A DNA stretch of 64,000 bases from Chrysemys picta bellii (Eukaryota; Chordata; Testudines; Emydidae). The position numbers and the translations under genes were made by a program. Below are positions 1 through 64,000 of this stretch, piece by piece (the first letter of the stretch is position 1; every line of letters starts with the position of its first letter). The DNA lies in contig NC_088798.1 in assembly GCF_011386835.1 (NCBI RefSeq), positions 2,976,001 through 3,040,000 on the forward strand, read 5' to 3'. The notes under the pieces are model-generated. The model had not been told where the DNA came from. It saw only the letters and a program-made list of their open reading frames with translations, and ran no database searches.

Positions 1-784
1 CGGGCTGGCAGAAGCTGGGGTCTCCTGTGCCAAGGACTCGCCTCCTGCTTTGGTCGTGCAGCTCGGTCCAGCCGTGCCGGCTGGCGGGAGGAGGGCACCA
101 TGGGCCCCAGCCTCTACATCTGCTTGCTCCAGCTTCCAGCCGGCCGGGCCCAAGGGATTCCAGCGCGTCAGGGAGGATCCAGAGCCGGCCTTTCCTTGGA
201 CACGCCAACGCCCTGCCAGGCTCTTCCCAGTGCCCACGGGACCGGCAGCAAAGCAGAGGACGCTGTCCGCAGCCCCGGCCCCACCTCTTGCTCCAGGAGC
301 TGTGCTGAGCCCGAAGCCGCAGCTCCATCCCCGGGCTTGCCGGGAGAGGGGGGAAGGAGACAGCTTTCCACAGCGCGTTCAAACGCTGGGCAGGGGCCTC
401 AGAACCGCCGTGGCTAGGCCAGGCGAGGACGTGGCAGAGATCCCGGTGGGGGAGCCGTTCCCAGTTCCTGCAGACGGCCACACACCCGCACGGGGTCCGA
501 GCCCGCAAGCATCGAGCGCCCTCTCCACTTGCAGCGTCGGCCCCTGAGTAGATCCTGCCTGACGGGCGAAGGGCGTCTCTGGGCCTCGGCTCTGGCCTGC
601 CCTCCGCTGTATTTCCTCTGGAGCCCACGCAGGAGCAGGAAGCCGGGATGGCAGGGTCCGTGCCGGCTGGCAGGGGCCCACGTCGTGTCGGGCGAGTTCT
701 CCTTTCTCATAAAGGAACGAAGGAAAGAAAAACGAGCTCCGGGAGGAGAAAGGAAGAGCGAGATGAGGCGGAGAAGAGCTGGGC

Positions 785-950
785 ATGGGGCAGAAACTCA
801 CTGCAATAATTCATGGCGGCTGGCTCGGAACTGGGCTAGCGCTTTGAGCTTCCCACATACCAAACCGCGCTGCTGCCGCTGCCAGAGAGCTCCTTTATCT
901 GCTGCTTCTTGCTTCACTGAGCCAAGCCGGCCCCTTTTGTTTTCCCAGCG
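785..950. promoter_or_regulatory. Candidate conserved non-coding element in PTCH2 intron 5
   Basis: A locally AT-richer, CpG-poor block in GC-rich surroundings. It contains a CAATAATTCATGG homeodomain-like core and clean non-repetitive sequence. It has no coding potential and no match to a repeat family that I recognise. Regulatory function is an inference from base composition and motif content only. Confidence 0.25.
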
Positions 951-1497
951 ATGGCTGCGCTTTGTTCCCCCTCTCGCGGTGGAAGGGGGAAGAGAGACCC
1001 CCTCAGCTGGACTGAAGTGGAAGCCGGGGCAGGGGGAAAAGATGGGAGATTTCAGCCCCTCCGCACTGAGACCCGTTCACGTTCAGGATTGGGAGAGAGA
1101 TCCCCTTTCCCTCCGGCCCAGGGGCTGGGCACAGGGGCAGAAAGGAAGGAAGGAGTGAGGAGCCGGGCCTGGAAGAGGGGTGATCTCACCCCGGCTGTGC
1201 CTGCTCCCCGCTCCACTGACAGCTTCGGAGTGCAACCACAAGATCCCCTTTTACCGGCCGGGGTGCTGTGGCTTCCCGGCAGACTCTGACCCCCGGCATG
1301 GCAGATCACAGCTCCCCGGCCACGTTTTCCCCTGCCTCCAGCACCCCCTCCTTTTGCCACCCATCCCAAAGTCAAGGGGGCGGGTGGAGTGGCCCAGGCT
1401 TTGGGGGGGTTGTTTTACAATCCTTCCCTCCCTTTATCTTCTAGCCCCCAGCCCCCCTTCTCTCCCGCTCTCGTGGGGCAGCAGGCTGAATACCACC

Positions 1498-1640
1498 ACT
1501 ATTTCATTTGTTGGGCAACTGGCGGCTTTCAGGCGGCATTAGCATGAGAATGCGGGCGCTGCCGTTTGCTGACAAAGGGCCTCGCAGACAAACAGCCGTG
1601 TAAACAGAAAGAATGCCAAGTATTGTTCCCCACCCCCCTC
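1498..1640. promoter_or_regulatory. Candidate conserved non-coding element in PTCH2 intron 5
   Basis: A non-repetitive block with ATTTCATTTGTTGGGC, GGCATTAGCATGAGAAT and GTGTAAACAGAAAGA. The last contains a forkhead-like core (GTAAACA). CpG is lower than in the flanks. It resembles an intronic enhancer, but only cross-species alignment could show conservation. Confidence 0.28.
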
Positions 1641-1759
1641 CAGACTCCCCCACGCACCCTCGGAGAAACCTGAGGACCAGCCGGGAGAGAGGCGTCAGGG
1701 CCCACGACCTGCCAGTGGAGCCCAACGGGGGCTGCTCCGGCAGCTAATGCACCCAGCTG

Positions 1760-1862
1760 GGAGCTGGGGTCTCCTGCCGGCTCTGGCACTGAGCCGCCAG
1801 CCGACCTTGGCCAACTCTCCCCCCCTCAGTTTCTATGTCTGTATAACAGGGACAGCGACACT
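1760..1862 (+). repeat. MIR/CORE-SINE-like fragment
   Basis: The order of motifs is that of a MIR-type SINE: a 'gctctggcactgagccgcc' core, then 'gaccttggccaa', then 'cctcagtttctatgtctgtataacaggg'. In MIR these are the CORE region and the 'cctcagtttcc..atctgtaaaatggg' part. The copy is diverged and truncated at both ends. Confidence 0.6.
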
Positions 1863-1911
1863 GACTGCTGACATTCGTCCCCCTCTCCGAGGTGGGTGAC
1901 TATCGGTGTCC

Positions 1912-2025
1912 CCACGTACAGGTGGGGAAACCGAGGCACGGGGCAGCACCGCAACTTGCCCAGGGTCACTCAGGGAGGGAGTTGTGGAGCCAGGAACCCA
2001 GGAGTCCTGCATTCTGCTGCTCACT
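1912..2025 (-). repeat. MIR/CORE-SINE-like fragment, reverse orientation
   Basis: Read on the minus strand this gives 'aggactcctgggttcctggctcc', then 'gaccctgggcaagtt', then 'gtgcctcggtttccccacctg', the usual MIR-type series. It lies about 50 bp from an opposite-orientation copy, so the pair is head to head. Confidence 0.65.
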
Positions 2026-2932
2026 CGCAGGGAGGCTTAATTCAAATTCGTGAATAGTGCCTGCAAAACACTCAGGGGTCTCGCAGCCTCTGCACCACCC
2101 ATCCCTCCAGGGGCAGCGCCAACAGGGCTGGCACACGGGCTGGGCACCGAGGAGCATCAACTCAGCTACACAGCACGGTGCCCCCGGCCCAGGGCCACAG
2201 CCTGCACCGTAACCAGGAGGCACTTGGCCCTGCATCACCCGCCAGCCCGACCCATACACAGGGTCACGACCATGCCCTGCCCTGGGGGGAGATCACACGT
2301 CTGAGCAGTGAGGGTGCGACCCCCTGCTGGGCCTGCTGCCCTCTGAGCAGCCACGGGCCAGTCCAGGAGCAGATGGAGACATCGCACAGCCTGGTGGGCA
2401 GTAACCCTGCCCACGGGGTTGGGCCTACGTGCCCGGGGACTATCGCCATGGGGTGCCCAGCTACTGGAGGGCACTACGGCTTCCCACAGCCTGGATCTGG
2501 GGAGGCCCCTGAGAGGGGAGAGGCTGGCTAGGACGCCCAGTGCCCAGGAACCACCTCACAAGCTGGGGGGCACTCAGAAAAGGGCCGGGGGGAGGAGGAG
2601 GGCTGTAAAGGGGGCAGCATGCACAGCTGGCTGAGTGGCGGTCAGGGCCCGTGCGAACAGTCTCGAAGAGCCGAGCGGGCACCGACCCCGGTGGGCAGAG
2701 AGAAGAGTCCTGCACGGACTAGCTCCTGCAGGGTGGCCGAAGTGGGGTACCGGCACGCCAGGGACCCTGGGCGCTGGTGCAGTAGCTAATTGGCAAGCAG
2801 TAACTGGGCAGAGCTGGGCACGTGCGCCGCCCCACCGATACCCCGCCAGCCCAGCCGGGAGCCCGCAGGCAGACCCCACTGGGAAAGGGGGACCCAGCCC
2901 CTCCCGCAGAGCAGCAGGGGGAGGGCACTCAC

Positions 2933-3024
2933 GGGAGGTAGGCGGAGCCTCCTTGCAGCTTGGCGCCATCCCAGAAGCAGTCCAGCGGGGTCAGGATCAC
3001 GCAGGGGAAAAGCTTCTCGATCAT
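2933..3024 (-). CDS. PTCH2: PTCH2 exon 5
   Basis: This 92-bp internal exon encodes [20 protein letters not shown] followed by [11 protein letters not shown], part of the first large extracellular loop of a patched protein. The minus-strand acceptor is ...CCCCCAG|ATG at the upstream edge and the donor is CC|GTGAGT at the downstream edge. It starts in phase 0 and ends in phase 2. In vertebrate patched genes this exon is also 92 bp. The residues fit PTCH2 better than PTCH1 ([16 protein letters not shown]). The family is a 12-pass sterol-sensing-domain membrane protein that binds Hedgehog ligand and restrains Smoothened. Confidence 0.92.
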
Positions 3025-3503
3025 CTGGGGGAGGGGGCGACACAAGGGGAGGGATCAGAACCACAGCAGATGCACCATCCCCTGCCGGATCCCCTGCGGC
3101 ACTATCACCACCTCCTGCACGCTTCTTCCACTGCCGGCTCCGGCCCCCACCTCTCCAGCCCCGGCTTCTCTGCAACTCCACCAGCCTCCCTGGGACCGTC
3201 CCGCTACGCAGAGCCAGACCCTGCCCCCTCGCCTCTCTGCGCTGCACACAGCCAGAGCAGGGCCAGGCCTGGACCTCGCACTGGGGCCAGACAAGCTCTG
3301 GATCCAACCCAGCCTTTTCCCATTGCCACCGGCCCTGGCAGCCACCGGGCCATGGAGAGCGAGCGCCCCTCGTGCCCCATGCTCTCTGACCAGAGCGTGG
3401 GGCCAGCCGCCCTGCAGCGTGGGGCCCAGGCAGCAGGACGTCAGTGATTTCCCGGGCACTTCAGGGCAATTCCCGCCGCGCCGGGCCGGTCCCAGGGCCT
3501 CAC

Positions 3504-3573
3504 CCGCTCGATCATGCCGTTCTCAATGATGGGGACGCCGGACTTGTAGCAGATTTTGTTCAAATCCCAGGAT
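3504..3573 (-). CDS. PTCH2: PTCH2 exon 4
   Basis: A 70-bp exon, the same length as exon 4 of vertebrate patched genes. The minus-strand acceptor is TTTCCCAG|A and the donor is CGG|GTGAGG. Its first base completes the lysine codon opened by exon 3, and the rest encodes SWDLNKICYKSGVPIIENGM then IER. The Trp-Asp-Leu-Asn-Lys-Ile-Cys-Tyr-Lys-Ser-Gly run is PTCH2-like; PTCH1 has a different stretch here. It lies in extracellular loop 1. It joins exon 5 in phase 0, giving ...IER|MIEK.... Confidence 0.92.
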
Positions 3574-3793
3574 CTGGGAAATAAGCAGAGAAATGAAAGG
3601 AAGGTGAGAATGGCGGAGGGAGCTGTACGGTGCTGGGCATTGGGGGGGCATCAAGAGAGACAGGGTCATTAGGAAGAGTTAGGAGGGGCAGGGTGTCAGG
3701 AGGGGCGGGGGCTGGGGCATCAAGAGGGGCAGGCAGGGTGGAATCCAGACCCTGGGACCCCCATGACCCGCGGCCTTTTTGCGTCACACTCAC

Positions 3794-3982
3794 TTTCCAT
3801 ACAACGAGACCTGCACCTTGCTGGCCGCCAGCGCCACCTCGAGGTGCAGCTCCAGCGCCTCCTGGGTGAGGACGTTCTCCCCTTCCTGTTTCGGGGTCTG
3901 GATCAGCATTTGGGACGTGTAGACGGATTCTTCCCCAGCTTCTCTTTCGTGTACCTGAGCTCCTGGCTGACACGGCTGCCGG
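3794..3982 (-). CDS. PTCH2: PTCH2 exon 3, carrying a 1-bp frameshift
   Basis: The exon encodes AGSRVSQELRYTKEKLG in one frame and then EESVYTSQMLIQTPKQEGEN plus a further stretch ending in VQVSLYGK in the next frame, all patched extracellular loop 1. The acceptor is CCCCAG|CCGG and the donor is AA|GTGAGT. Exon 2 ends in phase 1 and exon 4 supplies one base to the last codon, so an intact exon 3 must be 3n+1 long; vertebrate patched exon 3 is 190 bp, but this one is 189. The break falls at the C run at 3933-3936 (GGGG in gene sense), where one G is missing between Leu-Gly and Glu-Glu. Read literally, translation runs through KNPSTRPKC to a stop. An assembly or sequencing indel in the homopolymer is the simplest explanation; a real inactivating allele is the alternative. 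Confidence 0.9.
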
Positions 3983-4094
3983 CTGGGGAGAGAACGAGAG
4001 AACGCCAATTAACGCACCGCCCCCGAGGTGGCTGGGGACTCTCCCGGAGCCAGCTCCCCCCAGTGGACGCCCCCTGGAGATGAGACTGGCTGGA

Positions 4095-4345
4095 GCTCAG
4101 CTCTGCACAGAGCACTTGAACGAGGGGACACCCAACGAAATGAGGAGGCAAGAAATTAGAGAACATGTTTTTACACAATGTAAAATTAACCCGTGGAACT
4201 CCCTGCCACAGGATATCCCAGAGCTCAGCAGGGGATCAGAAGTTTCTATGGCTCCTGAGACCTGCTGGGCCTACAAATTTACCCCAATTGTGAGCTCAGC
4301 TGTAAAAAGTTCATCAGATGTTACAATAACCTAAAATAACCAACA
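4095..4345 (+). repeat. CR1/L3-like LINE 3' fragment
   Basis: The segment 'gaacatgtttttacacaatg' followed by 'cgtggaactccctgccacag' and then 'ttcatcagatgttac' matches the layout of the 3' end of CR1/L3-type LINEs (end of the reverse transcriptase region and 3' UTR). It is diverged and has no reading frame. Confidence 0.55.
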
Positions 4346-6050
4346 TGGGTGAGCAAAGATCCGAAAGGGCGACAGAAAAACAGACTTAGTCTAATCCAAA
4401 AGGCCAAGCTGACATCACTCAAGGACTATGCTGAAATGAACAGGCGATGTGCAGCCAGAAGTTAATGTGCCAAAGTTGATATGTCCGATATTAGGCCTAA
4501 CTGGTGGACAAAATCATGAGGGGCTGGGCTGGCCCTTGGTGGGGTCTTAAAGAAAGTGATTTTGTCTGGAAAGACACAAAGAACAGACAGAGGCTCCTGG
4601 CGTGAGCTCCACCATCGTAGCTGCCACCCACACTGCCTCCTGGGGCCCCAGGCCTTTGTCACACTGATCCCGAGACGTGTCCTGACCAGAACAGAGAGAG
4701 ACAGACTCCGCCAACGTTGCCACCCCATCGGCTCCAGCCGTATCCCAGACGCCAGCTGAGGGGACCGTTCCGACCATCTGTGAGACCATCTAAAGCGACG
4801 GTCAGACAAGGGGGCCTTTCCTTCTACGGACGGGCTCCCGTTGATAGGAGCGGCTGCAAGCCGTAGTTTATCTTTGGCGTTTCAAAGGCTTTCGTGGTTT
4901 TCCCTTTAACAAAAGGTTAGAAGGGTTTTAAGGGTGCGTTTGCCGTGGCACGAAGAGGGCTGAGTCTCTGTCTACCAAGGCCCGGGGTTTGTTTAACCCT
5001 GGACAATGACTGCATTACGTTATGGGGCACCTCCCGCATACACCAAAATAGAAACAGACGAGGAAGCAACCCCCCCACCACCCCTCCCCGGCATGTCCTG
5101 CCCAAGCCGCCCCGTGAGCAGGGTTATGCTGCATGCACCCTGTGAACAAGGCACCCCACCGGTAAATACGGACACACGTGTTTGTTTTCTCAGCACCTAG
5201 CCCATGACTGCGGTTTGGCCAAACCCACTCGACACCTGAAAACCCCCTGGAGATGCCGCCCTGGCTGGGCAGGACGTCTGGGAACGGACTCGATTCTCAA
5301 TTCAGCTGTGCTGTCACGTTCCTCCCGCTCATCGGGTGCCCCAAGCCGAGACCCACCCACCCTTCCTGCACTAACACAGAAGTGGGGGAGCCGTGGGACC
5401 CTCCATTCAAAGCGAGAGGGATGGGCTCGGAGCGATGGGCTCTTCTTCCCGCCTAGTTGGGACCAGCCGTGGGGTTTCTGTAACGCACTGCACGCTCTCT
5501 GGGGCAGGGAACTCTCCTCTCCAGGGTGGGGCCCGGAGCTGGCTGGCCGCTGCACACTGAAACAAACAAACTTTAATTCCTTCTTCTTTGCTGCTCATTA
5601 GAGAAGTCAGACTGGCCCGGAGGTCACGGCGTCAGGAATCTGCCAGCCACTGTGACTCGGCTGGGCCAGTCCCTCTGTGCGGGGAAGGGGCACGCTGCGG
5701 GTTTGACCCGAATCTCCCTCACGCTCGTTACAAATTTCAATCCACTGACGGCAGCTGGATGCAAAACGCAGACAGCCCACTCCAGCGGGTGGCTGGCACC
5801 CCGGGCACACTAACTTCCTTTGCCAGCTTTGAGCCTGAGGGCACGTGGGGAAGAATTTCTGAGCTACCAGCCGGCATTTCAGGATGGCATCAGGCAGCCC
5901 TTGCTCCGCAGCGAGGCGGACAGAGGCTGGGATGGCGGCACCGGAGCTGCTCAGACATCCTCTTCGTTTTCCATTCGCTGCCCCTCAGTTCTTCTCAGCT
6001 GGGCGGCTGCCAGTTGCCTATTACGCCCTGCACAGGGGCTCAGGGCTGCA
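4346..6050. other. Intron 2 sequence without recognised genes
   Basis: Mixed composition. The first 600 bases are AT-richer and look like a worn interspersed repeat ('ggcctaactggtggacaaaa' and following), but I cannot place the family. The rest is GC-rich and unique. The short open frames are not supported by any domain or splice-site pattern. Confidence 0.5.
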
Positions 6051-6054
6051 GCAG

Positions 6055-6535
6055 GGAGAGATGCCTCTCCCCAGCACCGACCTGCCGTGCCGGGGCGAGG
6101 CACCTAACCCTGCCGGCCCCAGCACCGACCTGCCGCACCGGGTAAAGGCGCCTATCCCTGCCGGCCCTACGCCGACCTGCCGTGCCGGGGCGAGGCGCCT
6201 AACCCTGCCGGTCCCAGCACCGACCTGCCGCGCCAGGGCGAGGCGCCTAACCCTGCCGGCCCTACGCCGACCTGCCGCGCCGGGGCGAGGCGCCTAACCC
6301 TGCCGGTCCCAGCACCGACCTGCCGCGCCAGGGCGAGGCGCCTAACCCTGCCGGCCCTACGCCGACCTGCCACGCCGGGGCGAGGCGCCTAACCCTGCCG
6401 GCCCCAGCACCGACCTGCCGTGCCTGGGAGAGGCGCCTAACCCTGCCGGCCCCAGCACCGACCTGCCGTGCCTGGGAGAGGCGCCTAACCCTGCCGGCCC
6501 CAGCACCGACCTGCCACGCCGGGGAGAGGCGCCTC
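6055..6535. repeat. 48-bp minisatellite
   Basis: About ten tandem units of 48 bp, each containing 'gccggccccagcaccgacct' followed by 'gccgtgcc(t/g)gggagaggcgcctaaccct'. Because 48 is a multiple of three, each frame repeats the same 16-residue string, which explains the arginine- and glycine-rich open frames on the minus strand. Those frames are not genes. Confidence 0.9.
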
Positions 6536-6589
6536 TTCTCCGTCCCAGAACTGCTGCGGCAAGAGAGGGCTGGGGGAGTCCTCTCTCCC

Positions 6590-6905
6590 CACTGCAGCCC
6601 CGGGGCATCCTGCACCTCAACCCCCTCATCCCTGGTCCCACCCCAGAGCCCACCCCCTGCACCCCAACCCTCTGTCCCAGCCCTGAGCCCCCTCCCTCAC
6701 CATGAACCCCTCATCCCCGGCCCCACCCCAGAGCCTGCACCCCCAGCCGGAGCCCTCACCCCCTGCACCCGAATCCTCTGTCCCAGCCCTGAGCCCCCTC
6801 CCGCACCCTGAACCCATCAGCCCCACTCCCACCACACATCACCTCCATATTGGTGCACATAGCAAAATTCATTCCGCACATGGATGTAAAAAATTAGAGG
6901 AACCA
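6590..6905 (+). repeat. C-rich tandem segment and tail of a likely hAT-type non-autonomous element
   Basis: Three degenerate units of roughly 75-80 bp share 'cctgcaccc(c/g)aa(c/t)cctctgtccc', 'agccctgagccccctccc' and 'ccccaccccagagcc'. They run into an AT-richer end with 'ttggtgcacatagcaaaatt' and 'aaaaaattagaggaac'. C-rich arrays with this type of tail are common in turtle DNA as parts of hAT-like MITEs. The family assignment is from memory and tentative. Confidence 0.45.
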
Positions 6906-7894
6906 CTGGTCCAGGCCCATGTCAACATCAGCCCTGCGGCTGCAGCCGGGGACGGACACGTCTTCAGCCCCTCTCACACAGCCCACGCTCACCGTCTCCA
7001 GCCGCTCACTGTGTCCCACCTGCACCCCTGTAGCCAGCCCAGAGCGTTCCTCGCGTCGCCCCGTCTGACGCACACTGGAGAGGGTTTGGTCCCTTTGGTT
7101 TGTCTCTGCTCCTGCCCCACCCAGCCGCGGGGCCAGAGTTTCTCATTTCTGCAGATCACTCCTTTGATCCCCCACACAAGGCGACTGCAACTTTTTTATC
7201 GAGTTCGTCTTTGCCTCCGTCTGACCACGACGGAGCCATTTCCTGCCCTTTCCCACGTGAGCACCTGGCCAGTTCACCGCGCTGCTGAGCGGCCAGTCTC
7301 CATAACGTTCCCATCTCCCGTTGGAGGAACAATCCGCTTTCCCTCCACTCCCTGCAGCCCCAGGCCGAAGACACACACCGCCGAGCGGCCCTGCTCCCCA
7401 CTAGCCCATCTGCCGAACTGACTAGCACCTTTCACCAGTCCCGCGCTTAGAACAACCTTGTGAATTCAACCCAGTGGAAACCGGAAAAGCAGATTTATCC
7501 AGAACTACCTCAGCAGGTGCCGGCTGGGCCCACTGTCCAGCAACTCCTAGATTCAGGCAGACCCAGCCCCTCCTCTGACGGGCCCCCCACTCCCTTCCTG
7601 GCTCCCCGGCCCGAACAGCGCTATTCCCTGCGTCTCCCCCTCCAGCACAGAGAACCTGGGGGGGGGGGAACGCTGCAGGTGCGTTCCCAGCTCTGCCACG
7701 GGACATTGGGCAAGGCTCCCCCTCTGTCCAGCACCAAATTTCCTCCTCCCTGGGGTGGCGGCAGGCTGCGGGGGTGCTGTGATGAAAGGGGAAAGGTGTG
7801 GGTGCTATCGCTCTTCCCCCAACCAGCCAGGGGCCCTCACATTTCTGTCCACCTGAGACAGACCATAGCAATGGCAGGCCCAGGATAGGAGGGG
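6906..7894. other. Intron 2 sequence without recognised genes
   Basis: Unique GC-moderate sequence with a short MIR-like core near 7690 ('cccagctctgccacgggacattgggcaag'). I see no exon, RNA gene or complete mobile element. Confidence 0.5.
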
Positions 7895-10525
7895 ACGCCC
7901 CTTAGAACAGGACGGGACGGGACACCCTGCAGAACACCCCAGGAACAGGCCCAGGAAGGGATGGGGTACACCACAGAACAGGCCAGGGACACCCCACGGA
8001 ACAGGCGGGGGATGCCCCATGGAATGGGACTGGGACGGGACGCCATGCGGAATGGAGCACCTCAAGGAATGGGACTGGGACAGGACGCCTTGCAGAACAG
8101 AGCACCCCACGGAACAGGCAAGGGACGGGACGCCATGCAGAAAGGAGCACCCCACGGAACAGGCGGGGGACGGGATGCCATCCAGTCCTGTTCCGTGGGG
8201 TGCGTCCCGTCCCCCGGCCGTTCCGTGGGGTGCTCCGTTCTGCATGGCGTCCCGTCCCCTGCCCGTTCCGTGGGGTGCTCCATTCTGCATGGCGTCCCGT
8301 CCCCTGCCTGTTCCGTGGGGTGCTCCGTTCTGCATGGCGTCCCGTCCCCTGCCCGTTCCGTGGGGTGCTCCGTTCTGCATGGCGTCCTGTCCCAGTCCCG
8401 TTCCGGGAGCACCCCACGGAACAGGACTGGGACGGGACGCCATGCAGAATGCAGCACCCCAAGGAACGGGACTGGGACAGGACGCCATGCAGAACGGGGC
8501 ACCCCACGGAACGGCCGGGGGACGGGACGCCATGCAGAACGGGGCACCCCACGGAACAGGTGGGGGACGGGATGCCATGCAGAACGGAGCACCCCACGGA
8601 ACAGGACTGGGACGGGACGCCATGCAGAATGCAGCACCCCAAGGAACGGGACTGGGACAGGACGCCATGCAGAACGGAGCACCCCACGGAACGGGCAGGG
8701 GACGGGACACCATGCAGAACGGAGCACCCCACGGAACGGCCGGGGGACGGGACGCCATGCAGAACGGAGCACCCCACGGAACAGGCAAGGGACGGGACGC
8801 CATGCAGAACGGGGCACCCCACGGAACAGGCGGGGGACGGGACGCCTTGCAGAACAGAGCACCCCACGGAACAGGCAAGGGACGGGACGCCATGCAGAAA
8901 GGAGCACCCCACGGAACAGGCAAGGGACGGGACGCCATGCAGAAAGGAGCACCCCGTGGAACGGGCGGGGGACGGGACGCCATGCAGAACGGGGCACCCC
9001 ACGGAACAGGCAAGGGACGGGACGCCATGCAGAAAGGAGCACCCCACGGAACAGGCAAGGGACGGGACGCCATGCAGAAAGGAGCACCCCGTGGAACGGG
9101 CGGGGGACGGGACGCCATGCAGAACGGGGCACCCCACGGAACAGGCGGGGGACGGGATGCCATGCAGAACGGAGCACCCCATGGAACGGGCAAGGGACAG
9201 GACGCCATGCAGAACGGGGCACCCCACGGAATGGCCGGGGGACAGGACGCCATGCAGAACGGGGCACCCCACGGAACAGGTGGGGGACAAGATGCCATGC
9301 AGAACGGGGCACCCCACGGAACAGGCGGGGGACGGGACGCCTTGCAGAACAGAGCACCCCACGGAACAGGCAAGGGACGGGACGCCATGCAGAAAGGAGC
9401 ACCCCACGGAACAGGCAAGGGACGGGACGCCATGCAGAAAGGAGCACCCCGTGGAACGGGCGGGGGACGGGACGCCATGCAGAACGGGGCACCCCACGGA
9501 ACAGGCAAGGGACGGGACGCCATGCAGAAAGGAGCACCCCACGGAACAGGCAAGGGACGGGACGCCATGCAGAAAGGAGCACCCCGTGGAACGGGCGGGG
9601 GACGGGACGCCATGCAGAACGGGGCACCCCACGGAACAGGCGGGGGACGGGATGCCATGCAGAACGGAGCACCCCATGGAACGGGCAAGGGACGGGACGC
9701 CATGCAGAACGGGGCACCCCACGGAACGGCCGGGGGACAGGACGCCATGCAGAACGGGGCACCCCACGGAACAGGTGGGGGACAAGATGCCATGCAGAAC
9801 GGAGCACCCCAAGGAACGGGACTGGGACAGGACGCCATGCAGAACGGAGCACCCCACGGAACGGGCAGGGGACGGGACGCCATGCAGAACGGAGCACCCC
9901 ACGGAACGGCCGGGGGACGGGACGCCATGCAGAACGGGGCACCCCACGGAACAGGCGGGGGACGGGATGCCATGCAGAACGGAGCACCCCACGGAACAGG
10001 CAAGAGACGGGACGCCATGCAGAACGGGGCACCCCACGGAACAGGCGGGGGACGGGACGCCATGCAGAACGGGGCACCCCACGGAACGGCCGGGGGACAG
10101 GACGCCATGCAGAACGGGGCACCCCACGGAACAGGTGGGGGACAAGATGCCATGCAGAACGGAGCACCCCAAGGAACGGGACTGGGACAGGACGCCATGC
10201 AGAACGGAGCACCCCACGGAACGGGCAGGGGACGGGACGCCATGCAGAACGGAGCACCCCACGGAACGGGCAAGGGACGGGACGCCATGCAGAACGGGGC
10301 ACCCCACGGAACGGCCGGGGGACGGGACGCCATGCAGAACGGGGCACCCCACGGAACAGGCGGGGGACGGGATGCCATGCAGAACGGAGCACCCCACGGA
10401 ACAGGCAAGAGACGGGACGCCATGCAGAACGGGGCACCCCACGGAACAGGCGGGGGACGGGACGCCATGCAGAACGGGGCACCCCACGGAACGGGCGGGG
10501 GATGGGACGCCATGCAGAACGGGGC
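7895..10525. repeat. 45-bp minisatellite with higher-order duplications
   Basis: Roughly 58 tandem 45-bp units. The core is 'gacgggacgccatgcagaac' then 'ggggcaccccacggaacagg' with a G-rich spacer. The first 250 bases are degenerate. Blocks of units are duplicated: the variant 'cttgcagaacagagc' recurs at 8846 and 9341 (495 bp, 11 units apart), and 'caaggaacgggactgggac' recurs 360 bp (8 units) apart near 9809 and 10169. The last unit is split by the LTR element and resumes at 18747. Because 45 is a multiple of three and the unit has no stop, frames of 800-940 codons are open on both strands. They are artefacts. Confidence 0.95.
8185..8407 (-). repeat. Inverted block inside the 45-bp minisatellite
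   Basis: About five units here run in the opposite orientation ('tgttccgtggggtgctccgt' then 'tctgcatggcgtcccgtccc'). Sharp switches occur at about 8184 ('gccatccag|tcctgttcc') and 8407 ('cccgttccg|ggagcacc'). The block can pair with either flank. Confidence 0.93.
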
Positions 10526-10985
10526 TGTTGCGGATTGTGGGGGAGTTAGGGCCCTGCACCCCCGGCTTCCTGCGATTCACCATGACTCTCAGCCAGCCAG
10601 TAAAGCAGAAGGTTTATTTGGATGACAGGAATACAGTCCAAGACAGGTCTTGCAGGCACAGACAACAGGGCCCCCCTCAGTTAGGTCCAGCTTGGGGTCC
10701 CAGGGCATCCCAGCCCACCCCCCTCGGGGGGTCAGAGCCATCTCTGCCTCCCAGCCATCTCTCCAGCCTGCTTCCCGCACTCTGCCTTCAGCGACCCCTC
10801 CCACAGCCTTTGTTCAGTTTCCGGGCCCCGGAGTCATCTGACCTCCAACCCCCTCCTGGGTTCTCATGTTACAAGCTCAGGTATGTTCCCTTGGGCCGGC
10901 TCCCATCCCCCGATGCAGACCATCCTAGTCACACTCCCCTGTCAGCATTCACACACCACAGTAAGAACAGTCCCAGTTCGTCACA
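10526..10985 (-). repeat. 3' LTR of copy 1
   Basis: A 460-bp LTR with TGTGACG at its 5' end and CCGCAACA at its 3' end on the minus strand, and an AATAAA signal inside. It is preceded on that strand by the polypurine tract (10986-10998). It reads identical to the 5' LTR at the other end of the copy. Confidence 0.95.
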
Positions 10986-10998
10986 TCTCTCCCCCCTT
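10986..10998 (-). other. Polypurine tract of copy 1
   Basis: AAGGGGGGAGAGA on the minus strand directly abuts the 3' LTR, the usual place for the plus-strand DNA primer of LTR retroelements. Confidence 0.85.
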
Positions 10999-11051
10999 CG
11001 AGACCGAACTGAGCAGGGTCACTTTAGCCAGTGACCCGGGGAAGTTCGAAC

Positions 11052-12392
11052 CTACCCCCGTTCCCATGGATGCCCCCGCATCCCTCCAGTTCCTTGGTGG
11101 GAGTTACACCAGGCCCCTTCCGTTCCACGCCCCCCCTTAGGTCGGGGGTGCTTGATGGCACTCGCAGTTCGCATGTGGGAAGGTTTATGCGGCCTGTGCC
11201 CTTTTCCCACCCCCATACCTCTGGGGTTCCAACTGGGCTGTGGTCTTCTCCCAGCGCTCCAGTCTGGAGGTCTGTGCTTTGGGCTCTCTTGGTTTAGAGC
11301 CGCCCTTTTAACCTTGGCCACCCTCTGGAAAGGATCCTTTATGCTGGGCAAGGGTCCTAAAGCTGTTTTCCCCTTGTCCCAGGCCTTCCTCCCCCTCTGA
11401 CAGGGGTCACAGGATCCGCAGTACTGTCGGACAGTAACAAAGACCCCAGGCCAGTAAAAGCTCCGTAGCAGCCTCTGCTGGGTACGCCAGGTTCCCTGGT
11501 GCCCTGAGAGGGGAATGTCATGGGCCCGGCACAGCAGCTGGCGGCGATACTTCTGGGGTACCACCAGCTGCCTCCTGATCCCCCCTGACTCCATTTTCCC
11601 TGGGGGAGCCCATTCTCGGTACAGGAACCCCTTCTCCCACAGGAACCTTTTCCGGCCACCTCGTTCCATGGTCTGTACCGCATTGAGGTCGGCCAGGTCC
11701 CTTATTTTCCGCAAGGAGGGGTCTCTCTGTAGCTCGGCCTGGAACTCAGCAGCTGGGACAGGGATGGCCACCTGCTCTTTCTCGCCCGCTGGGTCCGAAG
11801 CTGCAGCCTCCCTGAGCCGCGTCCCTGGGCGTTCCCTCCCCACCAGGTTAGGGTCCTGCGCCTCAGGCAAGGCACCCCCCCCAAGGCCAGGGCGCAGGGC
11901 CCCTCGCCGGCTCTGACTGCGGGTCACAACCAGTGCCTTTTGGGGGTTGCTTGGCCAGTTCTCCAGGTCCCCCCCCATCAATACCTCAGTGGGCAAATAC
12001 GGGTGTACCCCCACATCCTTGGGGCCCTCCTTGGCCCCCCACTTCAGGTGTACCCTTGCCACGGGCACTTTGACTGGTGTTCCGCCCACCCCCGTCAGGG
12101 TCAGGTAGGAATTGGGCACCACCTGATCTGGGGCCACCACCTCGGGCCGGGCCAGCGTCACCTCTGCGCCCGTATCCCAGTATCCATTGACCTTCCTCCC
12201 ATCCACCTCCAGGGGAACAAGGTACTCTCTCCGGAGGGACAGCCCCGCGCCCACCGTATAAACCAAAAACCCTGAGTCTGGAGCATCCAGCCCCCTAGAG
12301 GAGCTGGCCTGGGGCCCTTCTCTCTCTTGAGCAGTTGATAAGCTGCCAGCCCCTCTTGCGTGAGAAGCCTGCCCCTCGTCCGTCTGGGCCTC
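11052..12392 (-). pseudogene. Copy 1 gag end, protease and integrase zinc region (3' part of the interrupted ORF)
   Basis: This is the downstream part of the copy 1 gag-pol frame, cut off from its start by the nested insertion. It begins at the target duplication and stays open for about 445 codons. It holds a retropepsin-type active site (Tyr-Trp-Asp-Thr-Gly-Ala-Glu) and, further on, an integrase-type His-His-Cys-Cys zinc region ('AHDIPLSGHQG' and 'YCGSCDPC'). After 'IKDPFQRVA' the expected catalytic core is replaced by a low-complexity Lys/Arg/Pro-rich tail, as in copy 2. The reverse transcriptase region is absent. Substitutions relative to copy 2 are few (for example Asp for Asn in the zinc motif). 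Confidence 0.85.
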
Positions 12393-12865
12393 TGTGACGA
12401 ACTGGGACTGTTCTTGCTGGGGTGTGTGAATGCTGACAGGGGAGTGTGACTAGGATGGTCTGCATCGGGGGATGGGAGCCGGCCCAAGGGAACATACCTG
12501 AGCTTGTAACATGAGAACCCAGGAGGGGGTTGGAGGTCAGATGACTCCGGGGCCCGGGAAACTGAACAAAGGCGGTGGGAGGGGTCGCTAAAGGCAGAGT
12601 GCGGGAAGAGGGCTGGAAGCGAGCTGGAGAGATGGCTGGGAGACAGAGATGGCTCTGACCCCCCAAGGGGGGTGGGCTGGCATGCCCTGGGACCCCAAGC
12701 TGGACCTAACTGAGGGGGGCCCTGTTGTCTGTGCCTGCAAGACCTGTCTTGGACTGTATTCCTGTCATCCAAATAAACCTTCTGCTTTACTGGCTGGCTG
12801 AGAGTCATGGTGAATCGCAGGAAGCCGGGGGTGCAGGGCCCTGAGTCCCCCAATACTCCGTGACA
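12393..12865 (+). repeat. 5' LTR of copy 2
   Basis: A 473-bp LTR from TGTGACGAACTGG to CCGTGACA with AATAAA at 12772-12777. It differs from the copy 1 LTR by scattered substitutions and 13 bp of length, so the two copies belong to slightly different sublineages. Confidence 0.95.
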
Positions 12866-12867
12866 AC

Positions 12868-12885
12868 TGGTGGCAGCGGCGGGAT
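12868..12885 (+). other. Primer binding site of copy 2 (tRNA-Leu type)
   Basis: TGGTGGCAGCGGCGGGAT starts two bases after the LTR. It is complementary, with one mismatch, to the 3' end of a vertebrate tRNA-Leu (AAG/TAG isoacceptor) plus CCA, recalled from memory. Confidence 0.75.
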
Positions 12886-13205
12886 CTACTGCACCCCGTA
12901 GACGGCGCTTCCTGCAGTAAGTGACTGGGGAGCAGTAAAACGAAGGGGGATTGACGGGGACCAGGCACGCTGAAGAGTGGGAGAGAGACGGTTATTACCC
13001 CTGGGAGTGTGTGACCAGCGAGAAGGACTTTTGCAGTAACAGGGTCCCCCGGGGGGATCGCAGCGAGTGGTCCCAGGGGCGGAGGAGTCTGCAGCTCGAC
13101 CCTGGCAGAGAGGTGGTGACCTCGAGAAGGGCTGGCACACTAGGGGTCCCCCTGGGAACTGTGGGGAGCTGTGAGCACACAGGCCGGTGAGTGGCCAGCA
13201 GGAAG
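12886..13205 (+). other. Leader of copy 2 between primer site and gag
   Basis: A 320-bp untranslated leader. It would be expected to hold dimerisation and packaging signals, but I cannot point to a specific structure. It matches the leader of copy 1 (17947-18266) with few differences. Confidence 0.6.
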
Positions 13206-15947
13206 ATGTATGCCCAGCGGCTTAAGAGCGACCTGGTGGAGCTGTGCAAGCAGAGGCGGCTGCGCATTGGGAGGCTCACCAAAGAACAGCTCATTGCCCA
13301 GCTGGAGGCGGAAGATCGCGCGAATGAACCGATCCCTGTGTCTCAGGGAAGCAGCCTGGCAAATGCAGCGCAGGCACCAGTGTCTGTCCCAGCTGGGAGT
13401 GGTCAGCCGGCTGCTGAGGGCTTCCCGAGACCCCTCCTTCCTATGCCTAGGGGAAGGGTGGGGAGGAGCCCAGCAAATACCGAAGGCGCCGTGACCCCCC
13501 CGGCCAGCAGGGGGTCCCCCCGGCGAAGCTCGCCGGCCAGCAGAGGATCCTCCCGGCGACGTTCAGCATCCGGGGAGCGGAATTGGCTGGAATGGGAGAA
13601 AGAGCTAAAACTGAGGGAGCTGGAGGATCGTGAACAACAGAGACAGCATGAAGAGAGACAGCGTCAGCATGAACGGGAGGAGAAAGAGAGACAGCATCAG
13701 CGTGAACGGGAGGAGAATGAGAGACAGAGACAGGAGAATGAGAGACAGAGACAGGAGAATGAGAGACAGCATCAGCGTGAACTGGAACTGGCGAGATTGA
13801 AGGGCAGCGAACCCCCGGCTGCGGTGAGTGAGGGGGGACCCAGGACTGCACGGAGCTTTGATAAGTGCATCATGGCCCCATACAAGGAGGGGGAGGACAT
13901 GGATGACTTCCTGGAGGCCTTTGAGACGGCCTGCGAGCTGCACCGGGTGGATCCCGCGGACAGACTCCGGGTCCTTACCCCCTTACTGGACCCCAAATCC
14001 GTGGCATTGTACCGCCAACTGGGAGAGGCAGAGAAAGGGGACTACGAACTATTCAAAAAGGCCCTGCTACGTGAGTTTGGGCTGACTCCTGAGATGTACC
14101 GGGAAAGGTTCCGGAGTCAAGATAAAACCCCTGAGATCTCATATCTGCAACTAGCCGTCCGCATGGAAAGATACGCCAGCAAGTGGGCTGGCGGGGCCCA
14201 GACGAAGGAGGACCTGATTAAACTGCTGGTACTGGAGCAACTGTATGAGCGGTGCCCATCCGACCTGAGGCTGTGGTTGGTGGACAGAAAGCCAGAGAAC
14301 CCGCGACACGCCGGGCAGCTGGCTGATGAGTTTGTAAAGAGCCGGTCAGGGGGTGGCAGGGAGGAGCCCCAAAGGAACAGGCCCGCCGTGATGCAGAGAG
14401 AGAGTCACCCTGGGACCTCCCAAAGAGGGAATATGGGGAATCCCCTCCCACGGGGAATGCCCAGCGTCAGGGACAACCGACCGGCTCGAGGGGACCCACA
14501 GGACATGAGCTGCTATTACTGCGGCCGAAGAGGCCACGTTCGGGCCCAGTGCCCCAAGCTCAAGGACAGACTGAGCAGACCGAACCCGCATAGGGTTAAC
14601 TTGGTAGAGGCCCAGACGGACGAGGGGCAGGCTTCTCACGCAAGAGGGGCTGGCAGCTTATCAACTGCTCAAGAGAGAGAAGGGCCCCAGGCCAGCTCCT
14701 CTAGGGGGCTGGATGCCCCAGACTCAGGGTTTTTGGTTTATACGGTGGGCGCGGGGCTGTCCCTCCGGAGAGAGTACCTTGTTCCCCTGGAGGTGGATGG
14801 GAGGAAGGTCAATGGATACTGGGATACGGGCGCAGAGGTGACGCTGGCCCGGCCCGAGGTGGTGGCCCCAGATCAGGTGGTGCCCAACTCCTACCTGACC
14901 CTGACGGGGGTGGGCGGAACACCAGTCAAAGTGCCCGTGGCAAGGGTACACCTGAAGTGGGGGGCCAAGGAGGGCCCCAAGGATGTGGGGGTACACCCGT
15001 ATTTGCCCACTGAGGTATTGATGGGGGGGGACCTGGAGAACTGGCCAAGCAACCCCCAAAAGGCACTGGTTGTGACCCGCAGTCAGAGCCGGCGAGGGGC
15101 CCTGCGCCCTGGCCTTGGGGGGGGTGCCTTGCCTGAGGCGCAGGACCCTAACCTGGTGGGGAGGGAACGCCCAGGGACACGGCTCAAGGAGGCTGCAGCT
15201 TCAGACCCAGCGGGCGAGAAAGAGCAGGTGGCCATCCCTGTCCCAGCTGCTGAGTTCCAGGCCGAGTTACAGAGAGACCCCTCCTTGCGGAAGATAAGGG
15301 ACCTGGCCGACCTCAATGCGGTACAGACCATGGGACGAGGTGGCCGGAAAAGATTCCTGTGGGAGAAGGGGTTCCTGTACCGAGAATGGGCTCCCCCAGG
15401 GAAAATGGAGTCAGGGGGGATCAGGAGGCAGCTGGTGGTACCCCAGAAGTATCGCCGCCAGCTGCTGTGCCGGGCCCATGACATTCCCCTCTCAGGGCAC
15501 CAGGGAACCTGGCGTACCCAGCAGAGGCTGCTACGGAGCTTTTACTGGCCTGGGGTCTTTGTTACTGTCCGACAGTACTGCGGATCCTGTAACCCCTGTC
15601 AGAGGGGGAGGAAGGCCTGGGACAAGGGGAAAACAGCTTTAGGACCCTTGCCCAGCATAAAGGATCCTTTCCGGAGGGTGGCCAAGGTTAAAAGGGCGGC
15701 TCTAAACCAAGAGAGCCCAAAGCACAGACCTCCAGACTGGAGCGCTGGGAGAAGACCACAGCCCAGTTGGAACCCCAGAGGTATGGGGGTGGGGAAAGGG
15801 CACAGGCCGCATAAACCTTCCCACATGCGAACTGCGAGTGCCATCAAGCACCCCCGACCTAAGGGGGGGCGTGGAACGGAAGGGGCCTGGTGTAACTCCC
15901 ACCAAGGAACTGGAGGGATGCGGGGGCATCCATGGGAACGGGGGTAG
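13206..15947 (+). CDS. Gag-protease-integrase-zinc ORF of copy 2 (RT-lacking retrotransposon)
   Basis: One uninterrupted frame of 913 codons. I start it at the ATG at 13206; the open frame begins at a GTG at 13191 directly after a TGA. From the N-terminus: a short basic helical region; a Ser/Pro/Arg-rich stretch; a Glu/Arg/Gln/His-rich coiled coil (about residues 125-200); a retroviral-type capsid region related to SCAN/gypsy gag (about 215-385); one CCHC zinc knuckle (Cys-X2-Cys-X4-His-X4-Cys, near residue 436); a retropepsin-like domain with Asp-Thr-Gly-Ala near residue 540; and an integrase-type His-His-Cys-Cys region from about residue 758. The frame then leaves homology into a Pro/Lys/Arg-rich tail. 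Reverse transcriptase, RNase H and the integrase DDE core are not found. It probably yields capsid and protease but must borrow a polymerase. Confidence 0.9.
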   Translation: MYAQRLKSDLVELCKQRRLRIGRLTKEQLIAQLEAEDRANEPIPVSQGSSLANAAQAPVSVPAGSGQPAAEGFPRPLLPMPRGRVGRSPANTEGAVTPPASRGSPRRSSPASRGSSRRRSASGERNWLEWEKELKLRELEDREQQRQHEERQRQHEREEKERQHQREREENERQRQENERQRQENERQHQRELELARLKGSEPPAAVSEGGPRTARSFDKCIMAPYKEGEDMDDFLEAFETACELHRVDPADRLRVLTPLLDPKSVALYRQLGEAEKGDYELFKKALLREFGLTPEMYRERFRSQDKTPEISYLQLAVRMERYASKWAGGAQTKEDLIKLLVLEQLYERCPSDLRLWLVDRKPENPRHAGQLADEFVKSRSGGGREEPQRNRPAVMQRESHPGTSQRGNMGNPLPRGMPSVRDNRPARGDPQDMSCYYCGRRGHVRAQCPKLKDRLSRPNPHRVNLVEAQTDEGQASHARGAGSLSTAQEREGPQASSSRGLDAPDSGFLVYTVGAGLSLRREYLVPLEVDGRKVNGYWDTGAEVTLARPEVVAPDQVVPNSYLTLTGVGGTPVKVPVARVHLKWGAKEGPKDVGVHPYLPTEVLMGGDLENWPSNPQKALVVTRSQSRRGALRPGLGGGALPEAQDPNLVGRERPGTRLKEAAASDPAGEKEQVAIPVPAAEFQAELQRDPSLRKIRDLADLNAVQTMGRGGRKRFLWEKGFLYREWAPPGKMESGGIRRQLVVPQKYRRQLLCRAHDIPLSGHQGTWRTQQRLLRSFYWPGVFVTVRQYCGSCNPCQRGRKAWDKGKTALGPLPSIKDPFRRVAKVKRAALNQESPKHRPPDWSAGRRPQPSWNPRGMGVGKGHRPHKPSHMRTASAIKHPRPKGGRGTEGAWCNSHQGTGGMRGHPWERG

Positions 15948-16000
15948 GTTCGAACTTCCCCAGGTCACTGGCTAAAGTGACCCCGCTCAGTTCGGTCTCG

Positions 16001-16013
16001 AAGGGGGGAGAGA
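16001..16013 (+). other. Polypurine tract of copy 2
   Basis: AAGGGGGGAGAGA immediately before the 3' LTR, identical to the tract in copy 1. Confidence 0.88.
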
Positions 16014-16486
16014 TGTGACGAACTGGGACTGTTCTTGCTGGGGTGTGTGAATGCTGACAGGGGAGTGTGACTAGGATGGTCTGCATCGGGGGATGGGAGC
16101 CGGCCCAAGGGAACATACCTGAGCTTGTAACATGAGAACCCAGGAGGGGGTTGGAGGTCAGATGACTCCGGGGCCCGGGAAACTGAACAAAGGCGGTGGG
16201 AGGGGTCGCTAAAGGCAGAGTGCGGGAAGAGGGCTGGAAGCGAGCTGGAGAGATGGCTGGGAGACAGAGATGGCTCTGACCCCCCAAGGGGGGTGGGCTG
16301 GCATGCCCTGGGACCCCAAGCTGGACCTAACTGAGGGGGGCCCTGTTGTCTGTGCCTGCAAGACCTGTCTTGGACTGTATTCCTGTCATCCAAATAAACC
16401 TTCTGCTTTACTGGCTGGCTGAGAGTCATGGTGAATCGCAGGAAGCCGGGGGTGCAGGGCCCTGAGTCCCCCAATACTCCGTGACA
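16014..16486 (+). repeat. 3' LTR of copy 2
   Basis: 473 bp, same ends as the 5' LTR and read as identical over its length, with AATAAA at 16393-16398. It is followed by the GCCTC target duplication and then by the gag of copy 1 in reverse. Confidence 0.95.
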
Positions 16487-17946
16487 GCCTCTACCAAGTT
16501 AACCCTATGCGGGTTCGGTCTGCTCAGTCTGTCCTTGAGCTTGGGGCACTGGGCCCGAACGTGGCCTCTTCGGCCGCAGTAATAGCAGCTCATGTCCTGT
16601 GGGTCCCCTCGAGCCGGTCGGTTGTCCCTGACGCTGGGCATTCCCCGTGGGAGGGGATTCCCCATATTCCCTCTTTGGGAGGTCCCAGGGTGACTCTCTC
16701 TCTGCATCGCGGCGGGCCTGTTCCTTTGGGGCTCCTCCCTGCCACCCCCTGACCGGCTCTTTACAAACTCATCAGCCAGCTGCCCGGCGTGTCGCGGGTT
16801 CTCTGGCTTTCTGTCCACCAACCACAGCCTCAGGTCGGATGGGCACCGCTCATACAGTTGCTCCAGTACCAGCAGTTTAATCAGGTCCTCCTTCGTCTGG
16901 GCCCCACCAGCCCACTTGCTGGCGTATCTTTCCATGCGGACGGCTAGTTGCAAATATGAGATCTCAGGGGTTTTATCTTGACCCCGGAACCTTTCCCGGT
17001 ACATCTCAGGAGTCAGCCCAAACTCACGTAGCAGGGCCTTTTTGAATAGTTCGTAGTCCCCTTTCTCTGCCTCTCCCAGTTGGCGGTACAATGCCACGGA
17101 TTTGGGGTCCAGTAAGGGGGTAAGGACCCGGAGTCTGTCCGCGGGATCCACCCGGTGCAGCTCGCAGGCCGTCTCAAAGGCCTCCAGGAAGTCATCCATG
17201 TCCTCCCCCTCCTTGTATGGGGCCATGATGCACTTATCAAAGCTCCGTGCAGTCCTGGGTCCCCCCTCACTCACCGCAGCCGGGGGTTCGCTGCCCCTCA
17301 GTCTCGCCAGTTCCAGTTCATGCTGACGCTGTCTCTCATTCTCCTGTCTCTGTCTCTCTTCATGCTGTCTTTGTCTCTCATTCTCCTCCCGTTCACGCTG
17401 ATGCTGTCTCTCTTTCTCCTCCCGTTCATGCTGACGCTGTCTCTCTTCACGCTGATGCTGTCTCTCATTCTCCTCCCGTTCATGCTGACGCTGTCTCTCT
17501 TCATGCTGTCTCTGTTGTTCACGATCCTCCAGCTCCCTCAGTTTTAGCTCTTTCTCCCATTCCAGCCAATTCCGCTCCCCGGATGCCGAACGTCGCCGGG
17601 AGGCTCCTCTGCTGGCCGGCGGGCTTCGCCGGGGGGACCCCCTGCTGGCCGGGGGGATCACGGCGCCTTCGGTATTTGCTGGGCTCCTCCCCACCCTTCC
17701 CCTAGGCATAGGAAGGAGGGGTCTCGGGAAGCCCTCAGCAGCCGGCTGACCACTCCCAGCTGGGACAGACACTGGTGCCTGCGCTGCATTTGCCAGGCTG
17801 CTTCCCTGAGACACAGGGATCAGTTCATTCGCGCGATCTTCCGCCTCCAGCTGGGCAATGAGCTGTTCTTTGGTGAGCCTCCCAATGCGCAGCCGCCTCT
17901 GCTTGCACAGCTCCACCAGGTCGCTCTTAAGCCGCTTGGCATACAT
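16487..17946 (-). pseudogene. Copy 1 gag (5' part of the interrupted ORF)
   Basis: This is the N-terminal part of the copy 1 gag on the minus strand, from the ATG at 17946 (an in-frame GTG after a stop lies 15 bases upstream) to the nested insertion at a Val-Glu-Ala position just after the CCHC knuckle. It has the same order as copy 2: basic N-terminus, Ser/Pro/Arg-rich region, Glu/Arg/Gln/His coiled coil, capsid region, zinc knuckle (Cys-Tyr-Tyr-Cys...Cys). The coiled coil is longer than in copy 2 through in-frame gain of Arg-Gln-His-Glu-type repeats. Left alone, the frame runs on into the inserted LTR and ends at 16426. It is otherwise free of stops, so the damage comes only from the insertion. 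Confidence 0.88.
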
Positions 17947-18266
17947 CTTCCTGCTGGCCACTCACCGGCCTGTGTGCTCACAGCTCCCCACAGTTCCCAG
18001 GGAGACCCCTAGTGTGCCAGCCCTTCTCGAGGTCACCACCTCTCTGCCAGGGTCGAGCTGCAGACTCCTCCGCCCCTGGGACCACTCGCTGCGATCCCCC
18101 CGGGGGACCCTGTTACTGCAAAAGTCCTTCTCGCTGGTCACACACTCCCAGGGGTAATAACCGTCTCTCTCCCACTCTTCAGCAGGCCTGGTCCCCGTCA
18201 ATCCCCCTTCGTTTTACTGCTCCCCAGTCACTTACTGCAGGAAGCGCCGTCCACGGGGTGCAGTAG

Positions 18267-18284
18267 ATCCCACCGCTGCCACCA
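18267..18284 (-). other. Primer binding site of copy 1 (tRNA-Leu type)
   Basis: On the minus strand TGGTGGCAGCGGTGGGAT begins two bases after the LTR. It is a full 18-base complement of the 3' end of vertebrate tRNA-Leu (AAG) plus CCA, as I recall that tRNA. Confidence 0.8.
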
Positions 18285-18286
18285 GT

Positions 18287-18746
18287 TGTTGCGGATTGTG
18301 GGGGAGTTAGGGCCCTGCACCCCCGGCTTCCTGCGATTCACCATGACTCTCAGCCAGCCAGTAAAGCAGAAGGTTTATTTGGATGACAGGAATACAGTCC
18401 AAGACAGGTCTTGCAGGCACAGACAACAGGGCCCCCCTCAGTTAGGTCCAGCTTGGGGTCCCAGGGCATCCCAGCCCACCCCCCTCGGGGGGTCAGAGCC
18501 ATCTCTGCCTCCCAGCCATCTCTCCAGCCTGCTTCCCGCACTCTGCCTTCAGCGACCCCTCCCACAGCCTTTGTTCAGTTTCCGGGCCCCGGAGTCATCT
18601 GACCTCCAACCCCCTCCTGGGTTCTCATGTTACAAGCTCAGGTATGTTCCCTTGGGCCGGCTCCCATCCCCCGATGCAGACCATCCTAGTCACACTCCCC
18701 TGTCAGCATTCACACACCACAGTAAGAACAGTCCCAGTTCGTCACA
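18287..18746 (-). repeat. 5' LTR of copy 1
   Basis: 460 bp, TGTGACG...CCGCAACA on the minus strand, with the same length and sequence as the 3' LTR of this copy. It is followed outward by the GGGGC target duplication and the rest of the minisatellite unit. Confidence 0.95.
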
Positions 18747-18815
18747 GGGGCACCCCACGGAACGGGCGGGGGATGGGACGCCATGCAGAACGGGGCACCC
18801 CACGGAACGGCCCAG
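18747..18815. repeat. Distal remnant of the 45-bp minisatellite
   Basis: About one and a half units ('ggggcaccccacggaacggg', then 'gatgggacgccatgcagaac') continue the array exactly where the LTR element interrupts it, then fade into unique sequence. Confidence 0.93.
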
Positions 18816-18864
18816 GACAGGGGACCACACAGAGGGCTGTGCCTGCCCAGGTTTCCTTCTCTCA

Positions 18865-19060
18865 TTCTGTTTATTATGGTAGCACCTACAGCCCCCCCTG
18901 CAGCCTGGTGCCCCACTGTGCCAGGCACTGCCCATGCCCCTGCCCGGAAGGGCACACTGAGGGGTACCTGCACCCAGAGAGGGGGTGACTTGCCACCGTC
19001 ACCCAGCCAGCCAGTGACCCAGCTGGCACCCAGCCCCCAGGTTTACAGTCCTAAAGCCCA
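18865..19060 (-). repeat. SINE-like fragment, reverse orientation
   Basis: It begins 'tttattatggtagcacctac', the reverse of a sauropsid SINE tail ('gtaggtgctaccataataaa'). It continues with reversed MIR-type motifs ('gtgacttgccaccgtcaccc'). Diverged. Confidence 0.55.
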
Positions 19061-19234
19061 GATCCCAGCAGGGCGTGGCCTGGGGCTGGGAGGGAAGGAA
19101 TGGCAGCAGGGCCCAGCCTCCGTCCAGCGCCCGACTAAGGGAGCAGGATTGGGACCACGCTCCGTCCCTCCAGCTCACGGCTCAGTGCAGCACTCTGCCA
19201 GCTCTGGCTGCCGGCCAGCGCACGGGAGGCCAAG

Positions 19235-19320
19235 CGCAGCGAGAGCCAGACCACAAATAAGCAACAGAATCTTCGCCTTTAATGACTTATTATTTCTTTC
19301 ATGCTTTTATTTTTCCATCG
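19235..19320. promoter_or_regulatory. Candidate conserved non-coding element
   Basis: An AT-rich, CpG-poor island ('cgcctttaatgacttattat', 'ctttcatgcttttatttttc') in GC-rich intron. It contains a TAATGACTTA core of homeodomain or AP-1 type. Function inferred only. Confidence 0.25.
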
Positions 19321-19821
19321 CCCCCTCCCTGAAGGGCCCCGGGAACAGCTGGGGACAGTCGGATGCCAGTTGTGAAGGAGGCCGTGCCAGGGAAGGCGGG
19401 GGGAGCCATTGTGCCTGTGAAAGGGGACAGTGAGACGCAGGGGGTGCTGCGTGGGTGTCGGAAGAGGCATCCAATCCATTGCCGGCTGTTTGGGAGGTCA
19501 GGCGGGAGGTGCACTGAGCTGCTGCGGGCTCAGCCCAGCCACCCAGGAGAAACCCAGCATGGAGAGAGAGAAAAAGAGGGGCGTGGGAGAGAGAGATGGG
19601 GTCCTCGGGGGGGCTATGAGGATGGACAGACAGCACCCGCTAGCGAGCTCGCAGGCCTATTGTCTAGCCCCTCCTGCCGCGCATTCCCCAGGGACCCCCC
19701 AGCGATCCTGCCCCCCAGCCCCGAGCCCCAGCCATCCAGCTGCTGGGGATTTCCACGGTGCGTCTGTTGTTACCACCGATTGCCGCTGCAGGAACTGCAC
19801 ATCTGCAAGTGTTGGGGGGGG

Positions 19822-19940
19822 CGTCCCTTGTAATTAGTGTTAATTTGGAACAGGGCGCTCCGAGCCACGGGAGAGCTTCAAAGGCGACTGAGGAAGCCTC
19901 AAATTCCAACCCCCTAATTAACCAGGGAGCGAGATGAAAA
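19822..19940. promoter_or_regulatory. Candidate conserved non-coding element
   Basis: It contains 'aattagtgttaatttggaac' and 'aaccccctaattaaccaggg' (TAATTA homeodomain cores, GTTAAT) around a CpG-poor centre. Non-repetitive and non-coding. Confidence 0.3.
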
Positions 19941-20139
19941 AGACAAGGCCGAAGCCCAGGCCTGCCAAGCGCACTTCAAACGGGAGGCTTGCTGGCTGGC
20001 CGGGCCAGGCCTCAGCGCTGGCACACGGGGTGCGCGCCCACCCCGGCCCCCCGGATCTGAGCGGAGGGAGAGCCACCATGCCAGGGGCGAGGGGGCTGCG
20101 CGGGGGGGAGGGGAGCATGCGGTGGGGGGAGGGGGCTCT

Positions 20140-20340
20140 GCCAGCCAGCAAGATAGCAACAATGAGCATGTTAATGAGGAGCGCTATGCAAATTCTCCTT
20201 TCCTCCAATTAACAAAAGGAGCACTTGGCTTTCTCATGCACCGGGTCCCTCCGGTTCCAGCCAGCCCTCCCTCCCCCCCACTTGGGCTTATTAATGTCCT
20301 TTGCCAAATTGCCTCTGAGTGGGGTTTTGGAGGCCCCCCC
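20140..20340. promoter_or_regulatory. Candidate enhancer with octamer site
   Basis: The block has 'atgagcatgttaatgaggag', 'gcgctatgcaaattctcctt' (a perfect POU octamer ATGCAAAT near 20187), 'caattaacaaaaggagc' and 'gggcttattaatgtcctttg'. This density of homeodomain, POU and SOX-like cores in a low-CpG stretch is typical of deeply conserved developmental enhancers. Neither conservation nor activity can be seen from one sequence. Confidence 0.38.
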
Positions 20341-23330
20341 ACAGCCCTGCGGTCGGAGCAGCTGGGTCCCAATCTCCTCTGAGCCCTGCGGGCTTGGGGT
20401 GCCAGACCCTCCCACTCCCCCTTCCCCTTGTGCTTCAGCGTCCAGGCACTGAGGGACCCTGCCCCCCCGGGAAACCCGGGGGGCTGAGGATGGGGCACAG
20501 GAGCCTCGGGGCAGAGCCTGAGCCCGCCCCCCGACATGCCCCCGAAGAAGCCCGGCTCCCCCCTGTAAGCTGGACCTTGCCCCGCACCAGGGACCCCTCA
20601 TGTCACTGGTCGAGCACGGCCTGGCCTGGCCCAGTCGGCAGGGGATGGACCCACCGGGACCAACAGGGCTGTGCCCATTCTGATGCCAATCGGCCTCCAC
20701 ACACAGCTCCCGGATGGGCCCCTATTCCCTCCCAGGGCAATTCACACCCCAGGGCTGCTCTGTGCAGTATGGCCATGTCCTTCCTGGGCTGGGGCAGCCA
20801 CAGCGGGAGGAGACCTGGGAGCCCACGCGGCCACGCACTCCACGGGAGCTGCCCTGCGTGTGCCAGGCGAGGGCGGAATGTACCCAGCCCGGGGGCAGGA
20901 GCAGACAGGCTGCACCCTGGTCTGGTGCCCTGAACGTAGCTCCCCTCAGAGCCACATGGGCCGGGGAAAGCAGCCAGGAGGGGATGCTTTCAGAGACATT
21001 CAAGCTAAGTGTGCCCTGCACCCCAGGGTGGCACCAGCTCTTCCCCTGGTTCCCAGCAGCACCGCCGACCCCTCTGGCCAGGGCAGCCCCACTGAACGCG
21101 CCAGGCGTGGGGAATTACTGCCCCTCTGCCCATGGCTTGGTCTGGCACTACCCCCTCCCCGAGCAAAATCTCTCCGGGGCATTTCCTCGGCAGCAAAACC
21201 AATCGGATGGTCATCCCAACTCGCACGCCAGCAGCCGAGCTCAGGGGCCCATTGTGCCAGGGGCTGCACCCCCGCACCCGACAGACAGGCCCTGCCCCAT
21301 CACCGCCTCCAGTCTCAATGCCAGGCCTGGGGGGGGGGAGAGGAAGATGCTGGGCCAAGCTCCTCTAGCAGGCAGAGACAGGGACACAAGCGACCATGCT
21401 GCCCCCCAGCTTCCCCCTTCAGGGAGCAGGGCAGATGGCAACAGAGGGCCCAGGCCAGCTGCTGGACTAGGACCAGGTGCCCACGGATGGGCAGAGAGGT
21501 GGGGCTGATGCCACGCCAGCCCAGTCCACGCTACTCTTTAAGGGCACTCTCCTTTGGTTGCTATAGCAACAGCATGGCACCCACCGGCCATCACCCAGGC
21601 CTGCTCTGAGCTGGGGTGCGCAGTGCTATCCCCGGAAATGCCCGTCTGATGCTGAATGCGCCCAAAGGAGCATCTCCTGCCCCGCCTCGCACCGAGGATG
21701 GACCCGGCCCCCTGCAGCAGGCCCTGCCGTGGGCGCTGCCCGTCTCTGAAGCAGCACGGCCCCGTGATTCCCTTGGGGCCCTGCTGGCTGAGGTGTCGCC
21801 CCCCCTTGGCACGCAGCCCAGCAATGGGGCCCAGCGGGCGGGTATTTCCTGGGGGTTGGGGCGTCACCACAGGGTCCCCCTGCACCGCTCAGCATTGGGC
21901 TCCCAAGTTCCAGGGGACGCAGCAGCTAAACAGATGGGTAACAGGCACCAAGGAGAGGATCTATGGACCACATCCCATCCCTCAGGCCACTGCCCCATCG
22001 TCCCCCCCCACCCACACACCAAGGAGCCAGGGGGCCCCCCCTTTTCCCTAGGCAGGCTGGGCTGCAACCTGCCCTCAGAGATCTCCCCAGCCCCCCACAA
22101 CCAGGAGGGGCAGGGATGTCCCCATGGCTGCCAGAGCCCTACACGCAGCTCCACTGTCTGCACCTGCCATCCATGGGTTCAGACCCAGGCCGCTGCTGCC
22201 TGGGATGGGCCGTGAAAGGGGACCCGAGGCCACCCCAGCTTCTGCAGGGCAGCACACCCAGCGCCGCAGCCACTGCGGCAGGAGAGTTTGGGGCTCCCCT
22301 CTTCAGGGCAGGGCGGGGTCACCGTGACCAGCCAGTGCCCCTAAACTCAGCCTCCAGGAGCTGAATTCACACCCCAACGCACTGCCCCTCGCGGCCTCCA
22401 GCAGAGTGAGCGAGAGGATCCGGTCCTGCCCACGCTGCTGCCAGCTGCAAAGCCTGGCAGACTCCGCCCCAACCTGCCGCTGAGCCGCCCAGGATGCCCT
22501 GAGCCATGCCCCAAAGCTGCGGAGCAGAGCGCGGGCCGTGTGGGACCCAGCAGCCAGCCAGCCCTACAGGGCGCTCACGCCCCAGCTGGGAGAGGGCAAG
22601 TGGTCGGTTGGAGGACAGGGTGGAATTGCATACGGCGTCCAGGTGCATCAGGAACACGGCATAGCCAGATGCAACCTAACTGGGCAGGGAGAGATGCTCT
22701 CGCCAATGGGCCTGTCACCACCAATACCCCTCAGCTCCTTGCCCGCCCCTTCGTGCTGCCTGCCCCCCTCCCCGGCCCTCACACCTACAGCCCAGCAGCG
22801 CCCCGCTCTGGGGGTCCTGAGGTCACATACACACACATCACGGCCAGCAGCACCCCCTCCCACGCGCCCTGCAGGAACCAGCACTGGGGGAGAGCCGGGA
22901 GCTCAGCCTGGGGCCCACCGAGCCCTGGGCCTCCCTGCTGAGGCTGCCGACAAGGGGGCAGCAAGAACCACGGGCGATGGCAGCTTCTGGGCCTACGGGG
23001 AGCCCGGCTGAGCCCCCCCAACTCATCACACGAGCCACCCAAGAGCCTTGTCTGGGAGGCAGGGCTGGCAAAGGCTGGACCCCGGCACCTGCCCCTCTCC
23101 CCCAGACGCTCCCGCTCTAACAGCGGCCATACGAGCAGAGCTCCCAGGAAACCCGCCCATCCATCCCAAACCCCCATCACCCTCAACCGCAGCGTCAACC
23201 CGCCTGGCCAATCCAGGGGCATCGTGAGCTGATGGGCCTGTGAACCCCGGTCTCCCAGCGGGCTGCCCCCCACTGCACCTCCCAGAGGCTCAGAGCACCC
23301 AGCGGGGCTTCTACGGCAGGGGCGCCCAAA
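20341..23330. other. Intron 2, GC-rich unique sequence
   Basis: About 3 kb of GC-rich sequence with many overlapping open frames on both strands that share no domain, codon pattern or splice-site logic. I see no gene or recognisable mobile element. Confidence 0.5.
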
Positions 23331-23334
23331 CTGC

Positions 23335-23396
23335 CCCCTAGACAAAAAGCCCCGAATATCAAGACTGTCCCTATAAAATCTGGTCACCCTGCTTAG
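23335..23396 (-). repeat. DNA-transposon MITE end fragment
   Basis: On the minus strand this reads 'cagggtgaccagattttata' then 'gggacagtcttgatattcgg'. A widespread turtle MITE begins with CAGGGTGACCAGAT. Only one end is left. Confidence 0.55.
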
Positions 23397-23479
23397 AAAT
23401 CTATAGGCTGAGTCGCCCAGGAATGATGACTGCAATTCCATCCCCAGCCCTGGCAGGGCAGTGAGGATGAGCATCTGGA

Positions 23480-23640
23480 GTGGGGGGACAGAGTGTCAGG
23501 GTTCTAGTCCCTGTGCCTCGGTTTCCCCACTGGCAGCAATGGGACTAATGATCCTGCGGGGTGGGAGGCTGTGTGCCATACTGTCTGCAAAGTGCTTTGA
23601 GATCCTGGGACAAAGGGCAAAAATCCCAGGTCGTTCTAGA
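23480..23640 (+). repeat. MIR/CORE-SINE-like fragment
   Basis: The motifs run in order: 'agggttctagtccctgtgcc', 'tcggtttccccactggcagc', 'aatgggactaatgatcctgc' and 'caaagtgctttgagatcctg'. The last is the common 3' region of amniote MIR-like SINEs. Confidence 0.65.
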
Positions 23641-24237
23641 CACACACGGGGAAATGGCTTGCTCTCCCAGACGAGAGGCCCCGTGTGAAGCCAGCTCTCT
23701 CCTCCCAGCCAGGGGCTGCCAGGCAGACGAAGAAAGCCAGGGCCAGGAACACAGACAGACGGCAGCCTGGGGGCTCTGGATACTGGCTGCAGGCTGGGGA
23801 AGCTCCCTGAGGCTGGCCCGCTGGGCTGGACACCACTATGAAGCGTGGGGGCCACTCTGGCACCTGGGCGCCTCCAGCTATGGCCCCCCCCCATACCACC
23901 CTACAACCTGCCATGGGCTCGGAGCCCTGATCAGTCCTGCTTGGGCTCCTCCCTACTGCTCAACCTCGCGATCGCAGGGGATCATAGCCTGAGCCCATCG
24001 CCCTGGTATCTGGGCTCCTGGAATCTCCTCTCCCCTCCCTGTGACGAGCCCTGTGGTAGCAGTTACTGGCACCCACTGATTTCACGGCTCCCCCCACGGG
24101 GTCCTCAAACATTAGGGTCAGGCCTGTTCCAATGGGGCTGCCCTGCTTTTGTACCCGCGGGGAGCCGAGCGGGTATGGGGCCATGGCGTGGGTACAAAGT
24201 GCTGCAGGGCTCCTGGGCCGGGACAGAGGGGACACCC

Positions 24238-24615
24238 AAAGCCCCCCACATAACACACAATGGCATCACACACAGCCTGGACCCCCGCGTAACACACAAT
24301 GGCGTCACACACAGGCTGCCCCTCCCCCCACCCCCGTGTAACACACAACAGCATCGCACACAGCCCGGGCCCCCTGCGTAACACACAATGGTGTCACACA
24401 CAGGCCGCCCCCGTGTAACACACAACAGCATCGCACACAGCCTGGACCCCCGCGTAACACACAATGGTATCACGCACAGCCTGACCTTCCCCCAGCATAA
24501 TACACAACAGTGTCACACAACAGCGTCGCACACAGCCCGGGCCCCCTGCGTAACACAAAAAGGCCAGGCCCCCCGACATCACACACACTCACACAACATC
24601 ACACCAAGTGGCACC
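24238..24615. repeat. Tandem repeat rich in ACACA, about 40-bp units
   Basis: Eight or nine imperfect units of the form 'cgtaacacacaatggcatca' followed by 'cacacagcctggaccccc', with variants. Units differ by substitutions and short C-rich insertions. The cysteine-rich minus-strand frames across it are products of the repeat. Confidence 0.88.
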
Positions 24616-24639
24616 GGAGCCGACTCACCTGCTGAATGA

Positions 24640-25770
24640 TTCAGATAATAACGTGGCATGGAGAGGACACTTATAAAGTTTGCGGACAATACCAAGCTGG
24701 GAGGAGTTGCAAGTGCTTTGGAGGAGAGGATTAAAATTCAAAATGATCTGGACAAACTGGAGAAACGGTGTGAAGTAAATAGGATGAAATGCAATAAGGA
24801 CAAACACAAAGTACTCCACTTAGGAAGGAACAATCAGTTGCACACATACAAAATGGGAAATGACTGCCTAGGAAGGAGTACTGCGGAAAGGGAGCTGGGG
24901 GCCATAGCTGACCACAAGCTAAGTCTGAGTTAACAGTGTGACACTGCTGCAAAAAAAGCGAACCTCATTCTGGACTGTATTAGCTGGAGTGTTGTAAGCC
25001 AGACACAAGCTTCCCGGCTCTCCGAGCTCTGGTCAAGTGAAAAAATTCTTCTGCTCTACTCCGCACTGATTAGGCCTCAGCTGGAGTATTGTGTCCAGTT
25101 CTGGGCGCCACATTTCAGGAAAGATGGGGACAAATTGGAGAAAGTCCAGAGAAGAGCAACAAAAACGATGAAAGGTCTAGAAACCATGACCTATGAGGGA
25201 AGATTGGAAAAACTGGGTTTGTTTAATGTGGAGAAGAGAAGACTGAGAGGGGACATGATACCAGTTTTCAAAGACATAAAAGGTTGTTACAAGGAGGAGG
25301 AAGGTAAATTGTTCTCCGAGGCGAGGAAAAGAGGCAATAGGCTTAAATCGCAGCAAGGGCGGTTTAGGATGGACATCAGGAAAAACTTCCTAACTGTCAG
25401 GGTGGTTAACACTGGAATAAATTGCCCAGGGAGGTGGTGGAATCTCCATCATTGGAGATTTGTAAGAGCAGGTTAGACAAGGGATGGTCAGGGACAGTCT
25501 AGATCAGGGGTAGTCAACAGGCGGATCATGGACCAAGTCTTGACTGCCAGACGCTTTTGAACAGACCACACACTCTTTTTATTTACTATCATCATGATTG
25601 TTGTCATTTTTGTATTATTTTCTCTAGAGTCTGGACCTTGACTGTACCTGGCCCCAGAAACGTGGACTTTGACAATAAATAATTGATCACTGCTGGCCTA
25701 GATAATCCTTAGTTCTGCCATGAGTGCAGGGGATGATCTCTCGAGCTACCTTCCAGTCCTTCTATTCGAT
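24640..25770 (+). mobile_element. CR1 LINE 3' end, interrupted by a hAT MITE
   Basis: The end of a CR1 reverse transcriptase ORF can be followed: 'FADNTKLGGVASALEERI', then 'NDLDKLEKRCEVNRMKCNKD', then after an in-frame stop and a shift 'LEKVQRRATKTMKGLETM' and 'KRRLRGDMIPVFKDIKGCYK'. The 3' UTR follows ('aatccttagttctgccatga', 'ctctcgagctaccttccagt'). It is 5'-truncated, as usual for CR1, and carries stops and frameshifts. A hAT-type MITE at 25505-25695 splits the 3' UTR. Confidence 0.9.
25505..25695. mobile_element. hAT-type MITE inside the CR1 tail
   Basis: 191 bp with imperfect terminal inverted repeats (CAGGGGTAGTCAAC at the left; CAGCAGTGATCAAT read inward from the right). Near-matching 8-bp target duplications flank it, GTCTAGAT (25497-25504) and GCCTAGAT (25696-25703). 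Eight-base duplications and CAG...CTG ends are hAT features. Removing it restores a continuous CR1 3' UTR. Confidence 0.78.
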
Positions 25771-26120
25771 AAGGACCGTGACATCACACTGCGTCACACG
25801 TGACATCACGCCTTTCCGCCAGCTGGGGGAGGCTAGCCCCCAGCCCCGCCCCTTCCATGCCCTCCCCCCCCCCACTGGTCCCTGCCCCAGGCTAGCGCCC
25901 CCAGGCCCGGAGCACCGGGAGAGCGGGTGGCACGGCCCGAGCTGGGGCCACCACACAGAGTGGGAAGCGGGAGGGGGGCTCTGGGGGCGGAGCATGGGTG
26001 GGGACACATCTGGCTGTTTGGAGCGGCACAGCCTCCCCAGCCTACAATACCCGCCGCCCATGTCTGGTGCCTCACAATGACACACCGTGACATCATGATC
26101 CCCCAAGAAAAGGGGGGGGG
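25771..26120. other. Intron 2, no gene recognised
   Basis: GC-rich unique sequence containing 'gtgacatcac' palindromes near 25778, 25800 and 26088 that resemble CREB/ATF half-site pairs. No exon or element. Confidence 0.4.
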
Positions 26121-26124
26121 AACA

Positions 26125-26375
26125 CACTGGGCTGGGGGTCCAGCAACCTGAGTTCAAATCCCCACTCTGCAACTTTGGGTAAATCCCAGGATGTGTGAGC
26201 ACACGCACCGTTCCTCAGTTTACCATCCATGCAATAAGGCTAATGATTTGTCTGCGTAGCCTGGGAGCTTCTTGCTGGCAGGGGCTGTCTCATTGTGTGT
26301 CCGGGCAGCACCTAACACAACAGGGCCCTGATCTCAGCTGGGGCCGGCAGGTGCTACCATAATACACCTGGTAAG
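26125..26375 (+). repeat. Sauropsid MIR-like SINE
   Basis: A fairly long copy: 'gtccagcaacctgagttcaa', 'ctgcaactttgggtaaatcc', 'gttcctcagtttaccatcca', then the tail 'cagcacctaacacaacaggg' and 'ccctgatctcagctggggcc' ending 'gcaggtgctaccataataca'. The tail matches the 3' ends of SINEs common in turtles and crocodiles. Confidence 0.72.
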
Positions 26376-27925
26376 GGCCCCATTGAGAAGTGGCCCTCGT
26401 CTGTGCATGCCCCCGGTCTCTGGGGTATTTCCCACACCCATCGGTGTGCAGGAGGCCACGCAGTGCCGTGCACGAGGTTTAACAGCCCAGCCAAGTTAAT
26501 TACGACAATCTCCTCCTGCGTGCACGCAACCCTGCCCCCGCCGGGGCCTCTGGGATGGCACTGCCAACCCCAGGGAGTGCCCAGTATAACAGGCCCCACT
26601 CCTGCAGCCAGGAGCAGCCCCATGGCAGCGATGGAGCCGCAGCAGCCAAGCGCTGGCCCAACACAAGCAGGGAGGGCAATCCGGGGCTGGGGTGGCCACC
26701 TGACTGCACCAGGCCCTTGCTGTCCTGTGGCCGCTGGCCCACGAGGCTGCCGGGTTCGCCGCAGAACAAGGCTGCTGCTATGAGACGAGCCAGGCTTGAC
26801 TTAAGGGCCCATAAAGACGGGTCCTTCGCTGCCTAGGCCGTCGCCAGGCTCCCTGCTCCTCTCCTGCCATCCGTCCAGCCCCAGCAGGGGCCAGCCAAGG
26901 GCCTGCCCAAGCCCAGTTAGTCCATAGGGCTATGATAGGGGCCTTTCCAACAACATGCTCGGCTCAGGCCCCAGAGGGGAGATGCCCCATTGTGCTCCGC
27001 TGGGACCTGGCAGCCCAGCCCTTCCCTGCCCCGGGACGGGCCCTGATTCCCTTTGGGGTGGGGGCAAACGAGAGACGTGCCCCCCCCCAGCGCTCACTCA
27101 CACACACACACACACACACACACATGCCCGCGTGCTCTGACTCCGCTCACTAGCCGCGGCCCTGAGGGCTGCGGTGCACGCAGGCCGGGGGCCACCTTCA
27201 AAGTGTTGTGGGGCGGATTAGCGGGATTAGGGAGCGGGTGAAAGGAGCCGTGCTGCTTCGGAGGAAGTCGCGCCGAGGGCAGGCTAAAAGAGCCATTTTC
27301 ACCTGGCCCGCCCGCAGCCGCCAGCCTCGCCTGTCACAACACGGCCGCGGGGGCCCCCGCTCTGCTCCGCAGCCCCTGTGCCCTGGGGGGGGAGGGAATA
27401 CAGCCAGTTGGATGCCTGGGGTGGGCACTGGAGGGTCTGAGGGGAGGGGTGCCTCCCCTCAAACAGCCCCAACAGGGAGCCCCCCCACCCTGCTGGCGGG
27501 GGCAGCAGCTGGGGGTCCTCCTTGCACGCAGAGAAGACCCCGGGCTGGGGGATGAATGCCGCAGACTAGGCCCCCCACAGACCCTTCTCTCACAACCCTG
27601 GCCCCCCAAAAGCAGGTTCTCCAGCCGCCTTTCCAACCAGACAAGGCAAAGGGCGACTAGCTTCCCCGGCCCAGCCTGCATCTATCGGTGCCAAACAAAC
27701 GTCTTTATCACTAGAAATCCCAAGGGCTGGCTTCTGGGGGTGGCGGGGGGGGGGGAGGGGAAAGGCCTCTCCTGAAGGAGCTCCCAGAGCCGCAGCCGGG
27801 GATGAGGGGCAGCGCGACCCCCCAAAATATGGGGGGGGGAGAGAGTCGGTTGGGAACCATTCACAGCTAAGACTCCTGTCAGCACTGACATAAATTTCCA
27901 CTGGTGTTGGCATTTAGGCCCTGGC
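26376..27925. other. Intron 2, GC-rich unique sequence
   Basis: Apart from the CA microsatellite there is no element or exon that I can support. Confidence 0.45.
27092..27125. repeat. (CA)n microsatellite
   Basis: About 14 CA dinucleotides beginning 'ctcactcacacac'. Confidence 0.95.
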
Positions 27926-27929
27926 TATT

Positions 27930-28175
27930 TCCATATGTATAGGGCTGCCTGGACTAATTATGCTAATCATCTCCTCTGTCGGGCGCTGTGAAAAATGGCT
28001 GCATTAGGCACTCCACTGCCTGCTAATGTGCCTTAATGCGGGGCTGAAACATACATTCATCCCCCTCTGAATGGGGGAATTTTTCCACTTTGCTGCCTTC
28101 ATTCAGGCCCGAAATGAAGGTTTTGAACTCAGACCACTTTTCCAGGCCCGAGGAGGAAGCAGAGAATAAAACTCT
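27930..28175. promoter_or_regulatory. Candidate conserved non-coding element
   Basis: A CpG-poor, AT-richer block: 'atttccatatgtatagggct', 'gactaattatgctaatcatc', 'aaaatggctgcattaggcac', 'cctgctaatgtgccttaatg'. Several TAAT/ATTA homeodomain cores and a CATATG E-box lie close together. Non-repetitive and non-coding. Confidence 0.38.
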
Positions 28176-28266
28176 TCTCGGCCCCTCTCCCTGCTCCCTC
28201 CCCCTGCCACCTAATAGAAAACACCAAACACTAAAATGCTGCCGTCCACAAAACTCTCGCCGGGTC

Positions 28267-28287
28267 TTTAAAAAAAAAAAAAAAAAT
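28267..28287 (+). repeat. Poly(A) tract
   Basis: An A run of about 18. It could be an old retroposon tail, but the sequence before it is not recognisable as one. Confidence 0.85.
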
Positions 28288-29391
28288 CAGCAATTTTTCC
28301 ATCCATCACAAGCGATCAATCGGTCACTTGGGGGGGGGGGGGGCAGGGGGGCTCTGAGAAGAGAGCCAGGAAGATACTTCCCCCCCCCACCATAGAAAAC
28401 CAAAGATTTCTGCCCTCACGCAGCTTTGGCAGATTGAGCCGGGCTCCGACGCTGAGCTGGCTTCAGACAAGAAAGCGCCTTTCACAGCCAGCCCCGGCTG
28501 CAGGGAGAAGATGCTTCAGAGCAAATGTCACAGCGGAGGGAGCAAACAAAGCAGATTGTGACGCTAACGGAGCAGGCTGCGGTGTGTTGGGGGGGCCAGG
28601 CGAGGATCTTCCGCTTGCGGCCTGAATACAAGCCTGGCTCCCTCTTTCGCTGGTGCGGAGAGCGAGGTCTGTCCCCGAGGGTCTGGGCTAGCATCTGGGT
28701 TGCCCCCTCCCCCCAAAAAAGTCCGGAGTAAATGATCTTGGGATGCCAGCCAGAGGTGGGCGCACCTGCCAGTCCCCTCTCTGGGGGGCAGTACACAGCA
28801 GGGGGAAGAGACACGCCCAGGCAGCTGAACTATACCAAGCGCAGGCTCCAGTCAGTCAGATGTCCCATCACCAGCTCTAAAGAGCCGTGGGATTTTGGGG
28901 GGCACCCAACTTGAGCCATCTCCCGCGGGCTAGTGGTTCACAGGGTGGTTGCTCAGCACTTCCCGACAGAGCGACTCCCACGGCATCACAGCACCCCAGG
29001 TCAGGCTCCCCACTTCCCTCTGGAAAACGGGGCCTGTGCACGGTCTCCCCGCTCGCTCTGCCACCCTCACCCAGAGCTCCCAACTCCTCCGGCCGCAGCC
29101 AGGAAGCGGCTACCAGGGGATCCGATGCGACTGCCCTGGCTTGGTTTCCCGTGACCTCTGCTGCCCACACCATCCAGTGACGGCCCTGATGGACTATATC
29201 CCCCCACCCGCAACGCTACTCCCCCTCCCCAGGCTAGTGTGCCGCAGACACCCCCCTACCCCCCATGCACATACTGCTCGCCAGCTGGCCTGGATTCCAG
29301 CCCAGCACCTACACCCCTCCTCCCGCAGGCCGGCTCCTCGCTCGGCTGTTAGCACCCCCAGTGCCTCTCTGGAGCCTGCCATTAGCCAGGA

Positions 29392-29400
29392 GACCACCCA
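29392..29400 (+). promoter_or_regulatory. GLI consensus-type site in intron 2
   Basis: GACCACCCA, identical to the GLI consensus. A single 9-mer is expected by chance about once in this much sequence, so on its own it is weak. Confidence 0.25.
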
Positions 29401-29960
29401 GCACTGCCAGTGCCCACCCCCAGCCTCTGCTCTGCAGACGCCGCCACTCCCCTCCCACTGGATTTCCTCGCCCCCGGGCCCAGCTGGGAGCAGAGGCCAG
29501 GGCGCAGCTCCTGGAATGTGCGCAGGCCCCCAGAACACCTCCCCAGCCCCCCCATGCTGGCCCTTTGACACATGGCTTCGTCCCTCTTTCAAGGGGCACT
29601 GCGTGGAGATGGCAGGTCAGCTCCAGACAGATCCCCCGGACTAGGGGCCCGTCGCCCAGCTCCCCCCCAGCGAGCTGCACGTGCCCAGGGGTTCGGCCCC
29701 CTCCTGCCAGCCCACTGCGTGCCACCACAGTGACGACACCTCCCCGAGCAGACAGCCCCATAAGCCACGCTGGCTCTGTCTGAAATGAAGCCAGGTGGCT
29801 ACAGAGAAGCCTGCCACACCGGGCGGGTCAACAGGCCACCAGTGCCTCCTGGTCCAACCCCAGCCAGGGCCGGGCCTGGCACTCAGGGTCCAACAGCCCA
29901 GCCGCTGAGCGGGGCACATGCTACCAGTCTCAGGTGCGAGGGGTCCAGCATGCACATTGG

Positions 29961-29976
29961 CCTCCAGGGGGCGCTG
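29961..29976 (+). promoter_or_regulatory. CTCF-like motif
   Basis: CCTCCAGGGGGCGCTG matches the CTCF core CCACCAGGGGGCGC except at one weakly conserved position. It lies in the middle of the long intron. Confidence 0.4.
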
Positions 29977-30939
29977 CTGCCCAGGAGCTCGGGAGCCGTG
30001 GGGGGACCTGCGGGTGGGATCTCGGTGAGGGCTGCTGACCAGCACCTGCCAGACAGCTTCCCTCCAGCATCTGCTACCCACCCACGGCTACTACCCAACT
30101 TCCCTCTGCCCTCCCCCCATGGCTGCCTCCCTCCCCCCATCCCTAAGTCCCGCCCCGCCCTCCCCAGGCTGATTCACAGAGGCCAGGCTCCGAATCTCCC
30201 CTCTCTGCCCCCCTGGTCCCACATACCGGAGCGTGGGGGCAGTGAGCCCCCCGCTTTCCACAGTCCTTCCGCCGGGGACAGGGAGCGGGGGAGATTCCCG
30301 CACGCCAGGTGGCTGGGAAGCTGCTGCACAGGGCACTGGGGCTAACGCAGCCTTCCCCTGACCCAGCTCTCGGCCCCATAAATCATCCTCAGCCCAGCCC
30401 CCTGGCCCTGCAAACACACTCAGACGGCCAGGAACAGCTGCCAGGTGGCCAGAGGTAACTCAACACTCAGCCGGGGGGTTCAAAGCCTCCAAGAAGCTAA
30501 TGGCTTTAGAGGCACCTAATTGAACATTTCCACAGGCAATCCCAGTTTACGGGCGCTGCCGCCTCTTTCCCCATCCCCCCCGGTGGATCAGGGCAGTCAA
30601 TAACCCCTTCTCCATCATGGGCATGGCCTGTATGGCCTGGGCCGGTTTCCATTTTCCACGTGCCACCCCTCCTGCTTCCAGCGGCAGCTGTAACCCTGTC
30701 ACGTTCCCTCCCTCCGCAACGGTCCCGATCCCGCCGGCCTGGTGCAGGAGGCGAGCTCTCATGACAGGCTCCACCATGGGAATGGAGCGGGCCCCTCACA
30801 GGCCGGCCCGATGCCGGCCTGCCCCGGGGAGGAGAGAGTCCGGCGGTAGAAAGATACCCAGATAACCCTTGCAAGTGACCCGCACCCACACGCTGCAGAG
30901 GAAGGCCAAAAAAAAAAAAAAAAAAAAATCACGTCCCTG

Positions 30940-31560
30940 CTAATCTGACCAGGGGGAAATTTCTTCCTGACCTCATATATGGCATGAACCTGTAGAAGAG
31001 AGTGCTCATTGCCACCTTAGAGCACTGGCCCCACCCAGCGCCATGTCCCATCTCCAGCCGGGGCCATCTCTGAAGAAGGAGACAAAAAAATCCCAGAATG
31101 CATTGGGGGAGGGAAAATCCCTTCCTGACCCCTGCCAGTGGGGGTCTGAAACCCTGAAGCATGAGTGTTTGGAACATAAGCCATAAACTGGAAGTGAGCC
31201 CCAGAGGTGCTGAGCCTGGCCCCCACCATCACAAGCGGTCCCACCAGAGAGTCATGTTCATACGTATCCTGCCCTCTCTTCAAACTCATTACGTTGTTTG
31301 CCCCCCACTGTTCCAGAACCTGAGCTCTCCGACGAGGAGAAACTTTCTGCTAATTCCCAGCCTGAATTGGCCCCTGGCCGGTTCGTACCCATTTGTTCCT
31401 GTGCCAGCACCACCCTTCAGCTTAACGAGCTCGTCGCCCTCCCTAGGTGGCGTTTACCCCGGGTGTATGGCAAGAGAGCAAAGATCAAATCCCCCCTTGG
31501 CTCCTCTCAGCAGCCAGGCCCTCAGGTCCCTTATCATCCTCACAGCTCTTCCCTGCACCA
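30940..31560 (-). repeat. Old CR1/L3-like LINE fragment, antisense
   Basis: Motifs seen when antisense CR1/L3 is read on the plus strand are present: 'gaaatttcttcctgacc', 'gggaaaatcccttcctgacc', 'cctgaattggcccctggccg' then 'ttcgtacccatttgttcctg'. The copy is diverged and its limits are approximate. Confidence 0.5.
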
Positions 31561-33005
31561 GTCCCAGCCTGTGGCAGGCTCCACACAGCAGCTGGGTGTG
31601 CGGCAGGGTCTGTGCTGCACGCTGGGGTCTGCTTGCTTCCTTCCCCCCACATAACAGCAGGGGCAGACCCATCCCTGCTTTCACCTTCTGGAGAAGCCCG
31701 AGGCCACGGCAGCCGGCAACATGTCCTGGAGCGTGGAGCCCCTTCCCAGGCTGGGAGCTTGATCAGTTGCTGCTGTCGCCCGGGGGCACCCTCTCCCCCC
31801 ATAGGCGTGCTCTGGGCAATGCTCTTCTGCATGCAGGGCAGCAGGTACCTAGCTGCATTGCCAGGGAGCCAAGCGCTGGTGCAAGGTACCCGCCCGACAG
31901 GACCCGCGAGGCCTTGGCTTCTCCACAGGCCAGTGTACGCTTCCCATATAGTGCCCCCAGCCCATGGGACTCGGCCCTGCCGTGGGGAGAGACGGGACTT
32001 GAGCCTCCCTGGCCCATTCTGTCCTCAGTCTCGCTACCGAAACTGCTCTAGGTCTGCTTAGTGCCCGCCGCGCTGGGGCTGGTTTGGAGCGGGACCCTGG
32101 GCACCCCCACACCCTGGCTGACAACGGATCCCATCCCCTCTGTCACCAGTGACCCCGATCCGCGGGGAACCTGCGGCTCTACTCGTCGGCCGAGCGCAAA
32201 GGCACCAGTGACAGAAAGGATCAGGGACTTCAGCTGACCCGGCTCCAGCCCCGTCCCAGACCGGGGCTGACTGCTCCGGCCAGTCCTTTCCAGCCGATTT
32301 CTCCTTTGCCCCACAGAGATACAAGCAGCAGCTACCCTGAGCCGTCTTGTACCGGAAAATCAACCCCAGGGCAGAGAGACCCCTCGCTGCCACCCACCCC
32401 GGCCCCACTCCTCGGTGGGACCCTCTCCCCCTGCTCAACATCACACGTATCCCGGGGCCGAGCCACTGCCACAGGACCTAGCCCCCATGCCCACTTGATG
32501 AAGGGGTCAGCCCCGGCTCCGCAGACTGATGGGAATCCCCAGGGCCGGCTGACGGAAGAGCTGGACGTGGCCCGAGGCCCTGTGGTAAGGGCTGTGCCAT
32601 TGCCCTGCTGGGAACCAGGAGCGAAAGCCATCGGCACATGCCGGCCTTAGGGAACGGCAGGCGGCAATGCCCATGGGCAGAGTGAGCTGCCTGGGGTCCC
32701 GACATGCAGCCCAGCACTGTGCCAGGGGACACGGCAGCCGCTCGACCTGCTCCAGACCCTCCAACAGCACTTACGCCCTGCACAGCCCAGGGGCAGGGCA
32801 CTACACTGGGCCCTTCTTTGCATGGAGCCCCCCCCCCCAAATCTACCCATCACTGAGCACCAGCGCGCTCAGCACAGACCGGAATATCACGCCGAGCCAC
32901 GGCCCAGAGGAGTTCAGTCTCGGAAGCACAGATCTGACCGCACAAGCTAGCCTCAGCCGTGTGATCGTCTCACAGCCAGAAGGTTCGCACGGCGTCGGCA
33001 GATAT
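31561..33005. other. Intron 2, unique sequence
   Basis: No exon, RNA gene or element recognised. Confidence 0.45.
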
Positions 33006-33009
33006 CACT

Positions 33010-33240
33010 CGGTTATCGGCAGCGCTTGGCACTACCCTCTGCCCATTCAAAGCACTGGGCAGATGTCACCTGACGCCACCTTGCAGCGCGCTACCAAGCA
33101 GGTAAAGGTTATCATCTGCATTTCACAGATGGGGAAACCGAGGCACAGAACGGCCGCTGGAAGTGCCCAAAGACCAGTGGGTAAGTCAGAATTGGACCCT
33201 GCCTCCTGAACCCACGACCGTTCCTCTAACCCACACAGCC
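33010..33240 (-). repeat. MIR/CORE-SINE-like fragment, reverse orientation
   Basis: The plus strand shows the reverse MIR order: 'gtaaaggttatcatctgcat', 'ttcacagatggggaaaccga', 'ggcacagaac', then 'agtgggtaagtcagaattgg'. The homology is strongest at the conserved 'cctcagtttccccatctg' part. Confidence 0.7.
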
Positions 33241-34135
33241 CATCGCACGCCCGAAACACTCGCAAAGCCACCACCATTGCTCAGCCCGCCAAACACCACC
33301 CAGGCAGCACAAAGCGGCCTCTCGGGCGAACACGAGTCAGCACAGAGCAGCCCTGAGCCAGACAGCACGGCACCCAGGCCAGCCCCTGACACATCCTCTG
33401 GCATACAGAGAATCTCAGAACCACCACAATCCTGGGCTTCTATGTCACCTGAAACTCCCGCCACGCTTTGAGATCTCACATGGAGCAGATAGCCAGCCGT
33501 CCCAGCACACCTTGATTCAAAGCACTCCTCCCCACACATCTCTCCCCCCCCATGCCACACTGTTCCCATCCCCCCCTTTGAGACTCACAGCCCAGCTCTC
33601 ATCTCCCTCAGGAACACATCTGAGATCCTGGTTCCTTGCCCCGTTCAACCGACACCAGTCTTGAAAGCTACCGAACCCAAGCAACCAAAATCCCCCATGG
33701 TACAGCCTTGCTTTGCATGCGGATAAAAGCGGGGGGGGGGGGGGGGAGGAGATAAGACCTCGCCTCCTTTTCTTAACAGCCACTCAGACACCCCTCTTCT
33801 CTGTGTGAAACAGGTGTGTAAACTTTACTGGCATTCACGCTGGGGGGGGAGAGAGGGAGGGGGGCTCTTTTAAAGGGCTGGGCGAGTAAAGTTGCTTCTA
33901 TTGTTGAACAAAGTCCAAGAGTAGCGGAGGACCACACATGGAGCTGGGGGGCGGGGAGGGAGGAGCGCTGTAGCTCAAAGATGGCTGACACAACCGGAGG
34001 GTGTGAAAGTCCAACCTGATGTGGCCTCGGAGAAGGGCTGCGAGAAGAGGCTACGCGGGTGTCCCAGGGGCAGAGAGGCCAGAAAGGAAAGTCCTCCCGG
34101 AGCACGAGAAGGAAACCTCGGCGCGCCCGGCAGCC
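33241..34135. other. Intron 2, unique sequence with a G-run
   Basis: No exon recognised. It contains a run of about 16 G near 33731 and a G-rich tract near 33842. Confidence 0.45.
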
Positions 34136-34139
34136 GCGG

Positions 34140-34470
34140 GGAGAGCGTAGAATTCCAGGCTGAACTTATTAATAACAAAGGAATCATTTTTATCAAACGT
34201 TTCCACTAGGAAATGAGACTTTGCTCTCGTCTGCCCCTTGCTTTCGGCTGTTTGTGTTCTCACTCGATTCCCTTCTCCCTCTCCCCCCGGGGGGCAGGCG
34301 CACGTGCCCCGAGCCAGCCCGTAACCGACAGCGCCGTCAAAGGTTTCATTATCTCCTCCGTCAGCACCTTCCGGATTTTCATATCAATAATGCAATATCG
34401 GAGCAGGGGCCTGGTGCGTCTCATTTGCGGAGGGAAAGAATTTAATTACACGCGCCTCCGCGGAGACACG
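34140..34470. promoter_or_regulatory. Candidate conserved non-coding element
   Basis: Low-complexity-free sequence with AT-rich cores: 'gctgaacttattaataacaa', 'aggaatcatttttatcaaac', 'tcaaaggtttcattatctcc', 'atatcaataatgcaatatcg' and 'aagaatttaattacacgcgc'. TTATCAAA, ATCAAAG (TCF/LEF-like) and TTAATTA cores are visible. No frame or repeat match. Confidence 0.4.
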
Positions 34471-35018
34471 GATGTGCATCGACAGCCATCAGGCTCCCGC
34501 ACAGAACCCCGTGCACCCGCCATGGCGTGCACGCCCAGGCACACCCCCCGGGAAAGCACTCCCACGGGTGCCCCAGAGCTACCGAAATCTTGGGGAATGC
34601 ACTACCTCATCAGTCTCCATTCACCGAGCGCCAGGAGCTGCTCTGGGAATGCCAGAGGATTCAAGGCAGCAAATACTTCCATAAGGGGCCGTGCATTGTT
34701 CTACGAATTTTTACACAGTGGGAGGGGGCGTGTGTACGGTCATATCCGGACATACATGTTTGCATGGGTTCACATGTTCATGCATGTGCAGCGTGGGGCT
34801 CTCCCTGTATGCATTTCTCCTATAGCACAGCCAAGGTGTCAAAGATGAGACGGAAGCGGAGCAGAGCGTGGATCACAGGCAGGTTCACACCTTGGGAGGG
34901 CTCCTGGAGGATCCCGTCAGAGCCGAACCCAGCTGGATTCCGGTTCAGCCGCCCAGACTCATTCGTTTCCTGCCTACAACAGCCACCATTTCCTCCTACC
35001 CCACAGGGGCACGGAGAT

Positions 35019-36052
35019 CCTGCCCCACAGCGCCCAGACAGCCCCACAGTGCCCTCTTGCCCCACCGCGCCCAGACAGCGCCCTCCCGCCCGACAGCACC
35101 CAGACAGCCCCACAGCACCCTCCCGCCCCACAGCGCCCAGACAGCCCCACAGCGCCCTCCCGCCCCACAGTGCCCAGACAACCCCACAGCGCCCTCCCGC
35201 CCCACAGCGCCCAGACAGCCCCACAGTGCCCTCTTGCCCCACAGCGCCCAGACAGCCCCACAGCGCCCAGACAGCCCCACAGCGCCCTCCCGCCCCACAG
35301 CGCCCAGACAGCCCCACAGCACCCTCCCGCCCCACAGCGCCCTCCCGCCCCACAGCGCCCAGACAGCCCCACAGTGCCCTCTTGCCCCACCGCGCCCAGA
35401 CAGCCCCACAGTGCCCTCTTGCCCCACCGCGCCCAGACAGCGCCCTCCCGCCCGACAGCACCCAGACAGCCCCACAGCGCCCTCCCGCCCCACAGTGCCC
35501 AGACAGCCCCACAGCACCCTCCCGCCCCACAGCGCCCAGACAGCCCCACAGCGCCCTCCCGCCCCACAGCGCCCAGACAGCCCCACAGTGCCCTCTTGCC
35601 CCACCGCGCCCAGACAGCGCCCTCCCGCCTGACAGCACCCAGACAGCCCCACAGCGCCCTCCCGCCCCACAGTGCCCAGACAGCCCCACAGCACCCTCCC
35701 GCCCCACAGCGCCCAGACAGCCCCACAGCGCCCTCCCGCCCCACAGTGCCCAGACAACCCCACAGCGCCCTCCCGCCCCACAGCGCCCAGACAGCCCCAA
35801 AGCGCCCAGACAGCCCCACAGTGCCCTCTTGCCCCACAGCACCGACAGCCCAGCCCCCAGAGCACCCTCCTGCCCCACAGCGCCCAGACAGCCCAGCCCC
35901 CACAGTGCCCAGACAGCCCCACAGCGCCCAGACAGCCCAGCCCCCACAGTGCCCAGACAGCCCCACAGCGCCCAGACAGCCCAGCCCCCACAGCGCCCTC
36001 CCGCCCCACAGCGCCCAGACAGCCCCCCAGCCCCCTCCCGCCCCCCAGCCCG
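35019..36052. repeat. 37-bp minisatellite abutting PTCH2 exon 2
   Basis: About 28 units built on 'cagcgcccagacagcccc' and 'acagcgccctcccgcccca'. Some units lose or gain a few bases. As 37 is 3n+1 and the unit has no stop in any frame, long Pro/Ser/Gln-rich (plus) and Gly/Trp/Cys-rich (minus) frames run through it; the minus frame joins the true exon 2 frame by accident. In the transcript sense the array is G-rich and begins within ten bases of the exon 2 splice donor. Confidence 0.95.
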
Positions 36053-36060
36053 GCTCTTAC

Positions 36061-36253
36061 CTTCCACCCAGAGCTGCTCCAGGTCGGTCTCGATGGCGGC
36101 GGCGCGGAGCCCCAGGGCCAGCGCCCCGAAGAGCAGCAGCCCGGCGAGCAGCACCTTGCCGCAGTGCCGCTGGATACGGCAGCCCAGCGCGAAGAGCAGC
36201 GCCTGGAACCGGGCCCGCAGCCACAGCGGGGCCTTGGGGCCCCCGGCCTCGCC
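36061..36253 (-). CDS. PTCH2: PTCH2 exon 2
   Basis: This 193-bp exon, the same length as vertebrate patched exon 2, encodes [20 protein letters not shown] then [40 protein letters not shown] and LWVE. It covers the N-terminal cytoplasmic helix and the first transmembrane segment ([16 protein letters not shown]) and the start of extracellular loop 1. The acceptor is CCCCCCAG|GGC (phase 0) and the donor GAAG|GTAAGAG (phase 1). The protein is a plasma-membrane Hedgehog receptor of the RND/sterol-sensing family. No stop or indel is present in this exon. Confidence 0.95.
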
Positions 36254-37462
36254 CTGGGGGGAGAGGGGCAGCGTTACCCCGGCCCGGCCCGGCGGGACCC
36301 CGCCCCATGGGGCCGGCTGCGGGGGGAGGTGACAGGTGCTCGCATCACCCCCCTCCGCCTGGGCCAAGGGACCCCGGCGCCTGGCTCCCCCCCGGGGGTG
36401 TCCTGGGGAGCAGGGCGCCCCCTGCGCGCAGCGTCCCCCACCGCTGCCTCTGCCCAGCGAGACAAGCTGCCCCCCGCCTCGCAGACCCCCGCCGGCTCGC
36501 TGCGCCCCCCCCACTCCCCCGAGGGTCCCCGCGTCCGTCCCCCCCCCGCCCGGCCGGCTCCCTGCACCCCTCGGGGCCCCGCGTCGTCCCCCCGCCCGGC
36601 TCCCTGCACCCCCCAGGGTCCCCAGGCCCCCCCTGCCCGGCCGGCTCCCTGCGCCCCCCTGCACCCCCCAGGATCCCCGCGTCCCCCCCCGCCCGGCCGG
36701 CTCCCGGCGCCCCCCCCCCCACTGTCCCCCAGGGTCCCCACCCTGCCCGGCCGGCTCCCCCCCCCCAGTTCCCCAGAGTCCCCGCGTCCCCACCCTGCCG
36801 GCTCCCCCCCCCAGTCCCCCAGGGTCCCCCACCCTGCCGGCTCCCTGCGCCCCCCTTCTGCACCCCCCAGGGTCCCCGCGTCCCCACGCATTTGCTGGGT
36901 TATCTCCCTCCCTTCTTTATGCCCCTGTCAGCTCCATCCAGCCTGACCCTTCCCCCCGGGCCATTGGCTCGGGTCAGTGATGGGGGTGCAAGGTCCCCCG
37001 GGCTCCCCCCTCTGGCTCCGCGCAGCAAGGGCTGGGGGGGACCTACTGGCCGCAGAGTGTCACACGTTCCGGGGGGGGCGGCCCCAGGGGGATGCGACCG
37101 AGGGGCGAACTTCTCCCCAGAGAGGCCCGGCGCAACTCCCCAGTTTGCCTGGCATCCCTCCCCGCTCCCCCTCCAGCAAAGCCGCATCCGGGGGCACCGG
37201 CCGCGCTCCGCGCCAACCCGGCAAGGAAAGGGGGGAGGGCGCAGCCCTGTGTCCCCCCAAACGGCCGGGAAACCGAGCTCCCGGAGCCGGCCCCCCGGCC
37301 GGGGCAACGCCAGGGCGCACGCACCTCTCCAAGCGGCTCCCTCCCCGAGCTGCCCGGGACCAGGGCGGGGCAGATTTTAGGTGCCCCCCCCCGACTTGGC
37401 CGCGGCCTCCCCGTTGCAGTGTCCCCGGGGGCTCCGTGGGACGGGCTCTGCCGCCCCCTCAC
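36254..37462 (-). other. PTCH2: PTCH2 intron 1, within the CpG island
   Basis: A 1.2-kb, extremely C-rich and CpG-rich intron. Between about 36470 and 36890 it contains degenerate repeats of 'ccggctccctgcgccccc' type on the plus strand. The donor at exon 1 is CCAAG|GTGAGG. The long frames on both strands follow from base composition. Confidence 0.85.
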
Positions 37463-37567
37463 CTTGGAGATCCGCTTCAGCGCCGAGACGGCGTGGGCGC
37501 AGCCGGCTCCCCGGCCGGGCGGAGCTGAGCTCGGAGCGCGCTCTCCAAAGCGGGGCTCCGAGGCCAT
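37463..37567 (-). CDS. PTCH2: PTCH2 exon 1 (start codon)
   Basis: It encodes the cytoplasmic N-terminus, MASEPRFGERAPSSAPPGRG then AGCAHAVSALKRISK (35 codons), and joins exon 2 in phase 0. The ATG lies in a strong Kozak context (GACCATGG). The Leu-Lys-Arg-Ile-Ser-Lys-Gly...Lys-Ala-Pro-Leu-Trp-Leu-Arg join resembles the PTCH1 N-terminus and is longer than in mammalian PTCH2, as far as I recall, so it probably keeps the ancestral patched form. The donor is AAG|GTGAGG. The start was chosen because it is the in-frame ATG with the best context upstream of exon 2 and lies in a CpG island. Confidence 0.85.
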
Positions 37568-37971
37568 GGTCCGGCTCCAGCGGGGGTCGAGCGAGGGCGG
37601 GCGGGGACGGCGGAACGGCGAGGGCGGTAATCCAGGGGGCAGCGGGCAGCATCCGAGGGCTCCGCTCTGCTCCGGGGAATCCCTTCCAACATTATGTGGC
37701 CAGCCCCGGGGCCATGCGAGCGGGCCCCGTGCGCCCTCCGGCTGGGCTGTGCACTAACGCGGCGTCTTGGAGAGCACCGGGGTGCGGCGGGGGGCACCCA
37801 CAGTGGAGCCACACGCGCGGGGAAAACCCCCTCCGAGCCGGCGGCAGCAGCCGATCGTCAACTCTCCCCCGTGCGCCTCGGATCCTGTCCCACCAACATT
37901 GGGAGCGAGCCGCAGCCTCCCTTCCAGATCATGAAGGGGGGGGGGGGTGATGGGAAAGCGCTCCGGTTCCC

Positions 37972-37976
37972 ATTGG
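37972..37976 (-). promoter_or_regulatory. CCAAT box upstream of PTCH2
   Basis: CCAAT in gene orientation (CATTGGCTAA on the plus strand), about 405 bases upstream of the start codon, at the edge of the CpG island. Confidence 0.45.
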
Positions 37977-38058
37977 CTAAGGAAGAGGCAAATTACTTTG
38001 CAAACATCTCCTATTATTAGCTGCTAAGCAACAGCTCACCAAAGTGGAGACGAGGGAA

Positions 38059-38067
38059 GACCACCCA
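38059..38067 (+). promoter_or_regulatory. GLI consensus site in the PTCH2 5' flank
   Basis: An exact GACCACCCA about 490 bases upstream of the PTCH2 start codon. Patched genes are direct GLI targets in Hedgehog negative feedback, and this 9-mer is the GLI consensus. The position makes it more credible than the intronic copy. Confidence 0.55.
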
Positions 38068-40419
38068 AGCAGCCCCCCTCGCTCCCTCCCTCCCGCAAAT
38101 CAATGAGGGAGAGACTGGAGGGAGCGGAGAAGAAAAAAACTTCACTAAACACAGGAATTCTGCTCCAGAGCCTTTCAAATGCTCCAGCCTTCCCCAGCTC
38201 CTGGCCTGCCTCTTTTATTTATTATTGCAAGCGGACATGGCCCCATTGAGACAGCTGCAAACTGTCCCTTGCAAGGAGGGGAAGGGGAAAAAACAAACAC
38301 CCCCCCCTTAAACTGGAACAGGGAGAATTTCAAAGGGGGGGGGGTTGAAAGAGCCCCTGGGCTTGGCATTGGAGTATAATTGATTTCAAAAAGAAACACT
38401 AGAAAAGTTGCAACAAACCAGGGCAAACAGAAACCCAAGCGACTCTCCCGCTCCCAACGGCCTGGGCGAGGGGGTGGCTCAGCCAAGCCACGGGCCCAGG
38501 CCCGGGGGCAAAGCTGGCTGGGTTTTTTGGGAGTTTTGCAGGCAATTGAGGGGCACAGACCCTCTGGCTCAAGGAAACTCAGCACCCCACTTGCAAGTGG
38601 TTCTGGTGGGAAAATGGACTATAGGACTCCCGGGTCCCCCTCCCCCTCACTCCCTGCTCAGGGAAAGTGGGGGGCTGCCCCCTCTACGGACGGATCCTTT
38701 GCAAAGCCTCCAGCACCCACTAGGAGAGTGAGTCCTTGTCCTCAGCCCACTGGAGTAACAGCAGTCCCTGCCCCCCCAGCCTCCCCAGCCATTAGGGTGG
38801 GAAAGCCAGAGGCTGCCCCATGCAAAGCAGAGCCCCCCCCAGTGCCAGATGTTGTGGTCAGCGCCCTCCGCAAGGCTTCAGGCAGGGAGACAGAAAGGAA
38901 GGAAGAAAAGGATGTGGGGAGGGGGGAGCCCCAAAGCGGCTTAATTACTGCGAACAAATGACTGCTTAGAGCCCTGCCTGCCCAGCTGCCGGGCTGCGTA
39001 ACGAGATGGAAGCAGCGCCCGCTGAGGACCCCCCTTGGAAATGCCCCTTTCCCCCTCGCTCAGGGGGAGGCCGCGGCCTGGGCCCTGCCGGCCCCCGGGA
39101 AGGAGCAGTTTTGAGGCCAACCTGCCATCTACTGCTAGATCAATTGGTTGCACTTCTTAAGGCGGCGCACAGAGGGCTCCCATCCATCTGACACGGCCCA
39201 GGGACTTTCAGTGTGACCCCCGCTGCCCAGCCCTCGGAGCCGAGGGGCAGGCCCCAGGCTGCAGGCGAGTCCTGCGCCGTTGTCTGGGCCCAGGACTCAG
39301 ATGGGGTCAGGCCCCAGGCCCACTGAATCAGCATCGCCTGTCTGACAGCGGCCAGCGCACACGCCGGGGCGGGGGGTTGTTAGAACCCACCCATGGGGCT
39401 CAGCTGTTCCCAGAGTGTGAACCGGTTAAACCCAAGCCCTCCCCCTCCCCTGGGGGCAGCTCCCCGCCCTGCGCCACCCCACCCCACCCTGCAGTGACTG
39501 GAGCATTTCATCACCGCCCCCCCAGTTCTGCTAGGGGAGGTTGCCAGATAGACACAATCCCCCCCCCACAGTGGTGGGGGTAGCTGCTCTGTCCCCTCGC
39601 TCCCCATTCCATACCTGGGCCCTGAGCGCTGGTGTCAGATCCCTCGTGGCCAGCAGCCCCCTCCGCCCGGCTTGCCCCAGGCCGCTTGGCCTCCACTGTC
39701 CATTAGCCAGCCAGGAAGCAGCCGGGGCATGGGGGGGTTTAGCTGGTCTGCAGCCCCTAGTTGTCCCCTTGACCTTGGCTCCACCCTGGACTGATGTGGC
39801 CGCTGCGCAAACGCTCTCCCTCGGCCATCTTGTGCGGGGCGTCTGCATGGCAGCGCGTAGATCACCCCGTGCTCCCTGACACATTCCCGGGGGCTGCTCC
39901 TGCTCTCCACGGCACCCCGTGGCCGAAAGCCCAGCTCCCCTGGTGGGCTGCATGGGATTGGGGCTGGTTTGCTCCTCTTACTGGGAATGTCAATGACCCA
40001 ACTCAAACCTCGCAAAATGCAACCCGATGCCACAATGATGGGCGCCAGTAACTAAGGCCTGAAATTCCTTCCTTCCATGTGAGAGTTCTGGGCTGGGCCA
40101 CGCAGCCTCAGAGCCACGGTCCACCTCCGCCAGACGTGGCAAACACCAGCTGCAAGAAACCCCCTTGTGGACAAATGTGGCATAACCTGCCCCCAAGAAG
40201 TTGCTTCCTAGCCCCCAGTACCTAGCAACTGGCTAATGCCCGAAGCCCGATGGGAAGCGCGGCTGCACCCCAGCCACAGAAGCGGCTCTGCCGGGCACCC
40301 TCCGGGGTCCCCGGAACAGATGGTTTCAGGCCCTGACATCACTGCGACGGGACGTGGCCAAAGGCTCGCTTGGCAAACGGGGGGCGCAAGCAACCAACAT
40401 GGCTTTGAATACGGCTAAA

Positions 40420-41120
40420 TGCAGCTGTATCCATCCAGGAACAAAGACTGACGGCCATACGTCAAGGATGGGAGTCTTTACCCTGGGAAAGAGCGACCTT
40501 GAAAAAGATTGGGGGGGGGCTGGTGGCTAATCAGCTGAGCCCCCAGGGGGACCCTGTGGCCAAGAAGGCTACTGGCATCATGGGGTGTATGACCGGGAAT
40601 CCCATGTAGGCGCAGAGAGGTTGCGTTACCTCTGCACTGGGCATTGCTGGAGCTGTGTGTATAGTTCAGGTGCCCACGAGTCCAGAAGAAGGCGGATGAA
40701 TTGGAGCGGGGTCAGAGAAGAGCCGGGAGAAGGATTAAAGGTTTAGCGACCACGTCCGACAGTGACAGGCTGAGAGCTCAGGCTCTTCAGCGTCACAAAG
40801 AGACGGTTAAGGAGTGAGCCGATTACAGTCGATAGCCCGGCATGAGGAACAAATAGCTAATCATGGGCTCTTCGGTCTAGCAGACGGAGGTATAACATGG
40901 GCCAATGGCTGGAAGTGAGAGTAATTAACCACAGGAACCATTTCCCCCGGGGCGGGTGGCGGATTCTCCATCACTGGCCATTTTTCAATCCAGACGGGCT
41001 GTTTTTTTAACAGATCTGTGCTAGAGATCATGCTGGGGGAACGGTCTCGGGCTTGTGGTATCCAGGGGGTCAGACTGGCTCAGCCCAGTGGTCCTTTCTG
41101 GCCTTGGGATCCATGAAGTC
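40420..41120 (+). repeat. CR1 LINE 3' end, old copy
   Basis: The 3' CR1 layout is followed at low identity: 'aggtgcccacgagtccagaa', 'agcggggtcagagaagagcc', 'caggctgagagctcaggctc', 'ccgattacagtcgatagccc', then 'gcagacggaggtataacatg', 'ctggaagtgag', 'ggattctccatcactggcca' and 'tcctttctggccttgggatc' near the end. No frame remains. Confidence 0.7.
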
Positions 41121-41650
41121 CCACTGCCAGTGGAAATGACTGATCTGGACGGACGAGGAGCATCCCCAGATTCTACACGGCAGCTGGTGGCCTCACAAAC
41201 TTCCAGAGACGCCGGGACTTGGAACGGGATCTCATCAGCAGCGCCTGGCTGGAAGGGGCCAGCGGAGGGGCGCATTAGAGACCTGGACTCTTTGGTGCCG
41301 GACGTCAGTTACAGTGTGGCGGCTGAGGGGAAAGGCCTCTGTGTCTCCATCTGCAGCCCCAGGACTGTGGAGAAGACACAGGAAGTGAGGCAGGGTCGGG
41401 ACTTCGATGCACACAGACATTAAGAGTTAAGAGGATGTAGAGCCCTGGCACATGGGGTCTGGGCCAGAGCTCCCCTTCTCAGCAATCTGGTAAGGAGCTT
41501 TATTAAGAAACCATCTTGGAAAGAAAAAATAATCTCAGCCCAACCTTTGTCAGGGGCCTGCTTTGCAGAGAGACAATCCCACTCCAGGATTGTCTCATCC
41601 AGAGAAAGAAGAGAGACATCCTTCCTCCTTCCTCCTTGGTTTCTGCCCCA
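41121..41650. other. Intergenic sequence, no gene recognised
   Basis: No supported exon or element in this stretch. Confidence 0.4.
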
Positions 41651-41652
41651 GG

Positions 41653-41804
41653 AAAAAGAAGAACAGGAGTACTTGTGGCACCTTAGAGACTAACAAATTT
41701 ATTAGAGCATAAGCTTTCGGATGTGGGCTGTAGTCCACGAAAGCTTATGCTCTAATAAATTTGTTAGTCTCTAAGGTGCCACAAGTACTCCTGTTCTTCT
41801 TTTT
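41653..41804. repeat. Perfect 67-bp inverted repeat (fold-back element)
   Basis: The arm 41653-41719 and the arm 41738-41804 are exact reverse complements separated by 18 bases. The arm contains 'aacaggagtacttgtggcac', 'cttagagactaacaaattta' and 'gagcataagctttcg'. The right arm continues into 'gcggatacagactaacacgg' and 'ctgttactctgaaac', an end sequence abundant in turtle and crocodile genomes. The left arm is therefore an inverted partial copy. The element family is not certain; Penelope-like or a non-autonomous relative is possible. Confidence 0.9.
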
Positions 41805-41849
41805 GCGGATACAGACTAACACGGCTGTTACTCTGAAACCTGCCCCAGG

Positions 41850-44740
41850 AAAGCAGCCGCGCTCTGATGTAGAGCCCTCTGGGGCTGTCGATTCAAACAG
41901 AGCTCCTCTCTCTCTGTCTCCATGCTTCGCGGGGTCCACCGTCCGCGGGCCCTCCTAGCTTTTTGCTGAGTGCCATGCTGCCTTGATGGTTCACCCTGAG
42001 CATGATAACGTGGCGGAGCAGAATCTGGAGGCCCAGGCGAGCTGTGTTTCCCGAAGGAGAACTCCAGAAGATCTGGGGATGTGCAGAGGAGCTGCAGGAC
42101 GTCTCGAGAGAGGTTCAACCAGCAAATTCCTCCCCCTTTGTCCTCGCTCCCGGAAAGAGATCACCCAAAAGGGCAAGGGAGAGACAAAGCTGGTAACCCC
42201 GACTCAGGATGGCCAGTGCAGACTCAGGGAGGCCAGCGAGTGCTGGAGAGCGGCTTGCACAGCGGGGTGGTGAAGGTCTAGGGCACGTTAGAAGTGGGAG
42301 TTCTGAGCATCCGTAGGGTCACCAGCAGCTGCATTCGCGAGTCTTGCCAGCACGTCCACCAGGACACAGGTGCCCCAGGACGCGGAGGGGATCTACGCAA
42401 GCCGCTGGAAGCAGCAGTGGGTTAACGCCGGTCCTCTCCCAGGCAGGTTCTCTCACCCCGACACGGCAAAGGGGACACTAGACACTACGTACTGGCTAAC
42501 AAGACAGGACTCGTGGACCCCACCACAGGCTGTTTAACAGCACGCTGCAACGTGGCACAACAGTTTAGGACAGGAGGTGAATCAGCGTCCAACCCAAACG
42601 GCAGCGGTAGGCGCCTTGTGCACCAAGAAACCCAGCGACGCCAGGCAGCACCAAAGCTGAGCTGCGTTTGCCAGACGTGCCTTCCTGGCAACTCAGCTCG
42701 CTCAGGGCACCCGCCGTCACCTCCCCGGCACACCTGCTCCGTGCTCTGAACTCCTGGGCCGAGATCTCCCGGATTCACAGTGCCGTGAGGGCAGCAATCC
42801 GCACACACGGGGCCTGGGGACCGGGCCGCCCGACCCGCTGGGTCTGGCTCGGCGCTGCGGGACGGGATCTCTCCATTCGCATATTACTGCCTCCACAGCC
42901 ATGGGCTGGAGACCTCGAGGGGCAGGACGGTGCATCCAGCAGGGGGCAGCGTTCCTCCCCCGCCCCTGTCATACGTAACATTCTCCCATCACGGCCCACC
43001 GCGGCTCCGCTGGGCCTGAACCCGGCCCCTGCCGCCTGTCGGGGTTCTCGGAGACGAACTTCTCCTGGCTGACTCTGACACCCCCGCCCTGTACATTTGT
43101 CTCAGGTGGGAGCACTGGGGTTCCCAGGCCCCAGTGGGTCTCTGAAGCTGCTCCCAGGGCAGCCCCCCAAGGCTCCCGGGGCCCAGCGCGTGGCTGCCCC
43201 GGGCGAGGATCAGCCCGGAGGTGCTGGGAAAAAGCTGGCTGTGCTGGGCCCAGCTGGAGAGCAGGGAGGAACCGCGGTACGCAACTCAGGGAGCAGCCAG
43301 TCCCGAGCGCCAGCCCCTCTCGGACTCCCATGGGGCCGGGTCTGGCGGGGAGCGCATGAGAGGGGGCCCAGACGGTTAGCCCGTGGCCTTAGGGAGGAGA
43401 CGCTGGCTAGGAGAGCCAGCAGGGACCAGATTCCTGCCGGGGGAGCCCTGCTGCCGGCGTGGCACGGTGCCTGGCACAGATTGGGCACCGAGTGGCTGAG
43501 AAAGCAAGAGGAGGGCGGGCAGCATGGTGGCCATGTTAACACTGGCACTGGGATCTAACCATGGTCCATACCCCCCAGGGAGCGGTCGATGGGCACCAGG
43601 CAGCTGGTAGCGGGTAGGTTCGTTGACACTCAGTGGAGTCCAGCTCAGGTCGTGTCCCCCCTTGCAAACCCCACCCCGGGCACTGAGCACACCAAGGGAC
43701 TGGGCTGCTAACGCCCAGCCCGAGCCCCCGCCCTGCTGCTGTCCTGGGGGAGCCTCCCAGCATGCAATGCCGTTCGCATTGCGACGGGCACCTCCGGCAC
43801 GCCCCCAGCTTGGCAGGCTCCGGTTCCCAGCGACAGCCTGTTCACCCGGTGCCCCCTGTGCGTAGAGCCAGTGCCACGTGAAATGTCCCCTCTCTGCCAG
43901 GCCACTCCTGCTCCTGGCTCCAACGAGAGCCAACAGCCTGGCCCGTCTTTCTTCCAGAGCCTGGCTAGACCCCGCCCCACTGCCCGCTCCATCACCGGCA
44001 GCTCTGCTGGCCCCCCCCAAGGACGTATGGATTTGTCCCCACAGCACCCCTGGGAGGCATCAGGATTAGCCCTATTGCAACAAGCTGGCTGCTGTGCGTC
44101 ACCGCTGCCCTCTCCTGCATGGAATCAGAACTGCTCAACGGCATGTCATAGGCCCTACACTGCCAGCAGAGATTCTCCTCTAGCTGCTATGGGAACGGCC
44201 TGCAGCTTTGGAGCACGAGGCTGGTGTGGCCGTGGTAAGCAGGCCGGGGACACGCGGGATGCCTCGGGCAATGAATAAAGTGAGGTAACTAAACCAAGGG
44301 AGGGAATGGCTTCAGAGCAGGATCCGCGCTCAGCCCTCGCGATGCACAAAGCTTTGCCCCGGTCTGGCCCTTGTGTCCCTGCTCCTCCCCAGCCCCGGGC
44401 CTGAGCCCGCGCTCGTCAGCCAGGAACAGCCTCAGCAAAGCCAGTACACGTTCCTGAGGCTCCCAGCTAACGGCTCCCTGCACCGGGCACCAGTGTGCAG
44501 TGCCACCAGTCAGTGCTAACCCAGAGCTGTGGGGCAGCATATGGGGCACTCGGGGGGAGGGGAATGCATGCACCCCCCCTCGGTCTGGAGGGGGAGCCAC
44601 TTTGGAGCGTGGCTTGGCCTGGTGGTACCGTGGCAGGGAGCTGGTTCAGAGCCCAACCAACGCCCTTCGTGCCCAGCTGGTAGGAGAGGGCTGCAGCGTC
44701 ACTGACTCTCTAGCGACCCCATCTGGCCAATGAAGCGTGT
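41850..44740. other. Intergenic sequence, no gene recognised
   Basis: Unique GC-rich sequence without supported exons or elements. Confidence 0.45.
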
Positions 44741-44744
44741 GAGT

Positions 44745-44830
44745 CTGGAGCAGAGGCTGGGACTCAGGAGAGCTGGGGAGTCTATTCTCAGCTCTGCCAC
44801 TGAGCTGGTGGGGGTCCTTGGGCATGTCAC
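44745..44830 (+). repeat. MIR/CORE-SINE-like element, left half
   Basis: 'gagtctggagcagaggctgg', 'gactcaggagagctggggag', 'ttctcagctctgccactgag', 'gtccttgggcatgtcac'. It is the left part of one SINE whose right part lies beyond the solo LTR. Confidence 0.82.
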
Positions 44831-45968
44831 TGTGACGTTGTGCAGTCTATATGGTTTTATAAAAATATAAGTGAATATAATGTAACTGGGATATGCTTCA
44901 TGCAAAAGGTCTCTTGTAAGGTATCATTACAAAGCTCATAATCTACTGAGTGTGATCATCTTATCTGTATAAATGTACCACTCTTGTATCTAAAACTAGA
45001 AATATAAAATGTAACTCTGAGGGCCTATTGTAATTATGTAAAGTGTGGGCCATTAATGATGGTTTGGAATCTTGATGACTCCCATTGTCTGCAGATGGCT
45101 GTATTTACCTGTGAGTCTTCCTGTATATGTGTGTGCTGGCAAGTGAGCAATGAAGTCTTGCAGTGACATGTGATCATGTCACCTGAACTGGAATCCATCT
45201 TTAAGCTGGTGCTTTTCCAGTGAGGGGGGGTGGAAACCCAGAGGGACAAAGGGTTCCCGCCTTATGCAAAAGATATATAAAGGGGGGAAGAGAACAGAGA
45301 GAAGGAGGAGCCATCATGAAGAATCCCCTAGCTATCACCTGAGCTGCAACAAGAGCTGTACCAGGGGAAAGAATTGTGCCCAGGCCTGGAAGGTGTCCAG
45401 TCTGAGAAAAAACTTACTGAAGCATCTCTGAGGGTGAGATTATCTGTATTCAGTTTGATTAGACATAGATTTGCGCATTTTATTTTATTTTACTTGGTGA
45501 TTTACTTTGTTCTGTCTGTTACTACTTGGAACCACTTAAATCCTATTTTCTGTATTTAATAAAATCACTTTTTATTTAGTAATTTACTCAGAGTATGTAT
45601 TAATACCTGGGGGAGCAAACAACTGTGCATATCTCTCTATCAGTGTTATAGAGGGCGAACAATTTCTGGGTTTGCCCTGCATAAGCTTTATACAGGGTAA
45701 AAAGGATTTATTTGGATTTAGACCCCATTGGGAGTTGGGCATCTGAGTGCTAAAGACAAGCACACTTCTGTGAGCTGTTTTCAGGTAAACTTGCAGCTTT
45801 GGGGCAAGTGATTCAGACCCTGGGTCTGTGTTGGAGCCAGACTGGAGCGTCTGGCTCAGCAAGACAGGGTGCTGGAGTCCTGAGCTGGCAGGGAAAACAG
45901 AAGCAGGGGTAGTCTTTGCACATCGGGTGGCAGCTCCCAAGGGGGTTTCTGTGATCCAACCCGTCACA
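44831..45968 (+). mobile_element. Solo LTR (1138 bp) inserted in a MIR-like SINE
   Basis: It begins TGTGACGTTGTGCAG and ends CCCGTCACA. The 5-bp target duplication GTCAC is at 44826-44830 and 45969-45973. A TATA box (TATATAA, 45274-45280) and AATAAA (45558-45563) give a U3-R-U5 layout. No internal region is present, so this is a recombination product of a full element. Open frames inside it are not genes. Confidence 0.92.
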
Positions 45969-46068
45969 GTCACTTCACTGCTTGCTGCCTCAGTTTCCCC
46001 TCCCACCCTTTGTCTGTCTTGGCTCTTTAGATTGTGAGCCCTGGCGGGATACCACTGGCTAAGCGCCA
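45969..46068 (+). repeat. MIR/CORE-SINE-like element, right half
   Basis: It continues the interrupted SINE: 'gtcacttcactgcttgctgc', 'ctcagtttcccctcccaccc', 'ctctttagattgtgagccct'. Rejoining across one copy of GTCAC gives the normal MIR order. Confidence 0.82.
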
Positions 46069-46069
46069 T

Positions 46070-46377
46070 CGATGGACCTATCTGCCATGAAATTATCTAG
46101 AGCTTTTCTGAACCCTGTTATAGTCTTGGCTTTCACAGCATCCTCTGGCAAGGAGTTCCACAGGTTGACTGTGCATTGTGCGAAGAAATACTTCCTTTTG
46201 TTTGTTTTAAACCTGCTGCCCATTAATTTCATTGAGTGAGCCCTAGTTCTTGTGTTATGCTAAGGCATAAATAACACTTCCTTAGTTACTTTCTCCGCAC
46301 CAGTCATGATTTTATAGACCTCTAGCATATCCCACCTTAGTCGTCTCTTTTCCAAGCTGAAAAGTCCCAGTCGTATT
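46070..46377 (-). repeat. CR1 LINE fragment, antisense, first part
   Basis: The plus strand shows antisense CR1: 'agagcttttctgaaccctgt', 'tctggcaaggagttccacag', 'gaagaaatacttccttttgt', 'cagtcatgattttatagacc' and 'tttccaagctgaaaagtccc'. It breaks at the GTATT target duplication of a solo LTR. Confidence 0.85.
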
Positions 46378-47491
46378 TGTGACGTTCTGTAGCTTGGGAG
46401 AGCATCTTGTAACCCCCCATATTCCTCTCTTGTATATAATCGTGATCTTACATATAAAGCAGGCCATGTAAGGTATGAGGGGAAAGGTTATGATCTGCTG
46501 AAAGTCATTTCTCTATCCGTACATGTGTATCATTAATGCATATGAAGTTATGAGTATTGTGTAGTAGGGTGGTCACTAAAACACACTGTAAATTGGGGAA
46601 TCAGCCAGAGATTAGCTCCCTAGAGGCAACAGCAAGGAAAGTAACCAACGCCCGGGCGGGGTGTCAAACATACCATCAGCAGCCATTGTCCAGGAAAGGA
46701 GCTGCAATGCAACAACTCACCTGCATGAGGCCCCACCAGGGGAATTGCTCAACCTTGTCTGGAGACTCAGCAATGGCCCAGACGTGCCTGGACTTGTGTT
46801 CCCCAAGCACCTGGACTGAGGGTATAAAACGGGCAGCGTGGACACATTCGGGGTCCTGCTCCTCTGCGGCAAGCAACCAGGACACGGAGAAGAAGACAAG
46901 ACTCCAGCAGAGAAGACTGGCCCAGGTTTAAGGAACAATCCTGTAGATGAAGGACGGCAACATCCAGTGGGGCGAGAAAAACTGATGAATCTAGTTGCTG
47001 CCAGTCTAATAGGGTTGAGAGGTTAGATAACTTTTTGCCTATCACTTAATATCACTTAAAATCTACCTGTTATAGTCAATACATTTGTTTAATTGTTTAT
47101 CTTTACCAGTGAGTTTGTATGAAGTGTGGGGCAAATGTGCTCAGGTTTTGCAAAGGCTGGTGTCTGTCCACTTTCCATTGATGAAGTGGTGAATCAATTA
47201 ATAAATCTGCCTTGCTCGTCTTGAGCAGTGCAAGACAGTATATTCCTGGGGTACAGTGCTGGGAGCTGGGGGGATTGGGCTGGTGCCTTTCTCTGGGTGA
47301 GTGGCTGTGGGAGCGTTCATGTAATCTAGCTGGGTGTGGGGCTCCACATGCGGTTGTGCTGAGTGATCACAGCGCCTGGAGAGGTTTGCTGGTCACTAAC
47401 AAGGCATTGTGAGAGACAGCCTGGGCTGGAGAGAGTTCAGGGGGCCCAGTGATCCCACGGTCCCAGGCTGCACCCCGGGGATCCCGTCACA
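46378..47491 (+). mobile_element. Solo LTR (1114 bp) inserted in a CR1 copy
   Basis: Ends TGTGACGTTCTGTAG and CCCGTCACA. Target duplication GTATT at 46373-46377 and 47492-47496. TATA box (TATAAAA, 46823-46829) and AATAAA (47200-47205). Related in its ends, but not closely in its body, to the 1138-bp LTR upstream. Confidence 0.92.
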
Positions 47492-47735
47492 GTATTAAAC
47501 TCTCCTCATACGGCAGCTGTTCCATACCCCTTATCATTTTTTGTTGCCCTTTTCTGAATCTTTCCAATAGATCTTTTTTGTGGCGGGGCGACCACATCAG
47601 CCCACAGTAGTCAAGGTGTGAGCGTACCATGGATTTCTGTAGCGGCAATATGATCTTTTCTGTCGTATTATCTATCCCGTTCTTAGTGATTCCCAACATT
47701 TGATCCCAAGAGTTGTTCAGCTTCTAATCAGACCA
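47492..47735 (-). repeat. CR1 LINE fragment, antisense, second part
   Basis: The CR1 continues: 'aaactctcctcatacggcag', 'ttgttgcccttttctgaatc', 'gcgaccacatcagcccacag'. Minus-strand translation gives MLGITKNGIDNTTEKIILPL then QKSMVRSHLDYCG, the C-terminal part of the CR1 reverse transcriptase ORF. Confidence 0.88.
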
Positions 47736-48790
47736 ATAAAAGTGTCATGAACTCCGCGTGGCTGGACTGAGAGTTCCCAGAGAAGGACTAGCAGGACTCC
47801 CTCTCAATGCGGCTGATTGGCCAATGCCCAGAATGGCATCTGTGGAGCACCACGCCCCCTGCAGGCAGGTTCTGCGGCGCTGACCAGGCCTGGACGAGGA
47901 CTGGGCGGGTCTGGACAGGGATTTCTTTGTGACTTCCCCACAGCTGCAGGAAAGGCTGCACACGCAGGTCCCAAGGCTGCAGATGGGTAACTAGCACCTG
48001 GCGCTATAATTGGCAAATATCTATCCCCTGACGAGGGAGTGAATCAACATACAGAGCCAGGGTTCACTGGTCGTGTGCACCACCGCCCTCTGCTGGATGG
48101 CCTGAGAACTGCCATTGCGGGTCATAGACCCCATGCTGCAAGGTGCTCACAGAGCTTTGCCTTCAGCTCCAGTGGAAGGGGCAGTGATTTGGGAGGAAAA
48201 GCCGGTGGGGTCTCTGCCCGGGGTTGCTTTGCAATGCCAACGGGCGGGCGTAGCTAGGCCTGCGAAGTGCTGGAAGGGTGTGGTGCTTGCTGAGAAGAGG
48301 CGGAAGAGCACGTGGCTGCTGTGACCTGGAGAAGGAAGAACTCAGCAGGTCCCAGGCTGGAGCCGGTCGCTCTGTCCCAGCCCTTAGAACAATGGCCCTA
48401 GCCGAGGTACAAACATCGCCCCGGGCTGCATTGTGCCGCTGGGCTCTCGGCATTAGAGACGGAGCCGGGCGCTTTGGCACGACAGCGGCACAGCACCGGC
48501 GTGCGGCTGCTTCCCGCAGGGGTCGGCCCAGTGTCCGTCCATCGGCCTGGCCACACCTCCAGCGGGGCTTGGGCACCCTGATGGCATCGCACGGGGCGCG
48601 AGAATTCTCCCAGCCATGAGCCGCAAACTAGGCCTGGCCCGAGGGGCTGAGGGGTGGTGGCACATGACCTGGAACCTTGGCATTTCTCAACGTAACCCAG
48701 TGACCTTAATGCTTCTCTTGGTGGGATTCTGCGACGCCCCTGCGGAGCACAACTCCCCTCCCCCGCCAGATAATGACTCTGCCCCGTCCG
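47736..48790. other. Intergenic sequence, no gene recognised
   Basis: Unique sequence. It contains a CTCF-like motif at 48083, listed separately. Confidence 0.45.
48083..48096 (-). promoter_or_regulatory. CTCF-like motif
   Basis: CCAGCAGAGGGCGG on the minus strand fits the CTCF core CCASYAGRKGGCR at every position. It lies about 10.5 kb upstream of the PTCH2 start. Confidence 0.45.
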
Positions 48791-48799
48791 GGATGCACG

Positions 48800-48875
48800 T
48801 CTCATCCTCCGCACAACACAGGTGGGGAAACTGCAGTGGGGCAGTGACTTGTCCCTGGCTGGGCTGCGCAGAGCG
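48800..48875 (-). repeat. MIR-like fragment, reverse orientation
   Basis: 'acacaggtggggaaactgca' followed by 'gcagtgacttgtccctggct' is the reverse of the MIR core. Short and diverged. Confidence 0.5.
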
Positions 48876-49339
48876 TGCCCCTCACGACACAAAACAGGGC
48901 AAGAGAGAGGAGAACAATCGAAGGAGACTCTGCTGTAAACAAAGCGCAGAAAGGGCCGACACCAGCGTCCCTCGGAGCCAGGGCCAGCGGCACGCGCAGA
49001 CAGTCTCCTCCTGCGCATGGGGCCAGGCCCCCAGAGACTGAGACCCGCAACGTGCCCAGATGCGTCCGCAAGAGACGCGGATCCGGCCCTGCGAGAACCT
49101 CAGCCGGGACTGGGGCAGCGTTAGTAATGGCACAGGCACCAGGCGGCTGCTAGTCCCCTTGGAAGCCAAAGGGAAACCCAGCGAGATGAGAGCGAGTGGG
49201 TGGATGCTCCAGGGACGGACGGACAGACGGACAAGCCATCTCCGCTCCATTGCCACTGTAACCCAGCACGGCCTGCTCCTGCCGCGGGTTCTCTAGGGCT
49301 CTGGCATGGGCTCTAGGGTTTTCCCCCTTTTCTTTTGGG

Positions 49340-49478
49340 AGATGAAACCCGTGCCCCCTGGAGCTCCCTGTCTGGAAGCTGGCACGTCTCCTGGCACGGC
49401 CGCTGCCCTCTTGGGGACCCTGGGCAAACCCCTGCTTCTCTGGGCCTCGGTTTCCCCATCTGTGAGCTAGAGACAAGA
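49340..49478 (+). repeat. MIR-like fragment
   Basis: 'ggaccctgggcaaacccctg' and 'gcctcggtttccccatctgt' in MIR order. Confidence 0.6.
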
Positions 49479-50214
49479 ATTCCCACCGCCCATAGTGGGG
49501 CGTGGGGAGGGACTGGGCGCTCTGTCTGTTGTAGCCCGTCCATAGTCACTGTGCCCGCGAGGGCGTTACCGGGGCCAGAGCTGCTGAGAATGTAAGCGCA
49601 GTGGGACGGGTGGAGGGCGGGTAGGGGTAATGCCAGCTCCCTGCACTCATGGTCTTGCCAGTTTGTGTCCCCCCCCCCCCCCCCCCGCAGCTGCAGAGGC
49701 CTCTGGGAAGTGGGGGAGGGGAGGGGCGGTCGCTCATGGGAGATCATCCAATCCCCTGCCCTGTCTGACGCCTCCCACCGCTGGCCTGGCCCAGCCTTCA
49801 GGGCCTGTGATCCCTGGGGGTGCAAACGGGGCAGGGAGGGGTCAGAGGCTCAGGGGAGAGGGCTGGCCGGACGGGCGGGGAGGAGCGCGCAGGGGGTTGG
49901 CACAGACTTCCACCCAGGATCCCCAGTGCCCAGCCCCCGACGAGCCGCGCTCTTTGGGACACTGCCAGCCGTGCCATGCGCAGGCCCACAGCCTCCGACG
50001 GGCAAGTGAAACGCCACCCTGCGCGGGCACCGGGAGAGGCTGCCAGCTCCCCACCAAGCCGCAGGCAAGGGGCCCGATTCAGCCGCACGCTCCTAACTCC
50101 CCTGGGCTGGCCCCTGCCCCGCCGGCCCGGGAAGACAGAGGCGGTGCGGATGGGTGGGTGGGAGCCGTCACCCAACCTCCACTGGGCGCACCAAGGTGGG
50201 GCGGGAGCCTGGCT

Positions 50215-50368
50215 TCACTGCTGCTGGACACTGGGCTGGGACTCAGGAGATCTGGGCTCGATTCCCAGCTCTGCCCCTAGGTGACCTCGGGCAAGTCACA
50301 TCCCTGCTCCCTGCCTCGGTTTCCCCTCCCACTCTCAGCCTGTTTAGATTGTCAGGTCTCCAGGGCCA
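50215..50368 (+). repeat. MIR-like SINE copy
   Basis: A good partial copy: 'gctgggactcaggagatctg', 'gattcccagctctgccccta', 'ggtgacctcgggcaagtcac', 'tgcctcggtttcccctccca', 'tgtttagattgtcagg'. Confidence 0.72.
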
Positions 50369-51585
50369 TAAGCCAGGCAAATGACTCCAGCCACAGAAAC
50401 GCTGCCTTCTCTCTCCCAGGGGCTGGTTCCTGTCCGGTTGGCCAGGGCCTCTGGCCCCCAGGCCCAGACCCACGTGCTGGGCTAGACCAGCCCACGTCCA
50501 CTCAAGGTCTCCAGCCGGCCCCTGTGAACACCCAGCCCCACGGGCTCTGCCCCTGCCCTGCCTGCCCGTAGTATAGCAGGTCCTTCCAGCCCGGCAGGGA
50601 CGGGAGGGCACAGGCTGGGCACTGCCAGCTCAGCCCAACGCCACAGGGAGTGGGGGGTGGGAGCAAAGCGTTCTGGGCAGAGGGCTTCTGCCCCCAGCCT
50701 GAATTCCAGCCCTCCCGGGTGGCCGGGTCTGGCGCTCGCAGCGAGTGCCCCATGCAGTTGGCACCAGCCTAGCGGGTGTCTCAGGAGCCCCGGGCTGTCT
50801 AGAAGGAAGCCAGTGTTCTCCTGCACATCTGTGGGGGGCTCAGACGCCCCGGTGATGGGCCTGTGCAAAATGGGCATAGGCCAGTTAATGCCGGGGCTAG
50901 TGGGGTAGCTGCCCATTAGGAGACACAGCCTTTCATGGCCCAGTCCCACCCCCGGACCTATCCCACCCTGTGAACCAGGCCTGCCTGCTCGGCCACACCT
51001 GACTCATCAACGCCAGCCTCGGGGGACGGCCCTGCAGGAGGCCAGGGTGCTGGAAGAGCGGCCCATGCCTATTGCCACGCTGACCATGTGCTTCAACATG
51101 GCACCAAGGACAGCACGTGGAGCCGCCTGCTTCCAAAGCCCTTGCCACATCAGCCCTGGGGGAATTGCTGTGAGCAGTATAGGGCATATGACACACAGTG
51201 GAGCAGTGCTGACTGCGTCCAGCAGGGGAAGAGGTGTCGCAGCCACACTAGGCAGCCCAGTGCTAATATGGGCACACTGGGGGCCTGGCCAGGCAGGAAC
51301 ACCCCAGTAGTGCCAGGGAAGGTGGAAGGTTATCAGTGCCCGCTGCAGGACGGGGCGCCCTGTGGCTCCCTGGCTTGGCCCCCGTTAGCACAGACAAGGG
51401 CACCTGCCTATGGCCTAGGGGTGCCACCAAAACACACAGGCACGGCCCAGTCGCATGAGCTGGGGGTGAGCCAGACGGCCCCGACCCAGGCACACAAGGG
51501 GCTTTGCATGGATGCTGCGGAGGAGAGGGCCCCCGGCGCGTGCCACAGCCCGGCACTCCCTGGGATTCGCTGCCGCCCACCCGGC
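50369..51585. other. Intergenic sequence, no gene recognised
   Basis: Unique GC-rich sequence. No exon or element supported. Confidence 0.45.
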
Positions 51586-51587
51586 GC

Positions 51588-51955
51588 CAGCCTGTCACCC
51601 CCACCCCCCGCACGCCCGGCCGAGCCCCGTGCCTGGGGGCAGCCTGTCACCCCCACCCCCCCACACGCCCGGCCGAGCCAGCCTGTCACACCCCCCCCGC
51701 ACGCCCGGCCGAGCCCCGTGCCCGGGGGCAGCCTGTCACCCCCACCCCCCCACATGCCCGGCCGAGCCCCGTGCCCAGGGGCAGCCTGTCACCCCCACCC
51801 CCCCACATGCCCGGCCGAGCCCCGTTCCCAGGGGCAGCCTGTCACCCCCACCCCCCCACACGCCCAGCTGAGCTCCATGCCCAGGGGCAGCCTGTCACCC
51901 CCACCCCCCCACACGCCCGGCCGAGCCCTGTGCCCGGGGCCCCCCTGTCACACAT
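51588..51955. repeat. 53-bp minisatellite
   Basis: Six to seven units of about 53 bp ('cccggccgagccccgtgccc' then 'ggggcagcctgtcaccccca' and a C-run), one unit shortened. Length differs among units mainly in the C-run. Confidence 0.92.
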
Positions 51956-52284
51956 GGGCAGCTGGTGGGACTGGGGGTTGGGACAGGCACAGGGACAGAT
52001 TCCTCCCTGAGCCCCAGGTATTACCCAGTGGCCTGTCGGCTGGCAACGGGCACCACGGGCTCCCAGCAGCCCTGGCTCGTGGGGTCTCTCCCTAGGTGAG
52101 GGCGGGAGGTGGATACATTGGGGTCACCCCAAACCAGCGAGGGGATGAGGTGGGGGCCACTGGCCCCCGGCCGGGGGGGGTTGTTTTGTTTACAGAGCTA
52201 AACAGATCCTTAGCAGCCACCCTAGCGCGTGGAGGTGGGGCCGGGCGTCCCCACGCCCCCTCAGGAGCCAGCGGCCCTGCCACC

Positions 52285-52405
52285 CACCGCCAGCCCCCGG
52301 ATTAATTATGCTAATGGATTTCTTTCTTCCTTTGTCACCCTAATGAATGGGCCCCTTTAAGATGGCGAGGCCCTTTGTCTGGCCCCTTTTTAAGGGCTAG
52401 TGGCG
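52285..52405. promoter_or_regulatory. Candidate conserved non-coding element
   Basis: 'ggattaattatgctaatgga', 'cttcctttgtcaccctaatg', 'gcccctttaagatggcgagg', 'ggcccctttttaagggct'. It contains TAATTA, CTAAT, a YY1-like AAGATGGCG and a CTTTGT SOX-like core in a CpG-poor island. Non-repetitive. Confidence 0.35.
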
Positions 52406-53125
52406 GGTGGGGGCAAGCAGGTGGCAGGGCCCCCAAACAGGCCCTTTTGTCGTCCTTGGGGGGCTTTTTTGGGGGGCTGGTTTGGGATGCAAGGGGGGGG
52501 CAGGCCAGGAAACTCCTTCAGCGGCTTAACAGCACTGGCCGACCCCGGTGCTGCAAACAGCCCCAGTGCTGGGGCCGTGCTCGCTGCGGTCCCGCCCCCC
52601 CGGGTCCCCTCCAAGAGCCCCCCCAAGACCCCCCCAAGGGCCCCTCCAGGAGTCCCACCCCCAGCCCCCACCGAGAGCCCTCCATGGCTGGGTGGGACGG
52701 GGCCCTGCAAAGCCCCCGCTGGGGATTTACCCCTGATGCCAGGATCGGGCTCTTCTCCCTCGGGGGGTTCGGAGCCGGCTCTCCCCAGCCGAGCGGGGTG
52801 GGGCGGACACATTCACGCCCTGGCAGTCGTTTGGATGAGGGTGGCTCTGGGCGCCGCCTGGCAAGGGCAGGGCCCGTCCTGCCCACGTGGTTCTAAGAGG
52901 GCCCCCAGGCCGCCCCGGAGCAGAGCCAGGCCCCCAGAGCAGGGCCCAGCTGAGAGCTGCTCCCCCTGCCCCCCCATTGCAGCCCAGGCTCAGGCTAGTC
53001 ATGGCTGAGGCTCTCCCCGCAGCGCAAAGCAGGGAGGCCTCGGCCTGCTGGGGGGGCGCTGGGGGGCTGCAGACCCCAGAGCTAGGATAGTGGGGGGTTA
53101 TTGGTGGAGTGCATCAGCAAAGGTG
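52406..53125. other. Intergenic sequence, no gene recognised
   Basis: GC-rich, partly C-run sequence with overlapping compositional frames only. Confidence 0.4.
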
Positions 53126-53127
53126 GG

Positions 53128-54110
53128 AGAGCCCAGAGGTCGGGGATCAGGGGGGCTGCGGGTCGGGAGTGAGGGGCATTGGCAGAGCTGGGGGTGGAGA
53201 GCCCAGGGCTGGGCTAGCAGGGGGCTGCGGGTCGGGAGTGAGGGGCACCGGCAGAGCTGAGGGGGGGCAGGGCTGGGCTAGCAGGGGGCTGCGGGTCGGG
53301 AGTGAGGGGCACCGGCAGAGCTGTGGGGGAGCCCAGGGCTGGGCTAGCAGGGGGCTGCGGGTCGGGAGTGAGGGGCACCGGCAGAACTGAGGGGTGGAGA
53401 GCCCAGGGCTGGGCTAGCAGGGGGCTGCGGGTCGGGAGTGAGGGGCACCGGCAGAGCTGGGGGGGACAGGGCTGGGCTAGCAGGGGGCTGCGGGTCGGCA
53501 GTGAGGGGCACCGGCAGAGCTGGGGTGAGGGGAGCCAGGCTGGGCTAGCAGGGGCTGCGGGTCGGGAGTGAGGGGCACCGGCAGAGCTGGGGGAGCCCAG
53601 GGCTGGGCTAGCAGGGGCTGCGGGTCGGGAGTGAGGGGCACCGGCAGAGCTGGGGGGGGCAGGGCTGGGCTAGCAGGGGGCTGCGGGTCGGGAGTGAGGG
53701 GCACCGGCAGAGCTGTGGGTGGGGGAGCCCAGGGCTGGGCTAGCAGGGGCTGCGGGTCGGGAGTGAGGGGCACTGGCAGAGCTGAGGGGTGCCCAGGGCT
53801 GGGCTAGCAGGGGCTGCGGGTCGGGAGTGAGGGGCACTGGCAGAACTGAGGGGTGCCCAGGGCTGGGCGAGCAGGGGGCTGCGGGTTGGCAGTGAGGGGC
53901 ACCGGCAGAGCTGTGGGTGGGGGAGCCCAGGGCTGGGCTAGCAGGGGGCTGCGGGTCGGGAGTGAGGGGCACCGGCAGAGCTGGGGGGATGCCCAGGGCT
54001 GGGCTAGCAGGGGCTGCGGGTCGGGAGTGAGGGGCATTGGCAGAGCTGAGGGGTGCCCAGGGCTGGGCTAGCGGGGGCTGCAGGTCAGGATCGAGGGCAC
54101 CGGCAGGGGG
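53128..54110. repeat. About 60-68-bp minisatellite
   Basis: About fifteen units centred on 'ggctgggctagcagggggct' then 'gcgggtcgggagtgaggggc' and 'accggcagagctg', with a variable G-rich spacer. Both strands have open frames through it by periodicity only. Confidence 0.93.
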
Positions 54111-56270
54111 CTGGGGTCACCTGCACCCCAGAAGCTCCCAATTTCAGGTGCTGGGAGACGCAATCTGCGAATTGTCCTGGCTCTTTTACTGCCTGGGAAA
54201 ATCAACGGTCAGGCAGCGAACCCTCTAACTCCAGCGTAAGGTATTTCTCATCCAGCACCGCCCAGCTCCTCACCCTCGGCCTCTAACTCGACTGGCACCC
54301 GCGGGCCTGTCCCCTGACCTGAAATGGGGTTCACGGGGCTGGCCTTGCCCCACCCTTGGGAATCCGGCACCCCGGGAGGAAACGCCCGGGACTCCCCGCT
54401 TCACTGGCTGCTTTAGAGGAGAGGGTTCAACTTTACCACAAACCTCACAGTGGCTCGGGGTCCTGTCCTTAGATTTCACCACCCCGGCGCTGTAACGGCC
54501 TGACCATGGAGTCACAGACGGCCCCTTGGGTGCTCCGAGCTGTCTCGGGTGACAGATGGCCCCTTACGCCAAGGATCACAGCAATAGTCAGGTTACTCCC
54601 GGTCCCAAAGGACCCTGCACCACTGAGCCCCATGCCAGATCGGGGCCAGGCCACAGGCCCGCGGTTTACATACACAGGGACCTCGTCTGCCCAGCAAACG
54701 CCGGGTGGGCCACACACTGGCCCTGCCGCCTGGGAGAGCAAAGTCTCTGCTCCCAGCACAGATCCCCTCCTCTGCTCCCAGCCATTTGGCTTGGCGGAAA
54801 CAAGACAGGAGCCTCGGTTTGCCTGGCTTTCGACTTCGCTTTGGCACGGGGCGAAGTTCTAAGCTAGCCCCCCCCTTAGAGAGAGCCGGACAGAGACACC
54901 GCCCAGCAGAGCTCCGCCCACATTCTCAGCAGCTGGTCCCACCGCTGGATTGGGGCTGGCTCCGCGGTGGCTCACTTTTCGCCAGCCAAACCACCAGCGG
55001 CGCGAGCCTGGCCTCTGTTCGCACGTCTCATCCCCGCTTTGCTTCCTGGCTTATCTCACCGCCTCACCCCTGCGCCATCTCATCAATCACGTGGCTTGTG
55101 CGCCAGGGGGCAGCCCAGGGAACCGGGTGCGGGTCCAGGCCCAGTGTGACGGCGGGCGGCTGCCCCACGGCAGTGGAAGGTGGCACACGAAGGCAGACGT
55201 TGGCCAGACGCAGGTGTCGCACAGCAGAGGTGACAGCTCTGGGCACGCCGGGAAGGGAACGCCAGGGCAAGCGGGACGGCTGCCGTCTGGGCTGGCACTT
55301 CCGGCCCGGAGCCAGGCTGAAAGCTGCAGTGCCCAGGCTCCCACGTGGGGGCCAGTGAGGTGGATGCACACAGAGCCCACTGACCAGCAGGTCCACACGC
55401 CCCTCGAGCGGAGGAGAGGCTGAGGGACGGGGCGTCCCGAGGGCGCGACTCCCTGGCGTTACCCGAGAGCAGCGAGGCCGAACCTGGGAGGAGAGGGAGG
55501 GCACAGTACTGCAGGGCAGCCTGCCCCGGACACGGCCAGCGCTGACCCATGGGCACCTGGGGTCCATCCCCCACACACCCGCCCCCAGCCTGAACCCCCA
55601 CCCTGCCAGGAACGTCACCCCGAGCGGCCAGCTGGGCCGCCTGCAAGGGCCTCGGGGCAGGGCCAGGGTGGGTGGGGCTGCCCCAGGCCCACGGGGGGGC
55701 AGAGCTGCGCCGGAGTGGGTGGATGGAGGTGCTGGGCCCGGGGCAGGAGCATCAGAGCTTGGCTTCAAATCAGGCCTGGGAGACCCGGCTGGAACCCAGC
55801 AGCCTCGTGCCGGGATTCCTCTGTCCCGGGGTCAGGAAGCGCCACAGGGGCTGTCTGCTGCCTCCCTCCACACCCAGCCGGCTTGGGCCAGCGGAAGCAG
55901 TTACGGCTCAGCCCGGCGAGGACCAGGGTCTCCAGCAGAGGCCAGGCAGACGTGGAGCAAGGGGAACCTCGGCACACAGCGCCGCCCAGGGCAAGAGCAA
56001 GGCCTGGGGCGCAGCGTGGGCAGTGCGGCAACGGCAGGGCCTCGGGCATCCCCAGCTCGCCAGCAGCAGGGCCCAGACAGCCGGACGCCGCGGCATGTGC
56101 CCAGGCCAGCCGTGGGAACAGATCCAGCTCCGATGCTGCTGTGGACGCCGATTCCTGCCGACCCAAGGAAGCCAGCCCCAGCCCCAGCCCCAGCCCCACA
56201 AAGGTAATCAGGCTCCTGGATTCCCTGGAGCCATCCAGATGCCTTTGAGCAGCAGCTGCCCCCCCCCGGG
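54111..56270. other. Intergenic sequence, no gene recognised
   Basis: Unique sequence. No exon or element that I can support. Confidence 0.45.
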
Positions 56271-56277
56271 ACTGGGG

Positions 56278-56828
56278 TAGGGTTGCCAACTTTCTAATTA
56301 CTGCAAACCGAATAGCCTTGCCCCGCCTCTCCCTCAGGCCCCGCCCCTGCCCCGCCTCTCCCTGAGGCCCCGCCCCCACCTCTTCCCCTCCCTCCATCAC
56401 TCATTCGCTCCCACTCACTTACTCCCTCTCTCCCTGGACTCACCTGCTACCTGCAGAGCCAGGCTGGGAGGAGCCGACACGGAGCCTGGCCAATCAGGGT
56501 ACAGCAGGGAGGGGAGGGGAGGGGCTCAGTCCCTGGAGCAAGGGGCCAGGGCCGGGGCAATTGGGGCTCGGCGGGGCAGAAGGGGGAGTGACAGGATCCC
56601 ACCCCCCCCGGGCGGTGGCACCTACCTTTTGGAGCCCGTCCGGAAGCCAATCACTGCGCTCTGTCAGGGGTCAGCAGCTCCTCCAGTGGCTCCAGCCGCA
56701 GCTGCTGCTCTTCCCGCCCCCCAGTGGCAGAATCCAGTTACTGCAACCAACTGGACTTTGAGTGTCCAGTCAGAACAGCTGACTGGACACGCCAGGTTCC
56801 CTTTTCGACTGGACACCTGGCAACCCTA
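56278..56828. mobile_element. hAT-like MITE (551 bp)
   Basis: The terminal inverted repeats are TAGGGTTGCCA at the left and its complement TGGCAACCCTA at the right. The flanks, GACTGGGG (56270-56277) and GCCTGGGA (56829-56836), match at six of eight bases, consistent with an aged 8-bp target duplication. The interior has C-rich 'aggccccgcccctgccccgc' repeats and a 'ttggactttgagtgtccagtc'-type end region. No transposase is encoded. Confidence 0.75.
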
Positions 56829-56836
56829 GCCTGGGA

Positions 56837-58390
56837 AAGCAGCACATGCCAGGGCTGGTGAGATGGGCTGTGGGGGTCACAGCCTGGCCGTGATGCAAAG
56901 TCCCCATCCCCAGGAATCAGCCGGGGCTCCCGTGTGTGTTTCTCACTGGACTGGAGCCTCGTTTTCTCCTCCTGCCCTGCCGTGTCACGAAGCGTTGCCA
57001 CGGGCTGGTCCACAGCCATGGTCCTCCCCAGAGGCAGCTTCGCACCAGGGGCACCCTTCCTAGCTCTGGGGAGAAACTCCCCTTTCAGTGCTGTTGCCAT
57101 AAAGCCAGTCAGAGGGGCCTGCTGCAAAGCCCTCCACCATCCAGCCCGCAGCCTGGGCCGTAGCTCGGGGGAATGAAACTCAGGGAGCCAGCGCAGGCCC
57201 CGGCCCCATGGGAACAGGGCCTAGCCCTGGCTTTGGGCTCACCCTCTGCGGGGGGTGACAGGCTCCTTGGACATGCCATTGCAGAGACACTGCTGACCAT
57301 CCCCGAACTGGTTTAAACTGGGGAGATGCCCTGGCGTGGCCCGGGAGTGACCCCCCTCTCCAAGGTGCGTTCTCATCCCATCACCCGGTCTACCCCGGCT
57401 GGCCCACTGCACGCCCGCAGCACCTGGACACGATCTCGCTGGGGCAGGAGAGGGGTTGGTTCGCCCCAGAGATCACATCCCCCTGCTGTACTCTGCCGCC
57501 CGCCCCCCAGCACAGGGGAGCAGGTTCCCTGGGCGGTTGGTTTGCTGGATACTGAATTGGCAGGAAAGGCCGTGGCCCACTGGAAGTACCGCTGACAACT
57601 CCCCCGCCACAAAGAAAACAGCAGTGCCCCCGCGCTCCCCAAACCGGGCGGGTTTGATGGATTTTTCTTGATCCCCAGCCAAGCCCCGTCTCCTGCAAAG
57701 CAGCATGGTTCTCATTTGCTGTAGGTTTAACTCCAAATTAATTTGTAAGCGATCTGGCTCTCTTGTTCCCCGACAGATCTCCAACAGCGCCGGGGCGCGC
57801 CTGCCGGCTCAGCGGGCTAGGGGAACGGCAGGAAGGAGAAGGCCAGAGCCGTGACCCCTGGCGAGGAGTTAACTAGGTGTCAGGGCGAGATGTTTTCTGA
57901 AGGCACTAAGTGGATTTGACATCAGTGCAAGCATTTGGAGTGGGGGCTAGGCAGGGCCGTGCAGGGGGGATTAGACACACGCGGAGGATGACATGGGCAG
58001 GTTCTGGGCCCTGTTGAGGGCCCGATCCCTTCCTCTCTGTGAAGCCAAGCAGGAAGGTGCTTCGCACCGGTCAGGATCAGGGCAGGGAGCCCCACTGAGA
58101 CAAGCACAGAAGCCCGGGCCTCAACCCAGCCTTACTCCAGCCCACAGCCGCTTAAGAACAGGAGCAACTTGATGTCTGTGCCCAACTCTCACTGACGTCC
58201 AGGGGGCTCAGCACAAGCAGAACTGCTGCTCCGAGTCCAGCCCACAGCCACCTAGGCAATGTCTTCTCTGCTCGGCCGTGGCCGGGGCCTGCCCTGGCCA
58301 GCTGCTCCAGAGGCAGTCACGGGCTAACCTGGCGTTGGGGGAAATCTGTGGCTGGGTTCTGCCCTGGGCCGTTCCCCCATCTCCTCGGGC
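56837..58390. other. Intergenic sequence, no gene recognised
   Basis: Unique sequence without supported features. Confidence 0.45.
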
Positions 58391-58396
58391 TCCTGT

Positions 58397-59475
58397 TGTG
58401 ACGTTATTGACATAAACTGGGACCATCTAGATCATTGTTGCAACCAAGGTCCTGTAGTGGCACCCAAATCTTGTATAAAGGGGGTCAAATGGGGTGTCTA
58501 GGACAAGGTTATGGTTTACTGGTTATGATTATGCTGTCTATATGTATGTATCAGTTTTGTAGTCGAAGTTATGAATATTGGCTCTATACTGTCTGTATGG
58601 CAAACTTATGCTATGCTTCTGGGTGACATCCCAGACAAGCTGAGTTTAGCTCTGCCTAGCCTGCTTGATGGCCCATTAAGGACCATCAGCTATACAATGG
58701 ACCCATTGAGAGAAGGCAGATACGCCTTGTACCTCAGCAAAGTATGCAGGGACTGGCCCACGTGACTCCAGACTCCATTTTTGCTGTAATTTTCCACAGT
58801 AAGAACAAAGAGGTGATCTTACACCTGGAAAAGACTATATAAGGCTGATGCCTGATCTCCATCTGGTCTTCAATCCTGCTTCTTACCTCTGGAGGGACTT
58901 TGCTACAAACTGAAGCTCTGAACAAAGGACTGAGGACCCATCCCAGCGGGGGATGTATTCCAGAGACTTGATTTGAACCTGCAGTTTATTCCATCGCTGC
59001 TGCAAGCCTGAACCAAGAACTTTGCCATTACTGTATGTAATTGATTCCATTTAACCAATTCTAACTCTCATCTCTATCTTCTTCCTTTTACGAATAAACC
59101 TTTAGATTTTAGATTCTAAGGGATTGGCAGTAGCGTGATTTGTGGGTAAGGTCTGACTTGTACATTGACCTGGGTCTGGGGCTTGGTCCTTTGGGATCGG
59201 GAGAACCGTTTTCTTTTACTGGGGTATTGGTTTTTATAACCATTTGTCCCCATAACGTGTGGCACTGGTGGTAATACTGGGTAACTGGAGTGTCTAAGGA
59301 GATTGCTTGTGAGACTTGCGGTTAGCCAGTGGGGTGAGACCGAAGTCTTAGTCTGGCTGGTTTGGTTTGCCTTAGAGGTGGAAAAACCCCAGCCTTGGGC
59401 TGTAACTGCCCTATTTGAGCAATTTGTCCTGAGTTGGCACTCTCAGTTGGGTTCCGCCAGAACCGCATTGTCACA
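58397..59475 (+). mobile_element. Solo LTR (1079 bp)
   Basis: Begins TGTGACGTTATTGAC and ends ATTGTCACA. Perfect target duplication CCTGT at 58392-58396 and 59476-59480. TATA box (TATATAA, 58837-58843) and AATAAA (59093-59098). No internal region. It sits in unique sequence. Confidence 0.93.
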
Positions 59476-59480
59476 CCTGT

Positions 59481-61750
59481 CCAGGCGTGCGGCTTTTCCT
59501 GCTTGCACCCACGTCCAGAGCTCGTTTGAATCCTGCTAAGCTCTTGGCCTGGGGAATATCTTGTGGCAGTGAGGCCGGGGAGCCCTGGAGAAGGCGCAAA
59601 TGAGGGCCCAGCGGAGGATCCAAGGAGATGCCCGAGAAGAGACTGAGCCCCTGGGAGCCAGCGGGGTGGCTCCGAGGAGACACGGTCACGGCCTGGAAGC
59701 ACCTGGAAGGAGATTGGCTCTATTGCAGGCAGGGCCAGGGGAAGGATCAAAGGCCTGACACTGGGGATGGGAGAGTTAGGCTGGAGACGTCAGCGCAGCC
59801 GGGCCCAGGAACAGGCCCCCGGGTGGTGGTGGAGGCGTGAGCGGTCGCCGGGCCCCATGCTATCTAACCCGGCATCTGGCCCACCGCATGACCCACAGGC
59901 CTTCCTGGGGGACACCCACCCACAGACCCTTCCAGGGGCCCGACCCCCAGACACGCACAGGGGCCGACACCGGCTCCGTTTTACAACTATTCAGACTGTT
60001 ATTGTTGAGCCGAACGACGTGGCGAGGCTGTGAGGGGACGCCGAGCCCCGACCGCGCCGGCTCCCTGACGCCCCCTCGGCCCTGCTCCCCGGAGCTGGAC
60101 TGTTCATCCCAGTGTCCCGGCCAAGCTGGAAACCCAAGTAGCCACCGGCATTCAGTCCTGATCCACGTGCCTCCTGTGCTTTGAACTGAAGATGGTTTTC
60201 TCCACTTCCTGTCCTAAACTGCTGGGCGGCTGCATTCCTGGCTGCGTTCAGTGGTGGAAACAGGAGAGCCTTTGGCACGAAAGGGGCTGTGTAGAAAAGA
60301 GAGTGAGAGTCACCTCCCAGCCCAGCGGCAATCCAGAGCCGCTCCTCTCGGGGGCTTTCGAGCTAGGAGGGCTCAGGGAGGCAGAACTCCTGGGTTTCAG
60401 TCCCGGCTCTGCGGCTTTGACTGTGGGCCAGTCGACAGGATGGATGCCCCGGTCACATCCTCGGCCAGGAGAGAGAGGGGGTGAGTCTTAGCCCAGCAGG
60501 GGGGGCGTGACCCGGTGGGATCTGGGAACATTCGAACTGTGCCCGCTGTGCCCCATTCAGCTCAGCCCGGGTAACGATCCCGCAGCCCCCGCCGGGGCTC
60601 AGCGGAGGATACGTGGCAGGCAGAGTCGAGCACCACGTCGTTTTTAAACAGCCTGAAACTGGCGAGTGTCCCGAAGAGGACCACAAACATGAGACAATCT
60701 GGAGCATCGGGCCTGGGATGAGATGGCAAAGGGACTGGCCAGGCTCCGCCCCGCGAAGCAGACGTGAGGCACCTTTCCCTTGCGCAGGGTCACACTGCAA
60801 GTTAGCGGCAGGGCAGGAAAAGAACCCAAGAGTCCCAGTCTCACTGCTAAAGCACGCTGCTTCCCGCGGAGCAGGACCACAGTGAAACATGTTCACTGCC
60901 CGCAAATACAGCGGAAATGGGAGCTCAGCATCTGGAACAATAACAGAGCTATCCACCAATGCTGGGCGAAGCTGCCCTCTTTGCCCAACTCCAGCATTGC
61001 CTTCTGCCCGGCCGCAGCCTTTGTCCAGACCTTGGTCGCTTCCCCGTGGAGGATACAGAGTCAGGGTATGTTCTAAGTTTGCCTGGTTATTTATCCTGGC
61101 CTGGAACAGAGGTGGTCACAAACAGAACACAGGCAAATCCTTTCTTTCAGGGCTCTCAGCCCACCACCAATGCCCACTTCCTAAAGAGCAACTGCTTCAA
61201 GCATTGACTCTATTCAGAGCCCACAGCAGAGAACAACTTCTGCAGCTGCTCGCACAGCTCCTCCTCCATGGAGCCCCCACCTCTGCTCTGAACAGCATGT
61301 CTTCCCAAGACTGCACACTTGCTCGCACACTATGAAAAAGCGCTTAGAAGACTGTGTAACGGTGCCTCCTGCTGACATCTGCCATAACGACATCATCATC
61401 AGACCAGGCAATGGATCGAGCTACCAGGCGACTCAGAAATCATCTTCACGCAGTGGTGTTCATGATCAGGTTTCATAGTGCCTCTCCGAGGGATGTGAGA
61501 TCGAATGGAATGACCCATAACAGCAACCAACCCAAATCACGCCACAGGCTTCGCATTAGGGCCGGCGTGCTGCCCCTCACGCTTGGGAGGAGCCCATGGG
61601 AACACCCCTGGAGAGGCCTCGTTATCCTCCTCAGCCCTCGCTTTTGCCATGATGCCTGCGAAAAGCCTGGAGGTGGTATGCAGAGACCCCAGCCTGCCCT
61701 GCCGACCAGCACCCTCTCCTTGTTTCCTTGTACTCCTGCCTGTCTGTCAG
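59481..61750. other. Intergenic sequence with MIR-like scraps
   Basis: Mostly unique. Two short MIR-like pieces are visible: near 60380-60435 (plus; 'gaactcctgggtttcagtcc', 'cggctctgcggctttgactg') and 60770-60850 (minus; 'cagggtcacactgcaagtta'). No gene. Confidence 0.45.
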
Positions 61751-61754
61751 CATC

Positions 61755-61905
61755 CATCTGTCTCGTGGCGTATCCCTGGGTTGCCAGCTCTTTGGGGCAG
61801 GGTCTGGGGTCTGGGAGTATGCAGCACCTGGCACACTGGGCTCCTGGTCCCTGACTGGGGCTCCTAGGTGCTACGGTAACACAAATAATAAATCATCATA
61901 AACAG
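61755..61905 (+). repeat. Sauropsid SINE tail
   Basis: 'gttgccagctctttggggca', 'tatgcagcacctggcacact', 'gactggggctcctaggtgct' and 'acggtaacacaaataataaa'. It is the same 3' tail seen in the intron copy at 26125-26375. Confidence 0.72.
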
Positions 61906-62685
61906 AGCTCTAGCATCCATCCGGGCACGTAGCCTGTGCCAGCCCTGGGGAATCGCGGGGCCTTCCCGGAGTCAGGCTGACCTGATCGAGAAGCCTCAAC
62001 ACCAGCTCAGGGAGAGCCTCTGCAGACGTGGGGGGGCAAGAGCTCCCCACACCTGGTGGTTCTTCTCTGTACCCCCCTTACACTGTTTGTGCCCCAGAAT
62101 GTTTTGGGAGGATCGCTGGGCTCTGGGGCTGGCGCTGGGGTGGGAGGGGGGAAGGAACAGTCACTTTTGTATGTTACAGATCTGGACACAAAACAGACGC
62201 GGGCTCGCCTGGCACCCGCAGCACCGAACCAGGCCCGATCACAGCACCCCCAGCAAGGTGACTGCTCACAGGTCCATGGTACGTGCCCCCTCCCATTGAA
62301 CTCTCATCGAAGCACAGATGACAACAGTCTGGAGTCGGCATCGCTCGGTAACGTCTCGTCAGCGCTTGCCACCTCCCGACCAGCACCTGCGACTTTCCCA
62401 TCAGTGCCACGCAGGGCGGGGGAGTCCACGGAGCATTTTAGTCCTCTGAAGGCCCCCCCAAAGTAAAAATTGGATTTGATCCTCCCCCGCCCGAGCTCTA
62501 AACCCCCTTCCTGCTCGAGGGTGCCCGAGAGAGAGACGGGTTTGAAATGTTCACAAGGGCCCTCCCGAGGCGGGCACGCCGCAGTGCTTTGCCTGCCAAG
62601 ACCGCCAGGATATCGTGGTGCCAACCCTGGGCAAAAACCTAACACCCGCCATGTCTAAGTGAGGAGCAGAGAGAGAAGCAGCCTA
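61906..62685. other. Intergenic sequence, no gene recognised
   Basis: Unique sequence. No supported exon or element. Confidence 0.45.
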
Positions 62686-62689
62686 TGAA

Positions 62690-63470
62690 ACGTAACGGCT
62701 CTAACAGACCCTTGGATTGCAAGAGGCTTCGATGACCAATATGCAACCACAGAGCCCGGCCTCAGATTTCAGCTCGCGGAAAAGGCAGGCATTGACTGGC
62801 AACCCAGGGTTAAAACTCACAACAAACCAGCAGAGGAAGATTTCAAAAACAAACCCCAAACCAATCCCAAGAATTTGTTTCATGCTTCCTGGATCCCTCC
62901 CCACATGCAGCCGCGTTTCCCTGGATGGCCAATTTATAATCAGCAGAATGGAATGCAGTAAATTAAATATTTTTAAACAACTTTGCTCTCTCTCTGGTGA
63001 AAGAGCGCAGCGATTGCTCTTTCTTGTCTGTTTCGTGCTGGGTGGTCTCCCCGTCCGCCCGCACATCTTCCTCAAACACAATTAACCATTTAGACGGTGC
63101 ACAAAGGAGTAGCTTATGCATACAACACCAGGAGCTCGCTGCTTTGACGGCGGGGGAGGGAGAGGGAAGCGGCAGGCTGCCCTTTTATTTTCCCTTAAAA
63201 ACAAAAACAAGAAAATCCCTTTTTCCTCTCCAAATCAGCCCACCATTTGCCTTGAATTGTAAAGGCGCCGATCCAGGCTCATCAGCTGTCCTTGAATTCA
63301 CTCCAACAATCCGATTGCTTTCTTGAAAAAAAATTCAGTATTAGCCTTTTCAAAGCTGTAAACATACAAGTTTATATAGGCTGCTAATCTCTTGCCTTAC
63401 TGATTTCTATCCGAGCAGATCTGCGATGACTGGCTAGAAGGCCTTTCAGGAATTGCTGTACGCTGATTTG
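62690..63470. promoter_or_regulatory. Candidate conserved non-coding region
   Basis: The longest AT-rich, CpG-poor, repeat-free block in the window. It includes 'ggatggccaatttataatca', 'agtaaattaaatatttttaa', 'aattaaccatttagacggtg', 'ccttgaattgtaaaggcgcc' and 'aagctgtaaacatacaagtt' (a forkhead-like GTAAACA). No splice-supported exon. Enhancer function is inferred. Confidence 0.35.
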
Positions 63471-64000
63471 TCTAAGAGACAGGGCAAGGCTGCGCATCTT
63501 GGCTCCTGGCACCCAGGAGATGAACCAAAAACCTGCAGGATCCAGAGAGAGACAAGAAAGGAACCGTACACGGGCCTAATCCTGCAGCGCTTGCCCAGGC
63601 CGAGCTCCTGCTGCCGTCAGTGGGTGCTCGGCCTGCTAGAGCTGGGGAGCTAATGAATGACCCCTCGATCCCCCAGGATCTACGTGCTGGGAGCTCCTGG
63701 GATGTCCAGGGTCAGCTCCCGGGGCAGATTTTCCCCTCGGCGCTGTTGGTGCTGACAATCTGAATCTCGCCCCTGGCTGCCTGCTTTCCTCGCCTAGCAG
63801 GGGAGGGAATAAGCCTTGTTCTTCCTCTCGCAGCCTCTGCGCGAGGATCTCCAAGCTCTCTGCCTGCAGCCCTGGCACGCCGGTACCATCCCCCGCCCCC
63901 GTTACCGATGGAGAAAGGAGATCGAGGGGGAGGGGGCTGGCTGGAGCTGGCACAGGAGAGCTGCGTCAGTCCTGTTCCTTAGCACAAGCCCCTTTCTCCT
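63471..64000. other. Intergenic sequence to window end
   Basis: No supported feature. Confidence 0.4.

What the first reader, a model, noticed from the sequence alone, without database searches (positions are those of the whole stretch)
13206..15947. A recently mobile retrotransposon family that encodes gag, protease and an integrase zinc region but no polymerase
Both copies lose homology at the same place, after the integrase His-His-Cys-Cys region, and both go directly from protease to that region with no reverse transcriptase or RNase H between. The shared structure means the deleted form itself has been copied. The 913-codon frame is free of stops, which hints at selection or extreme youth. 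It would be a non-autonomous element that supplies its own capsid and protease and borrows a polymerase and integrase in trans. It is the best candidate here for something not yet described.
Basis: partly seen in the sequence, partly recalled or inferred. Interest (0 to 1): 0.75.

Follow-up and report, generated by a model that had tools for sequence, protein, structure and literature searches.

The report
Polymerase-less turtle retrotransposon spreading through partners
The turtle genome holds many fresh copies of a jumping element that makes its own capsid but no copying enzyme, so it most likely spreads by using the enzymes of a full-length relative with which it also swaps gene segments.

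Summary
The ORF at 13206-15947 (913 codons) lies in a complete LTR element (E1, 12393-16486; identical 473-bp LTRs; TSD GCCTC), nested in an antisense second copy (E2; identical 460-bp LTRs; TSD GGGGC). Neither has an integrase core, reverse transcriptase (RT) or RNase H.

Of the other 39, 38 are open and all 39 share one deletion junction. Of 37 with both LTRs, 33 have exact 5-bp TSDs and 25 have identical LTR pairs. So the RT-less form itself is copied.

One premise is wrong: this is a Gmr1-like element with normal order PR-IN-RT-RH, so nothing is missing between protease and integrase, and a single deletion after the integrase zinc domain suffices.

A recently active full-length family shares the primer site, polypurine tract, leader (about 98%) and capsid (98-99%), but not the 3' part of the coding region or the LTR U3. 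A predicted tortoise protein has the same junction. I conclude: a semi-autonomous lineage, mobilised in trans (inferred), that recombines with its partner. New variant of a known kind.

The parts
12388..12392 (.). E1 target-site duplication GCCTC, left copy
12393..12865 (+). E1 5' LTR, 473 bp, TGTGAC...GTGACA, AATAAA inside
   Evidence: identical to the 3' LTR over 473/473
12868..12885 (+). E1 primer-binding site TGGTGGCAGCGGCGGGAT (fits a tRNA-Leu 3' end; tRNA recalled, not tested)
   Evidence: its first 12 bases occur in 39 of 39 fetched copies and in the two full elements
13206..15947 (+). single ORF, 913 codons: gag, protease, integrase zinc domain, 3' tail
14088..14345 (+). SCAN-related C-terminal lobe of the capsid
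   Evidence: Pfam PF02023 4.4e-12; PDB SCAN chains; capsid-like fold
14508..14558 (+). zinc knuckle CCHC of the nucleocapsid
   Evidence: Pfam PF00098 7.5e-5
14706..15098 (+). putative aspartic protease with DTG motif
   Evidence: alignment A2; weak RVP match; weak viral protease matches, E 0.7-0.9; fold model failed
15438..15611 (+). integrase N-terminal H2C2 zinc domain
   Evidence: Pfam PF17921 3.4e-18
15683..15684 (+). deletion junction: integrase homology stops just before the catalytic core, the 3' tail begins
15684..15947 (+). 3' tail read in frame; found downstream of RNase H in the Macrochelys relative P0055
16000..16013 (+). polypurine tract GAAGGGGGGAGAGA
   Evidence: in 39 of 39 fetched copies
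16014..16486 (+). E1 3' LTR, 473 bp
16487..16491 (.). E1 target-site duplication GCCTC, right copy
18747..18751 (.). E2 target-site duplication GGGGC
18287..18746 (-). E2 5' LTR, 460 bp
   Evidence: identical to its 3' LTR
16487..17946 (-). E2 first half of the ORF (gag), open; interrupted by the E1 insertion
11052..12392 (-). E2 second half of the ORF (protease, integrase zinc domain, tail), open
   Evidence: 444/444 residues identical to Chrysemys protein P0043
10526..10985 (-). E2 3' LTR, 460 bp
10521..10525 (.). E2 target-site duplication GGGGC; E2 sits inside a 45-bp minisatellite

Best explanation
E1 and E2 belong to a semi-autonomous lineage of a Gmr1-like Ty3/gypsy retrotransposon. One internal deletion, from the start of the integrase catalytic core through RT and RNase H, left a single ORF for gag, protease and the integrase zinc domain fused to a 3' tail. 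The RNA keeps what is needed in cis: LTRs, primer site, leader, polypurine tract. Its own Gag, or the nearly identical Gag of a full-length partner, packages it. The partner supplies RT, RNase H and integrase in trans; the copy is reverse transcribed and integrated with a 5-bp duplication. Because both RNAs can share a particle, template switching exchanges segments: E1 is 96-99% like the partner in leader and gag (87-93% in the variable charged repeat), but has an older, distinct 3' module. Shown: anatomy, one shared junction, many recent independent insertions, mosaic structure, presence of a recently active full family. Inferred: co-packaging, trans supply, direction of the segment swap.
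For: 40 genome copies of the 2742-bp ORF at 96-100%, E1 included; 38 of the other 39 open, 909-935 codons; same junction in 39 of 39. 33 of 37 exact TSDs, 25 of 37 identical LTR pairs, mean LTR divergence 0.10%. E1 and L009, on different contigs with different TSDs, differ at 5 sites over 4,094 bp, and the L017 and L018 ORFs are identical. dN/dS 0.48 (0.34-0.69) overall, capsid 0.19 (0.06-0.69). At least 107 copies with integrase core, none with stops in the match, open frames of 1003-1664 codons. Two full elements read at their ends: LTR pairs identical 421/421, TSDs ATAGG and CTGTC, same PBS and PPT as E1, leader 97.6 and 98.2%. In 12 of the 107: capsid 97.5-99.4%, nucleocapsid 96.3-97.8%, integrase zinc region 84-85%. 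RT-less zinc regions form one clade 100/99 with a tortoise protein, while protease and nucleocapsid trees reject one RT-less clade.
Against: No direct evidence of trans supply (no particles, RNA or assay). The LTRs of the two full elements share with E1 or E2 only about 80-83% over 152-164 bases of the 3' half and 72-74% over about 86 bases. The 40 copies are the best-scoring of 1630 candidates, so openness and youth are biased upward. The integrase zinc domain shows no clear constraint (dN/dS 0.95, interval 0.27-8.6), and the tortoise protein has lost its second zinc histidine. Gag of E1 against E2 gives 14 nonsynonymous to 5 synonymous changes. No 3' tail was found in the fetched 1.2-kb ends of the two full elements, so they are not the direct parent. 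The tortoise junction is seen only in a predicted protein; its DNA was not seen, so a gene-model artefact is not excluded. A different full family could be the helper.
Confidence: 0.9

Rival explanations
1. Local artefact: only the two window copies share the deletion, through gene conversion, tandem duplication or misassembly.
For: The two copies lie within about 8 kb and one is nested in the other.
Against: 39 further full-length copies across many contigs, 38 of them open; 33 of 37 exact TSDs of varied sequence. E1 and E2 have different LTR variants (13 mismatches, 5 gap runs over 460 aligned bases).
Confidence: 0.01
2. Repeated dead-on-arrival deletions: each RT-less copy arose afresh from a full element during reverse transcription and never serves as a template itself.
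For: Full elements are numerous in the same genome, and gag is nearly identical between the two forms.
Against: 39 of 39 copies share one junction. The zinc region of RT-less elements forms its own clade (100/99). The 12 full loci compared are 12-25% diverged in protease, linker and zinc region, and the two read at their ends show no tail. The closest RT-less pairs differ at 0-5 sites over the ORF.
Confidence: 0.04
3. RT-less copies are mobilised by a different full-length family than the one sampled here.
For: LTR U3 of the two sampled full elements differs from E1, and no tail was found there.
Against: Same PBS and PPT, leader about 98% and capsid 97.5-99.4% identical, both sampled elements with identical LTR pairs.
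Confidence: 0.2
4. The copies are domesticated host genes derived from gag (SCAN-like), with mobility long past.
For: The capsid is under purifying selection, and SCAN domains of vertebrate genes are proposed to come from this kind of gag (PMC4592553 passage).
Against: Copies have LTRs, TSDs and, in 25 of 37, identical LTR pairs: many young insertions, not a fixed gene.
Confidence: 0.02

Closest known systems
Gmr1-like Ty3/gypsy elements (Goodwin and Poulter 2002, cited in PMC3587641; original not read)
   Same: SCAN-related gag, zinc knuckle, DTG protease, integrase zinc domain directly after protease; relatives run IN core then RT then RNase H
   Different: integrase core, RT and RNase H are deleted
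Mouse IAP I-delta-1 (PMC6466679 passage)
   Same: internal deletion gives one fused gag-pol ORF; non-autonomous; source of most new IAP insertions; proteins needed in trans
   Different: endogenous retrovirus, not gypsy; its deletion removes part of gag and pol, whereas here gag is complete
Wheat RLG_Sabrina_SA and RLG_WHAM with partner RLG_Wilma (PMC9744471, sections 2.7 and 3.2 read)
   Same: semi-autonomous Gypsy elements that encode GAG and protease, RT and integrase absent, long co-evolution with a full partner
   Different: plant; INT described as absent, whereas here the zinc domain is kept; the partner there shares little sequence, here leader and capsid are nearly identical through recombination
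TR-GAG elements (PMC8704663 passages)
   Same: non-autonomous LTR element with an intact gag ORF, shown to transpose in Arabidopsis ddm1
   Different: only GAG is encoded; plant; the Arabidopsis case belongs to ATCOPIA63

Membership tests
Gmr1-like Ty3/gypsy | integrase upstream of RT | tested here: met
   In relatives P0047 and P0050: H2C2, then rve, then RVT_1; P0036: integrase C-terminus then RVT_1; P0055: rve then RNase H. In E1 itself only protease then zinc domain can be seen
Gmr1-like Ty3/gypsy | SCAN-related capsid | tested here: met
Gmr1-like Ty3/gypsy | RT falls in the Gmr1 clade of an RT tree | not tested
   E1 has no RT; no reference RT set was loaded
LTR retrotransposon | paired LTRs, PBS, PPT, target-site duplication | tested here: met
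Non-autonomous LTR retrotransposon amplified as such | lacks RT and integrase core, yet many independent young insertions of the same deleted form | tested here: met
Non-autonomous LTR retrotransposon amplified as such | enzymes supplied in trans by a partner | not testable with these tools
   partner family is present and recently active; supply itself is inferred
IAP I-delta-1 | endogenous retrovirus of the IAP group | tested here: not met
   Gmr1-like gypsy protein content
IAP I-delta-1 | deletion creating one fused gag-pol ORF | tested here: met
   913-codon ORF across the junction
TR-GAG | only GAG encoded | tested here: not met
   protease region and integrase zinc domain follow gag in the same frame
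Semi-autonomous GAG-Pro Gypsy (Sabrina/WHAM type) | GAG and protease encoded, RT and integrase absent | tested here: inconclusive
   RT and integrase core absent, but the integrase zinc domain is kept; protease identified mainly by motif and place

The most novel reading that the evidence does not exclude
A long-lived semi-autonomous lineage that survives by 'capsid updating': its 3' module (integrase zinc domain and tail) is old and shared between tortoises and pond turtles, while its leader, gag and at times protease are repeatedly replaced by those of whichever full-length element is active in each host. The retained zinc-domain fusion would act in cis, as reported for the IAP I-delta-1 fusion protein, giving the parasite an advantage over its helper.
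Probability: 0.35. Interest if true: 0.7.

Novelty: new variant of a known kind. Interest (0 to 1): 0.5.

Why it matters
The gag-bearing non-autonomous LTR elements that I found in print come from plants or from mouse retroviruses. Here the RT-less form, a likely helper and the traces of recombination between them are all young and in one sequenced vertebrate genome. This makes it possible to ask what a satellite element must keep (capsid, leader, primer site) and what it may drop, how it follows its helper through evolution, and whether the fusion protein gives it an edge.

Tried and rejected
Protease fold: the AlphaFold2 model of the protease piece failed (mean pLDDT 33), so the protease rests on motif, place and weak matches. 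Genome contigs and viral-contig scans with the zinc-tail piece, and an exact LTR pattern in viral contigs, found nothing. P0053 (frog) served only as a distant outgroup.

Selection on E1 against E2 alone was mixed: protease-to-tail 4 nonsynonymous to 8 synonymous (one-sided p 0.003-0.016 depending on transition bias), gag 14 to 5 (p 0.47), all 18 to 13 (p 0.02-0.18). I rely more on the 39-copy analysis, which used E1 and 38 fetched copies. It left out L047 (open for only 494 codons), and E2 was not in it. There the last 37 codons mix reading frames among copies.

LTR counts use 37 of 39 fetched copies. L022 was left out because its 5' LTR runs off the contig end, and L035 because no 5' LTR was found. 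Counted as no TSD: L013 and L034 (none), L020 (none; its 3' LTR match stops short, so the test there is poor) and L025 (match only at a shifted offset). The script's own tally of 34 includes L025. Five of the 33 TSDs are runs of one base (L014, L021, L024, L028, L037) and weigh less.

Considered and rejected: a deletion between protease and integrase; local gene conversion; a domesticated gene; the sampled full family as direct parent (no tail found, 12-25% different in the 3' module). In one search the low minima come from L055, which is one base out of register before the protease.

Host call: contigs C4, C16 and C17 fit the Chrysemys contig lengths exactly, but C2 (291300265) does not equal the 291303948 given for P0007 and P0043.

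Full report
Anatomy. The ORF at 13206-15947 is open for 913 codons. It lies in a complete element, E1 (12393-16486), with LTRs identical over 473 of 473 bases, a primer site at 12868, a polypurine tract at 16000-16013 and target-site duplication GCCTC. E1 is inserted, in opposite orientation, into E2, an element of the same form that runs from 18746 down to 10526. E2's own LTRs are identical over 460 of 460 bases, and its duplication is GGGGC within a 45-bp minisatellite. The two LTR types differ (13 mismatches and 5 gap runs over 460 aligned bases), while the internal parts differ by 1.0-1.3%. Two separate, recent insertions are therefore shown directly.

One deletion, not two. Turtle relatives carry H2C2, integrase core and then RT, in that order (P0047, P0050; P0036 from the integrase C-terminus on), or core, RNase H and then tail (P0055). 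This is the Gmr1-like order, described as integrase upstream of RT in PMC3587641 and as a Ty1/copia-like order in PMC2774666 (passages read). Homology of four relatives with an integrase core (P0046, P0047, P0050, P0053) ends at 15683, and the tail of P0055 aligns from 15672. So the integrase core, RT and RNase H are missing, by one junction.

The deleted form is a family. One search scored 40 of 1630 candidates in the host genome; all 40, E1 included, match over 2739 or all 2742 query bases at 96-100%. Of the 39 others, 38 are open for 909-935 codons and one for only 494. All 39 have the same protein junction, the same first 12 bases of the primer site, the same polypurine tract and the same poly(A) signal. 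Of 37 with both LTRs, 33 have an exact 5-bp duplication and 25 have identical LTR pairs; mean LTR divergence is 0.10%. E1 and L009 differ at 5 of 4,094 positions at two different genomic sites. These are the best-scoring copies, so the fractions are biased toward young and intact ones.

Host. G000 contigs C4, C16 and C17 have exactly the lengths (156561005, 32458402, 26956848) of the contigs that carry Chrysemys picta bellii proteins P0016, P0028 and P0009; C2 differs slightly from the contig of P0007. The host is therefore most likely the western painted turtle. In the protein set the RT-less junction occurs in three Chrysemys clusters (7, 2 and 14 member sequences, which may count one protein twice) and in one predicted tortoise protein, P0034 of Gopherus evgoodei. 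Of 14 fetched proteins that pass the zinc motif, 9 continue into the integrase core, 4 have the junction and 1 ends.

Age and recombination. In a tree of the 146-residue zinc region the six RT-less rows form one clade (100/99), tortoise included, and pairing the tortoise RT-less protein with a tortoise protein that has the core is rejected (p 0.0025). In the protease tree one RT-less clade is rejected (p 2.7e-7) and the tortoise protein groups with two other tortoise proteins (95/96). The nucleocapsid tree also rejects one clade (p 5e-28). The zinc-tail module thus looks old and of single origin, while the gag-protease part has been exchanged. Horizontal transfer is not excluded.

The partner. 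One search scored 107 of 10289 candidates for H2C2 plus integrase core. All 107 are without stops in the match, in open frames of 1003-1664 codons. In the 12 loci compared, E1 is 97.5-99.4% identical in capsid and 96.3-97.8% in nucleocapsid, but 87.5-88.1% in protease, 75-77% in the linker and 84-85% in the zinc region. The step falls between the 60-base windows that start at 14610 and 14670. Two full elements were read at their ends: primer site and polypurine tract the same as E1, leader 97.6 and 98.2%, gag start 98.5%, charged repeat 87 and 93%, LTR pairs identical over 421 bases with duplications ATAGG and CTGTC. Their LTRs share only the 3' half and a short stretch with E1, and no tail was found in the fetched ends. 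So a recently active full family shares leader and capsid with the RT-less family, and the RT-less 3' module comes from another, older lineage. The direction of the exchange is inferred.

Selection. Mean pairwise dN/dS over E1 and 38 copies is 0.48 (0.34-0.69), capsid 0.19 (0.06-0.69), zinc region 0.95 (0.27-8.6), charged repeat 0.74 (0.38-1.7). The capsid is constrained; for the zinc domain the data do not say.

How it works. Most likely the RT-less RNA is packaged by its own or the partner's Gag, copied by the partner's RT and integrated by the partner's integrase. Precedents: mouse IAP I-delta-1, whose fused gag-pol product helps in cis (PMC6466679 passage); TR-GAG (PMC8704663 passages); wheat Sabrina and WHAM, which encode GAG and protease only (PMC9744471, outline and two sections read).

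Print check. The ten paper searches listed no title or abstract start that describes such an element in turtles; I saw listings only, apart from the papers named here. Passages of PMC4054807, PMC11011659 and PMC11008031 found by term do not mention it. The library lacks most subscription papers, and Repbase could not be searched, so absence from print is not shown.

Noticed in passing
window 7875-10522: A GC-rich 45-bp minisatellite of about 47 units in the main array (8406-10522), with a segment at 8202-8405 inverted relative to the rest; it gives spurious long open frames on both strands. E2 landed in it, and about one and a half units remain on the far side from 18747.
   Followed up: partly
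window 13651-13769 and 17329-17530: The charged coiled repeat of gag differs in repeat number between E1, E2 and the Chrysemys proteins.
   Followed up: partly
window 15834-15947: The last 30-50 codons of the tail are read in different frames in different RT-less copies and proteins (P0043, P0044, P0045; L021, L025, L027), so this end is unlikely to be under coding constraint.
   Followed up: partly
window 53122-54106: A tandem array with 63-64-bp and 200-bp periods; not examined.
   Followed up: no
P0009 and P0038 (Chrysemys), P0005 (Gopherus agassizii): Gene models that fuse gag or integrase pieces of this family to immunoglobulin-like, guanylate-binding or SPRY-type domains (domain names partly recalled from accessions); either annotation artefacts or exonised elements.
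   Followed up: no
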